A DNA stretch of 64,000 nucleotides from Candidatus Methanoperedens sp. BLZ2 (GCF_002487355.1 NZ_NTMG01000082.1:1-64000); one strand, 5' to 3'. Numbered from the stretch's first letter, positions 1 to 64,000 are shown. Program-made: numbers and translations. Notes: generated from the letters alone by a model not told the origin.

Positions 1-99
1 GGCAGAGGCGGTTCGGGTGGAGGTCGCGGAGGCAGCGGTGGCGGTAGGGACCGCGGCCGGGATTCCAGAGATAAAAGAGGCGGAGGAAAAAGAAGGTAA
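1..99 (+). CDS. C-terminal RGG-rich tail of a protein cut by the window edge
   Basis: Frame 1 is open from the first base to TAA at 97-99 and encodes 32 residues made almost only of Gly, Arg, Ser, Asp and Lys, with repeated RGG/GGR units and a basic end (KRGGGKRR). Tails like this occur at the C-terminus of RNA-binding proteins, for example DEAD-box helicases, where they add non-specific RNA affinity. The catalytic or binding domain lies outside the window, so the family cannot be named. A T-rich stretch follows directly. Confidence 0.75.
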   Translation, partial: GRGGSGGGRGGSGGGRDRGRDSRDKRGGGKRR

Positions 100-136
100 T
101 ATTCCCTCTTTTTTGTTTTTTATTAACCTTTTTTAT
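100..136 (+). terminator. T-rich transcription terminator
   Basis: Three runs of T within about 35 bases follow the TAA stop of the RGG-tailed gene. Oligo-T tracts are the usual archaeal termination signal. No stable hairpin is seen before them. Confidence 0.5.
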
Positions 137-161
137 AGTCAGCAGTATCATATAGTAAATA

Positions 162-1031
162 ATGCTTGAAAATATTCCGGAAATATTTCTTTCTATCACG
201 AACAAGGAATTTCGTGTTCTTATTGCCATTGAAAACCAGATGAAATTCCATGAATGGGTCCCAATAGAAGAGATCGTGAATTTTACGACATTTGACAGGA
301 AAGAAGTGGAATATATCCTCTCAAACCTGGCGCAAAGAAAGCTTATTCACAGGAATGTCCAGGCTTATGAAGGATACAGGATATACTTTGAAGCATACGA
401 CCTGCTTGCACTGAATGCATTCGTGAAGCGTGGATCTGTGAATGCCCTGGGTGAAATAATCGGGAGGGGGAAAGAATCGGAAGTTTATGAAGCCACAGGC
501 GGCCTCATTGACCGGCATGTTATAATTAAACTCCACAGGGAAGGAAAAATGAGTTTCAGGCATGTCAGGACAAAAAGAGAAACTATCGGGGAAAGGCGGC
601 ATCTTTCCTGGTTATATGCCGCACGTCTTGCAGCTAAAAAAGAATATGATGCCCTTGTCGCTCTTTATCCGAAAGTCAGCGTTCCTGAACCGATAGATCA
701 TAACAGGCATGGGATCGTGATGTCAAAAGCAACCGGGCAGCAGCTTGCGCATACCAGGCTGGATGAACCTGATTGGTATCTTGATGAGATATTGAGACAG
801 GTAAAGAACGCTTACGGACTCGGTATTATCCATTGTGACCTGAGCGAATTTAATATCTTTGTTAATCCCGCAGGGTGTGAGATCATCGATTGGCCCCAAT
901 TCATCAAACCAACTCATCCGAATGCAAAGGAGTTGCTTCGCAGGGATATTGATAATGTATTATCATATTTTAACCGTAAATACAGGATCAAAAGAGATAT
1001 CGGCGAGATTATCAACAATATAATAACCTGA
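162..1031 (+). CDS. rio2: RIO2-type serine/threonine protein kinase
   Basis: Atypical protein kinase of the RIO2 family (289 aa), expected to act in maturation of the small ribosomal subunit. Residues about 1-85 form the N-terminal winged helix that separates RIO2 from RIO1. The ATP-binding loop GRGKESEVYEA is near residue 101, the invariant lysine sits in VIIKLHREGK, the catalytic loop is IIHCDLSEFNIFV and the metal-binding loop is EIIDWPQFI. All key residues are present and the length is normal. The gene is three bases upstream of the DUF460 gene, so the two are probably co-transcribed. The ATG at 162 has no clear ribosome site and follows an AT-rich promoter-like stretch, so the transcript may be nearly leaderless. 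Confidence 0.93.
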   Translation: MLENIPEIFLSITNKEFRVLIAIENQMKFHEWVPIEEIVNFTTFDRKEVEYILSNLAQRKLIHRNVQAYEGYRIYFEAYDLLALNAFVKRGSVNALGEIIGRGKESEVYEATGGLIDRHVIIKLHREGKMSFRHVRTKRETIGERRHLSWLYAARLAAKKEYDALVALYPKVSVPEPIDHNRHGIVMSKATGQQLAHTRLDEPDWYLDEILRQVKNAYGLGIIHCDLSEFNIFVNPAGCEIIDWPQFIKPTHPNAKELLRRDIDNVLSYFNRKYRIKRDIGEIINNIIT

Positions 1032-1034
1032 ATC

Positions 1035-3008
1035 ATGCCGGAAAATATAATTTTTGGTATAGATATTGCTAAAGGTTCTTTACATGCAAGAGAAAAACCA
1101 GCTTATGCCGTAGTGATACTCAAGAATGGGGATGTCGAGCATCACAAAATGGTAAGCCTCCATAAATTCATGCGAATGGTCTGGAAAGAAAAGCCGTCAT
1201 TGATCGCTGTTGATAACATATATGAATTAGTTTCAGATAAGCATGACCTTATTTCGTTTCTTGAGAAATTACCCCCTGATACGAAACTTATCCAGGTCAC
1301 TGGGGGTGAGCAACTTTTACCACTTACAAAACTAGCCCGCCAGCAGGGACTATCCTTTGACAGGTTTGACCCTAATGCAGAAGCTCTGATATGCGCGCAG
1401 CTTTCTCAAATGGGCGTGGGTTACGAGGTGTCGGCATTTGAGGATAAAACGGTTATCAAGGTCAGCAGGGGGCGCTCACCAGGAAGGGGAGGATGGAGCC
1501 AGAACAGGTACAGGCGCAAAATGCATGGGTATGTCAGGCAAAGGGCAAGGGAGATCGAAGATTCCCTGAATGAACTCTCAAGAACCAGGGGATTCACATT
1601 TTCCCAGGATATAACAGAGAGGTTCGGAGGATATTCAAAAGCTGAATTCATTGTGGATGCACCAAGAAACAAGATTCATATCGGTTCTGGAAAATACGGG
1701 GATGTGCAGGTGAGCGTAAAAGGTATAGAACGCGATTCCCTGGTTTTTAAGCCGCTTAAAGCAAAAAAAAGAGATTATATCATCGTTGGGATCGACCCTG
1801 GCACTACGACAGCTGTTGCCGTTCTTACACTTGATGGCGAATTGCGAAAAATCCATAGTTCAAGGACTATTTCGATACCTGAAGTTATTGAAATGATCGC
1901 ACAGGAAGGAAGACCCCTTGTTATAGCAAGCGATGTATTCCCTACCCCCAATGCCGTTGAAAAAATCAGGAGGGCGTTTAATGCCGTATCAAGCTCTCCT
2001 TTTGAGGTACTCTCGGCTGGAGATAAGATTGAGTTTGCAACCCCATATGGTTATTCAAACAACCATGAACGTGATGCCATTGCAGCTGCTGTATCGTTTT
2101 ATCGCAAAAACAAGAATAAGTTCGAACAGATTAAGAAGAAGATACCTCCGGGAGTAGATGCCAGCGAAGCGATAGCGCAGGTCGTTAGGGGAAAATCCGT
2201 GGAAGCTGTGATCTCAGGATTGACCAGGACTCAAACCAAAGAGCCTTATGTTCTGGTAGTTCCTGAAAAAAGAGATGAAGAAACATTTCACTTGAGGGAA
2301 TCCATCCGGAAATATGAAGACATAATCAATGAAATGAAGACGAAACAAGAATTTTTGGAAAAAGAACTTTTCCTCAGGGACGAAAAGATGCGGGAATTAG
2401 AAGAGCTGATAAAAAAGCAGCGTTCAGATATATACAAAAAACTAAAAAAAGACAAAACAATACAAATCCGGGATATGGATATCCAGCGCCTCCAGAATAA
2501 GATATCTGAAAAAAACAGGAAAATTTCCGAATTAAATGAAAGGATCCATAAACTAAAAAGGGTACGAAGGCTTGAAATAAGCGGCCGTGTTCTTCCTGTG
2601 AAGATAATATTTTCTTTTACTAAAGACAGCATCCTTAAAACCCGGGAAACTGTGGGAATAAAAAAAGATGACATCATCCTGTTGAAAGATTCAAGCGGTG
2701 GAGGGACAATTACCGCTAAAATGCTTGCTGACCTCGGTGTGCGGGCAATTATTATCTGCAATGATATGTCGCATGCTGCAGAAGAAGAGCTTTTTAACCT
2801 TGGTGTGCCTGTTTTAAGGGCAAAGGATGTGAATATCCAGTTTGACTCAACAGAAGAGCTTGCTGTTATCGATCCTGATGATATGAGAAATGCAATAGAA
2901 GACTGGAACAAAAAAGCACAAGAGCGCAGGGTGACAGCAAAAGAAGAATGGCTGAAATCGCTAGTGGATGAGTACAGGAGCGAGAGAAGACGAGAGCTGA
3001 AAGAGTGA
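1035..3008 (+). CDS. DUF460 family protein with RNase H/RuvC-like domain and coiled coil
   Basis: Conserved archaeal protein of 657 aa that fits the DUF460 family; its biochemical role is not established. Two segments look like the RNase H/RuvC/YqgF fold: an N-terminal GIDIAKGS-type start, and a central block with IVGIDPGTTTAVAV, then VIASDVFPTP, then NNHERDAIAAA, which supplies acidic residues at the places expected for a nuclease-like active site. Residues about 425-520 are a Lys/Glu-rich coiled coil. The C-terminal part (GRVLPVKIIFSF onwards) looks like a separate small domain with GGGTITAKMLADLGV. It starts three bases after rio2, suggesting a link to RNA or ribosome metabolism; that link is inferred. 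Confidence 0.8.
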   Translation: MPENIIFGIDIAKGSLHAREKPAYAVVILKNGDVEHHKMVSLHKFMRMVWKEKPSLIAVDNIYELVSDKHDLISFLEKLPPDTKLIQVTGGEQLLPLTKLARQQGLSFDRFDPNAEALICAQLSQMGVGYEVSAFEDKTVIKVSRGRSPGRGGWSQNRYRRKMHGYVRQRAREIEDSLNELSRTRGFTFSQDITERFGGYSKAEFIVDAPRNKIHIGSGKYGDVQVSVKGIERDSLVFKPLKAKKRDYIIVGIDPGTTTAVAVLTLDGELRKIHSSRTISIPEVIEMIAQEGRPLVIASDVFPTPNAVEKIRRAFNAVSSSPFEVLSAGDKIEFATPYGYSNNHERDAIAAAVSFYRKNKNKFEQIKKKIPPGVDASEAIAQVVRGKSVEAVISGLTRTQTKEPYVLVVPEKRDEETFHLRESIRKYEDIINEMKTKQEFLEKELFLRDEKMRELEELIKKQRSDIYKKLKKDKTIQIRDMDIQRLQNKISEKNRKISELNERIHKLKRVRRLEISGRVLPVKIIFSFTKDSILKTRETVGIKKDDIILLKDSSGGGTITAKMLADLGVRAIIICNDMSHAAEEELFNLGVPVLRAKDVNIQFDSTEELAVIDPDDMRNAIEDWNKKAQERRVTAKEEWLKSLVDEYRSERRRELKE

Positions 3009-3138
3009 AATTAATTCATCTTTAAATTAATATAATATTTTTGAAGGATAAGTTTAAGTATTTTGCAGATTAAACTGAACACAATATATCATTATTAATG
3101 ATTTTAATTATGATGATAGTGATGAGAAGAGGATTCAT

Positions 3139-4089
3139 ATGCTAGAAAAAAACGTTTCAAAAATAATTATAGGATTGATTTTTGTACTCATAGCTTTGCA
3201 GGTAACCCAACCAGCAGCATCAAAAGCACCTGATTTACCTAATAACTCATGTGCAGACTGCCATCGCCAATTGCTTTTTAGTTCAGAATCACAAAGGCAA
3301 TTCATCGATATTCGCATCAAGCATCTCGAAAGCGGTATTTCATGCTCGATCGTTTGCCACGAGGATAAGCTCAATAAATCAACTGCCAGCACTTATGCCA
3401 TGTGGTCAATATCCACACATGCTCTTTTTGAAGTAACATGTGAAAAATGCCATGGCGGGGACCCGTTAAAGGTTTTGAAGCAGGAAGCACATGTTGGAAT
3501 TTCAAATTCCAGCATATTACGCGCCAATACTCCCGAAATGTGCGGTAAATGCCACGGGCCGGAACTTGATGAATTCAAGAGTTCCCAGCATTTCAAGAAA
3601 TTGGAATCAAACCAGGAAGGGCCTGCACCCGCATGCATCACCTGTCACCAGGCTCACAGCGTCCGGGTTTTAACAGCATCTGAAATTGAGGATTTCTGCA
3701 GCAATTGTCATAATAACATCACAGGCATAAATCCTGCAGTGCCAAAGAAAGCAGAAAGCGCCCTGTCTTCGGTAAGGGAATTGCAGCTTGAGATCTCAAA
3801 GGCTAGAAGCTCTGTTCTTGAGGCAAAAGCATTGGGAAAGGATGTTGCGGCAGCCGAGGCAGACCTTGAATCAGCAAAGACCATACTAAAGAATACTCCG
3901 TCAGTCTGGCACAGATTCAACCTGACTTACTTTGATACGGAAGTGCATAAAGGGATAACAGATGCCTTGAATGCAGAAAAAGCAATGCCTGAAGAGACTG
4001 AAACAGCAGTTCCAACAAAAGCACCAGGATTTGAAGTATTCTTGCTGGTATCAGGCCTGCTGGCAGCATATCTGTTAAAACGGCATTGA
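3139..4089 (+). CDS. Multihaem c-type cytochrome with PGF-CTERM tail (first of two)
   Basis: Secreted cytochrome of 316 aa. A signal peptide (about 1-28) is followed by five CxxCH motifs, CADCH (38-42), CEKCH (101-105), CGKCH (135-139), CITCH (166-170) and CSNCH (187-191), plus one CxxxCH (CSIVCH, 69-74), giving up to six haems. A helical Ala/Glu/Lys-rich segment follows (about 205-255). The last 24 residues, PGF then a hydrophobic stretch then KRH, form a PGF-CTERM signal, which archaeosortase A normally removes while attaching the protein to a lipid. Scattered His residues (THALF, SSQHF, QEAH) could be distal ligands. It heads the Rieske/cytochrome b operon and is a diverged duplicate of the next gene. 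Likely electron acceptor or exporter for that complex; partner inferred. Confidence 0.9.
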   Translation: MLEKNVSKIIIGLIFVLIALQVTQPAASKAPDLPNNSCADCHRQLLFSSESQRQFIDIRIKHLESGISCSIVCHEDKLNKSTASTYAMWSISTHALFEVTCEKCHGGDPLKVLKQEAHVGISNSSILRANTPEMCGKCHGPELDEFKSSQHFKKLESNQEGPAPACITCHQAHSVRVLTASEIEDFCSNCHNNITGINPAVPKKAESALSSVRELQLEISKARSSVLEAKALGKDVAAAEADLESAKTILKNTPSVWHRFNLTYFDTEVHKGITDALNAEKAMPEETETAVPTKAPGFEVFLLVSGLLAAYLLKRH

Positions 4090-4140
4090 CAAATCATATA
4101 TAAATTAAATATAGAAACTATAGAAACAAAAGGTGATTGA

Positions 4141-5070
4141 ATGAATACAAAAAAAACGATTGTGTTAGCTGGTTTCATGTTTATATTTGCGATATTAGCC
4201 TTGCCAGTATCAGCACAAAACAATTCATGTCTGGATTGCCATGAAAAACTTACAGCATTCAATGAGACAGAAAAACAACTTAATGAAGTAAGAATAAAGC
4301 ATCTTCAAAGGGATGTTGCCTGTTCTCTTGAGTGCCATGCTACTATTATTGATAAGATTGCTAAAAGCAATTATGAGCAGTGGACAAATTCCAAACATGC
4401 CATGTTCAATGTCACATGCGATAATTGCCATGGCGGTAATGTCAGCTCCGATGTAAAGGAAATAGCACATTCAGGGGTTTCGCGTTCTTCCGAAATAAAT
4501 AGTACTGTTTTTTACAGGAATGTGCCTGAAACTTGCGGTAAATGTCATGCAAGTGAATTGAACCAGTTCAAAGATTCCTTACATTATCAGAGATTAAAGG
4601 CGCTAAAACAGGCACCCACGTGCGATACATGCCATAATCCACATGAATTCAAAGTGCTAAATGCCAGCGAATTCGAGAATATATGCAGCAGCTGTCATAA
4701 TATTGACATGAAAATTGCCCCTGACATTCCTGACAAAGCTGTGGAAGCAATCAATAATGCTGAAATGCTCAAGAACGAAATAAGGATTGCAGATGATGCT
4801 ATAAAACAGGCAAAACTGCAGGGAAAAGACGTCACAGTCGCACAAAAAGAACTTGATTCTGCACTGGCCATCCAGAATAATCTTCCCATACTCTGGCATA
4901 GTTTTAACCTTCCCAATTTTCAGAATGTAACTGAAAATGGCATTGTATTTGCCAGGAAAGCACAAACAGACGCGGGGTTACCCCAAACAAAGCCGTCAAC
5001 TCCCGGATTTGGAACAATATTATCCGTTATAGGAATAATTTCAATATACCTGCTAATACGCAGAAGATAA
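4141..5070 (+). CDS. Multihaem c-type cytochrome with PGF-CTERM tail (second of two)
   Basis: Secreted cytochrome of 309 aa with the same architecture as the gene before it: signal peptide (about 1-25), haem motifs CLDCH, CSLECH (a CxxxCH motif), CDNCH, CGKCH, CDTCH and CSSCH, a helical linker, then a terminal PGF motif, hydrophobic helix and RRR. The order and spacing of all six motifs match the first copy, so this is a tandem duplication with later divergence. RIKHL, SKHAMF and the GGNV region after CHGG are also shared. It lies 51 bases after the first copy and 16 bases before the monohaem gene. Expected to sit outside the membrane, anchored through archaeosortase processing, passing electrons away from the Rieske/cytochrome b complex. 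Confidence 0.9.
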   Translation: MNTKKTIVLAGFMFIFAILALPVSAQNNSCLDCHEKLTAFNETEKQLNEVRIKHLQRDVACSLECHATIIDKIAKSNYEQWTNSKHAMFNVTCDNCHGGNVSSDVKEIAHSGVSRSSEINSTVFYRNVPETCGKCHASELNQFKDSLHYQRLKALKQAPTCDTCHNPHEFKVLNASEFENICSSCHNIDMKIAPDIPDKAVEAINNAEMLKNEIRIADDAIKQAKLQGKDVTVAQKELDSALAIQNNLPILWHSFNLPNFQNVTENGIVFARKAQTDAGLPQTKPSTPGFGTILSVIGIISIYLLIRRR

Positions 5071-5086
5071 AAGAGGTGAAATTAGA

Positions 5087-5434
5087 ATGAACAAAAAACG
5101 AATAAATCAAATTATATTGTTGGTTGCATTAGTTCTCCTGCTATTAATGCCCTCTTTAACATCGGCAAGGCCCGAATATGCAGTAAAGGAAAGCAGGAAT
5201 TGCCCATATTGCCACACAAGGGACGGCCCGCCGCAGCTCAATGAAATCGGAGTTTATTATGCTACCCACAATTATTCTATGGAAGGTTATGTTCCAACAC
5301 CAATAGCGACGCCAACCCCTGAACCTGAAAAAGAGATCGAGATAGGAGTTCATATGACAACATGGGATGTAGGACTGCGGGGATTGGCTCTTATCCTGCT
5401 CGTGCTTGCCATAGTTTATGTAATAAGGTTGTGA
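5087..5434 (+). CDS. Membrane-anchored monohaem cytochrome c
   Basis: A 115-aa protein with a signal peptide or N-terminal helix (about 8-26), one CxxCH motif (CPYCH, 39-43) early in a short extracellular domain, a Pro/Thr-rich linker (PTPIATPTPEPE) and a C-terminal membrane helix (about 94-113). It is too small for a standard cytochrome c fold with a Met ligand far downstream, although M59 could be a ligand. It has a clear ribosome site (aagaggtgaa) and sits between the hexahaem cytochromes and the Rieske gene, so it is likely a one-electron relay of the same complex. Exact family not recognised. Confidence 0.8.
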   Translation: MNKKRINQIILLVALVLLLLMPSLTSARPEYAVKESRNCPYCHTRDGPPQLNEIGVYYATHNYSMEGYVPTPIATPTPEPEKEIEIGVHMTTWDVGLRGLALILLVLAIVYVIRL

Positions 5435-5441
5435 GGTAATC

Positions 5442-5717
5442 ATGCATATTGAGAAAATTGAATATGGGCCGGAAAAAGAAGGCTTGTGGTCGCAGGTTGC
5501 CTTTGCATTGATAATTCTTTTGACACTTGTTGCAGCTGGAATTACAGGACTGATTTTTTGGAGAATCTTAATAAGCGATGTCCAGGTTGCATCCACAAGA
5601 CAATTCAATGAGGATATAGGAAAATTACTTGCTTATCTCTTGTTTGACCTGGCAGCTATCATTTATCTATATGTTAAAGGGCTGCTGCAAGACGAATACG
5701 TTACAACGCTGGAGTAA
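5442..5717 (+). CDS. Small two-helix membrane protein of the Rieske/cytochrome b operon
   Basis: A 91-aa protein with two hydrophobic helices (about 18-42 and 62-82) and charged ends. It starts 8 bases after the monohaem cytochrome and ends 5 bases before the Rieske start, so it is clearly in the operon. There are no haem or iron-sulfur motifs. It is probably an accessory subunit of the quinol-oxidising complex; no known family recognised. Confidence 0.75.
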   Translation: MHIEKIEYGPEKEGLWSQVAFALIILLTLVAAGITGLIFWRILISDVQVASTRQFNEDIGKLLAYLLFDLAAIIYLYVKGLLQDEYVTTLE

Positions 5718-5721
5718 GAAC

Positions 5722-6216
5722 ATGGATGATAAAATAACTTTTACAATTACAAGACGAAAACTTACTGAACTTTTTATGGCACTTGTTGCATTATTCTTTG
5801 CAGGAGGCGCCCTGGCATCGATATTGAAATACCTCTGGCCTGCCACTGCTGCAAAAGGTGATTCCGCCGAAATAAAAATTGCAAACGCAGATGAAGTGCC
5901 GACAGGCAGTGTCAGGAAATTCATGTTTAACGGAAAAGCGGCTGTTCTCCTGCATATGCCCGCGGGTTTTCGCGCTTTCGGATCTGTTTGCACGCATCTT
6001 GGATGTATCTCCTACTGGAAAGAAGATGAAAGCATCCTGTTCTGCCCCTGCCACCTTGGCAAGTTCGACCCGAATACAGGTGCTGTAATATCCGGACCAC
6101 CACCGTCTCCCTTACCGGCAATTGATATAGTCGTAAAAGAAGGAGCGGTCTATGCGCTCAAATGGAAAGATCCTGCGTATGTGAGGACCATTTCATTCTA
6201 TGCAGGAGCTGCTTAG
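5722..6216 (+). CDS. Rieske 2Fe-2S protein of a quinol:cytochrome oxidoreductase
   Basis: A 164-aa Rieske protein. Residues 1-40 give the N-terminal membrane anchor (helix about 15-36), with arginines before it (TRRK) that suggest Tat-type export. The cluster-binding boxes are CTHLGC (90-95) and CPCHLG (108-113): C90, H92, C108 and H111 bind the cluster and C95/C110 can form the disulfide. The following GPPPSPLP is the usual Pro loop. The start at 5722 is preferred over an in-frame upstream ATG at 5629 because it follows the previous stop directly and gives a normal anchor. It delivers electrons from menaquinol, bound by the cytochrome b encoded next, to the cytochromes encoded upstream. Confidence 0.95.
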   Translation: MDDKITFTITRRKLTELFMALVALFFAGGALASILKYLWPATAAKGDSAEIKIANADEVPTGSVRKFMFNGKAAVLLHMPAGFRAFGSVCTHLGCISYWKEDESILFCPCHLGKFDPNTGAVISGPPPSPLPAIDIVVKEGAVYALKWKDPAYVRTISFYAGAA

Positions 6217-6226
6217 AGGTGATCAT

Positions 6227-6889
6227 ATGAAACTTGAAGATAAGATATTCAAATGGTTCGATGACAGGTTTAAGTTAAAAGAATTACTCACCCCAATAAT
6301 CAAGCATCCTGCTCCGGAGTATGCAGTGACAAATCCATTGTACTGCCTTGGAGGAATTGCTTTCCTGTGTTTCCTTATACTTGTTGGCACGGGTGTATTC
6401 CTGGCAATGTACTATAAGCCTACACCACTTGAAGCATATAAAAGCGTTGAACATATCATGACCGCAGTTCCCATGGGAAGCCTGATACGAAGCCTCCATC
6501 ACTGGGCTGCAAATACTATGATCGCCGCAGTAATGCTTCATATGATGAGGATTTACTTTATGGGGGCATATAAGAAACCGCGGGAATTGAACTGGGTTGT
6601 TGGTGTAACACTCCTTTTGATCACCACAACTTTTGGTTTCTCAGGATACCTTCTGCCATGGGATCAGCTTGCGTTCTGGGCTACAAAAATAGGAACAGGG
6701 ATCGCAGGATCGATACCTATCTTAGGACAATATATTTCCTTAATTCTGGTAGGAGGGACAGACATCGGCGCTGAAACAATGACAAGGTTCTTTGCCATAC
6801 ATGTAATGATCCTTCCCATAACCATTGCAATTCTCCTGTTAATGCATTTTGCCATGGTCAGGATACAGGGAATTTCAGGGAGGCTCTGA
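6227..6889 (+). CDS. Cytochrome b6-type subunit of the Rieske/cytochrome b complex
   Basis: A 220-aa membrane protein with four helices, matching cytochrome b6 rather than full-length cytochrome b. Haem ligands are H91/H105 and H192/H207; the 15-residue spacing of the second pair is the b6 type (bc1 cytochrome b has 14). The NPLYCLGG segment places C40 where chloroplast b6 has C35, the cysteine that covalently holds the extra haem c(n). SGYLLPWDQLAFWA is the conserved Qo-side helix. The start at 6227 follows a good ribosome site (gaggtgatcat). It oxidises menaquinol together with the Rieske protein and the subunit IV-like gene that follows after a TGATATG junction. Confidence 0.95.
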   Translation: MKLEDKIFKWFDDRFKLKELLTPIIKHPAPEYAVTNPLYCLGGIAFLCFLILVGTGVFLAMYYKPTPLEAYKSVEHIMTAVPMGSLIRSLHHWAANTMIAAVMLHMMRIYFMGAYKKPRELNWVVGVTLLLITTTFGFSGYLLPWDQLAFWATKIGTGIAGSIPILGQYISLILVGGTDIGAETMTRFFAIHVMILPITIAILLLMHFAMVRIQGISGRL

Positions 6890-6890
6890 T

Positions 6891-7349
6891 ATGTCATTGA
6901 TCGAAATTGAAAAACATGAGGTAGAAGAAGAGCGACATGAACCTGTCAGGATACGCGGATTTCCATTTTTTCCGCATTTCCTGCTCCGTGAAGTAGTTGT
7001 GATGTGCCTTATTGCAGGAAGCCTCATATTGATGGCCTCGCTTTACCCGGCAGGTCTTCTAAAACCGGCTGATCCGTTCGATACACCAACCCCTATTTAT
7101 CCTGAATGGTATTTCCTTTATGTCTTCGGGTTCCTAAAATTCTGGACATGGGATATCGGGCCAATAGAAGCAAAAGTTATCGGTGTGACTTTACCAATGG
7201 TATTGTGGTATGGCCTTCTTTTCATGGTGCCCTTCATAGACAGGAATCCATCAAGTGATATCAGGAAAAGAAAATTCGCAGTTGCCATGGGTGTTATCGC
7301 ACTTCTTGGAATATTGTATTTCACATACTATAGCATTGTCTACCATTGA
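6891..7349 (+). CDS. Cytochrome b6f subunit IV-like protein (C-terminal cytochrome b domain)
   Basis: A 152-aa protein with about three membrane helices. It carries the PEWY motif (71-74, in IYPEWYFLYVFGF), the Qo-site signature of subunit IV and of the C-terminal half of cytochrome b. The acidic N-terminal 20 residues are an extension. It begins one base after the cytochrome b stop, so translation is likely coupled. Together with the preceding gene it forms a split, b6f-style cytochrome b. The ATG at 6891 is chosen because an upstream in-frame start would run inside cytochrome b. Confidence 0.93.
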   Translation: MSLIEIEKHEVEEERHEPVRIRGFPFFPHFLLREVVVMCLIAGSLILMASLYPAGLLKPADPFDTPTPIYPEWYFLYVFGFLKFWTWDIGPIEAKVIGVTLPMVLWYGLLFMVPFIDRNPSSDIRKRKFAVAMGVIALLGILYFTYYSIVYH

Positions 7350-7534
7350 TGAAACTGCCAGGATCAACACATACTAAAATAGATGCAATATCCAAATTCA
7401 TTGGCCTGATCCTTCTGGCTGTGAGTATAGATAATGTATCAAAGGGCAATTATTATATTGCCCTGTTTCTTTTTGGCCTGGGTGCAATAATAGGTATTGT
7501 ACCGATATTCATTGAAGTTGATACTTCTGCTTAA
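7349..7534 (+). CDS. Small two-helix membrane protein ending the respiratory operon
   Basis: A 61-aa protein, mainly two hydrophobic helices (about 13-30 and 36-56). Its ATG overlaps the TGA stop of the subunit IV gene by one base, a sign of translational coupling. It is the last gene of the operon and overlaps the convergent glutaredoxin-like gene by 26 bases at its 3' end. Likely a small accessory subunit; the family is not recognised. Confidence 0.7.
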   Translation: MKLPGSTHTKIDAISKFIGLILLAVSIDNVSKGNYYIALFLFGLGAIIGIVPIFIEVDTSA

Positions 7535-7760
7535 GCACGGCTATTAATTTTTTCCCGTTCAATCTTCCACTTGAGATTATCTCCCCATCTACTTCCACAA
7601 CTGGTATCAGATGTTTGAACTTTTCATAAGCAAATGCATCTTTTTCAATATCTACTTCCTCGAAGGTAAAATCAAATTCAAGCCTGATAACCTCAAGTTC
7701 CTCTTTTGCGATCTCGCATAAATGACATTCTTTTTTTGAATATATGATCACATTCAACAT
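7509..7760 (-). CDS. Glutaredoxin-like protein (DUF836 type)
   Basis: An 83-aa thioredoxin-fold protein with the redox motif CHLC near the N-terminus (YSKKECHLCEIAKEEL) and the cis-proline segment LIPVVEVDGE, followed by SGRLNGKKL. This fits the small glutaredoxin-like/DUF836 family. The ATG at 7760 is preceded by aaggaatct, a good ribosome site, so the in-frame TTG nine codons upstream is not used here. It lies downstream of mqnE on the same strand after a 57-base gap. Likely a thiol-disulfide reductase; substrate unknown. Confidence 0.82.
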   Translation of the reverse strand: MLNVIIYSKKECHLCEIAKEELEVIRLEFDFTFEEVDIEKDAFAYEKFKHLIPVVEVDGEIISSGRLNGKKLIAVLKQKYQLQ

Positions 7761-7817
7761 AGATTCCTTGTTTTCGAATTGTTTCAAGAAAGATAATGGC
7801 AGGACTGTAAATATTTC

Positions 7818-8921
7818 CTAATACTCCCTGATAATCTCATAATTGGAAGTCCTCTCAACCGGTATCCTTCCCGCATTCCTTATCAGATGAATGAGCCTGT
7901 CCTTTGGCATATATTCAGGCGCAGCGCCTCCTGCTGCATGAGTGATGCGCTCTTCCATGACCGTGCCGTCGATATCGTTAGCGCCATAGGCAAGGGCGAT
8001 CTGTGACATTTTTTCACCAAGCATAACCCAGTAACTTTTTATGTTATTGATATGTCCATTTAATAAAAGACGTGCGACAGCGATCGTTTTAAGGTCATCG
8101 AATCCTGTGGGTCCTTCTGTCACGATCCCGTTTTTTTGAAGATATGTATTATCAGGATGAAATCTTAATGGTATGAATGCCTGGAATCCGCGTGTTTTTT
8201 TCTGCAATTCCCTTATCCTCAGGATATGATCAACAATATCCTCATGTGTCTCTATATGACCATATAGCATTGTGGCATTACTTTTTATTCCCAGGCCATG
8301 TGCTGTTTCCATGACCTTGAGCCATCTTTCTCCACTAATTTTATCCGGACATACCTGTTGTCTTGTTTTTTCGTTAAATATTTCACCCCCGCCTCCCGGA
8401 AGACCTGTGAGACCTGCTTTTTTAAGTCGCAATAAAACTTCTCTTACACTCATTCCCGATATCCGGGATAGATGTGCTATCTCAACAGCAGTGTATGCTT
8501 TTAATGATAAAGAGGGATATTTTTCATGGATCTTTATAAGGATCTCCTCATAATATTCAAACGGCAGTCCGGGATTAAGCGATCCAACGATATGAAGCTC
8601 AGTTGCGCCATTGTTTGAGGCTTTTTCCGCTTTTTCCATTATCTCATCCATACTCAGTGTGAAAGCTCCGTTTTGTCCTTCTTCCCTGAAATATGCACAG
8701 AACTTGCATTTTGAATTGCAAACATTACTGTAATTTATATGGCAGTTAGTAACGAACATGACCCGGTCGCCAACTGTTTTTTTTCGGATATTGTCAGCAA
8801 GTGCACCGATAAGTGACAGGTTCATTGATTTCATAAGAAGCAAACCGTCCTCAAAATCAAGTTCCTCCGATGATTGTACTTTATTTATTATCGTTGATAG
8901 ATCTTCCATCAAATTCTCCAT
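7818..8921 (-). CDS. mqnE: Aminodeoxyfutalosine synthase (menaquinone biosynthesis, radical SAM)
   Basis: Radical SAM enzyme of 367 aa. The cluster motif CNSKCKFCAYFR is near residue 68. MqnE-type segments follow: ELHIVGSLNPGLPFEYYEE, GLPGGGGEIFNE, SNATMLYGHIET, RGFQAFIPLRFHPDNT, SYWVMLGEKMSQIAL, DIDGTVMEE and a terminal AGRIPVERT. CofH, the closest relative, has a different block in place of FIPLxFHP. MqnE joins chorismate-derived enolpyruvylbenzoate to SAM in the futalosine route. Its place beside the Rieske/cytochrome b operon fits a menaquinone-based respiratory chain. It overlaps the start of the upstream PLP-protein gene by 13 bases. Confidence 0.9.
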   Translation of the reverse strand: MENLMEDLSTIINKVQSSEELDFEDGLLLMKSMNLSLIGALADNIRKKTVGDRVMFVTNCHINYSNVCNSKCKFCAYFREEGQNGAFTLSMDEIMEKAEKASNNGATELHIVGSLNPGLPFEYYEEILIKIHEKYPSLSLKAYTAVEIAHLSRISGMSVREVLLRLKKAGLTGLPGGGGEIFNEKTRQQVCPDKISGERWLKVMETAHGLGIKSNATMLYGHIETHEDIVDHILRIRELQKKTRGFQAFIPLRFHPDNTYLQKNGIVTEGPTGFDDLKTIAVARLLLNGHINNIKSYWVMLGEKMSQIALAYGANDIDGTVMEERITHAAGGAAPEYMPKDRLIHLIRNAGRIPVERTSNYEIIREY

Positions 8922-9547
8922 GTTTTTCGATATCCAAATATTTTAGTTCCTAACCTGATCATTGTCGCGCCTTCTTCAATAGCAATTTCATAATCATGAC
9001 TCATACCCATAGATAATACACCCAGTCTTGTTCTTTGTTTAATATTAAAAAGTCTTTTAAAACAAGTCCTGGGATCATTCTTTGATGCAATGGTCATAAG
9101 ACCTGTAATATTTACATTTTGAAGTTGTAATTCTAAGACATTTTTGTAAAAATCATCAAATTCTTCAAAATAAATACCATGATAATTAGAATCCGGTGAA
9201 GTATTTACCTGGAACATGACATCTATTTTCTTGCCGCAACTATCGATCTTTTCCAGGAGTTTTATCGAATCAACGGTTTGGATAACATCAAATATTTCGA
9301 CAGCTCTTCTGGCTTTATTACTCTGGAGATGCCCGATGAAGTGTTTTTTTACATTAGCGCAAGTTACATAGGGATATTTTTCATAAGCCTCTTCCACATA
9401 GTTCTCGCCAATGTGTATAATCCCCGCATTAATTGCAGAATTTATTTCATCTAATGTTCTTGTTTTTGTAACTGCAAGAATTGAAATATCCCTGTTGGAA
9501 CTAATAATTTTTTTAATATTATTTATATTATTTTGTATTTTATTCAT
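8909..9547 (-). CDS. YggS/PROSC family PLP homeostasis protein
   Basis: A 212-aa single-domain TIM-barrel protein of the alanine-racemase N-terminal fold. The PLP lysine is in ILAVTKTR (about residue 28). IGENYVEEAYEKY, HFIGHLQSNKARRAVE and LSMGMSHDYEIAIEEGATMIRLGTKIFG are the family's hallmark segments. These proteins bind pyridoxal phosphate and keep PLP and amino-acid pools balanced rather than racemising alanine. It is the first gene of a minus-strand pair with mqnE (13-base overlap) and is divergent from the phosphohexomutase gene at 9648. Confidence 0.9.
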   Translation of the reverse strand: MNKIQNNINNIKKIISSNRDISILAVTKTRTLDEINSAINAGIIHIGENYVEEAYEKYPYVTCANVKKHFIGHLQSNKARRAVEIFDVIQTVDSIKLLEKIDSCGKKIDVMFQVNTSPDSNYHGIYFEEFDDFYKNVLELQLQNVNITGLMTIASKNDPRTCFKRLFNIKQRTRLGVLSMGMSHDYEIAIEEGATMIRLGTKIFGYRKTWRI

Positions 9548-9647
9548 AATTATTTTTTAGCCATGTATTTTATGATAGTAATTAACCAGAGTTATTACTT
9601 AATTAATTTATCAAAGTATTTAATATATTCAAAACAAATTCGAATGC

Positions 9648-11048
9648 ATGTCATGCGAAAATTTTACTGCGAAATTTGATGAATATAAAAAGATCCGAAA
9701 ACAAAAAAAATTATTCGGGACGTTCGGGTTCCGTGGTGTGGTAAATGAGGGGATGGGAGCTGAGAAAGCAAAACGTACCGGTGCAGCTCTTGCCGATTAT
9801 CTGGGTGCTGGAAAAACAATAGCAATAGGAAAAGATCCCAGGATATCATCTCCCATGCTTGAAGAAGCACTCATCGAGGGGATAATGGAACAGGGTTGCA
9901 ATGCTCTCACTCTCGGTATCATAACTCCGAATGCGTTATCCCTGGAAGTAGGAAGACAGGCTGATGCGGGTGTAATGATCACGGCATCGCATAATCCTCC
10001 GGAATATAATGGCATGAAATGCCTTAGTAAAAGCGGCATGGGTTTTTCACCTGAAGAAGACATTGCTCTTGAGAAAATATATTTTGGGGACTTGAAACCA
10101 AAATCAAAAAAAGGAAAACGATTGAATGATGCTGGAGCAAGCGACAGGTATCGTGCCCATATTATCCAGTACGTCAAAAAGATGTTCCCGGTTGCGCCTA
10201 TGAAAATAGTGGTCGATGGAGGGGGTGGATCAGCATCAACAGTGACGCCGGAGACACTTCTTGCCCTGGGTTTTGAAGTGATAAGATTCAATTGTAAATA
10301 CGACGGCATGTTCAGGGAAAGAAATCCTGAACCTACAGATGCGAACCTTAAAAAACTTAAGTCGCTCGTGGTAAAGGAAGGTGCAGATATGGGTGTTGCG
10401 CATGATGGCGATGGTGACAGGACTGCGTTCGTGGATGAGAACGGGAAATTCGTACAGGGGGATGTAACTGCCGCAATATTAGCAGACCATTTACTGAGGC
10501 AATGCAAAGATAAAGATAAGAAGATCGCTGTGACGATTGCATTCTCAAATCTTATAACAGATGTGGCAAAGAATCTGGGCGCCGAAGTGATATTCACACC
10601 TGTTGGCGAGCCATATCTGGCGCAGGCAAAACTTTTATGCGGCGCGCAGGTGGGCCTTGAAGAGCATGGCTCAGTGCTGATCGGGTGGAGCCGCGAGGGG
10701 CCGATGCTTGCCGGAGTGATGGCAGGGATCTTATCGAAGGAAAAAATGACTTTTTCAGAACTTGTTGCAACTTATCCGAAATATCACCAGATAAAGGATG
10801 CAAAGACACTGCCTGCTGGTACGAATACAGATGCGATACTTGAGAGACTAAAGCGCGAGATACCGAAGGATTATGACAGGATCTCCGATATGGACGGCGT
10901 GCGCGTGGATTACGCAGATGGCTGGTTCCTTGTGAGGGCAAGCGGGACTGAACCAAAGGTGAGGGTTTTTTCAGAAGGAAAGACTGAGGCTAGGGCAAGA
11001 GAGCTTAACAGGATCGCGATGGAAGGGCTGGAGAGGGCGATGGTGTAA
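9648..11048 (+). CDS. Phosphohexomutase (phosphoglucosamine/phosphomannomutase family)
   Basis: α-D-phosphohexomutase of 466 aa. The phosphoserine loop is TASHNPPEYNG (about 114-124), the Mg site is DGDGDR (about 262-267), the sugar loop is GLEEHGSV and the phosphate loop is RASGTEPKVRV near the C-terminus. All four domains are present. It likely interconverts glucosamine-6-P/1-P or mannose-6-P/1-P for glycan precursors; sequence alone does not choose between them. Transcribed divergently from the YggS/mqnE pair across a 100-base AT-rich spacer. Confidence 0.9.
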   Translation: MSCENFTAKFDEYKKIRKQKKLFGTFGFRGVVNEGMGAEKAKRTGAALADYLGAGKTIAIGKDPRISSPMLEEALIEGIMEQGCNALTLGIITPNALSLEVGRQADAGVMITASHNPPEYNGMKCLSKSGMGFSPEEDIALEKIYFGDLKPKSKKGKRLNDAGASDRYRAHIIQYVKKMFPVAPMKIVVDGGGGSASTVTPETLLALGFEVIRFNCKYDGMFRERNPEPTDANLKKLKSLVVKEGADMGVAHDGDGDRTAFVDENGKFVQGDVTAAILADHLLRQCKDKDKKIAVTIAFSNLITDVAKNLGAEVIFTPVGEPYLAQAKLLCGAQVGLEEHGSVLIGWSREGPMLAGVMAGILSKEKMTFSELVATYPKYHQIKDAKTLPAGTNTDAILERLKREIPKDYDRISDMDGVRVDYADGWFLVRASGTEPKVRVFSEGKTEARARELNRIAMEGLERAMV

Positions 11049-11092
11049 TGGGAAAATATAGACAAAAAACGAGCCGAAAAGCAGCATAAACT

Positions 11093-11135
11093 ATTAGTAT
11101 ACATGCCATGTATATTACATCCCATGTATACTAAT
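11093..11135. promoter_or_regulatory. Perfect 13-bp inverted repeat spanning an ATPase start codon
   Basis: ATTAGTATACATG (11093-11105) and CATGTATACTAAT (11123-11135) are perfect inverted repeats separated by 17 bases; the second arm contains the ATG at 11124. The spacer holds a further catgtatat copy. This could be an operator or a hairpin in the 5' end of the message. Function inferred from position only. Confidence 0.55.
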
Positions 11136-12551
11136 TTCAAATTCTACGACCGCCTGGAAGAACTCTCCCTGCTAAAGAAACTCACATCCACTGGAGGTTT
11201 TAAGTTCATAGTTATCTATGGGCGGCGCAGAATCGGCAAAACTCGACTTGTCCAGGAGTTCTTGACAGACAAAGAGTATGCATACGTTTTCGTCCCGAAA
11301 GATAAGACTGTGGATTTATTCCTTGATGAGCTTTCACAAAGTGAAAAAATACCAAAATTCACTGGTGTACAAGACTTGCTGAGATACTTATTTGATACAA
11401 AAAAATATGTTTTTTTTGATGAGTTCCAGAATTTTTATTATATGGAAAAGAGCATATACTCAGATTTCCAGAAATTGATCGATGAATATAAACACAAAGC
11501 AAAAAATGTATCCGTTCTGGTCAGCGGCTCAAGTTTTTCCATGATGAAAAAAATACTTGGCGATTATTCTTATCCCCTATATGGTCGCGCCGATATCATG
11601 ATGAAACTTCCGCCTATGGATATAAGCACGGTAATGCAGATTCTTTATGATATTGGTGTTAAGGATATTTCGGAAATTATCAAGTTCTATGCAGTTTTTG
11701 GCGGCGTGCCGAAATATTATGAGTATATAGATCTTTTAAAAACCCTTGATTTTGAAAATGCCGTAAATGCTATGTTTTTCGATCAGAGAATGCCTGTTTT
11801 GAAAGACGAAGGAAAAGCAGTTTTGATAAGCGAGTTCGGCGGGGAATACAAAATATATTTTTCGATTCTTGAAGCGATCGCTTCAGGGAAGACCACTGTT
11901 GGTGAAATCGCAAACATATTTGAGGGTAAAAGTGGCACAGCTTCACGATATCTTGACGTTCTCCGAAATGAATATGAGCTTGTTCGCAGGGAAACGCCAA
12001 TAACTGAAGATCCGCGAAAATCGAGGATGGGGGTATATAAGCTGAATGATAACTTCCTGAAATTCTGGTTTGCCTTTGTGAAACGTTATGAATCTTATTA
12101 CGAGCAGGGGAGAGTGGATGAGTTAAAAAAGATATTTTCTGAGAATTATGGAGCATTTGTGGGAGGAGCCTTTGAGGACATATCAAGAGATTTTTGTTTG
12201 AAAAAAAATTATGCAGGCTCTCTTCCCTTCAGATTTGATAAAATAGGTCGGTGGTGGGGCAATTTTTCTGGCAAGGATGGAAAGAAAACATTAGAAATCG
12301 ACCTCGTTGCCCTGAATGAAACGTCAAAGGAAATTCTTTTTATCGAATGCGAGTGGCAGGAGCTAAAACTCAATGAAGCCCATAAAATTCTGGATGCCTT
12401 AAAAAAGAAATCAAAATTTGTTCCGTGGAAAGTAAAAGACAGAGTTGAATATTTTGCTATTATTGGAAGAACTATTGAAGACAAAGAAAAGCTCAGGGAA
12501 AAAGGTTATTTAGCTTTTGATCTGAAGGATTTCAAATCCCAATGGTCATGA
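11124..12551 (+). CDS. Archaeal AAA ATPase with C-terminal DUF234 (nuclease-like) domain
   Basis: A 475-aa ATPase of the archaeal ATPase/DUF234 family. The N-terminal FYDRLEELSLLKKL precedes Walker A GRRRIGKT; Walker B is YVFFDEFQNF and sensor-like LVSGSSFSMM follows. A winged-helix segment (EIANIFEGKSGTASRYLDVLRN) leads to DUF234, whose GGRWW/KTLEIDLVALN/EILFIECEWQ pattern (E..D..E-W) resembles a restriction-endonuclease-like core. Members are common, mobile-looking genes in archaea with unknown roles. The ATG at 11124 is preferred over an upstream one at 11103, since MYTNFKFYDR matches the usual start. The start lies inside the inverted repeat described above. Confidence 0.85.
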   Translation: MYTNFKFYDRLEELSLLKKLTSTGGFKFIVIYGRRRIGKTRLVQEFLTDKEYAYVFVPKDKTVDLFLDELSQSEKIPKFTGVQDLLRYLFDTKKYVFFDEFQNFYYMEKSIYSDFQKLIDEYKHKAKNVSVLVSGSSFSMMKKILGDYSYPLYGRADIMMKLPPMDISTVMQILYDIGVKDISEIIKFYAVFGGVPKYYEYIDLLKTLDFENAVNAMFFDQRMPVLKDEGKAVLISEFGGEYKIYFSILEAIASGKTTVGEIANIFEGKSGTASRYLDVLRNEYELVRRETPITEDPRKSRMGVYKLNDNFLKFWFAFVKRYESYYEQGRVDELKKIFSENYGAFVGGAFEDISRDFCLKKNYAGSLPFRFDKIGRWWGNFSGKDGKKTLEIDLVALNETSKEILFIECEWQELKLNEAHKILDALKKKSKFVPWKVKDRVEYFAIIGRTIEDKEKLREKGYLAFDLKDFKSQWS

Positions 12552-12567
12552 CAGAAAATTGGTTACA

Positions 12568-12592
12568 GGGAAACTAATTCAAATAGTTTCCC
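12568..12592. terminator. Hairpin between convergent genes
   Basis: GGGAAACTA (12568-12576) and TAGTTTCCC (12584-12592) form a perfect 9-bp stem with a 7-base loop between the stops of the DUF234 ATPase and JAMM genes. It is well placed as a shared bidirectional terminator. No long T-run follows. Confidence 0.5.
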
Positions 12593-12606
12593 TCCAGGGA
12601 GAACTC

Positions 12607-13008
12607 CTATACCTCTGTTATTTTTACCGTTTTCAATCCATTCTCCCACACATAAGCCCGCATCCCATCAGCCCCTGCGATAAGCCAGACCGAAGTATCG
12701 TTCTGCATCGTCTCCCTGTCCCAGAGTGAAGGGACGGCAGACGAGACAGGGTGAGTATGATAAACTCCTACGATCTCCTTGCCGTTCTTCCCGGCCTCAT
12801 TCCAGGCATTATAATGTTCTTTCGGGTCAAGCTCAAAACTCCTATGCGTGCGCTTCACATTTCTTATGAGTTGGGCTTTTTCGACATGCGCTGTCGTTCC
12901 ATCAATAGTTCCAATGAGAACACCGCAGGCTTCGTATGGTTTGTTGGCTTCCAGTTCAGCCTGTATCAAATCAAGCTCTGTGCGTGGTATTCTTAGCTCT
13001 TCAATCAT
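12607..13008 (-). CDS. JAMM/MPN+ metalloprotease
   Basis: A 133-aa MPN+ protease. Zinc-site residues are visible: the glutamate in YEACGVLIG (about 26-34) and the HxHx7SxxD motif HTHPVSSAVPSLWD. Archaeal members remove ubiquitin-like SAMP proteins or process small sulfur-carrier proteins; which of these applies cannot be told here. Only about 15 bases separate its end from the intergenic hairpin. It is a single gene. Confidence 0.88.
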   Translation of the reverse strand: MIEELRIPRTELDLIQAELEANKPYEACGVLIGTIDGTTAHVEKAQLIRNVKRTHRSFELDPKEHYNAWNEAGKNGKEIVGVYHTHPVSSAVPSLWDRETMQNDTSVWLIAGADGMRAYVWENGLKTVKITEV

Positions 13009-13107
13009 AAATAGTTTTAAAAATTAAAGCAAAATTATGAGGAAATATCAAGCTGTGCTTTTCGATATGGTGTGAAAAAATTAACAACGAACTCGGACGA
13101 ACTCCAT

Positions 13108-13142
13108 ACGAACTCACGTTACCGGAGTTCGTTTCAGTTCGT
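13108..13142. repeat. Short dispersed hairpin repeat, copy 1
   Basis: A stem ACGAACTC (13108-13115) / GAGTTCGT (13125-13132) with a 9-base loop, overlapping GAGTTCGTTTCAGTTCGT (13125-13142). The same hairpin arms and the identical 18-base string recur at 36477-36511. More GAACT/AGTTC units lie just outside. It occupies the 210-base gap between the JAMM gene and hicB, which otherwise shows nothing coding. Confidence 0.6.
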
Positions 13143-13219
13143 ATTAGTTCGGTGTTTTTTTTATATTCATTTATGAAACAGGGGTTCATAGCTGACTTTG
13201 CGGTGGACGGTTCTTTTCT

Positions 13220-13459
13220 TTAAGACGTTTGCCCCACGCCTGGTTTTTCAGCAACAGCTATGTACTTTGCAAATGACTTTGATTCTGGAATAGGAAATTT
13301 ATCCTCCAGTAATCCCTGTATATGCATTTCAATAGCTCCATACATATTATTCTCAGCTTCTTCGCGGGTGGCGCCTGTAGCCACACATCCCGGTAAATCC
13401 GGTGAATATGCCGAATAGTTCTTATTTGCCTTTTCAATCACTACAAGGAAACGATACAT
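13220..13459 (-). CDS. hicB: HicB-family antitoxin
   Basis: A 79-aa HicB protein starting MYRFLVVIEKA, with the typical NYSAYSPDLPGCVATGATREEAENN core and the IEMHIQGLLEDKFPIPE helix. It is the single-domain type without an added C-terminal DNA-binding domain. HicB normally neutralises the HicA mRNA interferase. Here the upstream hicA is broken and is joined in frame to hicB, so the start at 13459 is the true family start. Probably a relic antitoxin or a free regulator. Confidence 0.85.
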   Translation of the reverse strand: MYRFLVVIEKANKNYSAYSPDLPGCVATGATREEAENNMYGAIEMHIQGLLEDKFPIPESKSFAKYIAVAEKPGVGQTS

Positions 13460-13565
13460 TTTTACTTCACCTGGTTTGGTTGGATGCTTATATTGCTGAT
13501 GGCTGCCTAACAACAAGATACCAGCCATCGGCTGTTAGCAATTTTATGATTTCGCGCATTTTCAT
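13460..13565 (-). pseudogene. hicA: Broken hicA toxin remnant
   Basis: The ATG at 13565 reads MKMREIIKLLTADGWYLVVRQ, the start of a HicA double-stranded-RNA-binding toxin, and then hits TAA after a frameshift. In another frame the DNA continues as GSHQQYKHPTKPGEVK, the conserved HicA motif with its catalytic histidine, and runs straight into hicB. The C-terminal third of HicA is missing. The frameshift lies at a single GGCAGC where an intact gene would plausibly have two copies 8 bases apart, so slippage is a likely cause; this part is inference. Confidence 0.8.
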
Positions 13566-13743
13566 TATAATCTGTTTTATCGGTATTCAAGCATAACTCA
13601 ATACTATTTAGATTCATCGAAAATCCTAAATATAATTAATTTATCAATCAATACTCATCTACCACTATCGGTAGTCTTTGCTTCCTAATAAATTACCTTC
13701 CTTTTGATCATTATTTTTTCTTTAACTCTTAACTTCAAGTAGT

Positions 13744-14682
13744 TCACACCTGCCAGAAAATTGCAAGCATAACAGTAGCAATGATCAATATTCCCTCCCT
13801 GAGTAATGCTGAATAGATCATGATCTGTGTTCCAAGTTTTGAGCCGAATATTCCCACATAATACGGGATCAGGATCCTTATACTCATAATGCTTGAAAGG
13901 ATCTTTCCAACAAGTAATGACACTACTATTTCCTTCGTGTTAAGAATTCCTGCAGATAACAGGTTTCCGGCAATGGTATATGCTGCAATATTGGCTGTAA
14001 ATTGTGCGGCTATTATCGGTAATGCTTCTCCCGGCACAGGTACAAAAACAGCATGTTCTTTTAAGAAAGCTGCCAGTACTTCAAAAAATCCTGCATCGAT
14101 CATAACGAAAACAAGTATAGTAACCGGAATGGTCATTGTAATAATCCTGTATATTGTTTTTCTTGACTTTTTGACACTCATTTTTAAGGATTTTGAAAAC
14201 GAATATGGTTGATGGATAATATTATTTGGTACATACTTCTTTTCATTCAGCAAAAAACGCCCGATCAATAAAGTGACAAGTGTCCTTAAGAGCCCGACAG
14301 CAGTAAGTATTCCCAGATAAATCATGCCTGCCATTCCAAGAAGGGGAATAAAAACCGGTAACATTGTTCTCCAGTGCATTATTATGGATGGAAACGAATT
14401 TATCAATGAAGCTACAATCAGCTCTTTTCTTTCGATAATTCCATCATCATATAATTTTTTGAGCATCGAATTGGATGCTGCCGGAGAACCGAATGCGGTG
14501 ATGAAACTTATGCTGCATTCTTCACGCAGATGTGCAAATCTTATCAATGGCGAAACTATAAAACCGATTTTGTGTATCCAGCCGATCTCTACCAGGAATT
14601 CCGCTGCTACAACTCCTATCACCATTACTGGGATTATAGTAAGAAGGTAATCAACTGACAGGTAAAAAGCATCACTGAGCAT
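13744..14682 (-). CDS. Nucleoside recognition (Gate) domain membrane protein
   Basis: A 312-aa polytopic protein with about eight hydrophobic helices and two similar halves. Segments such as ISFITAFGSPAASNSMLKKLYDDG and ALPIIAAQFTANIAAYTIAGNLLSAG are typical of the nucleoside-recognition/Gate family seen in archaea. It may move a small solute across the membrane; the substrate is unknown. It begins 7 bases after the upstream ChrB-N-like gene, so the two are likely an operon. Confidence 0.8.
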   Translation of the reverse strand: MLSDAFYLSVDYLLTIIPVMVIGVVAAEFLVEIGWIHKIGFIVSPLIRFAHLREECSISFITAFGSPAASNSMLKKLYDDGIIERKELIVASLINSFPSIIMHWRTMLPVFIPLLGMAGMIYLGILTAVGLLRTLVTLLIGRFLLNEKKYVPNNIIHQPYSFSKSLKMSVKKSRKTIYRIITMTIPVTILVFVMIDAGFFEVLAAFLKEHAVFVPVPGEALPIIAAQFTANIAAYTIAGNLLSAGILNTKEIVVSLLVGKILSSIMSIRILIPYYVGIFGSKLGTQIMIYSALLREGILIIATVMLAIFWQV

Positions 14683-14689
14683 AAGCTGT

Positions 14690-15226
14690 CTACTGACCCG
14701 TTGCTTCGCCTTTTTGAAGGACTTTCTCTTCGAACCCGTTTAATCGTTCTTTACATTTCCTGATTTCTTTATTCAAGGTCCCTATATTATTTGTGTCAAG
14801 ACTATGTTTCTGGATCAGCTTTATTCTCCATCGATCAAGTTTATGAATATCGTCGCTCAATTCTTCCAGTTCAAAGACCTTGAATTTTTTATTCGAAATC
14901 CTTTTAGTTACATCAGAAATAAAATCTTCACATTCATTAGAGAATTCCTTAATTTCTGCAGCAATTTCTTCGGCAATCAGTTTATTTAACTTCTGCTCCT
15001 TCTCTTCATTAAAAGTATCTGCAAAAAACTGTAAAACTTCACCATTTCTTTCATGTACTATTTCTTCAATATTTGAGGCTGTAACCCTGTTTTCCTCAGT
15101 GTCATGTAATAGATATACGGAATGAGATAACGAAACAGCGGCAGTGTTTTTTATATTTCGCCAGATAAACATCCGGTCTCTTGATGAAACATTTGTAGAT
15201 TTAATTATCAGTAATATCCATTTCAT
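14690..15226 (-). CDS. ChrB N-terminal domain-like protein
   Basis: A 178-aa protein. The start MKWILLIIKSTNVSSRDRMFIWRNIKNTAAVSLSHSVYLL resembles the N-terminal domain of ChrB, the chromate-resistance regulator family (K-W-hydrophobic, then arginine-rich, then W-R-x-L/I-K). The rest is a charged helical region (about 85-175) with coiled-coil character, found in stand-alone ChrB-N proteins. Chromate itself is not implied. It leads the two-gene operon with the Gate-domain membrane protein. Family assignment is from local similarity only. Confidence 0.65.
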   Translation of the reverse strand: MKWILLIIKSTNVSSRDRMFIWRNIKNTAAVSLSHSVYLLHDTEENRVTASNIEEIVHERNGEVLQFFADTFNEEKEQKLNKLIAEEIAAEIKEFSNECEDFISDVTKRISNKKFKVFELEELSDDIHKLDRWRIKLIQKHSLDTNNIGTLNKEIRKCKERLNGFEEKVLQKGEATGQ

Positions 15227-15333
15227 GTGTCAAATGACAAATACATGATATTTAAATGTTATGTTTGTAACAATTTTAAGTGTACGATCTGAACTTCCAC
15301 AAAAGTATAATCCATCAAGCTAAATTATAAATG

Positions 15334-16509
15334 CTATTCGGTCTCCGGAAAAAGTGCTTTTTGAGTCTTCCTCACCGGTTTCTCTTCAGTTTTCTTTTTT
15401 CTTTTCCGTGCTTTTGCCGGGTTATTGAGTCGGGTTTTAGATTCTTTGATTTCCTGTGGGTTCAGATTTTCAGGGATTTCATTTTCTGACTTTAACCCTT
15501 CTTCAGCGCTGGATACAGGTGCAATCACTGTTTTATTTGCAGATTCAAGTTCTGTATGTTTTTCAGAAGTAGATGGTGACAATGTGGCTAGCGGTTCTTC
15601 CTCACTTATAATCGGATGGAGGAATCCAACTGTGGGTTCATTGCACCTGCCTTCATTCATGAGCCTTTTAATGGCTTCAACAGCTGTTTCTTCTTTAATA
15701 CCCAGCATTTCCCTTGCAGTTTCCACAAGTTCTATGTAGCTTACTACCTTTTGGGGCACTTTGTCACTTATTTCCATCATGAGGGACAATATTTTTTTCA
15801 CTTCAGTGTCATCCGGTTGCTCATCCTCTATAACAGATTGTTCGGGCTGTTCATCCTTTATAATAGATTGTTCAATAATTGGGCTGGCAGGAATATTTTC
15901 TTCTTGATGAGGTTCTTCTGGAATCTCTATCTCAGGCAGATATGTACGTATCTCCTGTGGCAAATCGATGAGTTTTGTTAAAGCGTTCCTGCAAATTTGC
16001 CTGTATTTTTCTTTTTCTGCCTCTGGTAATTGGCTTCTCTCAACTCGTTCTATGGTACTGGATACGGTTTCTTTAATCCAGTAATCTCGTGTTTTTGCAT
16101 CGATTTCAACGATAGTTTCAGGTCTGATGGATACAATTGTTGTTTTTTCATCAGGTCTATATGCATTGGTTTTGCCAACTACTGCTACGAAGCAGGGTAT
16201 AGTGAAACCGGAAAGGGCTCGTAAAGCCTCTGGTTGGTACTGGCCTGCATACACTGTGAATGCTCCTGTCGGATCAATTATTCTGCCTCGCAGATAGTCT
16301 CCTGAAGATTCGACATTATCGACTTCTACAAGAACACCTATAATAAAGACTCTTTTTACTTTGACCCCGGATGGAGTTAGCTGGTAGCGGCTATCGTAAT
16401 CTCTCCCTTCAACATGTTCGGTTATCGTCTGTTTGGATTCTGCCAGCTCAGCAGCAAAAATCCTGAGAGCTGGTTGTCTTACGAATTTTTCTTTTTGTTT
16501 GATTGTCAT
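15334..16509 (-). CDS. RPA-associated protein (archaeal RPAP, OB-fold)
   Basis: A 391-aa protein matching archaeal RPA-associated proteins (COG3390): N-terminal RQPALRIFAAELAESKQTI, then an OB-fold region VKVKRVFIIGVLVEVDNVESSGDYLRGRIIDPTGAFTVYAGQYQPEALRAL and VSIRPETIVEID. Such proteins co-purify with the single-stranded-DNA-binding protein RPA and are usually encoded beside it. Here no RPA gene is adjacent. The middle is an acidic linker with a tandem near-repeat (EQSIIKDEQP / EQSVIEDEQP, DNA about 15818-15873); a winged-helix-like patch (PQKVVSYIELVETAREMLGI) and a basic Lys/Arg tail (KARKRKKKTEEK) follow. Confidence 0.82.
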   Translation of the reverse strand: MTIKQKEKFVRQPALRIFAAELAESKQTITEHVEGRDYDSRYQLTPSGVKVKRVFIIGVLVEVDNVESSGDYLRGRIIDPTGAFTVYAGQYQPEALRALSGFTIPCFVAVVGKTNAYRPDEKTTIVSIRPETIVEIDAKTRDYWIKETVSSTIERVERSQLPEAEKEKYRQICRNALTKLIDLPQEIRTYLPEIEIPEEPHQEENIPASPIIEQSIIKDEQPEQSVIEDEQPDDTEVKKILSLMMEISDKVPQKVVSYIELVETAREMLGIKEETAVEAIKRLMNEGRCNEPTVGFLHPIISEEEPLATLSPSTSEKHTELESANKTVIAPVSSAEEGLKSENEIPENLNPQEIKESKTRLNNPAKARKRKKKTEEKPVRKTQKALFPETE

Positions 16510-16677
16510 AATAATTTATAGGTGCTAAAACACTTAGCATTACCTGTGACAACTGGAGGATATAATTTCATACATACGTTTGGCAGAGAACTATAACTTA
16601 AATACTTAATCATATATTGTTGTAGAAGTAATAAATTCAGAGAAATGAATCTGGTGTTGTAAAAGGAGAGGTCGCAT

Positions 16678-17847
16678 TTGCAAAACAAAAACTACAGTGA
16701 AATATATTTGCTTGGTATTTTGACATTCCTTCTGATGTTCAGTGTTACTCTCATTTATCCTGTGCTTGAGGAATTTGTCATGGAGAGGTTCAGCATCGAA
16801 TCTGTGGCAGAAACGAGTCTTTTTGTATCAGTGAACCTTGCAGCATACGTCATTTTTTCTCTTATCTGGGGAAGCTTCTCAGACAGAATAGGAAAAAGGA
16901 AAATATTCATAATTGCGGGTTTTCTCGGGAATGCTATCCTCATGTTCAGCCTTACCCTGGCGCCCAGCATGCCCATACTTCTGGCGCTGCGTTTTATCGA
17001 AGGGAGCTTCACAGTGATGGCATTCGCCATGCTTATGACCTCGGTACTGGATATAGTAAAAAGGACACACTATGGAAGAGGTATGGGCATACTCGGAATG
17101 GGAATGGCGCTTGGGAATGCACTTGGCGCCCCATTTGGCGGGAAGATAGGAATGATCGATCCTTTATATCCCTTATACTTGGGTTCCATTTTGCTTATGT
17201 CTGGCGCTTTAATAACGTCTATTTTTCTAAAAGATCGGGAACTTAAGTCAAAGCCAGCATCCCTGAAGGATGCATTGCTGCTGCTCAGGGAAGAAAAAAG
17301 GATATTCATACCATATGCTTTCTCATTCGTGGAGCGTTTTACAGTTGGTTTTTTCGTGGGTGTTTTTCCTCTCATGCTTGCCATGAAATACGGCATGGAT
17401 TCAGCGAGTATCGGCATGTATATGGCTGCGTTTTTGATACCTTTTGCTCTCCTTCAGTATCCTCTTGGAGCAATATCAGATAAAATAGGAAGAGTTCCAC
17501 CCCTGGTCATTGGTTCATTACTCTATGGCCTCGCAGTGGCAGGTGTGGGGGTCGCTGAGCCTCCAGTACTTGTCATAGTTATGATATTTGGCGGTATAGT
17601 AGGAGCTCTTATGTATCCCCCTTCAGCAGCATTAGCAGGCGACCTGGCAAACCCGGCAAAAAGAGGTACTGCCATGGGTGGATTTAACATGTTCGGCTCC
17701 CTGGGGTTTGCAGTTGGCCCTTTTATTGGCGGGATGATCGCCGATAAGTATAGCTTCCAGGCAAGTTTTGCTGTGGCCGGATTGACTGTGATTTTCATTG
17801 CCATAATATTTTTACCGCTTTTGATACAAATGAATAGGAAAAAATAA
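16678..17847 (+). CDS. Major facilitator superfamily transporter
   Basis: A 389-aa MFS permease with 12 predicted helices. Motif A appears in both halves: GSFSDRIGKRK (about 63-73) and GAISDKIGRVPP (about 264-275). The start is TTG at 16678, preceded by aaaggagaggtc, a strong ribosome site. The likely class is multidrug or small-solute efflux; the substrate cannot be inferred. It is divergent from the RPA-associated gene and convergent with phoU. Confidence 0.88.
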   Translation: MQNKNYSEIYLLGILTFLLMFSVTLIYPVLEEFVMERFSIESVAETSLFVSVNLAAYVIFSLIWGSFSDRIGKRKIFIIAGFLGNAILMFSLTLAPSMPILLALRFIEGSFTVMAFAMLMTSVLDIVKRTHYGRGMGILGMGMALGNALGAPFGGKIGMIDPLYPLYLGSILLMSGALITSIFLKDRELKSKPASLKDALLLLREEKRIFIPYAFSFVERFTVGFFVGVFPLMLAMKYGMDSASIGMYMAAFLIPFALLQYPLGAISDKIGRVPPLVIGSLLYGLAVAGVGVAEPPVLVIVMIFGGIVGALMYPPSAALAGDLANPAKRGTAMGGFNMFGSLGFAVGPFIGGMIADKYSFQASFAVAGLTVIFIAIIFLPLLIQMNRKK

Positions 17848-17895
17848 AAAATTTATGTGAATCTTGCCATAAAAAGAGAAAATAATACGGACAGT

Positions 17896-18549
17896 CTAAT
17901 TCAACTCTACCCTTTCTCCTGTCACCATAAAAACAACGCTTTCGCACAGGTTCGTTATGTGATCCCCTATCCTCTCAAGATATCTAGCAACAAAAGTCAG
18001 GTGTTGTGCGCCAGTTATCTTTTTTGGTTCTTCGATCATAATTGTAATAAGTTCCCTTCTTATCTGGTCAAAGAGTGCATCAATCTCATCATCTCTCCTT
18101 GCGATCTGTCTTGCAAGCTCCACATCCTTATTTTCAAAGGCTTTCATGCAATCCTTTATCATTTCCTGGCAGATATCTGACATTCTTGGTATATCGACAA
18201 GAGGCTTCACGAAAGGCACATTAGCAGTCATTTTCGTAATAACCGCTATCTCTAAAGCAAGATCCCCCATCCTTTCAAGATCAATGGACATTTTTAAAAC
18301 TGAGATTATGAGCCGCAAATCCCGCGCCATAGGCTGCTGGAGAGCAAGAAGACGCATACAGTTCTCCTCAATATCGTGATCAACAGCATCTATCTCATTA
18401 TCCATGTCAATGACCTTCTGAGCCATCTCCACATCACGATTTTTAAGAGAAAGTACTGACTCCCCTATTGCAGTTCCAACAAGGTTTCCCATGTTAACTA
18501 TATCTTCCTTCAACCTGTGAAGGTCTTTGTGATAGACTTCCCGGACCAT
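17896..18549 (-). CDS. phoU: Phosphate signalling protein PhoU
   Basis: A 217-aa PhoU with two three-helix repeats, each with the metal-site pattern: DMDNEIDAVDHDIEENCMRLL in the first and ARRDDEIDALFDQIRREL in the second. DLERMGDLALEIA and YLERIGDHITNL are the conserved helices. It links the Pst transporter to phosphate control. The start at 18549 is chosen because gggaggt lies about 10 bases upstream; the TTG at 18558 lies too close to that site. One base separates it from the pstB stop. It lacks the AbrB domain carried by the two PhoU-like proteins at 28.7-31 kb. Confidence 0.93.
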   Translation of the reverse strand: MVREVYHKDLHRLKEDIVNMGNLVGTAIGESVLSLKNRDVEMAQKVIDMDNEIDAVDHDIEENCMRLLALQQPMARDLRLIISVLKMSIDLERMGDLALEIAVITKMTANVPFVKPLVDIPRMSDICQEMIKDCMKAFENKDVELARQIARRDDEIDALFDQIRRELITIMIEEPKKITGAQHLTFVARYLERIGDHITNLCESVVFMVTGERVELN

Positions 18550-18550
18550 A

Positions 18551-19297
18551 TTATCCAAACCTCCCGATTATGTAATCTTCAGTGCTTTTCTCCTTTGGCT
18601 TCTTGAATATCTGTTTTGTTTCTCCAGACTCTATCAGCTTTCCATATAGAAAGAAAGCTGTATGATCGCTAACTCTTGCTGCCTGCTGCATATTATGTGT
18701 TACTATGACAAGCGTATATTCTTTCTTTAATTCCAGCATCAAATCCTCTATCTTGCTTGTAGATAACGGGTCAAGGGCAGAGCAGGGCTCATCAAATAAA
18801 ATTATCTTTGGCTTAACAGCAAGAGCCCTTGCAATACACAAACGCTGCTGCTGTCCGCCGCTTAACTCCATTGCATTGTCATTGAGCCTATCATTCACTT
18901 CGTCCCAGAGAGCTGCCTTCCTCAGGCTTTCCTCTACTATTGCATCAAGTCTATTGCTGTTGATTCCATGAATTCTTGGACCAAAAGCAATGTTCTCATA
19001 TATACTCTTAGGAAAAGGATTTGGCTTCTGGAATACCATGCCCACGGATTTTCTAAGTTCCACCGGGTCAATGTACCTGACATCTTTGCTGTAGATCAGT
19101 ATTTCACCCTCTGTCTTAAAACCGTCTATCAGATCGTTCATGCGGTTAAGGCATCTTATAAAAGTAGATTTTCCGCACCCGCTTGGGCCTATTATGGCAG
19201 TTATCTTATTTTCTTCCAGGCTCATGCTTACGCTTGTCAGTGCCTGCTTGTTTCCATACCATGCGCTTAAGTTTATTGTCTGGATAGCTGAGGTCAC
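18551..19297 (-). CDS. pstB: Phosphate ABC transporter ATP-binding protein PstB
   Basis: A 248-aa ABC ATPase of the phosphate type. Walker A is GPSGCGKS, the Q-loop segment is [22 protein letters not shown] (a PstB hallmark), the signature is LSGGQQQR, Walker B is [13 protein letters not shown] and the H-loop is VTHNM. It powers phosphate uptake through PstC/PstA. It lies four bases after pstA and one base before phoU. Confidence 0.96.
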
Positions 19298-19301
19298 TTG
19301 A

Positions 19302-20144
19302 TCACCATTTAATGTATTTCTGATATTTATTCCTTATGATTATGGCAGCGGCATTCATTGCCAGAAGCAGTGCAAGAAGCACAAGAATTCCTGCAGCTGC
19401 CAGGTACTGGAATTCTGCTTTCGGCCTGGAAGCCCAATTGAATATCTGTATGGGCAGGGCTGTGAACGGATCTAACGGACTTGATGGCGTGAAGGCTATG
19501 AACGTGAGTGCGCCGATCATTATAAGCGGGGCCGCTTCACCCATGGCGCGGGAAAGAGCTAAAATGTTGCCAGTAAGTACACCAGGCATGGCAGCCGGCA
19601 ATACATGAAACTTCACGGTCTGCCACTTTGTGGCGCCAAGGGCATATGAGGCTTCACGTATAGAATTAGGCACAGCTCTTATGGCTTCCTGGCTTGATAT
19701 AATTATTATTGGCAGAATAAGCAAAGCCATTGTGAGCGCGCCTGCAAGAAGGCTCCTTCCAAGCATCATCCATCTCACGAAAAGAGCCAGTCCGAGAATA
19801 CCGTAAACAATGCTGGGCACCCCTGCAAGATTGGAAATATTTATTTCTATTATTCTCGTGAGCCAGGTTCTGTCTGCATATTCTTCAAGATAAATCGCTG
19901 CACCCACACCAAGAGGTATTGATATCAGAGCAGTGAGAAGCATGAGCCAGATTGAACCCCAGAGAGCGGACTTGATCCCAGCCTGTTCAGGAAAACGCGA
20001 TGGGAAGCTGTCAAGGAATCTCCAGGAGAGCCATCCAGCGCCTTTATCCCATGCGTCCCACAGGAGAAGGGCTAAGAGAAAAAGGGCTGTCAAAGTGGCT
20101 CCAATGCATATGTATTCAAATGCTAAGCCCTTGATTTTCCTCAT
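19302..20144 (-). CDS. pstA: Phosphate ABC transporter permease PstA
   Basis: A 280-aa permease with six membrane helices and the EAA-type cytoplasmic loop ([31 protein letters not shown]). [17 protein letters not shown] is characteristic of PstA/PstC. The ATG at 20144 overlaps the pstC stop (TAATG) and follows ggaggt, so translation is coupled; an upstream in-frame start at 20177 is rejected. It forms the membrane channel with PstC. Confidence 0.94.
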
Positions 20145-21034
20145 TAATAGACCTCCCTGTACTTCTCTTTTATCCACATGCTTACGATATTCATTAAAAA
20201 CGTCATGACAAAAAGCACCATCCCGACTGCGAATATGGTCTTATATTCAATGCTGCCGAAAGGAGTATCCCCCATGCTCACCTGGACTATAAACGCGGTC
20301 ATGGTCTGGATGCTTTCGAAGAAATCAAGTGTCATCTTAGGCGTTGCACCCGCAGCTAAAGTGACAGCCATAGTCTCTCCTACAGCTCTTGATATTGCAA
20401 GGATGAAAGATGCAAGTATCCCCGAAAGGGCAGCAGGGGCGACAATTTTGGTGGAGACTTCAAACCTGGTGGCACCTAAAGCGTAAGCACCTTCACGTAG
20501 GGCCCGTGGAACGGCACGCATGGCGTCCTCACTCAAACTTGAAACCATAGGCAAGATCATTATTCCCACCACGATGGAAGCTGATGCTGCATTGAAAATA
20601 TTCGCCTCAGGCACAAATTCCCGAAGGAGCGGCGTTATGAAGCTTATGGCAAAATATCCATATACTACTGTAGGCACTCCTGCCAGGATTTCAAGCACTG
20701 GTTTTACTATCTGCCGCACCTTCAGATCGGCATATTCGCTAAGATATACAGCGCTTGCAATGCCCAGGGGAATAGCAATTATAGCCGCACCCACCGCAAT
20801 CATGAGAGTTCCGTTTATCAAAGGGAGCACGCCGAAATGCTGGGGACGGTATGTGGGTGCCCATGTTGTGCCTGTGAGGAACTCAAGGATAGGGACCTCC
20901 TCGAAAAAAGAAATACTCTCAAATATTAAAACAAGAATAATACCAAGAGTTGTCAAAATAGAGGCGAGGGCGCAGAGGAAGAGTGCCTTCTCGATGGCGA
21001 GTTCTCTGATTCTCTGTATCCTCAGTCTGTCCAA
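20144..21034 (-). CDS. pstC: Phosphate ABC transporter permease PstC
   Basis: A 296-aa permease with six helices. The loop [28 protein letters not shown] and the segment [22 protein letters not shown] are PstC-like. The start is TTG at 21034 with an agaggt ribosome site eight bases upstream. Its TAA stop shares a base with the pstA ATG. It pairs with PstA to form the phosphate channel. Confidence 0.94.
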
Positions 21035-21087
21035 CTTTTTTACCTCTTAGAACTAACTTAATACTCTACTTATATTTCTTGCGGTTT

Positions 21088-22050
21088 TTACCGGAGCCTG
21101 CTCAGTCCTTCCTCATAAACCGAATCCGTCATTCTCACATAACCTACCTGGTGTACAAGTTCCTTTCCTGTGGTCAGGTAGTATTTTGCAAACTCCTTTA
21201 CTTCAGGACGGTTCAGGGATTCTTTCTTTACATAAATGAAGAGCGGCCTTGATAGGGGGTTATAAGTTCCGTCAAGGATTGTTTGCTCTGAAGGAAGTAC
21301 AGGTCCTTTGCCTCCATCTATTGCTATAAGCTTCAACTTGCCGGGATTTTCAACATAGTATGCGTAGCCGAAATATCCAAGCGCATTTTTCTCTCCTGCA
21401 ATGGCCTGTACCAGCATATTGTCATCCGCGCTCGCCGTGTAATCCGATCTGCTGGATTTCTCCTTGCCAACTATCGCTTCTGTGAAATAATCAAAAGTAC
21501 CTGAGTCAGTATCTGCGCCCACAAGTATTATCTTCTCGTTGGGCCAGTTGGGACGCACATCTTTCCATGTTTTTACTGTGCTGTTAGGCTCCCAAATCTT
21601 CTTCAGCTCTGCTACGGTCATGGTTTCTGCCCAGGTATTCTGAGGATTTACCATCACGGAAAGCCCATCAAAAGCAACTTTGAATTCCTCGTAAGTTATG
21701 CTGTTATTAGCACAGAGGCTTTTTTCGGAATCCTTTATTGGTCTTGAGGCATCGCTGATATCTGTCTCACCTGCGCAGAATTTCTTGAATCCTCCGCCAG
21801 TGCCGCTGATTCCAACCGTGATCCTGACATCGGGATGAAGCTTCTGGAATTCCTCTCCCACGGCTTCACTTATGGGAAATACTGTGCTCGAGCCGTCAAG
21901 TTTAATCGTCCCAGAGAGGGCTTTAATCGGTTGCTCGGTCGGCGCTGTTGGCTGTACCGTAGTCTGCACTCCAGCAGGCTGCTTGCTTACGCATCCAGCT
22001 AACAGCACGCCTGCCAGGATCAGAATTAGTAATATCTTTAATCTATTCAT
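21088..22050 (-). CDS. pstS: Phosphate-binding lipoprotein PstS
   Basis: A 320-aa periplasmic-type binding protein. The signal peptide ends in the lipobox LAGC (17-20), so it is lipid-anchored outside the cell. Phosphate-binding loops are visible: [37 protein letters not shown] and [12 protein letters not shown]. It captures phosphate and passes it to PstCA. It is the first gene of the pst operon, 53 bases before pstC, and lies behind the copy of the 34-bp phosphate-promoter element at 22096-22129, so expression is probably raised under phosphate shortage. Confidence 0.96.
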
Positions 22051-22095
22051 TTTTTATCACAACAAGAATTCTGAATCAAATAATATATAGCTTCT

Positions 22096-22129
22096 CCCAA
22101 GAATATATAGATACTATATAAAATCAGTA
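22096..22129 (-). promoter_or_regulatory. 34-bp Pho-type promoter element, copy A (upstream of pstS)
   Basis: On the plus strand it reads CCCAAGAATATATA, then 10 variable bases, then AAAATCAGTA. It lies 46 bases from the pstS ATG, with its TATA-like core placed as an archaeal promoter for minus-strand pstS. Similarity with the copy at 29771-29804 extends about 14 bases beyond the element, through a shared cttctccc/ctttttccc tract. Confidence 0.75.
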
Positions 22130-22169
22130 AATTATAGATGCTCAGAGAAGATGTGACATTTAAGCTTTA

Positions 22170-23045
22170 TTAAATGCATGCGATAGCAGATTCAATAGAA
22201 TACAGGGGCGTTAAACCATACCTTAAATTGCAGAAATCCCTGATCTGTACAAGGCTTTCAAGTGTATTTTCTTTCGATGAGTTTTTAAGTTCCAGAATCA
22301 AATTTCTTGTATTTAATTTTAATATGTTTTTAAAAACTTCCCTGAAGTTAATTCTTCCAAGCCCAAGAGGAAGGTGGCGGTCTCCAAACATTGCTTCTTC
22401 AGACTCCAGGATACCAAAGTTATCATGAAGATGCATTTGATGTATATAGCCGCCTAATTCAAAATAATCTTCCAGGGGGAATCCATAAGCATTGGAAGCA
22501 ATAAACGCATGGCCAATATCCAGGTTTATCTTTAAATTCTCCGAACCCACCATTTCAATTATATGGAAAAGTTCCCCGGGAAAAATACCTATTTTATTTC
22601 CACCGTTCCTATCAAACAGGTTCTCTAGGAGGAGAATGACGCCGTATTCTTCGGCAAGAGAACATATACGAATTAAATTAAGAATATTCAGGTTAAGACA
22701 TTTTCTTTCATTCAGACTGCCTGGATGAACAACTACATATCCTGCCCCAATTTCTGCGGCGATCTTGGCGACTTTTTCCATAATAGTGAAATTTTTTTCA
22801 TTATTAGTTGAAAAATCTATCTTTATTCCCTCAATCCTGGAATCGATGTGCGGGGCATGGATAGTAAATTCAGTGCCAAAAGATGAGCTGAGATGGTTAG
22901 TTTTTGACAATAGTTCTTTTTCCTTTTGTTTCTCTAAAAAATCCACCCTGTCAAGTCCAAGTTCAATGATTTCCACTTCACATGGATCTATGGTTCCTCC
23001 AAAATCTTTTATTTGGGGAGAATTTATGCCTATTTTTATATTCAC
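22170..23045 (-). CDS. Sugar phosphate isomerase/epimerase-like TIM barrel protein
   Basis: A 291-aa protein of the xylose isomerase-like/AP endonuclease 2 TIM-barrel superfamily. Metal-site and barrel-strand motifs are FTIHAPHID, YVVVHPGS, LLLENLFDRNGG, INLDIGHAFIAS, QMHLHDNFG and LILELKN; GDRHLPLGLGRINF is the typical loop before the last strands. The reaction is not known. It stands alone behind promoter element copy B, which places it in the phosphate-controlled group. Confidence 0.85.
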   Translation of the reverse strand: MNIKIGINSPQIKDFGGTIDPCEVEIIELGLDRVDFLEKQKEKELLSKTNHLSSSFGTEFTIHAPHIDSRIEGIKIDFSTNNEKNFTIMEKVAKIAAEIGAGYVVVHPGSLNERKCLNLNILNLIRICSLAEEYGVILLLENLFDRNGGNKIGIFPGELFHIIEMVGSENLKINLDIGHAFIASNAYGFPLEDYFELGGYIHQMHLHDNFGILESEEAMFGDRHLPLGLGRINFREVFKNILKLNTRNLILELKNSSKENTLESLVQIRDFCNLRYGLTPLYSIESAIACI

Positions 23046-23081
23046 ATATTATAGTTTCTCGCTATATGTAATATATTTTAT

Positions 23082-23115
23082 CTCAATAATCTATATATTC
23101 TAAATGAAATCAGTA
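23082..23115 (-). promoter_or_regulatory. 34-bp Pho-type promoter element, copy B
   Basis: Plus-strand sequence CTCAATAATCTATA, 10 variable bases, AAATCAGTA at the end. It lies 37 bases upstream of the ATG of the TIM-barrel gene on the minus strand. The first 17 bases are identical to copy C at 24059. Confidence 0.72.
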
Positions 23116-23150
23116 TAATTAGATTTGCAGTTAAAGAAATGCAATCAATC

Positions 23151-23558
23151 TCAAATCTTTTCTGGTGAGTAATTTATTGCAAGCACTCTTATCACTCCAA
23201 GCACCAGTAACAGTGCCGAGAGAGCGAAAATAGTTTCATATCCAAATGATTTGGAGTAAAGCCCGACAGTGACCTCACGCATTGTTATTAAAATCGTGAC
23301 GTCGGTTATGTCGGTGATTTTGATCCTTTCGAGTTTCGAGTAGTCTGCAAAGGTCTTGAAGAACTCGATCACAATAAAGAGCGTGAGAACATTAATAACT
23401 ATTTTGCTAAAACCGCCATCAAGTGAGTCTATCGCAACAGTGCGAATATCAAGTAATATCCGTAGCATTCCTGCAATGAGAGCCAATAGAAGTACATACA
23501 GTACGATGGTAATAATGGAATCAGTGATTTTTTTGAAAATTTTTGGATGGTCTATCAT
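23151..23558 (-). CDS. psiE: PsiE-family phosphate-starvation membrane protein
   Basis: A 135-aa protein with four membrane helices (about 12-36, 48-66, 86-100 and 108-128) and the central TDITDVTILITMREVTV segment. This fits the PsiE family, first known as phosphate-starvation-inducible in E. coli; its molecular role is unknown. Its ATG overlaps the stop of a 24-codon ORF (ATGA), so it is the last gene of a minus-strand run of very small ORFs starting behind element copy C. Confidence 0.83.
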   Translation of the reverse strand: MIDHPKIFKKITDSIITIVLYVLLLALIAGMLRILLDIRTVAIDSLDGGFSKIVINVLTLFIVIEFFKTFADYSKLERIKITDITDVTILITMREVTVGLYSKSFGYETIFALSALLLVLGVIRVLAINYSPEKI

Positions 23559-23629
23559 TTAAATACCATCATCAGGGCGAGTAAGAAAAGAATGAATACA
23601 AAAAACAATTCAATTTTAGTCAGACTCAT
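23555..23629 (-). CDS. 24-aa single-helix membrane peptide coupled to psiE
   Basis: ATG at 23629 encodes 24 residues: a short polar start (MSLTKIEL) followed by FFVFILFLLALMMVF, enough to cross a membrane once. The stop shares ATGA with the psiE start, the classic sign of coupled translation. No strong ribosome site is seen. Too small for family recognition. It may be a leader that opens psiE for translation or a PsiE partner subunit. Confidence 0.5.
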   Translation of the reverse strand: MSLTKIELFFVFILFLLALMMVFK

Positions 23630-23651
23630 GATATTCAAGCTTTTTTTCAAT

Positions 23652-23699
23652 TCAGAATTTTTCAAGTGATTCCCAGTCGATATTCAAATCTGATTTCAT
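23652..23699 (-). CDS. 15-aa ORF overlapping the 53-aa ORF stop
   Basis: ATG at 23699 overlaps the TGA of the preceding 53-codon ORF (ATGA) and encodes 15 residues, MKSDLNIDWESLEKF. It is amphipathic and acidic. The coupling arrangement is the only support; it may be chance. Confidence 0.25.
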   Translation of the reverse strand: MKSDLNIDWESLEKF

Positions 23700-23857
23700 G
23701 ATAGGTTAACCAGTTTAGTTATTGATGCGGAGCATATATGATATTCTTTAGCGATTGCATGTGTTGCTTTTGATAATGCATCCTGCCCATTCAATCCATT
23801 CAATACAAATTCCTCTCTTTTTTCACAGATGTATATCAGAATGTCCAATGTATTCAT
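23696..23857 (-). CDS. 53-aa small protein in the psiE operon
   Basis: ATG at 23857, 14 bases after the stop of the 50-aa ORF, encodes 53 residues starting MNTLDILIYICEKREEF and ending ITKLVNLS. It appears soluble and helical, with two cysteines and no known motif. Codon use looks like the neighbouring genes. The tight spacing on both sides supports a real operon gene. Function unknown. Confidence 0.55.
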   Translation of the reverse strand: MNTLDILIYICEKREEFVLNGLNGQDALSKATHAIAKEYHICSASITKLVNLS

Positions 23858-23871
23858 GATCTCAACACTTC

Positions 23872-24024
23872 CTATTTGGCAGCAAATCCGCCGCGCAGGA
23901 ACAGATAAATGTCCTTATCTTCCGGAGTCATTTCCATAAATCCCTCCTGGGACAAATTATTCCATGTGTCGCAAGAGAGGGATTTTTTCGTAGTTTGTTT
24001 CTTTTCTTTCATTTCTATCATCAT
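23872..24024 (-). CDS. 50-aa small protein, first ORF behind Pho element C
   Basis: ATG at 24024 encodes 50 residues: a basic start (KEKKQTTKKS), one cysteine, then WNNLSQEGFMEMTPEDKDIYLFLRGGFAAK. An internal ATG at 23940, reading MEMTPEDKDIY, has a near-perfect site (ccaggagggattt) right before it, so a 22-aa product from the internal start is possible as well. The gene lies 35 bases downstream of the 34-bp element and heads the small-ORF/psiE run. Not recognised. Confidence 0.55.
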   Translation of the reverse strand: MMIEMKEKKQTTKKSLSCDTWNNLSQEGFMEMTPEDKDIYLFLRGGFAAK

Positions 24025-24058
24025 ATCGATATTCTACTCATCGAGTTATATAATTTGT

Positions 24059-24092
24059 CTCAATAATCTATATATTATACATAAAATCAGTA
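24059..24092 (-). promoter_or_regulatory. 34-bp Pho-type promoter element, copy C
   Basis: Plus-strand sequence CTCAATAATCTATA, 10 variable bases, AAAATCAGTA at the end. It lies between the PHP gene stop and the 50-aa ORF, 35 bases from that ORF's ATG. Placed as the promoter of the small-ORF/psiE operon. Confidence 0.72.
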
Positions 24093-24114
24093 TAAATGCC
24101 CCTCTTTTTATATT

Positions 24115-24774
24115 CTATTGCCCTCTCGATATATTCCATTTTCTTTTACCTTTGATATTCAGGATAATTTCCCCGGATATTCCAAAAAAATACGATAATG
24201 GCAGCCCGATATACAATCCTGCACCAATCAATGCAAGGGCTTTTGTCTTTTTTGTGGTCTTATCTATTGCCAATTTTTCCGGCGTGAAAGTCTGCGCCAT
24301 TAAATTGGAGTAGGCATCGCGATGGTATGCGTTGAATACTTCCACGCCATCCAGTTTTAAATGACATATCTTCTTTCCGAGGGAGTGACATTGTGGGCTG
24401 AAAGGATGGGCTGCTACGGCAACACCTCCCCGGTCGTGTATAAGGTCTATAGTTAGAGGTGCGTCCAGCATGGGTTTGATTTTTTCCTGGATGAACAATG
24501 CAAGGATTTCACCGTCTGCGCTTGATATTTCTTCACCGATTACAACATCGATATTCTCTGCATGCTTTTTAGCTATTATAGCGCCCTGGATCGTATTATG
24601 GTCTGTTATGCACAGGACATCAAGTTTTTTCCTTCGGGCAGCTTCGACTGCTTTTACGGGGTCGGTAACCGATTCAGGGAAATGTAGAAATGAGTATTTT
24701 CCGAAGCCTGAACACCTGGTATGAGTATGGATGTCTGCTATACCCTGCTGTTTATCTTGATTTATTTCTTCCAT
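24115..24774 (-). CDS. PHP-domain metal-dependent phosphoesterase, atypical C-terminus
   Basis: A 219-aa protein. PHP metal-binding motifs are present at the start (ADIHTHTRCSG), middle (CITDHNT; VVIGEEISSADGEIL) and at VAAHPFSP. The usual late GSDAH motif is not found; after NAYHRDAYSNLMAQ the chain turns into a hydrophobic helix (LALIGAGLYIGLPLSYFFG) and a basic tail. Either it belongs to a membrane-attached subgroup or it lost the segment with the last metal ligands. The ATG at 24774 is chosen as the first true ATG. It sits behind a palindromic TATA element shared with the PAS/uppP operon, suggesting phosphate control. Confidence 0.8.
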   Translation of the reverse strand: MEEINQDKQQGIADIHTHTRCSGFGKYSFLHFPESVTDPVKAVEAARRKKLDVLCITDHNTIQGAIIAKKHAENIDVVIGEEISSADGEILALFIQEKIKPMLDAPLTIDLIHDRGGVAVAAHPFSPQCHSLGKKICHLKLDGVEVFNAYHRDAYSNLMAQTFTPEKLAIDKTTKKTKALALIGAGLYIGLPLSYFFGISGEIILNIKGKRKWNISRGQ

Positions 24775-24820
24775 GCAGTACAATTATTGTGTTGGAAAAA
24801 TAAAGATAATCTTAATAAAA

Positions 24821-24839
24821 TATATAATCTATATAGATT
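24821..24839 (-). promoter_or_regulatory. Palindromic TATA element upstream of the PHP gene
   Basis: A 19-base string, TATATAATCTATATAGATT, holding the perfect 14-bp palindrome AATCTATATAGATT at 24826-24839. The identical 19 bases occur at 26346-26364 upstream of the PAS gene. It lies about 47 bases from the PHP ATG. Confidence 0.65.
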
Positions 24840-24890
24840 TTTCAGGTCATTGAATTGATGCGGGATGAGAGAAGCCGCGATAAAAATATT

Positions 24891-25709
24891 CTATCCAAAT
24901 ATGTTGTACGAAGAAGACGCTATAACATAAAGTATAATGATAAAACCAAATCCGGAGCAGAAATAGCCAAAATTTATCGTCTCTGCAAGTTTTACAAGGG
25001 ATTTTATCGTCAGCAAACCAAAAATGAACGAAGCAATTATTCCAGGAATAATTAAAACATCGAATGTGTGGGTTTTCAGTAATCCAAGCAGGACTTCTAC
25101 TCCTAAAACAGCAGGAATACTTACAAGAAAGCTAACTCTTAGAGCCTCCCTGGCTGAATAACCCCTGAACATCAACGTCGAAACTGTTGTCCCTGACCTG
25201 CTCAAGCCTGGAATAGCCGTAAAACCCTGGGCAATTCCCAGATAAATTGAATCTTTCAACATCAGCTCTTTGTCCGTGTTTTTCTTCTTTTTAGCAGTCC
25301 ACTGGAATATTCCTGTCAATATCAGGAAAAATGCTATTAATAGCATTGCTGCATTCCCTGCAAAATTAAATTTATCCAGGCCGAATAATAAAAGCGGAGT
25401 GCCGATAAGACCTGTCAGCAAGGTCGTAATAATGATGAAGCTTGTTAATGTGTTTGCCTGTTTATCCTCTGCCGGGTTTTTGATGTAATTATTAAGATTC
25501 TTCAGGATTTCAAGAATTTCTGTTTTGAAGTAAACCATGGCTGCCAGCAAAGTGCCGATATGCAGCCATAATGCGATCACAAGGGCTTCAGAAAGGGTTT
25601 TGTTGTAGAATTTTACCATAATAAGGGCTCCCACACCCTTGCTTGAAACAGGGAGCCATTCGAGTACACCTTGCAGGATCCCGATTAAAATATAACTCAA
25701 AGTATCCAT
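24891..25709 (-). CDS. uppP: Undecaprenyl-diphosphatase family (UppP/BacA) membrane phosphatase
   Basis: A 272-aa polytopic protein with the two BacA active-site motifs, GVLEWLPVSSKG (about 13-24) and PGLSRSGTTVS (about 167-177), and about eight helices. It removes phosphate from polyprenyl diphosphate so the lipid carrier can be reused. MDTLSYILIG is the usual family start, hence 25709; an alternative ATG at 25754 overlaps the PAS gene stop as ATGA and would add 15 residues. It is the second gene behind the palindromic element, so probably induced with the phosphate genes; it would release phosphate outside the membrane. Confidence 0.9.
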   Translation of the reverse strand: MDTLSYILIGILQGVLEWLPVSSKGVGALIMVKFYNKTLSEALVIALWLHIGTLLAAMVYFKTEILEILKNLNNYIKNPAEDKQANTLTSFIIITTLLTGLIGTPLLLFGLDKFNFAGNAAMLLIAFFLILTGIFQWTAKKKKNTDKELMLKDSIYLGIAQGFTAIPGLSRSGTTVSTLMFRGYSAREALRVSFLVSIPAVLGVEVLLGLLKTHTFDVLIIPGIIASFIFGLLTIKSLVKLAETINFGYFCSGFGFIIILYVIASSSYNIFG

Positions 25710-25750
25710 TATTTTCTTATTCCCATTTAACTTTATTACCCTTTCTGCAA

Positions 25751-26272
25751 TCATTTGCAAAAAATTGCACGTTCCATCTTATTCCGCTCAACAATATCAT
25801 AAAAGACAAGAGTTATGCCCATTATATTATTCTCATCATCAAGAACAGGAAGGCCAATTATATCAACCGGGATATTTGCACCATTTCTGTTAACGAGAGT
25901 GGTTTGTTCGGAAAGACCAAAAAATGTGCCCTCCCGTATAACTTTTATCACAGGGTCTTCGGCAATTTCACCTGTTTTTTCATTGATTATATTAAAAATC
26001 TCTTTCAGCGGTTTTCCGACTGCATCTACCTTGCTCCACCCGGTTAAAGCCTCAGCAAATGGATTTATAAGTTTTATAAATCCTTTTTCATCAATTGCAA
26101 TGACAGCATCTCCTATGTTATTTATTATGGCTGCCTGCCATTTTTCGCTTTCTTTTAATTTTCTTTCCATATTGGATTTATAAGAATCCATATCAATTGC
26201 GGCATGCAATTCTCCATCTATTGTATCATCAAAATAAGACTTTTTCATCCACAATAAGTTAGTTTCTACCAT
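25751..26272 (-). CDS. Stand-alone PAS-domain protein
   Basis: A 173-aa protein with one PAS domain (about residues 50-165: WQAAIINNIGDAVIAIDEKGFIKLINPFAEALTGW, then VDIIGLPVLDDENNIMGITLVFYDI). There is no kinase or DNA-binding domain after it. An N-terminal helix (about 25-50) leads into the PAS fold. It likely senses a small ligand or redox state and acts through a partner. The start at 26272 avoids a hydrophobic upstream extension that would overlap the promoter. Its stop overlaps a possible uppP ATG. Confidence 0.82.
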   Translation of the reverse strand: MVETNLLWMKKSYFDDTIDGELHAAIDMDSYKSNMERKLKESEKWQAAIINNIGDAVIAIDEKGFIKLINPFAEALTGWSKVDAVGKPLKEIFNIINEKTGEIAEDPVIKVIREGTFFGLSEQTTLVNRNGANIPVDIIGLPVLDDENNIMGITLVFYDIVERNKMERAIFCK

Positions 26273-26345
26273 AACAATTAACCTTTTTTCAAAATGAATA
26301 CAAATAGTATATAAAAATATCATTAAATATTTGATGCATATACAT

Positions 26346-26364
26346 TATATAATCTATATAGATT
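26346..26364 (-). promoter_or_regulatory. Palindromic TATA element upstream of the PAS-uppP operon
   Basis: The same 19 bases as at 24821-24839, with the palindrome at 26351-26364. It lies about 75 bases from the PAS ATG. Confidence 0.65.
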
Positions 26365-26466
26365 GGATTTATCGCATCATAGAATTCTCCTTGTAGAAAA
26401 ATACTTTTTGTAATACCGGAACAGAAGTAGCCAAGTTAATCTTTTCTGCACTTCTATTGAAATATG

Positions 26467-26489
26467 CCGCCGGGAAAAGCTTCCGGCGG
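26467..26489 (-). terminator. GC-rich hairpin after the alkaline phosphatase gene
   Basis: CCGCCGG (26467-26473) pairs with CCGGCGG (26483-26489) around a 9-base loop. It lies 19-41 bases beyond the alkaline phosphatase stop in the minus direction and before the PAS promoter, so it likely terminates that gene. Confidence 0.55.
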
Positions 26490-26507
26490 TTTATACCTCA
26501 ACACATA

Positions 26508-27716
26508 TTATTGTTCTAAAGCTTTTATCATTACCCCATAAAGGTCTGTATTTTCAACAGCCCTGCCTAATGCTTTGCTGCCCGGCCCCTGGCTCCAGAT
26601 AATAGTATCTACGCCGGTATGCTCATCGCTTGTCCAACCGGCTGTTACAGATTCACCGGCCCTGAGAAGTCTGTCCGGCCCATTTACGGCAAAACCGCCT
26701 GTCTCATGGTCAGGAACAATAATGAGCAGAGTATGTTCTTTTCGTTTCGGACTTGCGTTAGTCCAATCCAGAACTACCTTTACAGACTCATCAAAAGCTA
26801 AGGTTTCACCCATCTGGTACTTCAAATCATTAGCATGATTAGCCCAGTCAATCTGGGAGCCTTCGACCATAAGGAAGAAACCATCCCTGTCCTTTTCAAG
26901 GATATTCAGGGCGGCAGACGTCATTTCCGGCAATCTCGGTTCCGTTGTCCCGGATATGCGAAGATATTCGGGGGTCATGCTGCTGTTGTTGAAAAGCCCC
27001 AGCAGTTTCACCGTTCCGTTTGCTACAGCAGAGTCCATTCCCGCTCTGGTATAGACCGATTGATAACCTTTTTGTTCAGCTTCGGCGATAAAGTTTCCAG
27101 AAGTACCGCAGGTATCCGGCTTTGTTGAATTGAATTTTACAACTCCTCCGCCCAGCATCAAATCAACGCCAGTTATCTCGATATATTGCCTGGCTATTTC
27201 ATTCTCGCAGTTTCGGGACTTAACATGCGCCCCAAATACAGCCGGAGTAGCGTGGGTAATTGTGGAAGTAGCCACAAGACCTGTAGCTTTACCTTCTGCT
27301 TTAGCCATTTCCAGAATGCTGGGATTATAGGGGCGGCCATCGACGTGATAACAGATTTCACCGTTATTGAATTTCTCACCGCATGCCCAGGCTGATCCAG
27401 CGGCGGCAGAATCGGTTATGATGCTGTTGGCCGAATAGGTTCTCTGGTATCCGATGTTCTCCAGCGTTTCAAGATAAAGGGGAGCCTCATCAGGTCCGTT
27501 CTTATATATCCTGGCTGCTGTCACATCCGCCAGACCCATACCATCAGGCACCATGAGTATGATATTTTTGACTTCTTTATGGTTCTCTTGGTAGTTTTCA
27601 GATTCCGATAACTCATTATTTATATTCGCATTGGATGGCACAAATATAACTGCCATCACATTCGGTAATGCCAGCAGTAGTGCACAAATTCCAATTAATT
27701 TAATATTTTTATTCAT
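26508..27716 (-). CDS. phoA: Secreted alkaline phosphatase (PhoA family)
   Basis: A 402-aa exported alkaline phosphatase. A signal peptide (about 1-21) is followed by the first metal aspartate in LMVPDGMG, the nucleophile serine in TDSAAAGSAWACG, and the late metal ligands in EGSQIDWANHAND, VPDHETGG and DEHTGVDT. The length is near the bacterial PhoA norm. It frees phosphate from organic esters outside the cell for Pst uptake. The ATG at 27716 follows ggaggaat; the extra upstream residues from 27773 do not look like a signal peptide. An AATCTATATAG promoter element lies about 90 bases upstream. Confidence 0.93.
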   Translation of the reverse strand: MNKNIKLIGICALLLALPNVMAVIFVPSNANINNELSESENYQENHKEVKNIILMVPDGMGLADVTAARIYKNGPDEAPLYLETLENIGYQRTYSANSIITDSAAAGSAWACGEKFNNGEICYHVDGRPYNPSILEMAKAEGKATGLVATSTITHATPAVFGAHVKSRNCENEIARQYIEITGVDLMLGGGVVKFNSTKPDTCGTSGNFIAEAEQKGYQSVYTRAGMDSAVANGTVKLLGLFNNSSMTPEYLRISGTTEPRLPEMTSAALNILEKDRDGFFLMVEGSQIDWANHANDLKYQMGETLAFDESVKVVLDWTNASPKRKEHTLLIIVPDHETGGFAVNGPDRLLRAGESVTAGWTSDEHTGVDTIIWSQGPGSKALGRAVENTDLYGVMIKALEQ

Positions 27717-27802
27717 TATTCCTCCTTCCTTAAGTGATACAAAATCAATGATTTTGCTATCGGAGATATTCATATTATAAAGTTTATATAATTAATCAAA
27801 AT

Positions 27803-27815
27803 AATCTATATAGTT
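27803..27815 (-). promoter_or_regulatory. AATCTATATAG promoter element upstream of alkaline phosphatase
   Basis: AATCTATATAGTT matches one arm and the core of the palindromic elements at 24826 and 26351. A further aaaaatcag string lies 14 bases on, recalling the end of the 34-bp elements. Weaker match than copies A-C. Confidence 0.45.
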
Positions 27816-27833
27816 CTCTATAATTATGAAAAA

Positions 27834-28238
27834 TCAGAACTCTTCCTGTATCTTTGACTTTATTTCGTCCCTGACCTTCCTGAATGCAGAAAGTATCTCA
27901 TCTTCAGACCCTTTTGCCTCTGCCGGGTCATTAAAGCTCCAGTGCAAATGACGGGCTTTACCGGGGAAAACAGGACAGGTCTCCCTGGCAGCATCGCATG
28001 TGGTTATTACGAAATCAAATTTTGTCCCCTGGAACTCCTGCACCGATTTTGACCTGTGCCCTGAAATATCAATGCCAATTTCCGCCATGACTTTTATTGC
28101 CGCTGGATTTACAGCCGAGGGTCTTGTTCCTGCACTGGAAACCTCAAACTCATCGCCCATGAGATGCCGCAAGATCCCTTCTGCCATCTGGGAACGGCAG
28201 GAATTTTTCGTGCAGAGAAATAACACTTTTTTCTTCAT
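27834..28238 (-). CDS. arsC: Arsenate reductase / low-molecular-weight phosphatase (ArsC)
   Basis: A 134-aa protein of the low-molecular-weight tyrosine-phosphatase fold. The catalytic loop is [15 protein letters not shown] and the arsenate-reductase-type cysteine pair is in [27 protein letters not shown] carries the general-acid aspartate. It is the thioredoxin-coupled ArsC type that turns arsenate into arsenite. Arsenate enters through Pst-type phosphate uptake, so placement in a phosphate locus makes sense. The start at 28238 is the first ATG; a TTG lies three codons upstream. Confidence 0.88.
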
Positions 28239-28296
28239 TGTCCTCAAGGTATGTTTTAATTGTAGCTTAAATTTAATATCTTATCGAACTTGCTCT

Positions 28297-28320
28297 TATA
28301 GAGTTCTATTGTCTATTTTT
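28297..28320. repeat. 24-bp direct repeat, copy 1
   Basis: TATAGAGTTCTAT, T, GTCTATTTTT. It matches 28515-28538 at 22 of 24 positions and lies upstream of arsC on the minus strand. The two copies border a GC-rich, hairpin-forming segment. Confidence 0.55.
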
Positions 28321-28329
28321 ATTTCTCGG

Positions 28330-28425
28330 AACATGAAACCAGTACCCCCACTCTCCCCTGCATGAGGGCATGTTTCAAGGCGACAGAAGCCCTTACTTCG
28401 GTAAGAGGATGATGAACTAAGGACT
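28330..28425 (+). mobile_element. Possible IS200/IS605-type right-end remnant
   Basis: The segment contains CAGAAGCC, then the perfect UUCG-type hairpin CTTAC-TTCG-GTAAG (28392-28405), then aggatgatgaac. A GAAGCC-plus-hairpin stretch is typical of the right end (omega-RNA region) just after archaeal tnpB genes. No tnpB lies upstream, so at most this is a stranded end or a non-autonomous relic. The assignment rests on pattern similarity alone. Confidence 0.35.
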
Positions 28426-28514
28426 TCATTTTCCGAGTTTTTTGGCGGCAAGTGTGTGAGCCACCATAGTTACTTTAAGATTATAGACTATTTCAAGATA
28501 ATCATCATAAACTA

Positions 28515-28538
28515 TATAGAGTCCTATAGTCTATTTTT
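28515..28538. repeat. 24-bp direct repeat, copy 2
   Basis: TATAGAGTCCTAT, A, GTCTATTTTT, the second copy of the element at 28297-28320. It lies at the other side of the hairpin segment and just before a second structured stretch. Confidence 0.55.
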
Positions 28539-28549
28539 TTTTCTTTCAT

Positions 28550-28720
28550 GAAATAACAAAATGCAGGCTCAAAAAAACATGCTCGCAATCGAACAGGCCA
28601 GGTATAAGCAAGTGTCTTAGCCGCGCTCCTTTCCTGGGTTCCCAGGCTTACCCGGCGGATAAACGGGTTCCACTTTCGGAAAGGTTCTGAATAAGGTATG
28701 ATTTTTAGAAGAATTAACAT
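28550..28720. other. GC-rich structured intergenic segment
   Basis: About 170 bases without a convincing gene. It holds the perfect palindrome CCTGGG-TT-CCCAGG (28633-28646) and the stem ACCCG/CGGGT (28650-28668), in contrast to the AT-rich promoters around it. It could be a small RNA gene or an insertion-element remnant. The minus-strand reading frame through it is compositionally unlike its neighbours. Confidence 0.4.
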
Positions 28721-28728
28721 AATATTAT

Positions 28729-29727
28729 CTATGTACTTTTAGAGAAGTCAATGGCTAACTCTGCGACATTTGCAGCATAATCCCCTATTCTTTTCACGCT
28801 GTCAGCTATGAGACCTAAAGACATGACAGCATCAGGATTTAGAGTTGCTGCCGGATGTCTGGTTCTGCGCAACTCTTCGCCTATTTTTTTATGTTCTTCA
28901 ATAACCCGGTTCGCAAGTTCTACGTTGCATTTTGTGAAGGAACCAACTGAATCATTGACAAGTTTATAAGAGATGATACCGATTTTAATGATATCATCGA
29001 GCATAGTATTGGGGATTTTTTCGCCAGATTCCATTATTATGCCAGCAATCTTACTTGCATGGTCTGATATGCGCTCTAACTGGTCGCTTGCCAGCCTGTA
29101 ATAGAATGCACCTGTCAATCCCAGTTCACTTTTTTCAGATATCCTTGAATGTAGCAGGATATCCATGAACTGTTTTGATATCAATAGATTGAGGCGGTCT
29201 ATCTCATCGTCCTGCTTTACCACTTCAGAAGCGAGGGAAACATCCTTTGTATTCATTGCTTTAAAGGTGTTGTCAAGCATCCACTGCACTTTTATATGCA
29301 TGCGCCGAAAACTCATATCGATAGGCATATCTCCCGGATTCGAGATATCCTGAATAACCACCTTTTCGTTTGTTTCTTCGATAATCTCAATACCTATCAA
29401 TTTTTTTACTATGGCTGTTATATCTTTTCTCTGCTCCATTGTGATATTTTTCGCTTTAAGTTCGATCACACGATACCCTGCAACGTAGGTGGCTATTATA
29501 TCTCTAATTAGGGGATCGCCTCCACTTCCATCTATAGTTAAGGTCTTTGTGCCATGAGACGCAAAACCGCCATTTGTAGTTAAAAGAAGACTACCGTCCT
29601 CCTGGGGATGCATGTGAACAAGTGAACCGGAGGTTATTCCGGCATTGACAGCCCACTTCTTGGGAAGAGAAACAACGAATGTTGATTTGCCCGTTATCTG
29701 GACTTTTCTTATTTCTGCATTGATCAT
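28729..29727 (-). CDS. AbrB-PhoU phosphate regulator (first of divergent pair)
   Basis: A 332-aa fusion. Residues about 4-50 are an AbrB/SpoVT-type DNA-binding fold (EIRKVQITGKSTFVVSLPKKWAVNAGITSGSLVHM). Residues about 120-330 are PhoU-like helices with the metal patterns KQDDEIDRLNLLISKQF and SDQLERISDHASKIAG, and a second set ADSVKRIGDYAANVAELA. This design, common in archaea, could read the state of the phosphate transporter and bind DNA directly. It lies behind element copy I and opposite a paralogue; both are good candidates for the regulator of the 34-bp elements, which is an inference. Confidence 0.88.
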   Translation of the reverse strand: MINAEIRKVQITGKSTFVVSLPKKWAVNAGITSGSLVHMHPQEDGSLLLTTNGGFASHGTKTLTIDGSGGDPLIRDIIATYVAGYRVIELKAKNITMEQRKDITAIVKKLIGIEIIEETNEKVVIQDISNPGDMPIDMSFRRMHIKVQWMLDNTFKAMNTKDVSLASEVVKQDDEIDRLNLLISKQFMDILLHSRISEKSELGLTGAFYYRLASDQLERISDHASKIAGIIMESGEKIPNTMLDDIIKIGIISYKLVNDSVGSFTKCNVELANRVIEEHKKIGEELRRTRHPAATLNPDAVMSLGLIADSVKRIGDYAANVAELAIDFSKST

Positions 29728-29770
29728 TTTAATTATATTTCTTGAGGTTAGTAGATACTATATACTTTTT

Positions 29771-29804
29771 CCCAAGAATATATATACTATATATAAAATC
29801 AGTA
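29771..29804 (-). promoter_or_regulatory. 34-bp Pho-type promoter element, copy I
   Basis: Plus-strand sequence CCCAAGAATATATA, 10 variable bases, AAAATCAGTA. Nearly identical to the pstS copy, including flanking bases. It lies 44 bases from the ATG of the minus-strand AbrB-PhoU gene. Confidence 0.75.
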
Positions 29805-29807
29805 TTG

Positions 29808-29930
29808 ATGTACTCGCTTGACGATTCTGATTCTTTTGACCGCGAAGGGCTGAGGATAAATACAGGATTTTACGCGATGGAAATCTCCATAAGGTATATA
29901 TTTCATTTCAAGAATCTATATATATTATAA
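29808..29930 (+). CDS. Possible 40-aa ORF between two Pho elements
   Basis: ATG at 29808 encodes 40 residues (MYSLDDSDSFDREGL to KNLYIL), fitting neatly between copies I and J of the promoter element but ending inside copy J. The first 30 residues look coding; there is no ribosome site. It may be chance. Confidence 0.25.
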   Translation: MYSLDDSDSFDREGLRINTGFYAMEISIRYIFHFKNLYIL

Positions 29931-29940
29931 AACATCAGTA
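29907..29940. promoter_or_regulatory. 34-bp Pho-type promoter element, copy J
   Basis: Plus-strand sequence TTCAAGAATCTATA, 10 variable bases, AAACATCAGTA at the end. It is the only copy next to a plus-strand gene (AbrB-PhoU at 29954), only 13 bases from its ATG, yet has the same strand orientation as the other four. It may serve both genes of the divergent pair. Confidence 0.65.
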
Positions 29941-29953
29941 GAGTAATGATAAT

Positions 29954-30955
29954 ATGGAAGCACGGAAAGTTTACGTAAGCGGCGGCTCTACATATGTAAT
30001 TTCGCTGCCAAAAAAATGGGTTAAGAAGACTAACCTGAAGCCGGGAGACTCTCTGATGGTCACAGAACATGGCAGTTCTTTGCTGATCGGGACAAGTGCA
30101 ATTGAAAAAGAGTCACAAACTAAGGAGATTAAAATCTCACAAATAACATCAAGCGAAGCTCTTGAGCGTATATTAATTGCTTTTTATCTGGTGGGTTATG
30201 ATACAATTAAAATAAAAGTGGACCGGAAGGATCACCTTGCATACAGGGAGATTATACGGAACATTATGGACTATTTGATAGGTGTCGAGATAGTCGAAGA
30301 TACTAACGAAGCAATGACGCTTGAGATAATGCTGGATTATAAACGTATGAGTACCATGCAGATACTCCAGCGAATGTTCTCCATAGATAGGTCGATGCTT
30401 CTTGATCTTGGCAAGGCTTTAAAAAACATGGATATCGGACTGGCAAAAGATATAATAGCAAGAGAGAAAGAAATTGACAGGCTCTATTTTTTAGTTGTCA
30501 GGCAGCTTAAGAGCGCTGTAGAATATCAGCAGATAGCGGAAAAACTCGGGATAAAATCTCAAAGGGATTGCCTTGGGTACAGGATTGTAGTAAAGGTTCT
30601 TGAAAGAATTGCGGACCATATTGAAAACATCGCAAAAAGTTACATCCGGTTATTTGAGATTCAAAAAGAAGCGCAACTGGACGAATTTATAGATATCACA
30701 AAGGATATAGTTGCAACTTTCGAAAAATCTGTTCAGGCATTATTTACAAGAAATGGTGAAATGGCTGAAATAGTTTTTTATGAACTGAAGAAGGTTGAGA
30801 AATCCCATTCCGATATTTCAAAAAGATTGTTCGAGATAGAAGATATTCAATCTGCTATTTTAGAAAAAACGATGCTTGATAGCTTTGGGAGAATAGCGAG
30901 CTATAGCGGAGATATTGCAGAGGTAGCTATCAATATGTCAACTGAAGTATCTTGA
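29954..30955 (+). CDS. AbrB-PhoU phosphate regulator (second of divergent pair)
   Basis: A 333-aa fusion, paralogous to the minus-strand neighbour. The AbrB-type start is ARKVYVSGGSTYVISLPKKWVKKTNLKPGDSLMV; PhoU-like helices follow with AREKEIDRLYFLVVRQL, VVKVLERIADHIENIAKSY and LDSFGRIASYSGDIAEVAIN. The metal-binding aspartates are fewer in the last repeat than in true PhoU. Divergent transcription from a shared 226-base region with two promoter elements suggests auto- and cross-regulation; this is inferred. Confidence 0.88.
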   Translation: MEARKVYVSGGSTYVISLPKKWVKKTNLKPGDSLMVTEHGSSLLIGTSAIEKESQTKEIKISQITSSEALERILIAFYLVGYDTIKIKVDRKDHLAYREIIRNIMDYLIGVEIVEDTNEAMTLEIMLDYKRMSTMQILQRMFSIDRSMLLDLGKALKNMDIGLAKDIIAREKEIDRLYFLVVRQLKSAVEYQQIAEKLGIKSQRDCLGYRIVVKVLERIADHIENIAKSYIRLFEIQKEAQLDEFIDITKDIVATFEKSVQALFTRNGEMAEIVFYELKKVEKSHSDISKRLFEIEDIQSAILEKTMLDSFGRIASYSGDIAEVAINMSTEVS

Positions 30956-31016
30956 ATCTCTACCCAATCCTTATATAGAATTTAACCCAATATTTATTAA
31001 GTACTTGGTGGTCAAA

Positions 31017-32501
31017 ATGATAATCGTTCCTTCTCATATACCAAACCTCGATGAAATACTTGAAGGAGGCTTCAACAGGCCTTCAATTGTGCTTGTAGCA
31101 GGCGCGGCAGGTAGCGGAAAAACAACATTTGCAGCCCAATCCCTGTTCAATGCAGCAAAAGCAGGCGATACCTGTCTTTTCATTTCTACCATATCCGAAC
31201 CTCCGGCAATGATAAACAATTATATGTCGCGATTTTCTTTCTTTGACCGGGAACTCTATGAAACAAATAAAATGAATATGATCAGTATAAGTGAATCTCT
31301 ATTAAAAAAGGGCCATGATGCTGTTTTAGAATTCATAAATCAGAAAATATCGATAATTAAACCTTCAAGGATAGTCATAGATCCCCTGACTGTACTTGGT
31401 GATATTCTCAAATCATTTGAGGACAGACTTGTTAGTGATGATGAGCGAAGAGGATTCTACTTTGACCTTTTCACTTCCATGAAAAGCTGGAACACACTTG
31501 TGATAATCACGGGTGAATTCGTTTTGGAAGACCTGCGCAAAAGTGTTGTTGGATATCTTGCGGACGGGATAATATTATTATCCGAGGAAACGATCGGCAT
31601 GAGAGTCGAAAGAAATCTTCGCATATTGAAAATGAGGGGGCAAAAATACACGTCGGGGAAGCATTCCTTTAAGATGGGGGATAACGGAATAACAGTATTT
31701 CCGCGCCTTTTGCCCAAACAAATGGAAGAAATACCTGCATCAACTGTAAAGATAAGCACAGGGATTCCGGGCCTTGATAAAATGCTGGAAGGCGGAATCC
31801 TGGATGATGATGTCATATTGGTATCCGGAACAACAGGGACAGGAAAAACAACATTCGGCCTTCATTTTATTTCTGACGGATTAAAACGGGGAGAAAATGC
31901 ATTGATAATTTCCCTTGAAGAGAGGCCTTCCAAACTCATCCGGAATGCAAAGACTTTTGGTATAGAGCTTCAACCTTTTTTAGAGAAAAAAATGCTTGAA
32001 GTTATCTTTATCTCTCCTATCATGTTCAGCCCGGATGAAGAGGCATTGAAGATAGAAAAGATCATTAAAGAAAAAGATATTAAACGCATATTTTTCGATG
32101 GTATTGAAAACCTTGAGGCTTCGATCCCTGATAATCTGGAACGTAAGAACTATTTGACAGTCCTTCTTAATCTTTTTTCGTCCATGGGGGTGACGACATT
32201 TATTACAAGTGAAATATCTGAACTATTCGGAACAGTAAAACTGACCCATGAGGCTCTTTCAGGTGCTGTAGATATAATTATTCTTCTCAAGCATGTAGAG
32301 ATCGAAGGAAAAATTCATGGGGTCCTGAGCGTTCTGAAATCCCGTGGAATTGAACATGACACGGAAATAAAAGAATTTGAGATCACACACCACGGAATAA
32401 ATGTTATGACCTCGATGAGAGGTTATGAAAGCGTCCTTAGCGGAAGTGCACGCAAAACCCCCGCAGATATATTCAGGGAAACATTTGGTGAAAGACATTG
32501 A
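31017..32501 (+). CDS. Tandem KaiC-like/RecA ATPase
   Basis: A 494-aa protein made of two KaiC/RadA-type ATPase domains. Walker A motifs are GAAGSGKTTF (about 29) and GTTGTGKTTF (about 273). Each domain opens with the KaiC-type 'goal' phrase: IPNLDEILEGGF and IPGLDKMLEGGI. Walker B-like strands are SRIVIDPL and KRIFFDGIE. Archaeal KaiC-like proteins act in signalling and motility rather than circadian timing. The ATG at 31017 is chosen since ggtggt lies just before it; the TTG at 31005 would overlap that site. It heads a cluster with two small membrane proteins, a histidine kinase and a receiver. Confidence 0.88.
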   Translation: MIIVPSHIPNLDEILEGGFNRPSIVLVAGAAGSGKTTFAAQSLFNAAKAGDTCLFISTISEPPAMINNYMSRFSFFDRELYETNKMNMISISESLLKKGHDAVLEFINQKISIIKPSRIVIDPLTVLGDILKSFEDRLVSDDERRGFYFDLFTSMKSWNTLVIITGEFVLEDLRKSVVGYLADGIILLSEETIGMRVERNLRILKMRGQKYTSGKHSFKMGDNGITVFPRLLPKQMEEIPASTVKISTGIPGLDKMLEGGILDDDVILVSGTTGTGKTTFGLHFISDGLKRGENALIISLEERPSKLIRNAKTFGIELQPFLEKKMLEVIFISPIMFSPDEEALKIEKIIKEKDIKRIFFDGIENLEASIPDNLERKNYLTVLLNLFSSMGVTTFITSEISELFGTVKLTHEALSGAVDIIILLKHVEIEGKIHGVLSVLKSRGIEHDTEIKEFEITHHGINVMTSMRGYESVLSGSARKTPADIFRETFGERH

Positions 32502-32785
32502 TAATCAATGAAACGTTCTATTTTATATTGGTCATTATTTTGGGAATAACTTATGCGATCCTTATGAGTTTGCCTTTTAGCATAGCTTTTTTTTATCAGA
32601 AAGTCTTTAATAAAAATGCTCTTCCATATTTTTTTGTAATAGCCGGACTATTTTATATCATATATTTTTTTATTTATTACATGGATATATTCAGTGACAT
32701 CGGAAGCGGGTTTTTTGCCGCCGGAGGGATCGTGCTTGCTGCTGCAAGTATCAGGCTTTATTTACTGATGACGGGAGGGGATTAA
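32498..32785 (+). CDS. Small three-helix membrane protein
   Basis: A 95-aa hydrophobic protein with three helices (about 6-30, 42-62 and 68-90). Its TTG start overlaps the TGA of the KaiC-like gene (TTGA), indicating coupled translation. No motif recognised. The conserved position between a KaiC-like ATPase and a sensor kinase suggests a membrane partner in signalling. Confidence 0.7.
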   Translation: MIINETFYFILVIILGITYAILMSLPFSIAFFYQKVFNKNALPYFFVIAGLFYIIYFFIYYMDIFSDIGSGFFAAGGIVLAAASIRLYLLMTGGD

Positions 32786-32786
32786 T

Positions 32787-33146
32787 ATTATACTTGAACT
32801 TGAATTTTTATTACAATCGGCTGGCACGATCGGCATAGTAATTTTCTATATTGTTATTGCAAAACTCAGTGCCATGATGGGCAAGGGATTGAGGCTTCCA
32901 TCACATAATCGATGGTATTACGCTGCATGCATAATGACTTTATTGACAATTCCAATTCATTCATATTTGCACCAGATATATGAAAACCCGCATTCGATGG
33001 AATCTGTTCTCGATTTAGAAGGGCTGTATATATCTTTTCTTATTATGAGTAATGTTATCGTTATTATTGCATCCTCTAAATACTGGTGGTGGCTAAAAGA
33101 TGAATTGCTTAAACAGTGGAGGTTAAAAAAACGCTCAGGTTTATGA
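32787..33146 (+). CDS. Small membrane protein with a probable ATT start codon
   Basis: About 119 aa with three helices. The first ATG in frame (32874) would cut off a clean N-terminal helix (LELEFLLQSAGTIGIVIFYIVIAKLSAMM) encoded just upstream. No ATG, GTG or TTG exists between the in-frame stop at 32769 and there. A strong site, ggagggg (32774-32780), lies six bases before ATT at 32787, so ATT is the likely start. A basic tail (KQWRLKKRSGL) ends the protein. Family unknown; encoded two bases after the previous gene. Confidence 0.65.
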   Translation: MILELEFLLQSAGTIGIVIFYIVIAKLSAMMGKGLRLPSHNRWYYAACIMTLLTIPIHSYLHQIYENPHSMESVLDLEGLYISFLIMSNVIVIIASSKYWWWLKDELLKQWRLKKRSGL

Positions 33147-33163
33147 AATAATTATAAATAAAT

Positions 33164-35974
33164 ATGAAAAATATTTCCATTATATACAAAATCTCTATTT
33201 TGCTATTAATAATAACCCTTGTACCACTCGTAATAATGTCTTTTTTCATAGTGTCTGATCTTCCGGTTCTCAAGGACACGATAGAAAATGCAGGTCAATC
33301 TCTCTCAAGAGAGACTGATAACAGTTTCCGGGAAGTAGAGGAAATTGCCATAAATTATAGTAAAAAGGCACTTGATGCCCAGTCTGAAAAGATAATCAGG
33401 ATCAGGCTACTTGAGATTTCAAAACAGATTTCTGAATTCTTAAGGAATGCAGAAATGGACACTCTGATTCTTTCAAAACTTCCACCTGATGAACAAACAT
33501 ACCTCAATTTTGCAGGCACCAGGAAAAAAGCGATATGGTTCGACAAGGACACTTATGCTCTTCTTCCTATATATCCGGAAATATCATTCATAGGTACCGA
33601 TGGGGTTGAAAAGTTAAAGATCAGGAATGGATCAATAAGAAAAGATTTTGTTGACCTTAATGACGATAATAATCTGGAATTCAAGGCAAAGGCAAATCCG
33701 GATGACCGGGTGATAAACTATTTCAAAGAGGGGATGAAGCTCAAAGAAGGGGAGATATATGTAAGCCATATTGAGGGAAGGATATTAAATATAACAGAGG
33801 CACATGCCGGTAATAAAAATCCATCAGGGAAATATGCACATGGCATCCAGAGATTTGTTACGCCGGTTTATGTTGATGGGGAAAAAACCGGCATTCTCAT
33901 GCTGGGACTTGATTCTATCCATATCCTGGAGTATATGCAGCATATCAGGCCACTGGATTATGAGAGGCTTCCCCTCTCCGACCTTCTTTCCGGGGATTAT
34001 CTGGCAATGCTTGATAATGAAGGATGGCTCCTTCATCCAAAACAGTATTTCAGTAAAGGATATGATAAAAATGGAGAGCTTGTTCCTGCTATAAGTGAAG
34101 GCAATTTCGAGCAGTATAACAGGAGCGGTTTATTTCCCATGCATATCCCCACCTCAAAGATCCTGTGGGGAACAAGTGGGGATGAGTATATGAAAAGGAT
34201 CATGAATTCGCTATATGTAACAGGCAAGGGAGATTTCTTTAGCGAGCAGGTACTTGAAGAAAAAACAAAAGTCGCTATATGGGTTCCCATAACCTATGGG
34301 AGCGAATTCAAAGACAGGACCGTGAACATGGAGCGTGGATACGGGTTGCTTTTTGCATCAAGCGAGTTCCCGGTATTCTATCAATTATCCGAAGATCTTG
34401 GGAAAATCACACACAATGAGAGTGATAAGCTTTCCTTTGACCTTAAAGAAACTACGAGGATGATCACAGCAAATATTGACGAAAGTTCCCGAAGGATATT
34501 GAACCGGATCCCGTATATCCTGGTCCTGGTCATTGCCATGACATTAATATTCGTGGTTGCCGGTACATACATCATCATAAAGCCTTTAAGGAAGGTTACA
34601 GCAGGTGCAAAAGCTATTGGGGAAGGTAACCTTGACTACAGGATAAATATTACTTCAAAGGATGAAATGGGGGAAATGGCAAACTCTTTTAATAACATGG
34701 CATATGAACTACAAAATAAGTCAACAGAAATGAATAAAATAAACCATCAACTCACTGGTCTTTATACAATTGCAAAAACCATAAGCCAATCCCTTGCTCT
34801 TGAAGAAATATTCAATGTGGCATTATCAAAAGCACTTGAAGTAACAGATACAGAAGCAGGTACATTGTATTCACTTGATGGAGACATCCTGCGCCTTCAG
34901 GCTTTTACCGGACTTTCCACAGCATTCAAAGAAAAGGCACTAACCCGGAAATTGGGTGAAGGTATTCCGGGAATTGCAGCACAATTAAAAAAACCAATAA
35001 CCATGGACATTTCCCAGTTCCCAAGTCCAAATTTACTTCCTTTTGTGGAAAAGGAGGGTCTTGTTTCATTTATTGGAACTCCGCTAATGTCAAAGGGGAC
35101 GGTCGTTGGCGCGATTGGCCTTGGAACGAGCAAAAAGCGAGTATTCACGAAGGATGAACTTGATCTATTATTCTCGATAGGTAATGTTATAGGTATTGCG
35201 GCAGAAAATGCGCGTTTATTTAAAGAATCCAGGGAAAACCTCCAAAAATTACAGACAGCTTTTAAAGAATTGCAAACGCTGGATACTATGAAAGATGAAT
35301 TGATATCAAATGTTTCACATGAATTGAAAACACCCCTTATATCGATAAAAGGGTATGGGGAGTTATTATATGATGAAAAGCTGGGAGAACTTTCTGATAA
35401 ACAAAAGAAGAGCCTTGAAGCTATTATAAGGAATGCGGACCGATTAACCCGTTTGATAAATTCGATCTTGTTCATCAGCAAATTCCAGGCCGGAAAAGTC
35501 GAATTCAAATTCGAATCCCTGGATATAAAAGAGATCATAAAACATTGTGTTGATGATTTTAAACGAATACTTGATGAAAAACAGATACAGCTGGAAATGG
35601 AGCTTCCAGAGATAATAAAAATCCTGGGAGATAAGGATAGGTTTACAGAAGTAATTACAAATCTTCTTGACAATGCTATAAAATTTACACCACAGGGAGG
35701 TAAAATCTCAATAAAAGCACAGGGTGAAAAAGAGTGTGTCCACATTACAGTATCAGATAACGGGATAGGAATTTCACCAGAGGTCCTGCCAAAACTGTTT
35801 TCGCGATTTTACCAGGTCGATACATCCAGTGACAGGAAATTTGGGGGAACTGGTCTTGGACTTTATATTACAAAAAATATAATCGATGCCTTAAACGGTA
35901 AAATATGGATTGAAAGCGAGGTCGCAAAAGGGACAACAGTCCATGTACTTGTACCTGTTGCGAAAGAGGAATAA
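33164..35974 (+). CDS. Membrane sensor histidine kinase (Cache-HAMP-GAF-HisKA-HATPase)
   Basis: A 936-aa kinase. Helix 1 (about 7-30) and helix 2 (about 446-470) bracket a large external domain (about 31-445) with a Cache-like ligand fold (IEGRILNITEAHAG, GIQRFVTPVYVDGEKTGILMLGLD). HAMP follows (about 472-525, ending DEMGEMANSFNNMAYEL), then GAF (about 540-690), and HisKA with the phosphorylated histidine in SNVSHELKTPLISIKGYGELL (about 718). HATPase boxes are LLDNAIKFTPQGGKI (N), VSDNGIGI (G1) and FGGTGLGLYI (G2). It senses an external signal, and the receiver encoded 134 bases downstream is its likely target. Confidence 0.92.
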   Translation: MKNISIIYKISILLLIITLVPLVIMSFFIVSDLPVLKDTIENAGQSLSRETDNSFREVEEIAINYSKKALDAQSEKIIRIRLLEISKQISEFLRNAEMDTLILSKLPPDEQTYLNFAGTRKKAIWFDKDTYALLPIYPEISFIGTDGVEKLKIRNGSIRKDFVDLNDDNNLEFKAKANPDDRVINYFKEGMKLKEGEIYVSHIEGRILNITEAHAGNKNPSGKYAHGIQRFVTPVYVDGEKTGILMLGLDSIHILEYMQHIRPLDYERLPLSDLLSGDYLAMLDNEGWLLHPKQYFSKGYDKNGELVPAISEGNFEQYNRSGLFPMHIPTSKILWGTSGDEYMKRIMNSLYVTGKGDFFSEQVLEEKTKVAIWVPITYGSEFKDRTVNMERGYGLLFASSEFPVFYQLSEDLGKITHNESDKLSFDLKETTRMITANIDESSRRILNRIPYILVLVIAMTLIFVVAGTYIIIKPLRKVTAGAKAIGEGNLDYRINITSKDEMGEMANSFNNMAYELQNKSTEMNKINHQLTGLYTIAKTISQSLALEEIFNVALSKALEVTDTEAGTLYSLDGDILRLQAFTGLSTAFKEKALTRKLGEGIPGIAAQLKKPITMDISQFPSPNLLPFVEKEGLVSFIGTPLMSKGTVVGAIGLGTSKKRVFTKDELDLLFSIGNVIGIAAENARLFKESRENLQKLQTAFKELQTLDTMKDELISNVSHELKTPLISIKGYGELLYDEKLGELSDKQKKSLEAIIRNADRLTRLINSILFISKFQAGKVEFKFESLDIKEIIKHCVDDFKRILDEKQIQLEMELPEIIKILGDKDRFTEVITNLLDNAIKFTPQGGKISIKAQGEKECVHITVSDNGIGISPEVLPKLFSRFYQVDTSSDRKFGGTGLGLYITKNIIDALNGKIWIESEVAKGTTVHVLVPVAKEE

Positions 35975-36107
35975 AAAATATTCGGATAAAAAGACCTGAT
36001 AACAAGGTTCCAAAAGAGCAATTATTTACACTTGGAAAACAATTAATTATTAATGGGGACACAATGAAAACATGCAGGTATTTGGGTAATGTATTTTGGT
36101 GATATGA

Positions 36108-36470
36108 ATGGAAAAGATAATGGTAGTGGATGATGAACCCGACACCGTGGATCTGATAAAATTAGTTCTTGAAACAGAAGGGTTTGAGGTCATATCCGCA
36201 TATAGCGGTAAAGAGTGTCTTGAAAAACTAAAAATAGAAAAGCCTTCTATGATTTTGTTAGATCTCATGATGCCTGGAATGGATGGGTGGGAAGTTTTTC
36301 ATGAGATAAAAAAAAAATACGAGGACATTCCTGTTGCTATCCTGACTGTCAGCGACCGGGATATTGACAAGATGCTTGGGCTCCATGTATTAAAAGCCGA
36401 TGATTATATCATAAAGCCATTCGGAAGGCAGGAACTTATCGACAGGATCAGGAGCATACTGGACAAATGA
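36108..36470 (+). CDS. Stand-alone response regulator receiver
   Basis: A 120-aa CheY-like receiver with no output domain. Acidic pocket DDEPD (8-12), phosphorylation aspartate in MILLDLMMPGMDGWEV (about 52), conserved Thr in ILTVSD and Lys in IIKPFG. It is probably phosphorylated by the kinase encoded just upstream and acts by protein contact, perhaps with the KaiC-like ATPase of the same cluster. Confidence 0.9.
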   Translation: MEKIMVVDDEPDTVDLIKLVLETEGFEVISAYSGKECLEKLKIEKPSMILLDLMMPGMDGWEVFHEIKKKYEDIPVAILTVSDRDIDKMLGLHVLKADDYIIKPFGRQELIDRIRSILDK

Positions 36471-36476
36471 ACTGTT

Positions 36477-36511
36477 ACGAACTCCGGTAGCGTGAGTTCG
36501 TTTCAGTTCGT
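36477..36511. repeat. Short dispersed hairpin repeat, copy 2
   Basis: Stem ACGAACTC (36477-36484) / GAGTTCGT (36494-36501) with a 9-base loop, then the string GAGTTCGTTTCAGTTCGT (36494-36511) identical to 13125-13142. It begins six bases after the receiver stop, so it may act as that gene's terminator hairpin. Confidence 0.6.
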
Positions 36512-36610
36512 TGAGTTAGTTGTTAATTTTTTTCATACAAAGTCGCAAAGATAAGTTCAAAACGTTTAGTTTTTACTAAAAACACAAATCCATTTTTCTC
36601 ATGGAAATCT

Positions 36611-37192
36611 TCAAAAATCCGTAATTATCACACAATACATATCAGATCCAGCGACCGGAGGCTTATCAGTAGTTCCGGTCACTATGCGCTCATCGGGATA
36701 ACCAAGTTTCTCACAAACAGAGATCTTCTTTGAAAAACCCTCATTTTTAAGGAAACCTGCAATTTCTTTTACACCAAAAGAGGAGTCGGGAAGCAGAAAA
36801 ATATTTTTTCCGTTTCTTAAATCCGCTAATATCCGTTCTTTAACAATTCCAATATCCCTTGAATGGGCGGTAATGATAGCAATATTGTCAATTTCAAGCC
36901 TCAGCCTTGCGCATGCGATCTGCATTGATGAGATCCCGGGGATAATTTCATCTTCCAATTTTGCATACTTCCCAAGACCTGAAAGCATCGGGTCTCCTGT
37001 GGAGAGGATGACCGCATTTTCGGGAAGGTTTTGCAAAGTATAATCCGTAAGTATATTCGCTTTGCATTTTATATGTTCTTTTGCCAGTTCAATAGCCCGT
37101 TTTGATCCGAATATTATGTTGGCATTTTCTATTGCCTTTATCGCTTCTTCTGTAAGAAGACCTGGACCTGCGCCCACACCGATAATTTTCAT
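36611..37192 (-). CDS. cbiE: Precorrin/cobalt-precorrin C5-methyltransferase CbiE
   Basis: A 193-aa SAM-dependent tetrapyrrole methylase. It starts MKIIGVGAGPGLLTEEA, the family's glycine loop, with VILSTGDPMLSGLG and IPGISSMQIACARL as further signature parts. It has only the C5-methyltransferase domain; the C15/decarboxylase part (CbiT) must be encoded elsewhere. It overlaps the end of cbiD by four bases, so the two are an operon of the anaerobic (cobalt-early) cobalamin pathway. Confidence 0.92.
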   Translation of the reverse strand: MKIIGVGAGPGLLTEEAIKAIENANIIFGSKRAIELAKEHIKCKANILTDYTLQNLPENAVILSTGDPMLSGLGKYAKLEDEIIPGISSMQIACARLRLEIDNIAIITAHSRDIGIVKERILADLRNGKNIFLLPDSSFGVKEIAGFLKNEGFSKKISVCEKLGYPDERIVTGTTDKPPVAGSDMYCVIITDF

Positions 37193-38208
37193 AAAGTTCC
37201 ATCCGGATTGATAGGATTGATATTTCGTTCATGGGTATCACGAAAAATTGTCCCGTTCCTGTCCAATAGCACAATTCTTTTTCCCGATACCCTGACTGCC
37301 TCATCAAGTGCCCGGTCAATAACAGGATTTTCCTGATTAGCATCGATCATTTCCTGGATGGTAAGGTAACCGCTATTTTTTAAGATATCCGGATTTGCCC
37401 ATTTCAATATAAGCCCGGGAAGACCGCAGATTACTACCTCACCTTTTGCAGCGGCAAGACCTCTTGAGATATCGCTCCCGATAAGGATCACGGTATATCC
37501 CGGAAAAAGCATGCTGGAAAAGCGCATCCCGATTCTTCCTGTTGTAAGAACAACTTTGTCGGCTTTTTCGATAAGTTCTTCCTTCGTCTCACCCAGATGT
37601 TCATTCCATGGCTCTACAAAGCCAGTTGTTCCCAGAATGGAAAGTCCTCCAATTATCCCGATCTTTTCATTAAGCGTTTTTTTCGCAATTTCCTTACCCC
37701 GGGGGATTGAAATCGTAACCAAAGCTCCTCTTGAGCCCGTTTCAAGAAGCGCCTCTTTTATAGCTTCCTCTATCTGCCGCATCGGAGAAGGATTGATTGC
37801 TGGTTTGCCATTTTTTGAACCAATGCCATATCCTGCTTTAATGATTATTGTCTCATTTTCTTTTGCTTCGGCCTGGATCTCTATTCCCCCGGTCACATCA
37901 ATTGAATGATCCCCTGAATCCTTTATCGCAGAAGCCTTCCCATCCTTTGCATGAACAGGGAGGAAAACACGGATACCCACAGGTGTGGGAACAGAAAGTT
38001 CCGAAATATCCCCTTTAAGGGATAAGACCGCAGCTTTTGCCGCAGCAGCAGCAGTTGTCCCTGTTGTAAACCCTCGCCGCAAAAGCGAGCCATCCGAAAG
38101 AAGAACATAACGTCCGCTGGATATGCGTAATTTGAGTTCATCAAGTGGTATGCTTGCTCGTTTTATCCATTCAGCGGGAATCTCAAAATTATCAACGGGG
38201 TCTATCAT
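37189..38208 (-). CDS. cbiD: Cobalt-precorrin-5B C1-methyltransferase CbiD
   Basis: A 339-aa protein with the CbiD signature RRGFTTGTTAAAAAKAA (about 44-60), then SIPRGKEIAKKTLN and IGGLSILGTTGFVEPWNE. It performs ring contraction-linked C1 methylation in anaerobic cobalamin synthesis, needed for corrinoid methyltransferases of methane metabolism. It lies upstream of, and overlaps, cbiE. Confidence 0.94.
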   Translation of the reverse strand: MIDPVDNFEIPAEWIKRASIPLDELKLRISSGRYVLLSDGSLLRRGFTTGTTAAAAAKAAVLSLKGDISELSVPTPVGIRVFLPVHAKDGKASAIKDSGDHSIDVTGGIEIQAEAKENETIIIKAGYGIGSKNGKPAINPSPMRQIEEAIKEALLETGSRGALVTISIPRGKEIAKKTLNEKIGIIGGLSILGTTGFVEPWNEHLGETKEELIEKADKVVLTTGRIGMRFSSMLFPGYTVILIGSDISRGLAAAKGEVVICGLPGLILKWANPDILKNSGYLTIQEMIDANQENPVIDRALDEAVRVSGKRIVLLDRNGTIFRDTHERNINPINPDGTL

Positions 38209-38241
38209 ATTTCATAAAGAATCAAAGTCTATGGTAGCACT

Positions 38242-39531
38242 TCACATCAACCTTGCCGGAAGTTTCTGCCCGTTAAGCAGATCCACAAAGTCCTCCCGGC
38301 TCCTGATGACATCTGCCTCTCCATCTTTAATCAGCACCTCAGCGCATCGGGGTCTTCCGTTATACTGGCTGCTCATGCTAAAACCGTATGCACCGGCATC
38401 CAATAGGGCGATCAGGTCGCCTTTTTCAATGTGCGGCAGGGTTCTATCCTTTGCGAAAATATCCCCGGTCTCGCATATTGGCCCGACGATCGTATAAGTG
38501 TCCGCAGGTCTGGAATTTGCTTTATTCGCAACTACAACGTGATGATATGAGTCATACATTGTGGGGCGGACAAGAAGATTAAAACCTGCATCTACACCCA
38601 CAAAATTCCTGGCTGCTTTCTTTACTGTATTGACGCGTGCCAGGAGGATAGTCGTATCTGCAACAATAAAACGTCCGGGTTCAAGCACAAGTCTTGGTGA
38701 TATTGATATTCCAAGAGCTCTTGTTCTTTCTTCAAATACCGGAAGGATCGCTTTTGCATGGTCAAGAGGAGTTGGAGCCTGTCCTTCATCCTTCTTATAA
38801 GGTATCCCGAGACCTGAGCCCATGTCTACGAATTTAAGATTTATTCCAAGCCCCGTGATTTTTTCAACAAGATCCATCATTTTATGGGTGGCTTCGGTGA
38901 AAGGCGTTGTATCCAGTATCTGGGAACCGATATGGCAATGAATGCCAGCCGGTAAGATCCCCGGAAGCCCGTTCGCCTCTTTATATGCATCCACAACTTC
39001 TTCTGAGGGAATTCCGAATTTTGAAGTTCGAAGTCCTGTTGATATTTTTGGATGGGTCTTCGCAGAGACGTCGGGATTGACACGGAATGCGATCTCTACA
39101 GTTTTACCCAGGGAATCGGCTATTTTTGATAATGTGTGAAGTTCATCAATAGAATCCACAGAGACTTTTATCCCTATCTCTACTGCTTTTTGCAGTTCAA
39201 AATCAGTCTTTGAATTGCCGTTAAAAAGGATTTTTTCACGCGGTATCCCGGCAAGAAGCGCCATATAAAGCTCACCGAAACTGAAAACATCGGCGCCTGC
39301 TCCTTCCCGTGCAAGTATCCTGATGATGGCAAAGCTTCCATTGGCTTTGGCCGCATAATTTATATCAGCATCAGGAAAAGCCTTCCTGTATGCTGAGAAA
39401 TTACCGATGACGCGGGATTCATTTGTAATGTACAGGGGAGTTCCGAACTGTTCTGCAAGGACGGTGGTATCAGCGCCGCCGATCATAAGATGATTATTCT
39501 TGATTTCAAGATGATCTTTTATTGTGAACAT
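38242..39531 (-). CDS. lysA: Diaminopimelate decarboxylase
   Basis: A 429-aa fold-III PLP enzyme. The PLP lysine is K62 in NYAAKANGS; HCHIGSQI, GSGLGIPY, LEPGRFIVAD and GPICETGDIF are the family's binding motifs, and the last holds the active-site cysteine. AYGFSMSSQYNGRPRCAEVL is the typical C-terminal strand. It turns meso-diaminopimelate into lysine. A single gene, 33 bases before cbiD on the same strand. Confidence 0.94.
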   Translation of the reverse strand: MFTIKDHLEIKNNHLMIGGADTTVLAEQFGTPLYITNESRVIGNFSAYRKAFPDADINYAAKANGSFAIIRILAREGAGADVFSFGELYMALLAGIPREKILFNGNSKTDFELQKAVEIGIKVSVDSIDELHTLSKIADSLGKTVEIAFRVNPDVSAKTHPKISTGLRTSKFGIPSEEVVDAYKEANGLPGILPAGIHCHIGSQILDTTPFTEATHKMMDLVEKITGLGINLKFVDMGSGLGIPYKKDEGQAPTPLDHAKAILPVFEERTRALGISISPRLVLEPGRFIVADTTILLARVNTVKKAARNFVGVDAGFNLLVRPTMYDSYHHVVVANKANSRPADTYTIVGPICETGDIFAKDRTLPHIEKGDLIALLDAGAYGFSMSSQYNGRPRCAEVLIKDGEADVIRSREDFVDLLNGQKLPARLM

Positions 39532-39683
39532 AGGGGCACAATTAACGGATATTATATTATAGCTTGCCTTGTTTTACTAATTTCATGGATAATTATTTCA
39601 TTTAAATACTGAGTATCATTAACCAAGCGAAAACTATTTATTCCGGGCAATAGATGATAGAAGTGTTCGCGTAAAAACGAACG

Positions 39684-39738
39684 AGATAAGCGGGTTCATT
39701 TTTTCAACGATACCACCCACTCCCCTTCCCGCTTATCT
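39684..39738. terminator. 11-bp inverted repeat between lysA and hypA
   Basis: AGATAAGCGGG (39684-39694) and CCCGCTTATCT (39728-39738) are perfect inverted repeats with a 33-base loop containing a T6 run. It lies after the hypA stop in the minus direction and is likely its terminator; a regulatory role for lysA is possible. Confidence 0.5.
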
Positions 39739-39764
39739 TATACTCTACTTATCATTTTGATTAT

Positions 39765-40130
39765 TCAGGATATATTTATTTTCCTGACACAGCATTCCCG
39801 TCCGCCCACAATTTCTACGTCAGTTTCACCGCATCGCGGGCATTTTATTGTAGGCAGGAAAAAATGCAGTTTTTCAAAGAATTCTATCGGGCCGTTATAG
39901 GAACATTTCGTGCAGTTTATCACGGGTTTAATGACCTGGATATTATATGTGGCCCCCTGTGCAATAGTTCCTGCAGTAATTGTTTCAAAGATGAACTTCA
40001 ATTGATCCGGATTTAGCGCTGTCAGTTCCCCGATCTCAAGAAAAACCTCTTTAACTCTTATGGCATTATTTTTTCTAGCGGCATCCAGCACCGACTCAAT
40101 TATTGCTCCTGCTATAGATATTTCATGCAT
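39765..40130 (-). CDS. hypA: Nickel-insertion protein HypA
   Basis: A 121-aa HypA. The start MHEISIA supplies the nickel-binding N-terminal His2-Glu3. The zinc site is CTKC and CPRC (about 73-76 and 97-100) and the end VEIVGGRECCVRKINI is typical. It delivers nickel to apo-enzymes together with HypB, which is encoded 5.5 kb away beyond the AT-rich island. It is eight bases after the Cys-rich gene upstream, so the two are probably an operon. Confidence 0.92.
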   Translation of the reverse strand: MHEISIAGAIIESVLDAARKNNAIRVKEVFLEIGELTALNPDQLKFIFETITAGTIAQGATYNIQVIKPVINCTKCSYNGPIEFFEKLHFFLPTIKCPRCGETDVEIVGGRECCVRKINIS

Positions 40131-40138
40131 TTAGCTCA

Positions 40139-41149
40139 CTATTCCCTTACGACCTCTATTTCAGACCTTAGCTGGATGCATCTGGCTTTGGCATACATCA
40201 ATGACGAAAATGCACAGACTGTCCCTATACCTTCACCCAAAAGCCCACCCTCTTTTTTAACCGTGGCAGTAATATATGTATCCATCCTGACATCTGTCTT
40301 CAGGTTCTTCTTTTCAAGTGAAACAAGAAGATTATTTGCTTCCTCTCCTGTATTTTTTCCTTTCCTGCATAGTTTTGTTGGACATATCTTACAATATTCC
40401 TTGAATAATGCTCCCCATTTCGGTCCTGCAATTCCTGAATGTACTTCTGCAACCACTCCTGCGTATGCTATACAGCACCGTGAGGCCCTTCCCAGTAATT
40501 GCCCATTCTCAATAATCTCACAGCATACCTTATCGTTCTTGAAGAAGAAGTGATTCTCCATTTTGCGTTCGTATTTGTCTTTTCCGGTGTTGCGCTTATC
40601 CTTCAGTTCTTCTTTGATCTTTGCTGCAAGAGCCGGAGCGCGCGGTATTGTCGCCGCTGTGCCGCACGTGGGACAATAGGATATCGGGCCGACCGCTATT
40701 TCTTTGTCCTCTTTATCGATGAATACCACCTCTATACCCCATGAATTGCGCCTTATGGCAACGTGCCCCCCGTTTTTCCAGACCTCATTATATGCTGAAG
40801 CTACAGGAGTGACCACCCTGCCGTAACCATATATGTCGGCTACCTTTTCCATGTCGATAATACATTGCAGGGACTTTGTCAGCTCTGATCCGATATCCTC
40901 CGGGAAAAATCCCCCTTCAACCATTGCAAACAGGATCGCAGGAGGCCATGTTATGCCTTCCCCTTCACCAACCACATTCCCCTTATTATCCAGTATTTTC
41001 GAGTAAACCCCATCCGGGCGCTCCCAGACAATCGCTTTCCCACCCTGCCGTGATATTTCTCTTAAAACCTTGTGTGTCGTGCCGCAGTTGCCATCTTCGA
41101 TACGCAGCTTCCCTTCAAGATTTTTTTTCACCCGTTCAACGAAGCTCAT
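40139..41149 (-). CDS. Uncharacterised Cys-rich protein upstream of hypA
   Basis: A 336-aa protein not recognised. Visible parts: EDGNCGTTHKVLRE near the start, a zinc-knuckle half YCPTCGTAATIP (about 178), NDKVCCEII, SRCCIAYAGVVAEVHSGIAGPKWGALF, the iron-sulfur-like CKICPTKLCRKGKN and GGLLGEGIGTVCAFSS. Fifteen or so cysteines suggest metal or cluster binding. The gene partner is hypA, so a role in nickel or cluster delivery can be guessed but is not shown. It does not match methanogenesis marker 8 or FwdE by eye. Confidence 0.75.
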   Translation of the reverse strand: MSFVERVKKNLEGKLRIEDGNCGTTHKVLREISRQGGKAIVWERPDGVYSKILDNKGNVVGEGEGITWPPAILFAMVEGGFFPEDIGSELTKSLQCIIDMEKVADIYGYGRVVTPVASAYNEVWKNGGHVAIRRNSWGIEVVFIDKEDKEIAVGPISYCPTCGTAATIPRAPALAAKIKEELKDKRNTGKDKYERKMENHFFFKNDKVCCEIIENGQLLGRASRCCIAYAGVVAEVHSGIAGPKWGALFKEYCKICPTKLCRKGKNTGEEANNLLVSLEKKNLKTDVRMDTYITATVKKEGGLLGEGIGTVCAFSSLMYAKARCIQLRSEIEVVRE

Positions 41150-41220
41150 ATTTTATCATAATGGTAGACTTATTCTTGAAAGACTCCCATATTCTTTATG
41201 ATTGACCGTTATATTTAATC

Positions 41221-41439
41221 TTTATCGTTCGGGCTCGGGAAGTGTTTATTTCTTGAAATTTTGAAGATACCGTTTCAATTGGAGACAACATGTCAATGCC
41301 TACAATAATCTTATAGGGTAGCATGGTAACGATTACCAACATGACCACATCGGTTGACTTCGTGACTAGACCTTTCCGTGCAGCTGTCGAAGTGCATAAA
41401 AAACATCCGAATGGTCGTATTCTGCGAAAAACCACTTGA
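41221..41439 (+). pseudogene. Decayed coding remnant
   Basis: One frame reads through two in-frame stops (at 41254 and 41314) with coding-like stretches on each side: NFEDTVSIGDNMSMPTIIL, then GSMVTITNMTTSVDFV and TRPFRAAVEVHKKHPNGRILRKTT. This looks like the C-terminal part of a dead gene. The original family was not recognised. Confidence 0.3.
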
Positions 41440-41860
41440 GAGGTAAGATAATGAAGGAAAATATGTTGGAATATGCATCAACAGAGACTATGGAGTGGCA
41501 TGTGTAAGGATATGGAAGGAAAAATAGTATATGAGTTTCGGTGTGGAATCAATATAGAAGGAATAAATAAAGTCAAAAAAAACAGGGAAGAAAAAGTCCA
41601 CAAAAAAAATATATGTCTCCCCAATAGCTCAAGGACGAAAATTTAGTGTTTCTGGTAGTGCTGGAAAACGAATCGGAAACATTGGTGTATGGGGAAAACC
41701 TTGTATTTTCTATTCAGATAAAAATAAAAGGGGTTACACCCTTCTCTATTTTTAGCAATCCATCAACCGAATTTTATATAGCCTTCTCTATCCACCGAAG
41801 ACTTGACACTCACCGTAAAAACAAATGTATATATACTACATGAAAAGAGAAGTTTTTCAT
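41440..41860. other. Intergenic stretch of the accessory island
   Basis: About 420 bases with no strong gene. An 18-codon ORF at 41451-41507 has a good ribosome site (gagaggtaagata) and a 44-codon ORF follows at 41512-41646 (MEGKIVYEFRCGIN to SSRTKI); both are too short and isolated to call. A TATA-like tgtatatatac at 41825-41835 is placed to start a nearly leaderless message for the radical SAM gene. Confidence 0.35.
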
Positions 41861-43201
41861 ATGCAAACCTATTCTACAGAAGTGTACCTCCCCTGTGCTA
41901 TTCCAAATATCTCATATGCAAGTAGACGGAAATCTTTTCTTGATTTTCAGCAAAAACTGTATATTAGTTTGACTCCAATGTCAGCTATTCCTTTCAATTT
42001 TGGTGGTCTAATATTCATTGGCACAGCAGCATATTTTGTGGATGATTTTGAAATGTTTATTGATTTGGACAGGGAAGAAAAAACATTATCTCAGCATCTA
42101 TTTGACCATCCAGAATGGAAGAAAGAATTAGAGGAACTTAATGCCATTGGTGGAATTCGATTTATCCCTAGCAAGAACAACTTCTCTTATTCTTCAGAAG
42201 CATATGCGTATAAAAAACAGTATCAAGGTAAGAACTGGACAAACTTTTCTCTAAGCCCAATAACATTTGAACTTGACATAACCAACAATTGCAACGCACT
42301 TTGTGTTCATTGTTCTAGAGATTCCGGGACATCTGAATCCTTCCTTTCTTTCTACAAAATTAAGAAAATCCTAGAACAATGTGAAAGATTTAAAGTTCAA
42401 GAGTTGTTTGTGATGGGGGGAGAACCACTCCTTCATCCCAGTTTTGAATCTATAATAAAAACAGCAAGGGATTATGGAATAAAGTCCATATTCACAAGCT
42501 CTAATGGAATTCTAATTACGCCAAAAGTTGCAGAAATCTTAGCAAAATATTCAATTTATGTACAAATCAGTATTCACGGTGCTTCAGCTAACACACATGA
42601 GAGTATAACCCGATGCAAGGGATCTTTCAAAAAAGCGTGCGATGCAGTTAAGCTACTACGGTCAAAAAACATCAAAGTTGGGATTTCTTTCACCCTACTC
42701 GAAATAAACAAGAAGGACATATATAGCATACCCGAACTTGCGTTGAATCTTAGAGCGAACAGTTTGCGATATTTAGCTTTGTCTGACATTGGGCGGGGAA
42801 AACAGCTTAAACGCATAAGTGATTCAGAGAGAAATGAAATCGGAAAAAAATTAAAAGAAATTCATGATGTATTTTCCAAACAAGGTCTTGAAATTGCAGT
42901 GAGCGGCTTTCCGTCCATAACTTCTATATCGGAACAGGCGACATTGTATGGCTGTCCAGCTGGTATTACGCATATTCATATGGATTATAAAGGTATCATT
43001 AGTCTTTGTGGAAGTGTAGAAGGATATCAAATTGATAATCAAAAACAACATACCAATATTTTGGATGTGTGGCATGAGGAAAAATTAAGGAAAGTCAGAA
43101 TAGCGTCCCAATGCAAATGCTCATATAGATATATATGTTCAGGAGGATGCAAAGCAAACATATATTCTGCAAGCGAAAAAGATGGAAATTGTTTATGTTA
43201 A
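41861..43201 (+). CDS. Radical SAM/SPASM peptide-modifying-type enzyme
   Basis: A 446-aa protein. The radical SAM motif is NNCNALCVHCS (about 145-155), followed by the SAM-binding FVMGGEPLLHPSF and ISIHG. The C-terminus has SPASM-like cysteines: YGCPAG, ISLCGSVEG and the cluster CKCSYRYICSGGCKAN, then a final CLC. Residues 1-130 form an extra domain that could act as a peptide-recognition element; this is a guess. The start at 41861 is preferred because the only good TATA box lies about 30 bases before it; an ATG at 41840 is the alternative. Enzymes of this layout often mature peptides; a 61-aa ORF lies 156 bases downstream. Base composition is more AT-rich than the flanks. Confidence 0.85.
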   Translation: MQTYSTEVYLPCAIPNISYASRRKSFLDFQQKLYISLTPMSAIPFNFGGLIFIGTAAYFVDDFEMFIDLDREEKTLSQHLFDHPEWKKELEELNAIGGIRFIPSKNNFSYSSEAYAYKKQYQGKNWTNFSLSPITFELDITNNCNALCVHCSRDSGTSESFLSFYKIKKILEQCERFKVQELFVMGGEPLLHPSFESIIKTARDYGIKSIFTSSNGILITPKVAEILAKYSIYVQISIHGASANTHESITRCKGSFKKACDAVKLLRSKNIKVGISFTLLEINKKDIYSIPELALNLRANSLRYLALSDIGRGKQLKRISDSERNEIGKKLKEIHDVFSKQGLEIAVSGFPSITSISEQATLYGCPAGITHIHMDYKGIISLCGSVEGYQIDNQKQHTNILDVWHEEKLRKVRIASQCKCSYRYICSGGCKANIYSASEKDGNCLC

Positions 43202-43357
43202 CTTACCTCTGATTAATATTATGAAATTTATATCTCTCTTGAAGATTTATATTATAAACTCGATTAGAAAGTTAAAAAAATTTTCTCACAGGCAAATATT
43301 TCTTTTCTACCGAAACGCTTATTAGTCTTAGAGAAATTAGAATAATAATTAAACCAT

Positions 43358-43543
43358 ATGGAAAGGGAGGAATTAATTATTAAACACGAGTTAAATTTAA
43401 ATAAGGTATGCGATGCTACAGAATATATTTTTGAAGAAAATATTATAAAATTTCAACAAGTTGATACATTTGAACAAGATATTATGGGTCAAAATAAATG
43501 CCTTAGAGATTATGGTTGCAGTTTACAGATTGAGAGGTCTTGA
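43358..43543 (+). CDS. 61-aa small protein downstream of the radical SAM gene
   Basis: ATG at 43358 encodes 61 residues with an acidic N-terminal half (MEREELIIKHELNLNKVC, then EYIFEENIIKFQQVD) and a C-terminal part with two cysteines (NKCLRDYGCSLQIERS). A leader-plus-Cys-core layout is what a radical-SAM-modified peptide would need, but no glycine leader site is seen. It could equally be a small unrelated protein. The 150 bases before it and the 220 bases after it show no other gene. Confidence 0.4.
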   Translation: MEREELIIKHELNLNKVCDATEYIFEENIIKFQQVDTFEQDIMGQNKCLRDYGCSLQIERS

Positions 43544-43764
43544 AGGTCCTGAAATTTTTGGAGATGCATTCCCGCCCGTTAGTAATTAAAGTCATAATTT
43601 TGTAAAGATGCGTATATGGCACTAATGAAGATATAACTCCGGTTGAATGATGCCAGTACAAACGACAAATTCACATAATTTCTATTGAACTTCTATTTAT
43701 ATTTCACTCAAAATGATACGAAACAGAAACTCAAAAAACCCACTTGTTTTGTTATATAAACATC

Positions 43765-44325
43765 CTATTTAATAATAGGAACAATCATGCTTCTACACAT
43801 ACAAGGCCCTTTGTTAGGTTTAATTATACACATAACTCTATAAAAACCGTCTCTAGGAATAAAAATAATGCTAGTTTCTTCATACCCTTGCTTAGGAAAA
43901 ATGTATGAAAGTTGTTGAGAGAAATAGAATAAATTAACACATTTACTAAACTTATCTGAATAGTTTTTTGGTAATAAGTGTATAGGATAAATCGATTCAT
44001 AATTTTTTTCGGCAAACTCACTTATTTTACAATCTTTATGTCCTTTTTCTGTATCTCTTAATTCTGGATATGATAAAAGATCTTTTTCACCAATACCTTC
44101 ATCTATGAATAATTGTGCTATGTTTACTTTAAACTTGCTTTTACTTTTATTCTCTAATTTGGTAGTTACGATTATATACCGCTCACCGTTTAAAAAATTT
44201 GATTGACAATTCATCGCTAAATTTCCTATTGGTTCTTTTTCTTTGAGATAAGTGTATATCTGCCATAATATAGAAAAGAAACCTAGAATAGCTCCGATAA
44301 TTGCTGTCGTTGCGATAACGTCCAT
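43765..44325 (-). CDS. Hypothetical protein with N-terminal membrane anchor
   Basis: A 186-aa orphan. Residues about 4-26 are a membrane helix (ATTAIIGAILGFFSILWQIYTYL), followed by a soluble β-rich domain with RYIIVTTKLENKSKSKFKV, the kind of strand pattern seen in effector-associated orphan proteins. Several cysteines (CQSNF, CKISE, GPCMCRS) are scattered. No family recognised. AT-rich like the rest of the island. Confidence 0.7.
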   Translation of the reverse strand: MDVIATTAIIGAILGFFSILWQIYTYLKEKEPIGNLAMNCQSNFLNGERYIIVTTKLENKSKSKFKVNIAQLFIDEGIGEKDLLSYPELRDTEKGHKDCKISEFAEKNYESIYPIHLLPKNYSDKFSKCVNLFYFSQQLSYIFPKQGYEETSIIFIPRDGFYRVMCIIKPNKGPCMCRSMIVPIIK

Positions 44326-44632
44326 TTTATCTTAACTCACTTTATATTGATCAATATCCACTATTCCTCATATTTTTTACCTTTGTTTCTATGTACCATT
44401 TAAATGGTGATATAATTGATATAAAACTTATGATTTTTATAGATATTCTTTGTTCATTTGAAATAAATTTAAAATGTTTCTGCATAGAAGCCTATTACAC
44501 TATGGTTTGTGTTATATCACTCTCTGGACCTACATAAATGAGTGGGTAAGGAGGGATTTTTCAAATGAGTTCCTTATGAAAATATGTTACATGTTTAAAA
44601 ATACATTAATAGTTAATACTTTATATAGTGAA
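44326..44632. other. AT-rich intergenic stretch
   Basis: About 300 bases between two minus-strand orphans. It is very AT-rich, with no ORF, tRNA or strong hairpin. It must hold the promoter of the 186-aa gene at its left end and the terminator of the 248-aa gene at its right end. Confidence 0.4.
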
Positions 44633-45379
44633 TCATTTTAATACTTCAATTCTTCTACAACCTAAATGAATTATGAGATGAAAAATTGTTAATAAATCTT
44701 CAGTCATTGAAAAAAGTTGCAGGAAAGACATAGCAGGTATCTTAACCGCCTCACTATTTTCAGAGTAAATCATGATTGAATTAATATCTTTGTAGTATAT
44801 ATAATTGCTATGTGCTCCAGCGTTCCTCAAAGTCCTGATTTTTAATGGATCAGAATTAAGCCCATTGACAACTTCTTTAATGAATTTTGTATTTTTACTG
44901 GACCCCTCAAGACTGGATAAAATTTCGGGAATATATTTATAGTTATTTGTACGTTTATTATTTTTTTTATATTTGAAATTTGACCAAGTTAGCTCCTCTT
45001 TTCCTTTTACTCGTAGGATGAAATCAACAACCAATAAACAATTCTTAAGAGGTCCTTCTATCTCTTGACAAAATATTGGATAAAAAGTATGAATAGCGTT
45101 TTCAATGGTGAAAATATTTGAATTTTTCGACACTAATTTTTTATCCCAAAATATAAATAAATTTTCATAAAATATGGAACGATCTACATAATTAATCATT
45201 CGTGTAATTAATTCATCTGACCATAGTTCAATTAATTTATCTTTGGATTTACTATCCAAGCAACATTGGAATAGTTCCAAACATTCTAAAATCAATGACT
45301 TTTGAAAGCTTTTGGCTTCTCCAACATGTTCTAACTTTTTCTCTATGAAGAGATTTTCGTACTTATCTAAATTTATCAC
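44633..45379 (-). CDS. Orphan protein with a HEPN-like RNxxxH motif
   Basis: A 248-aa all-helical protein. Near residue 187 it has IRTLRNAGAHSNY, which fits the RNxxxH motif of HEPN-superfamily RNases; the helix before it (KFIKEVVNGLNSDPLKI) and after it (FLQLFSMTEDLLTIFHLIIHL) are in keeping with a HEPN bundle. HEPN proteins are common in toxin and defence systems. No partner gene is adjacent. The assignment rests on one motif. Confidence 0.6.
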   Translation of the reverse strand: MINLDKYENLFIEKKLEHVGEAKSFQKSLILECLELFQCCLDSKSKDKLIELWSDELITRMINYVDRSIFYENLFIFWDKKLVSKNSNIFTIENAIHTFYPIFCQEIEGPLKNCLLVVDFILRVKGKEELTWSNFKYKKNNKRTNNYKYIPEILSSLEGSSKNTKFIKEVVNGLNSDPLKIRTLRNAGAHSNYIYYKDINSIMIYSENSEAVKIPAMSFLQLFSMTEDLLTIFHLIIHLGCRRIEVLK

Positions 45380-45628
45380 AATATTGGTTTGATTTCCATG
45401 ATTTATAATAATATTGGATAATGTCTCATTTCACGGTTGTTTAACGGGGGACTCATTAGGCCCAAAAACTGAACACGATCAAATTTGTGTTTTATAATCG
45501 TCTTATAGCTTTCATCAATTTGGCGCGAATCTATCAAAATCCTGAAACCATCCTCTTCTATAGTCTATTTTCCAACTTAAAGATAACAAATAAGTATCCC
45601 TTTTGATCTAATAATCATCCGATGAATC

Positions 45629-46279
45629 ATGCATACCACTGAAGATATATCGATCGGCTACGATGTTCTGGAAGCAAATAAAAAACTTGCGAGAAACAAC
45701 CGGACCACCCTTGAAAAATATGGAATTACAGCTTTTAATATCATGGGCGCAATAGGCTCAGGGAAAACATTACTGATCGAAAAGACTATTGGGCGGCTGG
45801 GGGATAGTTACAGGATCGGCGCCATTGCGGGGGATGTAGTAGCACGCCTTGATGCATCCAGGTTTGAAAAGCTGGGCATACCTGTGATAGGGTTGAACAC
45901 AGGAAAGGAGTGTCACCTGGATGCCCACCTTGTTGAGCACGGACTTTCCAAGCTTCCTCTTGATAAACTGGATATATTGTTCATAGAAAATGTGGGAAAC
46001 CTCATCTGCCCCGCGGATTTTGAACTTGGGGAGCATAAACGGATTGTGATCGTAAGCGTCAGTGAAGGGGATGATATTGTTGAGAAACATCCCCTGATAT
46101 TTAGCACGGCTGACCTTATTATCATAAATAAGATCGATATTGCAGAAGCCGTAAATGCAGATGCTGATAAAATGGTAAGAGATGCCCGTATCATCAATCC
46201 GCGTATTGATGTCCTTAAGATGAGCCTCAAAACAGGAGAAGGATTTGATAAGTGGGTAGAATTTATATTCATGGCGTGA
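45629..46279 (+). CDS. hypB: Hydrogenase nickel-incorporation GTPase HypB
   Basis: A 216-aa HypB/SIMIBI GTPase. P-loop GAIGSGKTLL (about 41-50), the metal-binding GKECHLDAHLVEHGL, switch IENVGNLICPADFELGEH and base motif NKIDIAEA are all present. It drives nickel insertion with HypA. No histidine-rich nickel store is seen at the N-terminus. It stands alone apart from the toxin-antitoxin remnant 12 bases downstream. Confidence 0.94.
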   Translation: MHTTEDISIGYDVLEANKKLARNNRTTLEKYGITAFNIMGAIGSGKTLLIEKTIGRLGDSYRIGAIAGDVVARLDASRFEKLGIPVIGLNTGKECHLDAHLVEHGLSKLPLDKLDILFIENVGNLICPADFELGEHKRIVIVSVSEGDDIVEKHPLIFSTADLIIINKIDIAEAVNADADKMVRDARIINPRIDVLKMSLKTGEGFDKWVEFIFMA

Positions 46280-46291
46280 ATATACAAGAAT

Positions 46292-46516
46292 ATGATTATT
46301 AATCGAATCACCATTGATCCCGAAGTCATGTCCGGACAACCCTGTATAAGGGGCTTAAGAATACCTGTCCCATTTATCCTGCGATTACTTGCAACAGGTA
46401 AAACTATACATCAAATTTTAGAGGATTATCCTGAGCTGGAAGAAGAGGATATAAGGCAGACATTAAGTTTCGCTTCATGGGCGACTTCAGAAAAAACGAT
46501 CACGGTAACAGCATGA
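46292..46516 (+). CDS. DUF433 antitoxin-type protein
   Basis: A 74-aa winged-helix-type DUF433 protein, with the family phrase ITIDPEVMSGQPCIRGLRIPV and the closing segment LEDYPELEEEDIRQTLSFASWAT. DUF433 proteins are antitoxins paired with DUF5615 PIN-like toxins. Its stop overlaps the next gene's ATG (ATGA), as usual for such pairs. Confidence 0.85.
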   Translation: MIINRITIDPEVMSGQPCIRGLRIPVPFILRLLATGKTIHQILEDYPELEEEDIRQTLSFASWATSEKTITVTA

Positions 46517-46710
46517 AGTTCCTCGTGGACATGCCATTGTCCCCAAAAACTGTCCGTTTTTTAAAGAATTTGGGATATGAAGCGATAAGAGTAAGCGAGC
46601 TTGGAATGTCAAAATCAAAGGATAAAGACATCTTTGATTATGCAGGGGTGATTGTAATTATTGAAGACACACAAATCCGTATCAGAGAACTGCCAATTGG
46701 AAAAAATTAA
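46513..46710 (+). pseudogene. DUF5615 PIN-like toxin with internal deletion
   Basis: 65 codons. It starts like a DUF5615 toxin (MKFLVDMPLSPKTVRFLKNLGYEAIRVSEL, then KDKDIFDYA) and ends like one (IVIIEDTQIRIRELPIG), but the about 50 residues between, which normally hold the central acidic residues, are missing without a change of frame. The usual length is about 110-120 aa. The toxin is therefore probably inactive while the antitoxin is intact. Confidence 0.72.
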
Positions 46711-46726
46711 TTTAAATCAAGATTGG

Positions 46727-46771
46727 GAGACATCCCCCTGATATTTTGTACGGTTGACCTTATTATCATAA
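46727..46771 (+). repeat. Duplicated fragment of hypB
   Basis: About 45 bases closely match hypB at 46082-46128: both read catcccc, ctgatattt, acgg, then tgaccttattatcataa, with only a few substitutions and small gaps. It lies 450 bases after the hypB stop, beyond the toxin-antitoxin pair, and is followed by stops. The remaining bases to 46970 show only a TATA-like ctatatatacc at 46877-46887, likely the promoter of the 27-aa ORF. Confidence 0.6.
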
Positions 46772-46973
46772 GTTAATGCCCGTTGACCCGGTGGGCGATT
46801 TCCAACCACAAGAATTGATGCTGCTAAAATTAACATAATAATGACAATTATACTAAGCATTAAAATTTTAATGCACCTATATATACCTTGAAATATCTTT
46901 TACTTATTGGATATATCGACAGGTGTTTTTCATTGAGAAACAAAACTCAAAAAAGAAACAGGAGGTATAAAAT

Positions 46974-47057
46974 ATGACATATCATATAGGCAGGTACAGG
47001 ATTTTTGCAAAGGACTTAGAAGGTGCAAGAAAAGCATATTTCCAGATGGCAAAATAA
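46974..47057 (+). CDS. 27-aa microprotein with a strong ribosome site
   Basis: ATG at 46974 is preceded by acaggaggtataaaat, an ideal site. It encodes 27 residues: MTYHIGRYRIFAKDLEGA then RKAYFQMAK. Basic and probably helical with an aromatic N-terminal strand. A TATA box (ctatatatacc, 46877) lies upstream and the gene ends 36 bases before the convergent dph2. Not recognised. Confidence 0.55.
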   Translation: MTYHIGRYRIFAKDLEGARKAYFQMAK

Positions 47058-47092
47058 GTTGAAATAAGAATCATTATTTTTTCAACCACTTC

Positions 47093-48088
47093 TCACAATA
47101 ATTCTTGCATTTTATCTTCCAATATCTCATCCATTACCAGCGCATCCCACATTCTTTCCCCGAGGACAATTTCAAATTCCTGCGGCGTAAGGACTGGTAC
47201 ATGGAATCTTTCTGCATCGTCGATAGTGATCCTCGGACAAGCAGTATTAACATATGCATCTACTTTAAAAGCCAGTAATTGTTCAGGCGTCACAAGATCC
47301 ATTATAATAATTTGTGCCTTCTTTCCATGCTCCCCTGCAATTTGCACAAGTTTTTTTGCAAGATCTATCCTGTTCTGTCCGGTTTTTGAAGAAACTATGA
47401 TTCCAAAGACCCTTGCATCCATTGACTTTGCAATATATCCGCTTCGCTTTCGCAAGAACTTCTCAGGAGATACTTCGATTGCCTTGTTTAAATATGGGTC
47501 TGCCGCAACTACTCTTTTTCCCGTGGCGATCGCCACACCGAGTGGATGGAAAATACCGCTGCCGATATAAAGATATTCATCACAATCAAGACGTGCTGCC
47601 GTGAAATTGCATCCAAGAACCTGTCCGGGATAACTTACTCTTAAATCACCTTTTCCCGTTATCCCTTCCATTCCATGTTCCAGCAGGAAATTGGAGACCT
47701 CATCCAGTTTATGTATGTGCTGGACTGTGGTTATGAGGCCGATCTTATTGGCCGCTAAAAGTGGAAGTGCAGTTTTTACACACGGCAAAACATCAACATT
47801 AGAGCGCGTTTCAATAAAAACCACATTGTCGAAATTACCCATCTTTGAATGCCCGAAATGGAACATGATCTCGACTTTTCCTGCAAGGGATATATCGATA
47901 TCACACGCCCCAAAACAGGGATTTCCTGATATCAAAATGTCTGCTCCTGTTCGTTCTTCAAGCATCTGGGAAACGGAAAAAGCCTGTCTCTTAAAACCTT
48001 CGGGAAACTGGAGCCCGACTTTTTTAAAGTGCTTTTCTTTTATGATGTTTATTATTTTCTCTAAATCAAAATCGAACTGGTTTTTCAT
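47093..48088 (-). CDS. dph2: Diphthamide synthase Dph2 (archaeal radical-type)
   Basis: A 331-aa enzyme that transfers the 3-amino-3-carboxypropyl group of SAM to a histidine of elongation factor 2, the first step of diphthamide. The three cluster cysteines, one from each repeat domain, are in [11 protein letters not shown] (about 58), GQVLGCNF (about 160) and NTACPRIT (about 284). Length and order match archaeal Dph2. It overlaps the upstream methyltransferase gene by four bases (ATGA-type), so the two translation-factor/rRNA genes are an operon. Confidence 0.94.
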
Positions 48089-48738
48089 AATTTCCTTGCT
48101 ATAACATATTCTTCTTTTTTCTGCGCTTTCATTATTTGTATGATCTTAAATCCCATCAATGATAATTCTTCAATAATTGTTCCACTATCAATATCACTTT
48201 TTTCTGGCAATTTTAAGACCCAAAGCAGCATCCCGCCTCTTTTCAATGCAGGAAGCAGATTCTTAAGAGCTTTTAATGAACTTTGTGGTTCCACTGTAAT
48301 GTCAAGAAGCAAAACATCATATTTTTCATTGTCATGTGCCATCGTGAAAGCATCAGCGAATTCAATTGTGATATTCTCGTGTTCATGTGCTATTTTTCCA
48401 AGTTCAGAATGGAATTCGTGGCTGAATTCAATTCCGTGAACGCAAGAGGCAAGCTCTGATGCATGCAACAGGAAGCCTCCTGCGCTTGAACCAACATCCA
48501 GGACAGTACCGCCTTTTTTAATTATATTTGTCTTCTCCTGTATATCTTTAAGTTTCCAATACCCTGCGGGCTTGTCCAGACCTGGTGTTATTTCAATTCT
48601 ATCAGAATATGCGACATCAAATGAAGGTCTGGTTATGACCCTGTCATTTACTTTGACATGCCCTTCCATTATTGCGCGTTTTGCCCTGCCCCTGGAACCG
48701 ACATTGCCGATTTCCACAACATAGGAGTCAAGCCTCAT
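48085..48738 (-). CDS. S4-domain FtsJ-like (TlyA type) RNA methyltransferase
   Basis: A 217-aa protein. Residues 1-60 are an S4 RNA-binding domain ([34 protein letters not shown]). A Rossmann methyltransferase follows with the SAM loop [20 protein letters not shown] and [10 protein letters not shown]. The catalytic lysine of FtsJ-type 2'-O-methyltransferases is probably in VLKLPEKS. TlyA-type enzymes methylate ribosomal RNA; the target here is unknown. First gene of the operon with dph2. Confidence 0.85.
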
Positions 48739-48808
48739 GAAACACCTTTTTCACTGATATCATTCAAAAGGTTAATAGCAAATCAACTATATTAAAAGCA
48801 TACTCCAT

Positions 48809-48894
48809 GCCGAGGTGGCAGAGCGGACTAACGCGGCAGGCTCGAGACCTGTTTTACCTTCCGGTAAGCTAGGGTTCAAATCCCTACCTCGGCG
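48809..48894 (+). tRNA. tRNA-Ser (anticodon CGA)
   Basis: An 86-base class II tRNA. Acceptor arms GCCGAGG (48809-48815) and CCTCGGC (48887-48893) pair fully, with discriminator G. The anticodon loop is CTCGAGA, giving CGA (serine, UCG). A long variable arm (ttttaccttccggtaagc) and the T-arm AGGG-TTCAAAT-CCCT are present. No intron and no encoded CCA. A TATA-like ctatattaa lies about 20 bases upstream. Confidence 0.95.
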
Positions 48895-49041
48895 TCGACC
48901 TTTCTCGTTCAATTATGACAAAAACTTCGCTGCCATGAAGATACGTGTTGTCAATATATTCATTTATTACCCGTAAATTCATAAGTATTCGCTATAACTC
49001 TTTGCGCCTTTTGCCATCTCTGCGGCGCCAATTACTGAATC

Positions 49042-49103
49042 CCACCCTGAAACCTCTGCGCTCGAACAGCGCCGGGCAAAGTGCGCGCATCCGGCTGCCC
49101 CGC
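49042..49103 (+). repeat. GC-rich direct repeat, copy 1
   Basis: About 62 bases starting CCACCCTGAAACCTCTG and ending CGGCTGCCCCGC. They match 49921-49979 with one substitution and a 3-base indel. Much richer in GC than the surroundings. It lies between the tRNA-Ser gene and the stop of the first winged-helix gene; nothing coding is seen there. Confidence 0.75.
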
Positions 49104-49142
49104 GCCGACCCGCAACCTGGAGTCGGCGCCCTTCACTAACAT

Positions 49143-49511
49143 CTATGCTGATGTTATTTCTTCAGCTTCAGTAGCATGTGACCTGCCAATAATTTTAACT
49201 GCGCCTCTTTTTTCTTTTTCGACAAGTTTTCCAAGGCGTTCTGAAACAATAAATCGCTCAAGCATTAAGATGATCTTTGCTTTTGGATTATCATGGTTGA
49301 GCTGGTAAAGCTGCGTATTCCCGACCTTTTTTACTTTTTTAATAATATCTTCTTGTAATAATTTATTTATATGAGCATAAACCGTTGCTTTTGTTATACT
49401 GGTCATTCGTGAGATATCAGGGCCTGATAGGGTTTCATCATGATTTTCTGCAAATGTTTCAACTATTTTGACCTGAGGGCAATCTCCAAAAAGTTCTGAT
49501 AACACATACAT
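49143..49511 (-). CDS. Winged-helix transcriptional regulator
   Basis: A 122-aa DNA-binding protein. The helix-turn-helix is visible in ETLSGPDISRMTSITKATVYAHINKLLQEDIIKKVKKVGNTQLYQLN (about 27-73), then a helical C-terminus (ILMLERFIVSERLGKLVEKEKRGAVKIIG). The start YVLSELFGDCPQVKIVETFAEN is typical of a euryarchaeal regulator group. The regulated genes are unknown. Confidence 0.82.
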   Translation of the reverse strand: MYVLSELFGDCPQVKIVETFAENHDETLSGPDISRMTSITKATVYAHINKLLQEDIIKKVKKVGNTQLYQLNHDNPKAKIILMLERFIVSERLGKLVEKEKRGAVKIIGRSHATEAEEITSA

Positions 49512-49612
49512 GGCATATCTCCAGTTTAATATTTAGTCTTTAAGTTTAGTAATTATACTACTTAACTCTTTTGCGCTGTATTTATAAAGTTCTTTACCTT
49601 TTTGAGCTTCAA

Positions 49613-49906
49613 ATGAATTACATGGATCTTACTAATGATGAACGCAAAGTCCTTGAGCTACTTGGTAAGCTGCATGTATCGCAGAATAAGAACATCAATG
49701 AAGCAACCATACGCAAAAAGTTGCCCTCTAAATATCATGGCAATCTGCATGAAACTATTAAAAACCTGCATAAAAAAGGACTTTTAAGATATTATCGCTC
49801 TCAAAATTATTGTTTGACCGATGAAGGCAAAAAGATTGCCGAGAGTTTGGCAATCGAGCTGTTTAAGAAAACATATGGAGACCTCAGAATTCTGTTAATA
49901 ATGTAG
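49613..49906 (+). CDS. Small winged-helix protein
   Basis: A 97-aa protein with a winged-helix fold: LTNDERKVLELLGKLHVSQNKNINEATIRKKLP, then NLHETIKNLHKKGLLRYYRSQNYCLTDEGKKIAESL, the recognition helix and wing. It is divergent from the preceding regulator. ATG at 49613 is chosen over an upstream TTG, which would add a hydrophobic, unlikely N-terminus. Role unknown. Confidence 0.78.
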   Translation: MNYMDLTNDERKVLELLGKLHVSQNKNINEATIRKKLPSKYHGNLHETIKNLHKKGLLRYYRSQNYCLTDEGKKIAESLAIELFKKTYGDLRILLIM

Positions 49907-49920
49907 ACTTCACGGTTCCG

Positions 49921-49979
49921 CCACCCTGAAACCTCTGTGCTCGAACAGCGCCGGGCAAAGTGCGCGCCGGCTGCCCCGC
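49921..49979 (+). repeat. GC-rich direct repeat, copy 2
   Basis: About 59 bases matching 49042-49103. It begins 14 bases after the stop of the small winged-helix gene and lies before the 3' end of the DHQ synthase II gene. The two copies bracket the pair of winged-helix genes. Confidence 0.75.
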
Positions 49980-50035
49980 AGCCTGCCTCCTGCACTCTCC
50001 TCAAGCGCCTTAGAGACTATGCCCACGCCGGAAGC

Positions 50036-51169
50036 TTACTTCTCAATAATCGTCTCCTCTATCTTTATCCCGAAATGCCTTGCTGTCGCCTCAAAATATA
50101 CCATCACCTCATCGCCCTCCTTAAGCGCGGTCACAGGAACGGGCTTACCATCGCTTCCTACAAGCTTTATGGTCTCTGCGTTCTGAAGCAATGTTTTTAT
50201 CCTTGTCCCTTCAACCTCTGCTTCCACAAGCATCAGCGGGCGGCGCTCTATCTTGACCCTTCCCACGACGGCAGGACGGGTTTCACCTTCAGAATCCACT
50301 ATCAGGACCTCATCTCCCGATGCAAGCTCCGAGAGGTAGCGAGTCTTTTCACCGACCCTGATATAAGCATGCACAGCTCCTGCATTAACCCTGAACGGGC
50401 GCGCTGCTACATACGGGCTTTCCTCGGATTCCGAATGCACAAGGAACAATCCGTTGCTTTGCGAACCAATGAGCATTCCTTCACCAAGTACCATCAGGGA
50501 GGCGGTATCCACGCATACCCTGTCGCCCATTCCAACGGGTTTTACTTTTGTCACAGTGGCCTTAACCAGGGGGATATTTTCCATTCCCGACCTGTCCCTG
50601 ACCGCTGTAACTTTCTTTATCTCGGAAAGATTATCAGTATCAAGAAGCACTCCATCTGAGCCATGCTCAAGCGTTTCAAGGGCAAGTTTTGCTTCTTCTG
50701 AATTCTGAACGCCTGCTATTATCTCAACATCAAGTTTCTGCAAACCTGCGATCAGGTTTTCAAGAGGGATGACTTTCCAGTCCGTTCCGATCACAACCAG
50801 ATAATCGCATGATTTCCCAAGTTCAACCGCGAATTGCTCATATTTCTTGTTCTTGATAACTACATAGCCTGCAACGGTTTTGCCCTCCCTTGTTAAATGC
50901 TGAGCTTGTGCAATATCCTCAGAGTTTGCAAAGTCTGCGGGGAGTTTGGTTGTTCCATCACCTTCGCTCTCTTTACCAACTACCACTATGTCGGCGTCTT
51001 CAGACGGCGCAGCGATCTTGATATTTCCCAGTTCCCGGACTTTTGGAATGTCCCCTGCATTCAAAAATACAGTGTCAGCCCCGGATTCAAGACCAGTCGT
51101 GACACGAGGCTTATTTTCTTCCCAGGTACTTCCGTCTGCTTTTATCCACACTGACTTGGTTTTTTTCAC
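50036..51169 (-). CDS. aroB': 3-dehydroquinate synthase II (archaeal)
   Basis: A 377-aa enzyme of the archaeal alternative aromatic pathway, which oxidatively deaminates and cyclises the product of ADTH synthase to 3-dehydroquinate. Family segments: [16 protein letters not shown] at the start, [47 protein letters not shown] and [13 protein letters not shown]. It overlaps the ADTH synthase gene by four bases. The pathway ends in chorismate, which also feeds MqnA/MqnE menaquinone synthesis. Confidence 0.95.
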
Positions 51170-51963
51170 CGCACAGCCTCCATGGCATCTTCCACGCTCA
51201 GGCCTTTATGAACGACAAGTGTCAGTGCACGGGTCATGGCAGTTGGATTTTCATGCTGGAATACATTTCGGCCTATCGCAACGCCTCGCCCGCCTGCATC
51301 AATTGCTCCGCGGACCATTTCGAGGAACTCTTCATCGGTATTGGTCTTTGGGCCTCCTGCCATAACGACCGGAGCAGGACAACCTTCTACTACAGTCCTG
51401 AATGTATCTATATCGCCCGTATAATTTGTTTTTATGATATCTGCACCCAATTCAGCGCCTGCTCTTGCCACATGGGCAACAAGTTCAGGGTCATTTGAGT
51501 TCTTTATGTCCTTTCCGCGCGGGTACATCATCGCGATCAGGGGCATCCCCCAGGCATCGCACTGCTCTGCGACCGAGCCAAGTTTTTGCAGCTGGTCGGC
51601 TTCTGTTTCCGAACCAATGTTAATATGAACACTTACCGCATCTGCTCCCATTTTAATTGCTTCTTCTACTGTGCACACCTGCACCTTATCATTGGGATCA
51701 GGCCCAAGCGACGTGGATGCGCTCATGTGTATGATTAGACCAATATCCCTTCCGTAGCCGCGGTGGCCGTGTTTTGCCATCCCTTTTTGTAAAAGGACCG
51801 CGTTTGCGCCTCCGTCTGCAACTTTGTTCACCATCTCTGCAAGATTTACAATTCCCCTTACAGGTCCCATGGAAATCCCATGGTCCATCGGAATTATTAC
51901 CATATTCCTGCTTTCCCTGTCCATGATCCGTTCAAGTCTTATTTTCTTACCAATTTCTGACAT
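51166..51963 (-). CDS. aroA': 2-amino-3,7-dideoxy-D-threo-hept-6-ulosonate synthase (ADTH synthase)
   Basis: A 265-aa class I aldolase. Segments: [13 protein letters not shown] (catalytic aspartate), [32 protein letters not shown] (Schiff-base lysine) and [27 protein letters not shown] (phosphate site). It starts the archaeal shikimate route. ATG at 51963 is chosen because aaaggtgatcata lies before it; a GTG at 51972 is rejected. The promoter region carries an inverted repeat at 51988-52012 just after the TATA box. Confidence 0.95.
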
Positions 51964-51987
51964 TATGATCACCTTTGTATAAATTTT

Positions 51988-52012
51988 ATGTTAGTATGTG
52001 ACACACTAACAT
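51988..52012 (-). promoter_or_regulatory. Operator-like inverted repeat upstream of aroA'
   Basis: ATGTTAGT (51988-51995) and ACTAACAT (52005-52012) are perfect inverted repeats with a 9-base spacer. In the minus direction a TATA box (tttatata, about 52024-52032) lies just upstream, so the repeat covers the expected transcription start, a common place for a repressor site. It could control the aromatic pathway genes. Confidence 0.55.
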
Positions 52013-52220
52013 GGTAGTGACGATATATAAATTTAACTCAAGCAACTCCTACCTTCATGAATTCAAGAAGTTGTGGCATCAATAAAACGTTTTTTTGATT
52101 GCTTAATACTTTCACCCCACTCTTGGTTAAGAGCTATATCTTTTCATACCATTAGAGTTCATTGGAATTTAAATACTATTAAATAAATTATATGTTATAA
52201 GAGGCTATCAGAGGGATTAA

Positions 52221-52778
52221 ATGGAAATTGCAGATGCGATATTAGTAACAATTAAAGCCGCAGGAGGCTGTATTTCAGGACGTACTACGATTCAAAAATT
52301 GATTTACTTTGAGTCCTTATTTAATCTAGTTAATGCTAACTACAGACCTCACTATTATGGCCCATATAGTTCAGATGTCTCAAGCATAATTCAAGAGCTT
52401 ACATACCTTGACTTTGTAAAAGAAGAAGTTGAAACCCGCGAAACAACTGGTTTTACAGTTTCTGGTGATTGGAAAAGATATTGCTATACAATTTCTGATG
52501 GTGGCAATGAGATAATTGAACATATTAAAAAGGAACACGCAAAAGAATATAGTGAAATTGTTAATTTTGTTAAAATCTGCAAAAAGACCGCGGATCTTGA
52601 CGTAAATATACTATCTTGGGCAGCAAAACTAAATTATATATTATTAAAACAGGGTACACCTATGACAACTGAAGAGATAACAACGATAGCGGAATCTTTT
52701 GGATGGAAGTTATCTCAGGATCAGATTAACAATGCGGTCGAACTTTTAAAGCAGCTAAATCTTGTTCAGGCTAATTAA
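52221..52778 (+). CDS. YwgA-like protein paired with an HD hydrolase
   Basis: A 185-aa protein resembling YwgA: MEIADAILVTIKAAGGCISGRTTIQKLIYFESL, then YGPYSSDVSSIIQELTYLDFV and a winged-helix-like end (MTTEEITTIAESFGWKLSQDQINNAVELLKQL). In Bacillus ywgA lies near the HD-domain gene ywfO, and here an HD gene starts at this gene's last base, so the pairing is conserved. Function unknown. Confidence 0.7.
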   Translation: MEIADAILVTIKAAGGCISGRTTIQKLIYFESLFNLVNANYRPHYYGPYSSDVSSIIQELTYLDFVKEEVETRETTGFTVSGDWKRYCYTISDGGNEIIEHIKKEHAKEYSEIVNFVKICKKTADLDVNILSWAAKLNYILLKQGTPMTTEEITTIAESFGWKLSQDQINNAVELLKQLNLVQAN

Positions 52779-54097
52779 TGCTCGAATTTGAAAAGTTTTT
52801 TAGAGATCCTCTTTATGGTTTCATTGGGCTCACTCATACAGAACTGGAACTTTTAGGAACACCGGTTGTTCAAAGACTTAGACGAATAAAACAACTTGGA
52901 AATACCCATTTAGTTTATCCTAGTGCATGCCATTCCAGGTTTGAGCATACACTTGGTGTCCTTCACATAGCAAATCGAATGGCAGAGAAGTTAAGATTAA
53001 ATGAAACTGAAATTGCAATTATTCGAATTGCAGCTTTGCTCCATGATATAGGGCACGGGCCTTTATCTCACAACTTTGAAACCATTCTTGAGAATATAAA
53101 TAACCAAAGAATCAGCCACGAAAGTATTACATTGCGGATAATAGAGGAAGATCGTGATCTAGACAGGATTATGGGGGGCCATAAAGACGACGTTCTTTTA
53201 TTATTTGATGAAAAAAATGATACAGTTAATAGAAAAATTATTTCGGGGAACATTGATGCAGATAGATTGGACTACTTAAGAAGAGACTCCTACCATTCAG
53301 GAGTGGCATACGGTATATTCGACCTTGAAAGGATTCTTCATACAATACAAAAAATAGTCGATGGAGATAGGTCGGAGATTGCAATCTTAAAAAAAGGGCA
53401 GGATGCTATTGAAAGTTATCGTTTGGCCCGGTTTTTAATGCACACACAAGTGTATTATCATCATGTGAGAGCTATCACAGACAATATGCTTAATCGAGCT
53501 GTTGAAATAGCCGTTCGTGATGAAATTTTGGGCACAAATTTACTCAAATTTGATAGTGATGATTTCTTAAACAATTATCTATCATTAGATGATAGTAGAC
53601 TTTTTATAAAAATATTATCAAACAAAGACAGCAATGCTTATAGGTTAATAAATGATTTAGAAAATAGAAATCTATTGAAGAGAGGATATGAAATAGACCT
53701 CAGAAAATTGAATCCGATGAAAAAAAGAAAAATAATGCAGTTGAAATCGAGAGATTTTAGAAAAATAGAGGGAAAATTAGCGGAAAAATGTAATTGTGAT
53801 AAAGATTTCATAATAATAAATTTACAGAAAATTGAAAATACTTTATATAAATCCTCTTATGAATTCTTTAAATCCGGTGAAACCCCCATACTCATTTTGG
53901 ACGATGATGGACCCCGTGAAATAGAAAAAGAATCACCTATATTTGGTTCACAGGATCCTTTATTAAAGTTGTATATTTTCTGTCCTAACCATAAATACAT
54001 ATTCAAACTTGCTCCTGATCACTCCCCAACCTTTCTTACAACTACCGACCCATCCCTCATCCTGATGAGTCTTTCCTTCACTATCCCGTATTTATGA
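52778..54097 (+). CDS. HD-domain phosphohydrolase (dNTPase/SAMHD1-like, YwfO type)
   Basis: A 439-aa HD protein. It starts like the family (FFRDPLYGFIGLTHTELELLGTPVVQRLRRIKQLG, then SRFEHTLGVLHIA), with the HD pair in ALLHDIGHGPLSHNFE and the last metal aspartate in NIDADRLDYLRRDSYHSGV. Likely acts on nucleotides. Its last 26 codons run antisense into the convergent fwdC-like gene (79-base overlap), giving an odd terminal stretch (FLTTTDPSLILMSLSF), so the native stop may have been lost. Confidence 0.85.
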   Translation: MLEFEKFFRDPLYGFIGLTHTELELLGTPVVQRLRRIKQLGNTHLVYPSACHSRFEHTLGVLHIANRMAEKLRLNETEIAIIRIAALLHDIGHGPLSHNFETILENINNQRISHESITLRIIEEDRDLDRIMGGHKDDVLLLFDEKNDTVNRKIISGNIDADRLDYLRRDSYHSGVAYGIFDLERILHTIQKIVDGDRSEIAILKKGQDAIESYRLARFLMHTQVYYHHVRAITDNMLNRAVEIAVRDEILGTNLLKFDSDDFLNNYLSLDDSRLFIKILSNKDSNAYRLINDLENRNLLKRGYEIDLRKLNPMKKRKIMQLKSRDFRKIEGKLAEKCNCDKDFIIINLQKIENTLYKSSYEFFKSGETPILILDDDGPREIEKESPIFGSQDPLLKLYIFCPNHKYIFKLAPDHSPTFLTTTDPSLILMSLSFTIPYL

Positions 54098-54984
54098 TAG
54101 CTCATAGCTTCGACATGACCAATGCCCAGATTTTTCATAATCAGTTTAGCATCCTCCTGCGCTATGTCAAGTTCTTCTACTGGAGGCGAAACATTGACTT
54201 TTTTCTTTGATAAGATCGCCCCATCCTTCATATTGGCCCCGGCATATCCCTTTGCATCATTTAAAATAAGTGTGCCCTTCTTCATATATGCCCCGGCAAA
54301 TTCACCTGCTGTTCCTTCAACAATTAAGAGACCGCCATCAAGATGTGCGCCAGTATTCATGCCTGCATCTCCTGTGACCTGGATCCTGCCTTTTTGCATC
54401 AAAAGCCCTGTTCCATTGTAGACATCACCCTCAATTGTGACTACAGCCTCGCAATTGCATCTTGCAGCTATTGTCCCTCGCAGGATTCCGTCATCGAGGA
54501 GTAAATGTTTTTTTCTGTCATCATAATTGTTCTTAATAAGAACATCTTTCCCTGTTCTGTTGCACAGGATATCTGTAATAGACCGAAACTTCCTGTAACC
54601 TGATTCATCCGATACCACCTCTATCACATTTCCAGTGGGCTGCCCTACATTTCCTTTAACATATATGGTTCCTGAAACCATCCCCATCCCCATTTCTGAT
54701 GAGACATCCCCATCGATGTAGAGTTTTCCTGTATTTTCAATAGCTCCTGTTCCTCCGAAATGCTTGAGGTTCACTCCCATGCTATAACCCAGGCCTTTGC
54801 CTGCATTACCTGAAATATGCACTTCCTTTCCTTTCTTCAACTCATTTACAAGATCAGAATAAGTGTAATTCGTACCAGCCTGGGAAGGGATGATTGTTCC
54901 CGGACGGATCTTATTGTTCTGCCATGTGAAATTGTATGTGTAATCGCACAGGTTATCGATGCGGTCTTTTAAAGTCAAAAACAT
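54019..54984 (-). CDS. FwdC-like GXGXG β-helix protein
   Basis: A 321-aa right-handed β-helix protein built from G-x-G-x-G turns: HISGNAGKGLGYSMGVNLKHF, GKLYIDGDVSSEMGMGMVSG, VTIEGDVYNGTGLLMQKG, VTGDAGMNTGAHLDGG, GTAGEFAGAYMKKG and LNDAKGYAGANMKDG. This is the fold of formylmethanofuran dehydrogenase subunit C and of the glutamate-synthase C-terminal domain. It is longer than usual FwdC and no other fwd genes are near, so it may be an isolated paralogue. The ATG at 54984 follows a TTG at 54993. Confidence 0.78.
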   Translation of the reverse strand: MFLTLKDRIDNLCDYTYNFTWQNNKIRPGTIIPSQAGTNYTYSDLVNELKKGKEVHISGNAGKGLGYSMGVNLKHFGGTGAIENTGKLYIDGDVSSEMGMGMVSGTIYVKGNVGQPTGNVIEVVSDESGYRKFRSITDILCNRTGKDVLIKNNYDDRKKHLLLDDGILRGTIAARCNCEAVVTIEGDVYNGTGLLMQKGRIQVTGDAGMNTGAHLDGGLLIVEGTAGEFAGAYMKKGTLILNDAKGYAGANMKDGAILSKKKVNVSPPVEELDIAQEDAKLIMKNLGIGHVEAMSYHKYGIVKERLIRMRDGSVVVRKVGE

Positions 54985-55009
54985 ATATTTCAATCATTAA
55001 TTTCAATCA

Positions 55010-55987
55010 TTATACCAGTTTCTTTGGATCTAAAACGCCTGTCAGCACTGCTGTAACCTTAACGGTTCCTTCGAGGGATTCATCAATTTTTGCCCCCCAC
55101 ACGATTCGTCCTGTATTTGGCGCCTTCTGGAGAATGATCTCACCTGCCTGCGTTACTTCACCCAGTGTCATGTCTTCGCCGCCTGTAATATGAATAAGCA
55201 CACCATATGTCCCTGAAATATCAGATACATCAAGAAGCGGTGATGCAAGAGCCAGTTCAACTGCTTTCTGTATGCGTTTCTCCCCTTGCGCTTCGCCTAT
55301 TCCGATAGCTGATATTCCTCCACGCTCAACTATGCTTCGAAGGTCTGAATAATCAAGGTTCACAAGACTTGCATGGGTAATTGTTTCAGAAATATTTTTT
55401 ATGAAAGCGCCAACAAACTCGTTCGCTACGGCAAAACCCTCTCGCAAAGGCAGGGCTCCTGCAATATCCCTCAACCTTGAATTGTCTATCACGACCAGGG
55501 AATCGCAATTGTCGGCAAGGGATTTTATTCCGGTGATAGCTTTCTTTCGCCTTGAGAGTTCATAATTGAATGGCATCATTACGCAGCCTATTGTCAATAT
55601 TCCTGCTTCCTGTGCTGCCTCAGCTACTATTGAAGCAGCGCCTGTGCCGGTACCTCCACCCATTCCTGCTATTATGAATATCAGGGTTGAACCGGCAAGT
55701 TCCTTTTTTATTTCCTGTATGCTCTTTCTTGCCGCTTCTGTGCCTCGTTCTGCATAACCGCCGCACCCCTTTCCCCCATAAGCCTCTTCTCCCATCAGGA
55801 TTTTCATATCGGCTTTCACTTCTAATAAATGAGGAGCATCAGTATCCGTTGCGATAATTTTGATTCCTGCCATCTCTTTTTGGGCTATCCATGAGACTAT
55901 GTTGCAGCCCGCTCCTCCAAGACCGATGATCGCTACTGTTGGTTTTGCTGCTTTTGCCAGCTCTGATATTCTTGAATCAAGTGTCAT
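55010..55987 (-). CDS. ftsZ: FtsZ/tubulin-family GTPase
   Basis: A 325-aa FtsZ-family protein. GTP-binding segments: VAIIGLGGAGCNIV, the tubulin signature GMGGGTGTGAA (about 108-118), and the T7-like synergy region NLDYSDLRSIVERGG. It is FtsZ-like rather than CetZ by these motifs. It likely polymerises at the division plane. No C-terminal tail beyond the globular part. It lies 25 bases upstream of the fwdC-like gene on the same strand. Confidence 0.88.
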   Translation of the reverse strand: MTLDSRISELAKAAKPTVAIIGLGGAGCNIVSWIAQKEMAGIKIIATDTDAPHLLEVKADMKILMGEEAYGGKGCGGYAERGTEAARKSIQEIKKELAGSTLIFIIAGMGGGTGTGAASIVAEAAQEAGILTIGCVMMPFNYELSRRKKAITGIKSLADNCDSLVVIDNSRLRDIAGALPLREGFAVANEFVGAFIKNISETITHASLVNLDYSDLRSIVERGGISAIGIGEAQGEKRIQKAVELALASPLLDVSDISGTYGVLIHITGGEDMTLGEVTQAGEIILQKAPNTGRIVWGAKIDESLEGTVKVTAVLTGVLDPKKLV

Positions 55988-56310
55988 GAAAATTCTCCTC
56001 CGGAAATGTTGTCCTTGTACCTCAACTATTAACCTTTTTATCTCTGTATTAAGATATATACTTAACCAATGGATAAAGGGAGGAAAGGAAAACTTCTATT
56101 TTTGTCTTTTTCCGCAAAATCCTGGCGAAATAATTTCAGGACTCTACACACAGCCAGGAGCACGAATAAGTATATATACTATTATCATGAATTATTAATT
56201 GAGATAGGGGAGTTAAAGTAGAATTTTTTAAAATAATAAGCCACGTTTTTAACCCCCTCCTCTTTTTTGTTCGATAATCTTAAGGGAAAAATGCAAAGAG
56301 GGAGTAACAA
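55988..56310. other. Divergent intergenic region
   Basis: About 320 bases between ftsZ and the phosphodiesterase gene. It contains the 12-bp palindrome AGTATATATACT (56169-56180), a likely TATA box, and a T/C-rich stretch (ccccctcctcttttttg) before the plus-strand gene. A 50-codon ORF at 56069-56221 exists but is too basic and unsupported to call. Confidence 0.4.
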
Positions 56311-56862
56311 ATGAATCTGATCCTCCTTTCGGACACCCACATAAAACAGGGACAATCACTCCTTTCGCGTCTCCCTGAAGAACTTATTTCAATAATCAAA
56401 AGCTGCGACCTTATCATCCACGCAGGGGATTTTGAAACACTTGTTTGCTATAATGAGCTTGATTCCCTGGGAAAACTCGTTGCGGTTCATGGTGATACCG
56501 ACAGTCCCGAACTTATGAAGCTCCTGCCTGAGCGCAAGGTGATCAAGGTCGAGGGAATAAATATCGGAATCATCCACAAAGGGCAGCTCACATCAGAAAA
56601 TACAGACGGCCTTCGCTACCTTGCAAAAGAAATGGGTGTGGATGTATTGATCTTCGGGCACTTCCATCACCCTATAGCCCATAAAAGCGAGGTGCTATTG
56701 CTTTCACCGGGAAGCGCAACAGTACCAGGAATAGCAGAGCCAAGCGCTATCGGGCTTGAGATAAAAAATAAATCAGTAACAGGAAAAATCATCCGCTGTA
56801 AAGACAACTCATGTACTTATTTTGAATTCCAAAAGTCTCCTCATTTAAAAGATAATGTCTGA
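56311..56862 (+). CDS. YfcE/MJ0936-type metallophosphodiesterase
   Basis: A 183-aa calcineurin-like phosphodiesterase with all metal motifs: SDTH (7-10), GDF, HGDTD, HKG and GHFHHP (about 117-122). Small enzymes of this group hydrolyse phosphodiesters, 2',3'-cyclic nucleotides or both in vitro; the natural substrate is unsure. The 3' end overlaps the convergent endonuclease V gene by 18 bases. Confidence 0.88.
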   Translation: MNLILLSDTHIKQGQSLLSRLPEELISIIKSCDLIIHAGDFETLVCYNELDSLGKLVAVHGDTDSPELMKLLPERKVIKVEGINIGIIHKGQLTSENTDGLRYLAKEMGVDVLIFGHFHHPIAHKSEVLLLSPGSATVPGIAEPSAIGLEIKNKSVTGKIIRCKDNSCTYFEFQKSPHLKDNV

Positions 56863-57537
56863 TGAGATCGATATATTCCTTTTGAATTCAGTCACATAAT
56901 TGTGTGCAAGCCTGGTCGGTTCGGGAAGCTTGTGGCTGCGAATGCAGGCTTTAACAATAGAAAGAGAACTTTCAAGTGAAACCCGATGTCCTGGCGCTAC
57001 TACTATCGGTCTGCTTCTCTTTTGCGATTTTAGCAGCCACCCCACATCGCGCCCCTTATAGATAAGAGAGGTCGCTTCACCGGCACTTGAGGGTTCTTCC
57101 CCCGAGCCGCATAAGATTTTCTTTGTAATCCCTATTGTGGGCACATCAAGCGCCACACCGATATGCGTGGCAATGCCAGCTCTGCGGGGGTGGTTTATGC
57201 CTGCGCCATCAACCATAAGGATATCCGGTTTTGTTTTGAGTTTATTAAAAGCGCTCACGATGGAAGGGCCTTCACGGAAACTCAGGAAAGTGGGAATGTA
57301 TGGATAATTCACAGCCTGGATCGAAAAGACGCAGTCGATCAATTCAAGGGAAACATAGTCCAGAACCACAATGCAGGAAATTATTCTCTCATCTATGAAT
57401 GCCTGGTCGGCGCCTCCAATGAGATGCAGCTCGCCAAAATCGTCTCTTATAATTACCTGCTCTGAAACAAGCTTCTGGGCTGCGAGCAGGGATTCCCTGG
57501 ATGTGTCAGCAGGAAAGAAATCCGGTAAAAATGGCAT
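56845..57537 (-). CDS. nfi: Endonuclease V
   Basis: A 230-aa DNA-repair nuclease acting on deaminated adenine (inosine). Catalytic residues are visible: Asp in LIGGADQAF (about 44), Glu in YIPTFLSFREGP and Asp in MVDGAGINHPRRAGIATHIGV, then PGHRVS. YIPxFLxFREGP is the wedge-like family signature. Opposite, 63 bases away, lies a glycosylase-like gene, giving a small base-repair locus. Confidence 0.93.
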   Translation of the reverse strand: MPFLPDFFPADTSRESLLAAQKLVSEQVIIRDDFGELHLIGGADQAFIDERIISCIVVLDYVSLELIDCVFSIQAVNYPYIPTFLSFREGPSIVSAFNKLKTKPDILMVDGAGINHPRRAGIATHIGVALDVPTIGITKKILCGSGEEPSSAGEATSLIYKGRDVGWLLKSQKRSRPIVVAPGHRVSLESSLSIVKACIRSHKLPEPTRLAHNYVTEFKRNISISSDIIF

Positions 57538-57600
57538 AATACTATTAATGTTTGGGATTTCAATAATTATAATCTTCCGTAAAATTTCTGATGATAATAT

Positions 57601-58239
57601 ATGAACCGAATTAAAACCTTGTGTTCCAGCTTCCCATTATACAGTGAAGAACTGGGGATAGATATAACAAAGCCGTCGGGCAGGTTCAAATGGTTCCTCG
57701 CCTCCATCCTTTTCGGCGCAAGGATAAGCGAAAAGATAGCAATGAAGACTTACAGGACATTGGAAAAATATGGAGTTCTTAGCCCAGAGAAAATCCTTGA
57801 TGCGGGTTGGGATGAGCTTGTGAGGATACTGGATGAAGGCGGGTATGTGAGATACGATTTTTCAACTGCAACAAAACTGCTGAACATAATGAAGGAACTC
57901 AAGGAAAAATACAGCTCGCTGGAAGAGCTACATGCACAATCGGGTAACACCGAAGAGCTGAAAAGTAAGTTAATGGAGTTTAAAGGGATTGGCGAGGTTA
58001 CGTCCCAGATATTCCTGCGGGAGTTAAGAGGAGTGTGGAAAATAGATGTGCCTGTGTCCAATAAAGCCGCTGAAATGGCAGAAAGGATGAATATTGATCT
58101 TGAGGAGTTTGAGGGTGAGGAACTGACAAGGGTTGAGGATGCGCTTGTGAAATTGTATTTGAGGGATGGGAAAAAAGGAAAGCGTAGGGATACTTTGGCG
58201 CCGTTTAAAAAAATATATACTTTAGACCCAGAGATATAG
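57601..58239 (+). CDS. HhH-GPD DNA glycosylase-like protein
   Basis: A 212-aa protein of the endonuclease III/HhH-GPD superfamily. The helix-hairpin-helix is MEFKGIGEVTSQIFLREL and the catalytic aspartate is in VWKIDVPVSNKA. The lysine of bifunctional Nth is replaced, pointing to a monofunctional glycosylase. No C-terminal 4Fe-4S cysteines are present. Substrate unknown. Encoded 34 bases before a small HTH-like gene. Confidence 0.78.
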   Translation: MNRIKTLCSSFPLYSEELGIDITKPSGRFKWFLASILFGARISEKIAMKTYRTLEKYGVLSPEKILDAGWDELVRILDEGGYVRYDFSTATKLLNIMKELKEKYSSLEELHAQSGNTEELKSKLMEFKGIGEVTSQIFLRELRGVWKIDVPVSNKAAEMAERMNIDLEEFEGEELTRVEDALVKLYLRDGKKGKRRDTLAPFKKIYTLDPEI

Positions 58240-58273
58240 ACAAATCTTAAAAAGAATAAAAGTTGATGAAAAT

Positions 58274-58477
58274 ATGGGAATTGCCAGAAAATACATAGCA
58301 AAAGGAGTAACAGAGGAACTTATAATCGAATATCATAATAAGGTGTATTCAATCTCCAGGATAGCAGAAAATATTGATGTGCCGATAGGAAAAGTAATGG
58401 ATGTACTTTCAAGGCTTAATGAAGAGAGTGATGTTGATAAAACTCTTGACAAAATTGAAACCAGTTCATTGGACTGA
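58274..58477 (+). CDS. Small helix-turn-helix-like protein
   Basis: A 67-aa protein. The middle (EELIIEYHNKVYSISRIAENIDVPIGKVMDVLSRLNEE) looks like a single HTH unit with recognition helix IGKVMDVLSRL. It follows the glycosylase gene by 34 bases. Possibly a DNA-binding partner; not a named family. Confidence 0.6.
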   Translation: MGIARKYIAKGVTEELIIEYHNKVYSISRIAENIDVPIGKVMDVLSRLNEESDVDKTLDKIETSSLD

Positions 58478-58524
58478 TGGCAAAGAAAATTATCTGTAGA
58501 ATACAATATTCGATGGGATAATCC

Positions 58525-58585
58525 CACCGCAAGGAGCGCAAAGGAAGCAAAGAATTTACTGCTACTCTTTGCGTCCTTTGCGGTG
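58525..58585. repeat. Long imperfect hairpin repeat
   Basis: CACCGCAAGGAGCGCAAAG (58525-58543) and CTTTGCGTCCTTTGCGGTG (58567-58585) form an imperfect 19-bp stem with a 23-base loop. Repeats of the form CACCGCAAAG…CGCAAAG are frequent in some microbial genomes. It lies in the otherwise empty 280-base gap before glyS and may serve as a terminator. Confidence 0.6.
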
Positions 58586-58757
58586 AGTTAACTCCTAAAA
58601 AATCCCGAAAGTTGCTGGAAATTAAGGCTAAGGCTTCATACTTAAATTAGAATTTGAATGAGTTAAGGGAACAGAACGTAAGTTATTGACAATATAACTA
58701 AAAATTTACACCCAATCTGAGTAAGTATAATAAATCTGAAACATGTATTAAGCCCTC

Positions 58758-60518
58758 ATGGCTGACAAATACGAACAGGTGCTTGAACTGGCAAAGCGCC
58801 GCGGATTCTTATGGAACTCATTTGAGCTGTACGGCGGTACGGCAGGTTTTTTCGATTACGGACCACTTGGCGCGATGCTAAAGCGCCGTGTTGAGAATAT
58901 CTGGCGTGACATATTTGTGATAAATGAAGGTTATTACGAGATCGAAGCGCCCACGATCGGTATTGAAGACATATTTATTGCATCCGGGCATGTGGGCGGA
59001 TTCTCAGACCCCCTGACTGAATGCCAGAAGTGCCATGAAGATTTCAGGGCAGATCATCTTGTCAAGGATATAATAGAAAATCCGGATACCCTGAGCTCAG
59101 AAGAGCTTACGGATATTATTGGTAAAAATAATGTCAGATGCCCTGAATGCGGCGGAAAGCTCGGTAACGTGTATGAGTTCAATCTCATGTTCAAAACTGC
59201 GATCGGACCCGGTGGAAAGCGAATAGGATACCTTCGCCCCGAGACAGCACAGGGAATGTTCGTGGATTTCCCGCGCCTTGTCAAATTCTACCGCGACCAC
59301 CTGCCCTTTGGTGCAACACAAATTGGCAAAGCTTACAGAAATGAGATATCACCGCGCCAGGGCGTTATACGCCTCCGTGAATTCACACAGGCTGAAGCAG
59401 AGATATTCATCGATCCGAGGGACAAGACACATCCGAAATTTAAGGAGGTCGCTGATCTGGCCATGAACCTGTATTCACAGAATGGCCAGGTAAGCGGTGA
59501 AACCACAAAAATGTCACTTGGCGATGCTGTAAAGAACGGGATCATAGCCCATGAATTCCTTGCGTACTGTCTTGCCATGACATATCAGTTCCTTGTTCGG
59601 GTTGGTGTCTCCCCTGAAAAATTGCGGTTCAGGCAGCACATGAAGGATGAGATGGCACACTATGCTGCGGATTGCTGGGATGCCGAGATATTGAGTGACA
59701 GGTTCGGGTGGGTGGAAGTTGTTGGCATCGCTGACAGGACTGATTTTGACCTGAAAGCCCATGCAAAACAGAGCGAGAAGGAATTAAGCGTTTATGTTTC
59801 ATACGATACTCCCAGAAAAGTCCAAAAATTCGTTGTCAAACCAGACATGGGAGTTCTTGGACCCATGTTCAAGGGAAAAGCAGGAAAGGTTGCAAATGCC
59901 CTGAAAGCGCTGAGGCCGGAAGAACTTTCAGGTGATGTAATAGAAGTAACAGTTGATGGCGAAAAAATCAAGATCGATAAAAAATCCGTGAAATTTGAAA
60001 CAGTAACAGAGGAAATCCATGGAGAGAATATAATTCCGCACGTGATAGAACCATCATTCGGTATTGACAGGATCACGTATTCACTGCTTGAACATTCATA
60101 TTTTGAAGAAGAAACAAAAGAAAAAGCAGATGATGAAGAGGAAGAAAATGAAGGCAAACGAATCGTATTGCGCCTGCCCCCTGAAGTGGCGCCTGTGCAG
60201 GCTGCGGTTTTGCCTCTTCTTTCTCGCGATGAATTGAGAAAACCCGGGAATGAGATCGTAGGTAAACTCAGGAAAGCTGGAATACTCGTGGCTTTTGATG
60301 ATTCAGGAACTATCGGCAGGCGGTACCGGAGAAATGATGAGATAGGGACTCCTTATTCGATAACTGTGGATTACCGGACGCTTGAGGACGACACTGTGAC
60401 GATCAGGGATCGGGATACGATGAAGCAGGTGCGGGCGCCTGTTAGTGATATTGAAAAGAATGTTTATGATTTGATTTACAGGGGTAAGTCATTCGATGAT
60501 GCAGGGAAAGGAATTTGA
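58758..60518 (+). CDS. glyS: Glycyl-tRNA synthetase (α2 type)
   Basis: A 586-aa class II synthetase of the archaeal/eukaryotic α2 type. It opens ELAKRRGFLWNSFELYGGTAGFFDYGPLGAMLKRRVEN, with motif 2 region QIGKAYRNEISPRQGVIRLREFTQAEAEIF and motif 3 VIEPSFGIDRITYSLLEHSY. An insert carries a zinc site, CQKC (about 94-97) and CPEC (about 130-133). The C-terminal anticodon-binding domain begins PPEVAPVQAAVLPL. An acidic linker (DDEEEENEG) precedes it. All expected parts present. Confidence 0.97.
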   Translation: MADKYEQVLELAKRRGFLWNSFELYGGTAGFFDYGPLGAMLKRRVENIWRDIFVINEGYYEIEAPTIGIEDIFIASGHVGGFSDPLTECQKCHEDFRADHLVKDIIENPDTLSSEELTDIIGKNNVRCPECGGKLGNVYEFNLMFKTAIGPGGKRIGYLRPETAQGMFVDFPRLVKFYRDHLPFGATQIGKAYRNEISPRQGVIRLREFTQAEAEIFIDPRDKTHPKFKEVADLAMNLYSQNGQVSGETTKMSLGDAVKNGIIAHEFLAYCLAMTYQFLVRVGVSPEKLRFRQHMKDEMAHYAADCWDAEILSDRFGWVEVVGIADRTDFDLKAHAKQSEKELSVYVSYDTPRKVQKFVVKPDMGVLGPMFKGKAGKVANALKALRPEELSGDVIEVTVDGEKIKIDKKSVKFETVTEEIHGENIIPHVIEPSFGIDRITYSLLEHSYFEEETKEKADDEEEENEGKRIVLRLPPEVAPVQAAVLPLLSRDELRKPGNEIVGKLRKAGILVAFDDSGTIGRRYRRNDEIGTPYSITVDYRTLEDDTVTIRDRDTMKQVRAPVSDIEKNVYDLIYRGKSFDDAGKGI

Positions 60519-60651
60519 AAGAAAGTTCTGAAAACTGCATATAATTTAGAGTTATGTGTAGAGCTCTTGAAATAAACCTCAAAACAACTTCACACTATTT
60601 TCACATCCATTTTCATATACATCACAACTCTCATGTCAAGGAGTGATTTAA

Positions 60652-60894
60652 TTGAGTAAGTCGGGAATAGAAGTAGAAAAGGATTTTGGATTCTATGTGG
60701 AAGTTCTTATTGCAACTTTTGTGAGTTTTTTTGCTGTATATCCTGTTGTTTTGGATATTTTAGATAAACGCCCTAATGCAGTCGATGGTTTTTATATTTC
60801 TGTTGTATTTGCTTTTATGATGATGGTTTGTATCTTATTAATAGCTAATCATCTTGCAAAAAAGAAGGGGAAACCTCAAGCGAAAAATAGCTAA
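60652..60894 (+). CDS. Small two-helix membrane protein
   Basis: An 80-aa protein starting with TTG at 60652 (ggagtga site upstream). Two helices (about 17-36 and 46-68) and a basic tail (AKKKGKPQAKNS). Not recognised. It stands alone after glyS. The next 165 bases hold no gene. Confidence 0.6.
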   Translation: MSKSGIEVEKDFGFYVEVLIATFVSFFAVYPVVLDILDKRPNAVDGFYISVVFAFMMMVCILLIANHLAKKKGKPQAKNS

Positions 60895-61061
60895 AAGTGA
60901 ACATGTAAAAACATATTCTACTTAAAAAAGCCCACATACAAAAATCGCTCATAGTAAGGTATACTATATTGCCTCTGGATACTGTTTTCAGATAAAAGCC
61001 TGTTAAAACTGCATATAAGCTTAATATACAGAGTACCTTCAATACCATATATCCTATACTT

Positions 61062-61544
61062 TCAGGAGCTCTCGATTTTTTCGCGTGCCCAAAGATAAAG
61101 CTCCAAGCTCATCCTAAAGTCTCCCGAAGATAGTTTATTAATTGTCTCTAAAGCGAGCTCCCTTGTTATTTTTTTAGCTCCTACAGCAGCAACAATGAGC
61201 CCAAGTAAACCTGTGAATTTTAATCCTTTTGTCTCGGCAAACCTCCTCGCATTTGCCTCATCAAGTACAAGCCGGTCATTGGCTTGTGCTGCAAGTAATA
61301 GACTTGCTTCCCCGGCATCCAACCCATATTTTCTAAACTCTTTTGGCTTCCCTTTGAAATCAATAATATTGATCCAGCGATTAATAGCGTCCTTAAAAAC
61401 TTCCGTCTCCGGGGAATCTTCTCTGAGAATTTCATCCTTAATTACTGTAGTGATAAATATCTCTTTGAAGACAATTTCAAGTATGTTGAGTTTGCCTATT
61501 TTTGCCAGAGCGATAAGAGTGGATGAATCAATGAGTACGCGCAT
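61062..61544 (-). CDS. PIN-domain toxin (DUF3368 type)
   Basis: A 160-aa PIN-domain nuclease of the DUF3368 kind. Acidic residues: D6 in MRVLIDSSTLIALAKIG, E in EILRED, D/E in YGLDAGEASLLLAA and D in DRLVLDEANARRFAE. The end (GLLGLIVAAVGAKKIT) is typical. These are toxins paired with UPF0175 antitoxins. The ATG lies one base after the antitoxin stop. Confidence 0.88.
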   Translation of the reverse strand: MRVLIDSSTLIALAKIGKLNILEIVFKEIFITTVIKDEILREDSPETEVFKDAINRWINIIDFKGKPKEFRKYGLDAGEASLLLAAQANDRLVLDEANARRFAETKGLKFTGLLGLIVAAVGAKKITRELALETINKLSSGDFRMSLELYLWAREKIESS

Positions 61545-61545
61545 T

Positions 61546-61854
61546 TTACAGCCAGGTTTGGGCCTCTATTACATCCTTTTCGCTCTCTTCTATACTTTGC
61601 TTAAAAAAGGGAATACCTCTCTGGGTAAGATATCTTGCCATCTGCTGTATAGATACATTGGAGAATTCTGCTGCTCTGCATAAAGAAAATTCTTCATCAA
61701 TATATTTCTCCATGGCAATTTTCATACGCAACTCTTTGATACCCCCCTCTATTATCCTTCGTATAACCTCCGATTTGGATGAACTGAGCATTTGAGCAAG
61801 TTCATTCAAATTCTTCATATTTTTTTCATCGATCCTTATCTGTACATTTTCCAT
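61546..61854 (-). CDS. UPF0175/RHH-type antitoxin
   Basis: A 102-aa protein with an N-terminal ribbon-helix-helix-like part (MENVQIRIDEKNMKNLNELAQMLSSSKSEVIRRIIEGGI) and a UPF0175-type C-terminus (EKYIDEEFSLCRAAEFSNVSIQQMARYLTQRGIPF). It is the antitoxin of the DUF3368 toxin directly downstream and probably represses its own promoter, which carries three 10-bp repeats. Confidence 0.87.
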   Translation of the reverse strand: MENVQIRIDEKNMKNLNELAQMLSSSKSEVIRRIIEGGIKELRMKIAMEKYIDEEFSLCRAAEFSNVSIQQMARYLTQRGIPFFKQSIEESEKDVIEAQTWL

Positions 61855-61864
61855 GATAATACAT

Positions 61865-61894
61865 TGTAATTAAATGTAATTAAATGTAATTAAT
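61865..61894 (-). promoter_or_regulatory. Three 10-bp direct repeats upstream of the toxin-antitoxin pair
   Basis: TGTAATTAAA at 61865-61874 and 61875-61884, and TGTAATTAAT at 61885-61894. They start 11 bases before the antitoxin ATG. Head-to-tail short repeats are typical operators for ribbon-helix-helix antitoxins. Confidence 0.6.
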
Positions 61895-61943
61895 TCTTGC
61901 GTTGTGGTAATTAGATATTTTTAACTGATAGTCTATCCCCTAT

Positions 61944-62072
61944 TCACACTCTCCCCGTATCCTCACTTCCGCACTGGGGGCAAGGTATCGGGATAAAGTT
62001 AGGGTCAGCCTCAAAATCAAAGCTGCAGACGTTGCATCTGAAAAATACTGCATCCTGGTTTACTTCTTCCAT
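61944..62072 (-). CDS. 42-aa zinc-ribbon protein
   Basis: ATG at 62072 encodes 42 residues: MEEVNQDAVFFRCNVCSFDFEA, then DPNFIPIPCPQCGSEDTGRV. Two CxxC knuckles (13-16 and 31-34) form a zinc ribbon or rubredoxin-like site. It lies between the toxin-antitoxin promoter and a membrane protein gene. Small zinc ribbons of this kind are often missed by gene callers. Role unknown. Confidence 0.75.
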   Translation of the reverse strand: MEEVNQDAVFFRCNVCSFDFEADPNFIPIPCPQCGSEDTGRV

Positions 62073-62223
62073 ATTATTATCCTGATATACAATATATTTT
62101 AATAATTGTCTTTTGAAATAACTTAAAATAAGGCTTATAGATTTTTATATTTTTCGGTTATGAAAATGATGATATATTTTAAATTATTTGTATACGTTGC
62201 TATTTTTGCCAATAAATCCTTAT

Positions 62224-62745
62224 CTAGCTTTTCTTAACTGGGACATGATCTTCAGGTTTACCTCGACTCCATATAAATGATATTAATATAAAAACCAGTA
62301 GAATTACCGAAACCGCAAAATTTTCACTTGAGATCATAGGTTCGTTCCTCCCGTTATTCATAATATTCTTGCTTATTCCATAATCCAGTACAGGCATGAA
62401 ACCATGATGAAACCAGATTTCCGTTCTGGCAAAGAATACATTATCATAAAATGGATAAAATAAATACACTCCGCCATCGAATATATCAAGTATGAGAGCA
62501 GAGGCAAGATAGAAAAATATTATTCCAGGAGTTTCTTTATCTTTCATAAAGATAAAAGCCAGAAGAGGAATTATCAAGATAAAAATATTGTGAAATGATG
62601 CCCGATGAAAAAGAAAAATATCAAAGTCTAGAAAAATGCCGAAAAAACTAAAAATAGCTATCTTTTTTAAATCAAGTTTTAATTTATCAGCGAATATGAA
62701 TAAAATTACGAATGGAATAAAGATATGGTTGAATAGAGAGGACAT
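62224..62745 (-). CDS. Membrane-bound metal-dependent hydrolase-like (YdjM/DUF457) protein
   Basis: A 173-aa membrane protein with four or five helices. The segment FLDFDIFLFHRASFHNIFIL, with its Asp and His pattern, is typical of the YdjM/DUF457 family of inner-membrane proteins with a metal-hydrolase-like motif. IWFHHGFMPVLDYG supplies further histidines. Function unproven. It lies just downstream of the M29-type peptidase gene. Confidence 0.72.
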   Translation of the reverse strand: MSSLFNHIFIPFVILFIFADKLKLDLKKIAIFSFFGIFLDFDIFLFHRASFHNIFILIIPLLAFIFMKDKETPGIIFFYLASALILDIFDGGVYLFYPFYDNVFFARTEIWFHHGFMPVLDYGISKNIMNNGRNEPMISSENFAVSVILLVFILISFIWSRGKPEDHVPVKKS

Positions 62746-62768
62746 GGATTATCACTTATATTCTATTA

Positions 62769-63725
62769 TTACTTAAATACCTCTACAAGAGGTATTTTCT
62801 CAATTAAAATAAATCTTTCCCCATCCACAAAAAGCTCAGGTTCCTTGATAATCCCATCAAGATGAATTCCTGCGATCACATCCCCACCGAACGTGCTGTT
62901 ATCACCGAGTGCGACATGCACCGTACCTGCGACTTTTTCATCTTCAAGCACATTCCCGATAAGTTTTGCTTTTGGATTGATCCCGATACCGAATTCTGCA
63001 ATATTTCGAGCCTTTTTTCCTACTTTATCAAGTATTGAGTTCAACTTCAGCGCATTCTTGCCCCTGATATCGGTCACATACCTGTTTTTAACTGTAAATT
63101 CAAGAGGAGAATCAAGGAGGCCAAAACTGCTCATGGAACCATCAACCACGAAAATGCCATTGGCGTCTTTCGGGGCTATATAAAGCTCTCCTGCCGGAAG
63201 ATTGCTGCTGCATCCGGGTTCAAGACACATTCCCGTGTCCATAAACCATTTGCATCCTTCAAGGTCAAATAATATGTCTGTGCCTGAATGTGTAACTACA
63301 CGGATTTTTTTTGCATTCTCAAGTTTTTTATTCAATTCAATGGCGATCTTATTGATCTTATTGTAATCAGCGGTCATACCACCGTGCGCCATCATTTTCT
63401 CGGTAACTCCGGGCATGGAAGCGACTCTTGCTCCTGCTTTACAGGCATTTATCCTTGCCTGGGTGTGGGTCAGGGAAAAAGTTGTTGGGGCGATAACTAC
63501 ATCTGAGGTTTTCATTGCTTCGGCTACAGGCAGAGGTATTTCTTCACCATGCCGGGTACGTGGAAGTATTGTCATCAGGATAACTTCGCAGCCCAGGTTT
63601 TTTGCGGCTTCGAACAGGCTTTTACCTATCGGGGCTGGTGTGGAAATATCAACCACGATGAGCACTTTTTCCCCGCTTTTCACGCCGTAGCATTCCATTA
63701 CTTTGTTTGCGCCTTGATTTATCAT
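62769..63725 (-). CDS. M29-family aminopeptidase-like protein
   Basis: A 318-aa protein fitting the M29 (thermostable aminopeptidase) family as found in archaea. It has GEKVLIVVDISTPAPIGKSLFEAA at the start, then GELYIAPKDANGIFVVDGS (metal-ligand glutamate), NIAEFGIGINPKAKLIGNVLEDEKVAGTVHVALGDNSTFGG (second Glu and His) and HLDGI. It trims N-terminal residues from peptides. It lies behind an aatctatatatac TATA box. Confidence 0.85.
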   Translation of the reverse strand: MINQGANKVMECYGVKSGEKVLIVVDISTPAPIGKSLFEAAKNLGCEVILMTILPRTRHGEEIPLPVAEAMKTSDVVIAPTTFSLTHTQARINACKAGARVASMPGVTEKMMAHGGMTADYNKINKIAIELNKKLENAKKIRVVTHSGTDILFDLEGCKWFMDTGMCLEPGCSSNLPAGELYIAPKDANGIFVVDGSMSSFGLLDSPLEFTVKNRYVTDIRGKNALKLNSILDKVGKKARNIAEFGIGINPKAKLIGNVLEDEKVAGTVHVALGDNSTFGGDVIAGIHLDGIIKEPELFVDGERFILIEKIPLVEVFK

Positions 63726-63874
63726 TTCATACCATATTTATTGTTCATTATATATGAATCTATATATACAAATCCGGGTTCTATAACTCTCGTAGATCAT
63801 AATTAACAATTTATCATAAAATAGTAGATTATAATAGATAAATTTAAGTATTTTCAATAACTATACTCTACATA

Positions 63875-64000
63875 ATGGATGAGAATACAAAAATAGCGCT
63901 TGATCGGCAAAATCCATGGTGGTTTGTTAAACAATTCGATACTGGAATCGATAGATTACCATGGTATCCATGGATAACGAAATACCTGAAAGCAAGGGAA
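63875..64000 (+). CDS. N-terminal part of an ATPase (AAA/DUF4143 type), cut by the window end
   Basis: ATG at 63875 opens a frame of 42 codons that runs off the window: MDENTKIALDRQNPWW, then FDTGIDRLPWYPWITKYLKARE. The QNPWW start is common in archaeal AAA ATPases with a DUF4143 C-terminal part. Walker motifs lie beyond the window, so the call is tentative. Confidence 0.6.
   Translation, partial: MDENTKIALDRQNPWWFVKQFDTGIDRLPWYPWITKYLKARE

Follow-up and report, generated by a model that had tools for sequence, protein, structure and literature searches.

Analysis of the 64-kb window (the whole stretch of DNA analysed, 64,000 nucleotides) indicates that a 34-bp element marks a phosphate regulon under a common regulator, a conclusion that is well supported, and that this element is probably the archaeal Pho box of the Methanoperedenaceae, bound by AbrB-PhoU proteins in an activator-like arrangement at one class of sites (class I) and in an autoregulation-like arrangement at another (class II). 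Five copies had been reported by a sequence-only reading, and all were found where it had placed them, on the plus strand at 22096, 23082, 24059, 29771 and 29907. The pattern CAAKAATMTATA-N10-AAMATCAGTA, searched with up to three mismatches, has exactly five matches in the window (at 22098, 23084, 24061, 29773 and 29909), against a chance expectation of 0.01 from dinucleotide shuffles; the copy at 23082 shows a single deviation from the pattern (GAAATCAGTA). This confirms the reported observation, for which the case is stronger than had been claimed.

The genes associated with these copies were identified by significant Pfam/NCBIfam matches in the case of PstS, PsiE, alkaline phosphatase, PhoU and Pit. 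Four copies are class I sites, assigned to the minus strand with their genes. Copy 1 (22096..22129) lies upstream of pstS (21088..22050; TIGR02136), which encodes the phosphate-binding protein and has pst genes downstream; the TATATA box of its promoter (22084..22089) stands 8 bp beyond the element. Copy 2 (23082..23115) and a TATA box of the form TATATT (23070..23075) precede a target gene for a xylose-isomerase-like TIM-barrel protein (22170..23045). Copy 3 (24059..24092), with its TATATA box at 24047..24052, is located upstream of the small-ORF/psiE operon, which begins with a conserved small ORF of 50 aa (23872..24024) and includes a conserved small ORF of 53 aa (23696..23857) and a PsiE-family protein (23151..23558; PF06146). 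Copy 4 (29771..29804) and its TATATA box (29759..29764) precede AbrB-PhoU1 (28729..29727), at once a candidate regulator and a target. At these four genes the element is separated from the start by 34–45 bases; the 35–46 bases given before reflect a counting convention that differs by one base. For the small ORF, translation probably begins at an ATG located 12 bases further in.

The whole 3.74-Mb genome of the organism adds two copies: a perfect sixth (C54:13861-13892) ahead of a DUF47-Pit operon for phosphate transport and, with three mismatches, a weaker seventh (C44:22087-22118) ahead of a third AbrB-PhoU gene. Another four matches with three mismatches have no phosphate gene adjoining, and a reversed-pattern control gave no match in the same genome. 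Within the family, 32 of 34 genomes hold the element at two mismatches or fewer, and 103 of the 112 copies found at this threshold are located at pstS, the TIM-barrel gene, the small-ORF/psiE operon, Pit or AbrB-PhoU genes. Genome G028, which has none at this threshold, retains a copy with four mismatches before AbrB-PhoU3; two sites with two mismatches (L069 and L091) look like chance. The 152 genomes outside the family gave seven forward against two control matches, which is near background. When 84,980 species genomes were scanned for the exact pattern, it was found on 40 contigs, and all 40 proved to be Methanoperedenaceae DNA, either by their title or by correspondence with family genomes. 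A contig titled Patescibacteria was rejected as a match outside the family, since its pstS is 84% identical to that of the window and it is misbinned Methanoperedens DNA. No exact copies were found in IMG/VR viral contigs. The earlier reading would have been refuted had the element been equally frequent before unrelated genes, which was not so in the own genome, the family genomes or the species genomes, and its proposal of one regulator limited to phosphate genes agrees with the near-exclusive placement seen in all three scans. It is because the element stands almost only before phosphate genes that the regulon and its common regulator are well supported, and the comparative support for a Pho box regulon is unusually strong.

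To describe the promoter, the sites of the 34 family genomes (up to two mismatches) were brought to one orientation. In 76 of the 112 sites, which form class I, a phosphate gene lies on the CAAKAAT side and reads away from the element; 11 sites form class II, with AbrB-PhoU2/3 on the ATCAGTA side; 16 are shared, with a phosphate gene on the one side and AbrB-PhoU2/3 on the other, and nine have neither. On the far side of the CAAKAAT end, a BRE-like KGANAAA followed by TATATA is common to all of them, and the element abuts the BRE without a gap. The TATATA starts exactly 8 bp past the CAAKAAT end in 96 of 103 sites (72/76 in class I, 9/11 in class II and 15/16 of the shared sites). Positions outside BRE/TATA, such as TACTGAT, are nearly invariant. 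The conserved unit is therefore longer than 34 bp, running through the BRE-like stretch to the TATATA box as a module of about 46–48 bp of which the 34-mer is the upstream part. The sequence-only reading had placed the ATCAGTA block at a fixed distance upstream of the TATA core, with CAAKAAT at the other edge; the fixed spacing held, but the TATA core that serves the target genes is not within the element and begins 8 bp past the CAAKAAT end. Since the box is outside, the element of the target genes is wholly upstream of BRE/TATA, an activator-like position. This invariant and better-placed TATATA also led us to reject the TATA-like bases within the element as a start signal of the target genes. 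In class I the distance from element to start depends on the gene: mostly 47–53 bp for pstS, 38–44 bp for the TIM-barrel gene, mostly 33–37 bp for the small ORF, mostly 36–61 bp for AbrB-PhoU1 and 103–130 bp for DUF47-Pit. Genes of the pstS type account for 31 of the class I sites.

The fifth copy (29907..29940, plus strand) is a class II site whose end lies 14 bp before the ATG of AbrB-PhoU2 (29954..30955, plus strand), the main candidate regulator, with a MazE/AbrB domain and PhoU. It lies between divergent AbrB-PhoU genes, as had been reported, but its geometry differs from that of the other four and it overlaps the presumed start of AbrB-PhoU2. In 26 of 27 cases, this copy and its counterparts stand in reversed orientation with 13–18 bp between them and the ATG of AbrB-PhoU2/3. 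The TATATA box on its CAAKAAT side (29895..29900, no strand assigned) is placed for AbrB-PhoU2 transcription, and the order toward the gene is TATA, about 20 bp, TCTATATATA, ATCAGTA and ATG, so that a class II element would cover the start region of AbrB-PhoU2, in an autoregulation-like manner. An internal CTATAAAA was weighed as the start signal of AbrB-PhoU2/3; the AAGGAG ribosome-binding site present before the ATG in several orthologues argues otherwise, and these genes are therefore likely to be transcribed with a leader, from the outer TATA.

We also searched for the 26-bp TATA-proximal half of the module. In the own genome it is found at the known sites, at one weak site without an adjoining gene and, with no mismatches, in the phoA promoter, where the half-module (TATAGATTATT..TATATA; 27785..27810, minus strand) precedes the alkaline phosphatase gene (26508..27773, minus strand; PF00245) without a full element. 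The orthologue of this gene in genome G005 has a full element with three mismatches (L052:7108). In two genomes, PHA-synthase operons would also be placed in the phosphate response.

Relatives of the module were detected elsewhere in the order. In families f3 and f4, probably ANME-2 lineages, TTMTTGGGANNAACTATATA gave 30 matches at up to two mismatches, 21 of them preceding pstS, pstB or pstC; all matches with zero or one mismatch are at pst genes except one (L297), which is at a gene whose protein looks metallophosphoesterase-like by eye. Another variant, CTATANNATATNNGGCRAATNTTTATATA, is present in 21 of the 37 genomes of genera g16, g17 and g26, probably Methanosarcina and relatives, and most of its matches with a known pstS position are shortly upstream of that gene. 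The TACTGAT end was seen in Methanoperedenaceae only. AbrB-PhoU genes of other families show TTTATATAT and, 16–20 bp later, CTATATAG, which follows the TATA box in 22 of 38 AbrB-PhoU upstream regions and occurs only 27 times in all in 190 kb of the same loci, counts that overstate the independent events because many of these outgroup genes and promoters are closely related. The strongest indication that the TATAG core may belong to AbrB-PhoU, and that autoregulation would predate the genus, is nevertheless this placement of CTATATAG.

Among 16 AbrB-PhoU proteins, the MazE/AbrB-type N terminus was recognised in 15 and PhoU in all. An AlphaFold2 model (mean pLDDT 82) presents a confident PhoU bundle, with a TMt of about 0.8 to solved PhoU structures, and an N-terminal DNA-binding part of low confidence. 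The middle domain has a beta-alpha-beta-alpha-beta-beta order, and its structure matches other than PhoU include Alba proteins (probability 1.00, E 0.4); no sequence support was found for the Alba likeness of this domain. AbrB-PhoU homologues are present in 174 of the 186 genomes of the order, and close relatives of AbrB-PhoU2/3 in the family only.

We propose that the module, consisting of TACTGATTTTATATAGTATMTATAKATTMTTG, KGANAAA (BRE) and TATATA, would act as a regulator site in a rigid promoter. The binders would most likely be the AbrB-PhoU proteins, one-component regulators that join an AbrB-type DNA-binding domain to the PhoU fold of phosphate signalling, and they may recognise the ATCTATAKAT core. 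At class I sites (pstS, TIM-barrel, small-ORF/psiE, AbrB-PhoU1 and DUF47-Pit) the bound activator would help TBP/TFB to bind; at class II sites (AbrB-PhoU2/3), where the element is downstream of TATA and over the presumed start, the bound protein would block its own promoter, and some copies may serve both directions. The analysis demonstrates the element, the rigidity of its spacing, its limitation to phosphate genes, and the two geometries with their conservation. We infer the binding protein, the sign of control (activation of targets at scarce phosphate, and autorepression) and the sensed signal, the sign being the least certain step. A fuller version, which we put forward tentatively, is a one-component switch in which AbrB-PhoU acts on one 32-bp module and the side relative to TATA sets target activation or self-repression, with a possible Alba-like second DNA contact, some shared bidirectional promoters and diverged versions throughout the order, in methane oxidisers and methanogens.

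The main rival, BRE occlusion, is possible but on the unlikely side. It keeps the same element and regulator family with repression as the sign: the bound protein would cover the BRE and exclude TFB at ample phosphate and leave under limitation. The abutment of element and BRE fits this reading, the class II placement over the start region is a repressor position, and in bacteria the effect of PhoU proteins on Pho genes is negative; yet a site wholly upstream of BRE/TATA, as at the target genes, is unusual for a repressor. The pho-boxes of H. salinarum, moreover, are described in PMC6560208 as essential for upregulation.

It is unlikely, to a greater degree, that another transcription factor encoded elsewhere, such as a winged-helix protein or a response regulator, binds the element and that the AbrB-PhoU genes are merely members of the regulon. 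G006, which is 99% complete, lacks AbrB-PhoU2/3 and keeps AbrB-PhoU1 and four elements, while G001 and G002 lack AbrB-PhoU1 and keep AbrB-PhoU2/3 and elements. No single paralogue is therefore always present, so the paralogues may substitute for one another, or a further protein may take part. Such a protein would also be in keeping with the confinement of the full element to one family, whereas AbrB-PhoU is found in most of the order. However, no family genome with the element is without an AbrB-PhoU, and the TATAG core of AbrB-PhoU promoters is conserved beyond the family, as expected for self-recognition. We consider it very improbable that the element is a strong constitutive core promoter without a regulator: although it is A+T-rich, TATA-like and abuts the BRE/TATA box, its matches throughout the genome are nearly all at phosphate genes, unrelated genes are without it, and near-invariant positions such as TACTGAT lie outside BRE/TATA. 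That recent duplication or local spread of a mobile repeat produced the copies, as five near-identical ones packed into 8 kb might suggest, has a negligible probability, since orientation and distance are fixed per gene class throughout the genus, flanks differ, and further copies lie on other contigs before Pit and the third AbrB-PhoU.

Regulation by AbrB-PhoU, our preferred reading, resembles known systems in part. Archaeal upstream activator sites such as those of Ptr2, an activator of the Lrp family in Methanocaldococcus jannaschii, are likewise directly upstream of BRE/TATA at target genes, but the candidate here is AbrB-PhoU. The bacterial PhoB/PhoP Pho box operates in a similar way, with a single class of site preceding pst, psiE, alkaline phosphatase and regulator genes; in our case the candidate regulator is a PhoU fusion instead of a response regulator and the promoters are of the archaeal TATA/BRE type. 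By reading, the consensus of the aligned sites contains no PhoB-type TGTCA direct repeats (7-mer, 11-bp periodicity); its TACTGAT end occurs once and its core is rich in TATAG. In H. salinarum, pho-boxes in Pst transporter promoters and PhoU regulators are reported (Furtwangler et al. 2010, as given in PMC6560208), and PhoU2 of Haloferax volcanii is a precedent for a haloarchaeal PhoU regulator (PMC6267482). Compared by description, the haloarchaeal system shares an archaeal cis element in pst promoters credited to PhoU-type regulators, and differs from the present one in that here a 48-bp module has a fixed BRE/TATA spacing, two geometries and a wider gene set (Pit, TIM-barrel and small ORFs). 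A search of non-subscription literature found no account of a Pho box in Methanoperedens or of AbrB-PhoU as a regulator, in line with the earlier remark that no Pho box described for the group was known.

To our knowledge, little is known about how non-halophile archaea sense and answer phosphate shortage. For the methane-oxidising Methanoperedens, the module supplies a well-defined cis element, a handful of targets, candidates for the regulator and a promoter of rigid geometry; it also places genes of unknown role, those of the TIM-barrel protein and the conserved proteins of about 50 aa, in a phosphate response. The relatives of the module reach families of the order with cultivable methanogens, where the idea is genetically testable. 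The signal recurs in nearly all relatives of this archaeon and so offers, for a major group of microbes that consume methane, a concrete candidate for a phosphate switch that can be tested.

The sequence AATCTATATAGATT is a perfect palindrome that represents the full dyad of the core of the candidate Pho box, and it occurs at two sites of the window. One of them (24826-24839) lies upstream of a PHP-domain gene (24783) and the other (26351-26364) upstream of a PAS-protein/undecaprenyl-diphosphatase gene pair (26323), each located among the phosphate genes of the window. The genes behind these palindromes possibly form a second tier of the regulon. Genus-wide, the psiE operon is headed by two small conserved proteins, of 53 aa (23696-23857) and 50 aa (23872-24024), and neither of them has a Pfam match. 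In the candidate regulator AbrB-PhoU2 (29954-30955, plus strand), the AbrB part and the PhoU bundle are separated in the predicted structure by a middle beta-alpha-beta-alpha-beta-beta domain (residues 56-126), whose fold weakly matches that of Alba DNA-binding proteins.

The contig JAHIHE010000163.1 (L224), labelled as Patescibacteria, is Methanoperedens DNA: its PstS is 84% identical, the element is also in place, and the contig is misbinned within a public genome. On other contigs of the comparison set, copies of the element were found upstream of an uncharacterised protein of 95-111 aa (L097:2095, L097:5395 and L075:717), an S-layer protein gene (L081:6114) and an ArsR-type HTH gene (L066:1956). 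The element also precedes operons with a PHA-synthase subunit E-like protein in the Methanoperedens genomes G008 and G027 (L060:1993 and L099:2002), which suggests that in some species carbon storage is linked to phosphate limitation.
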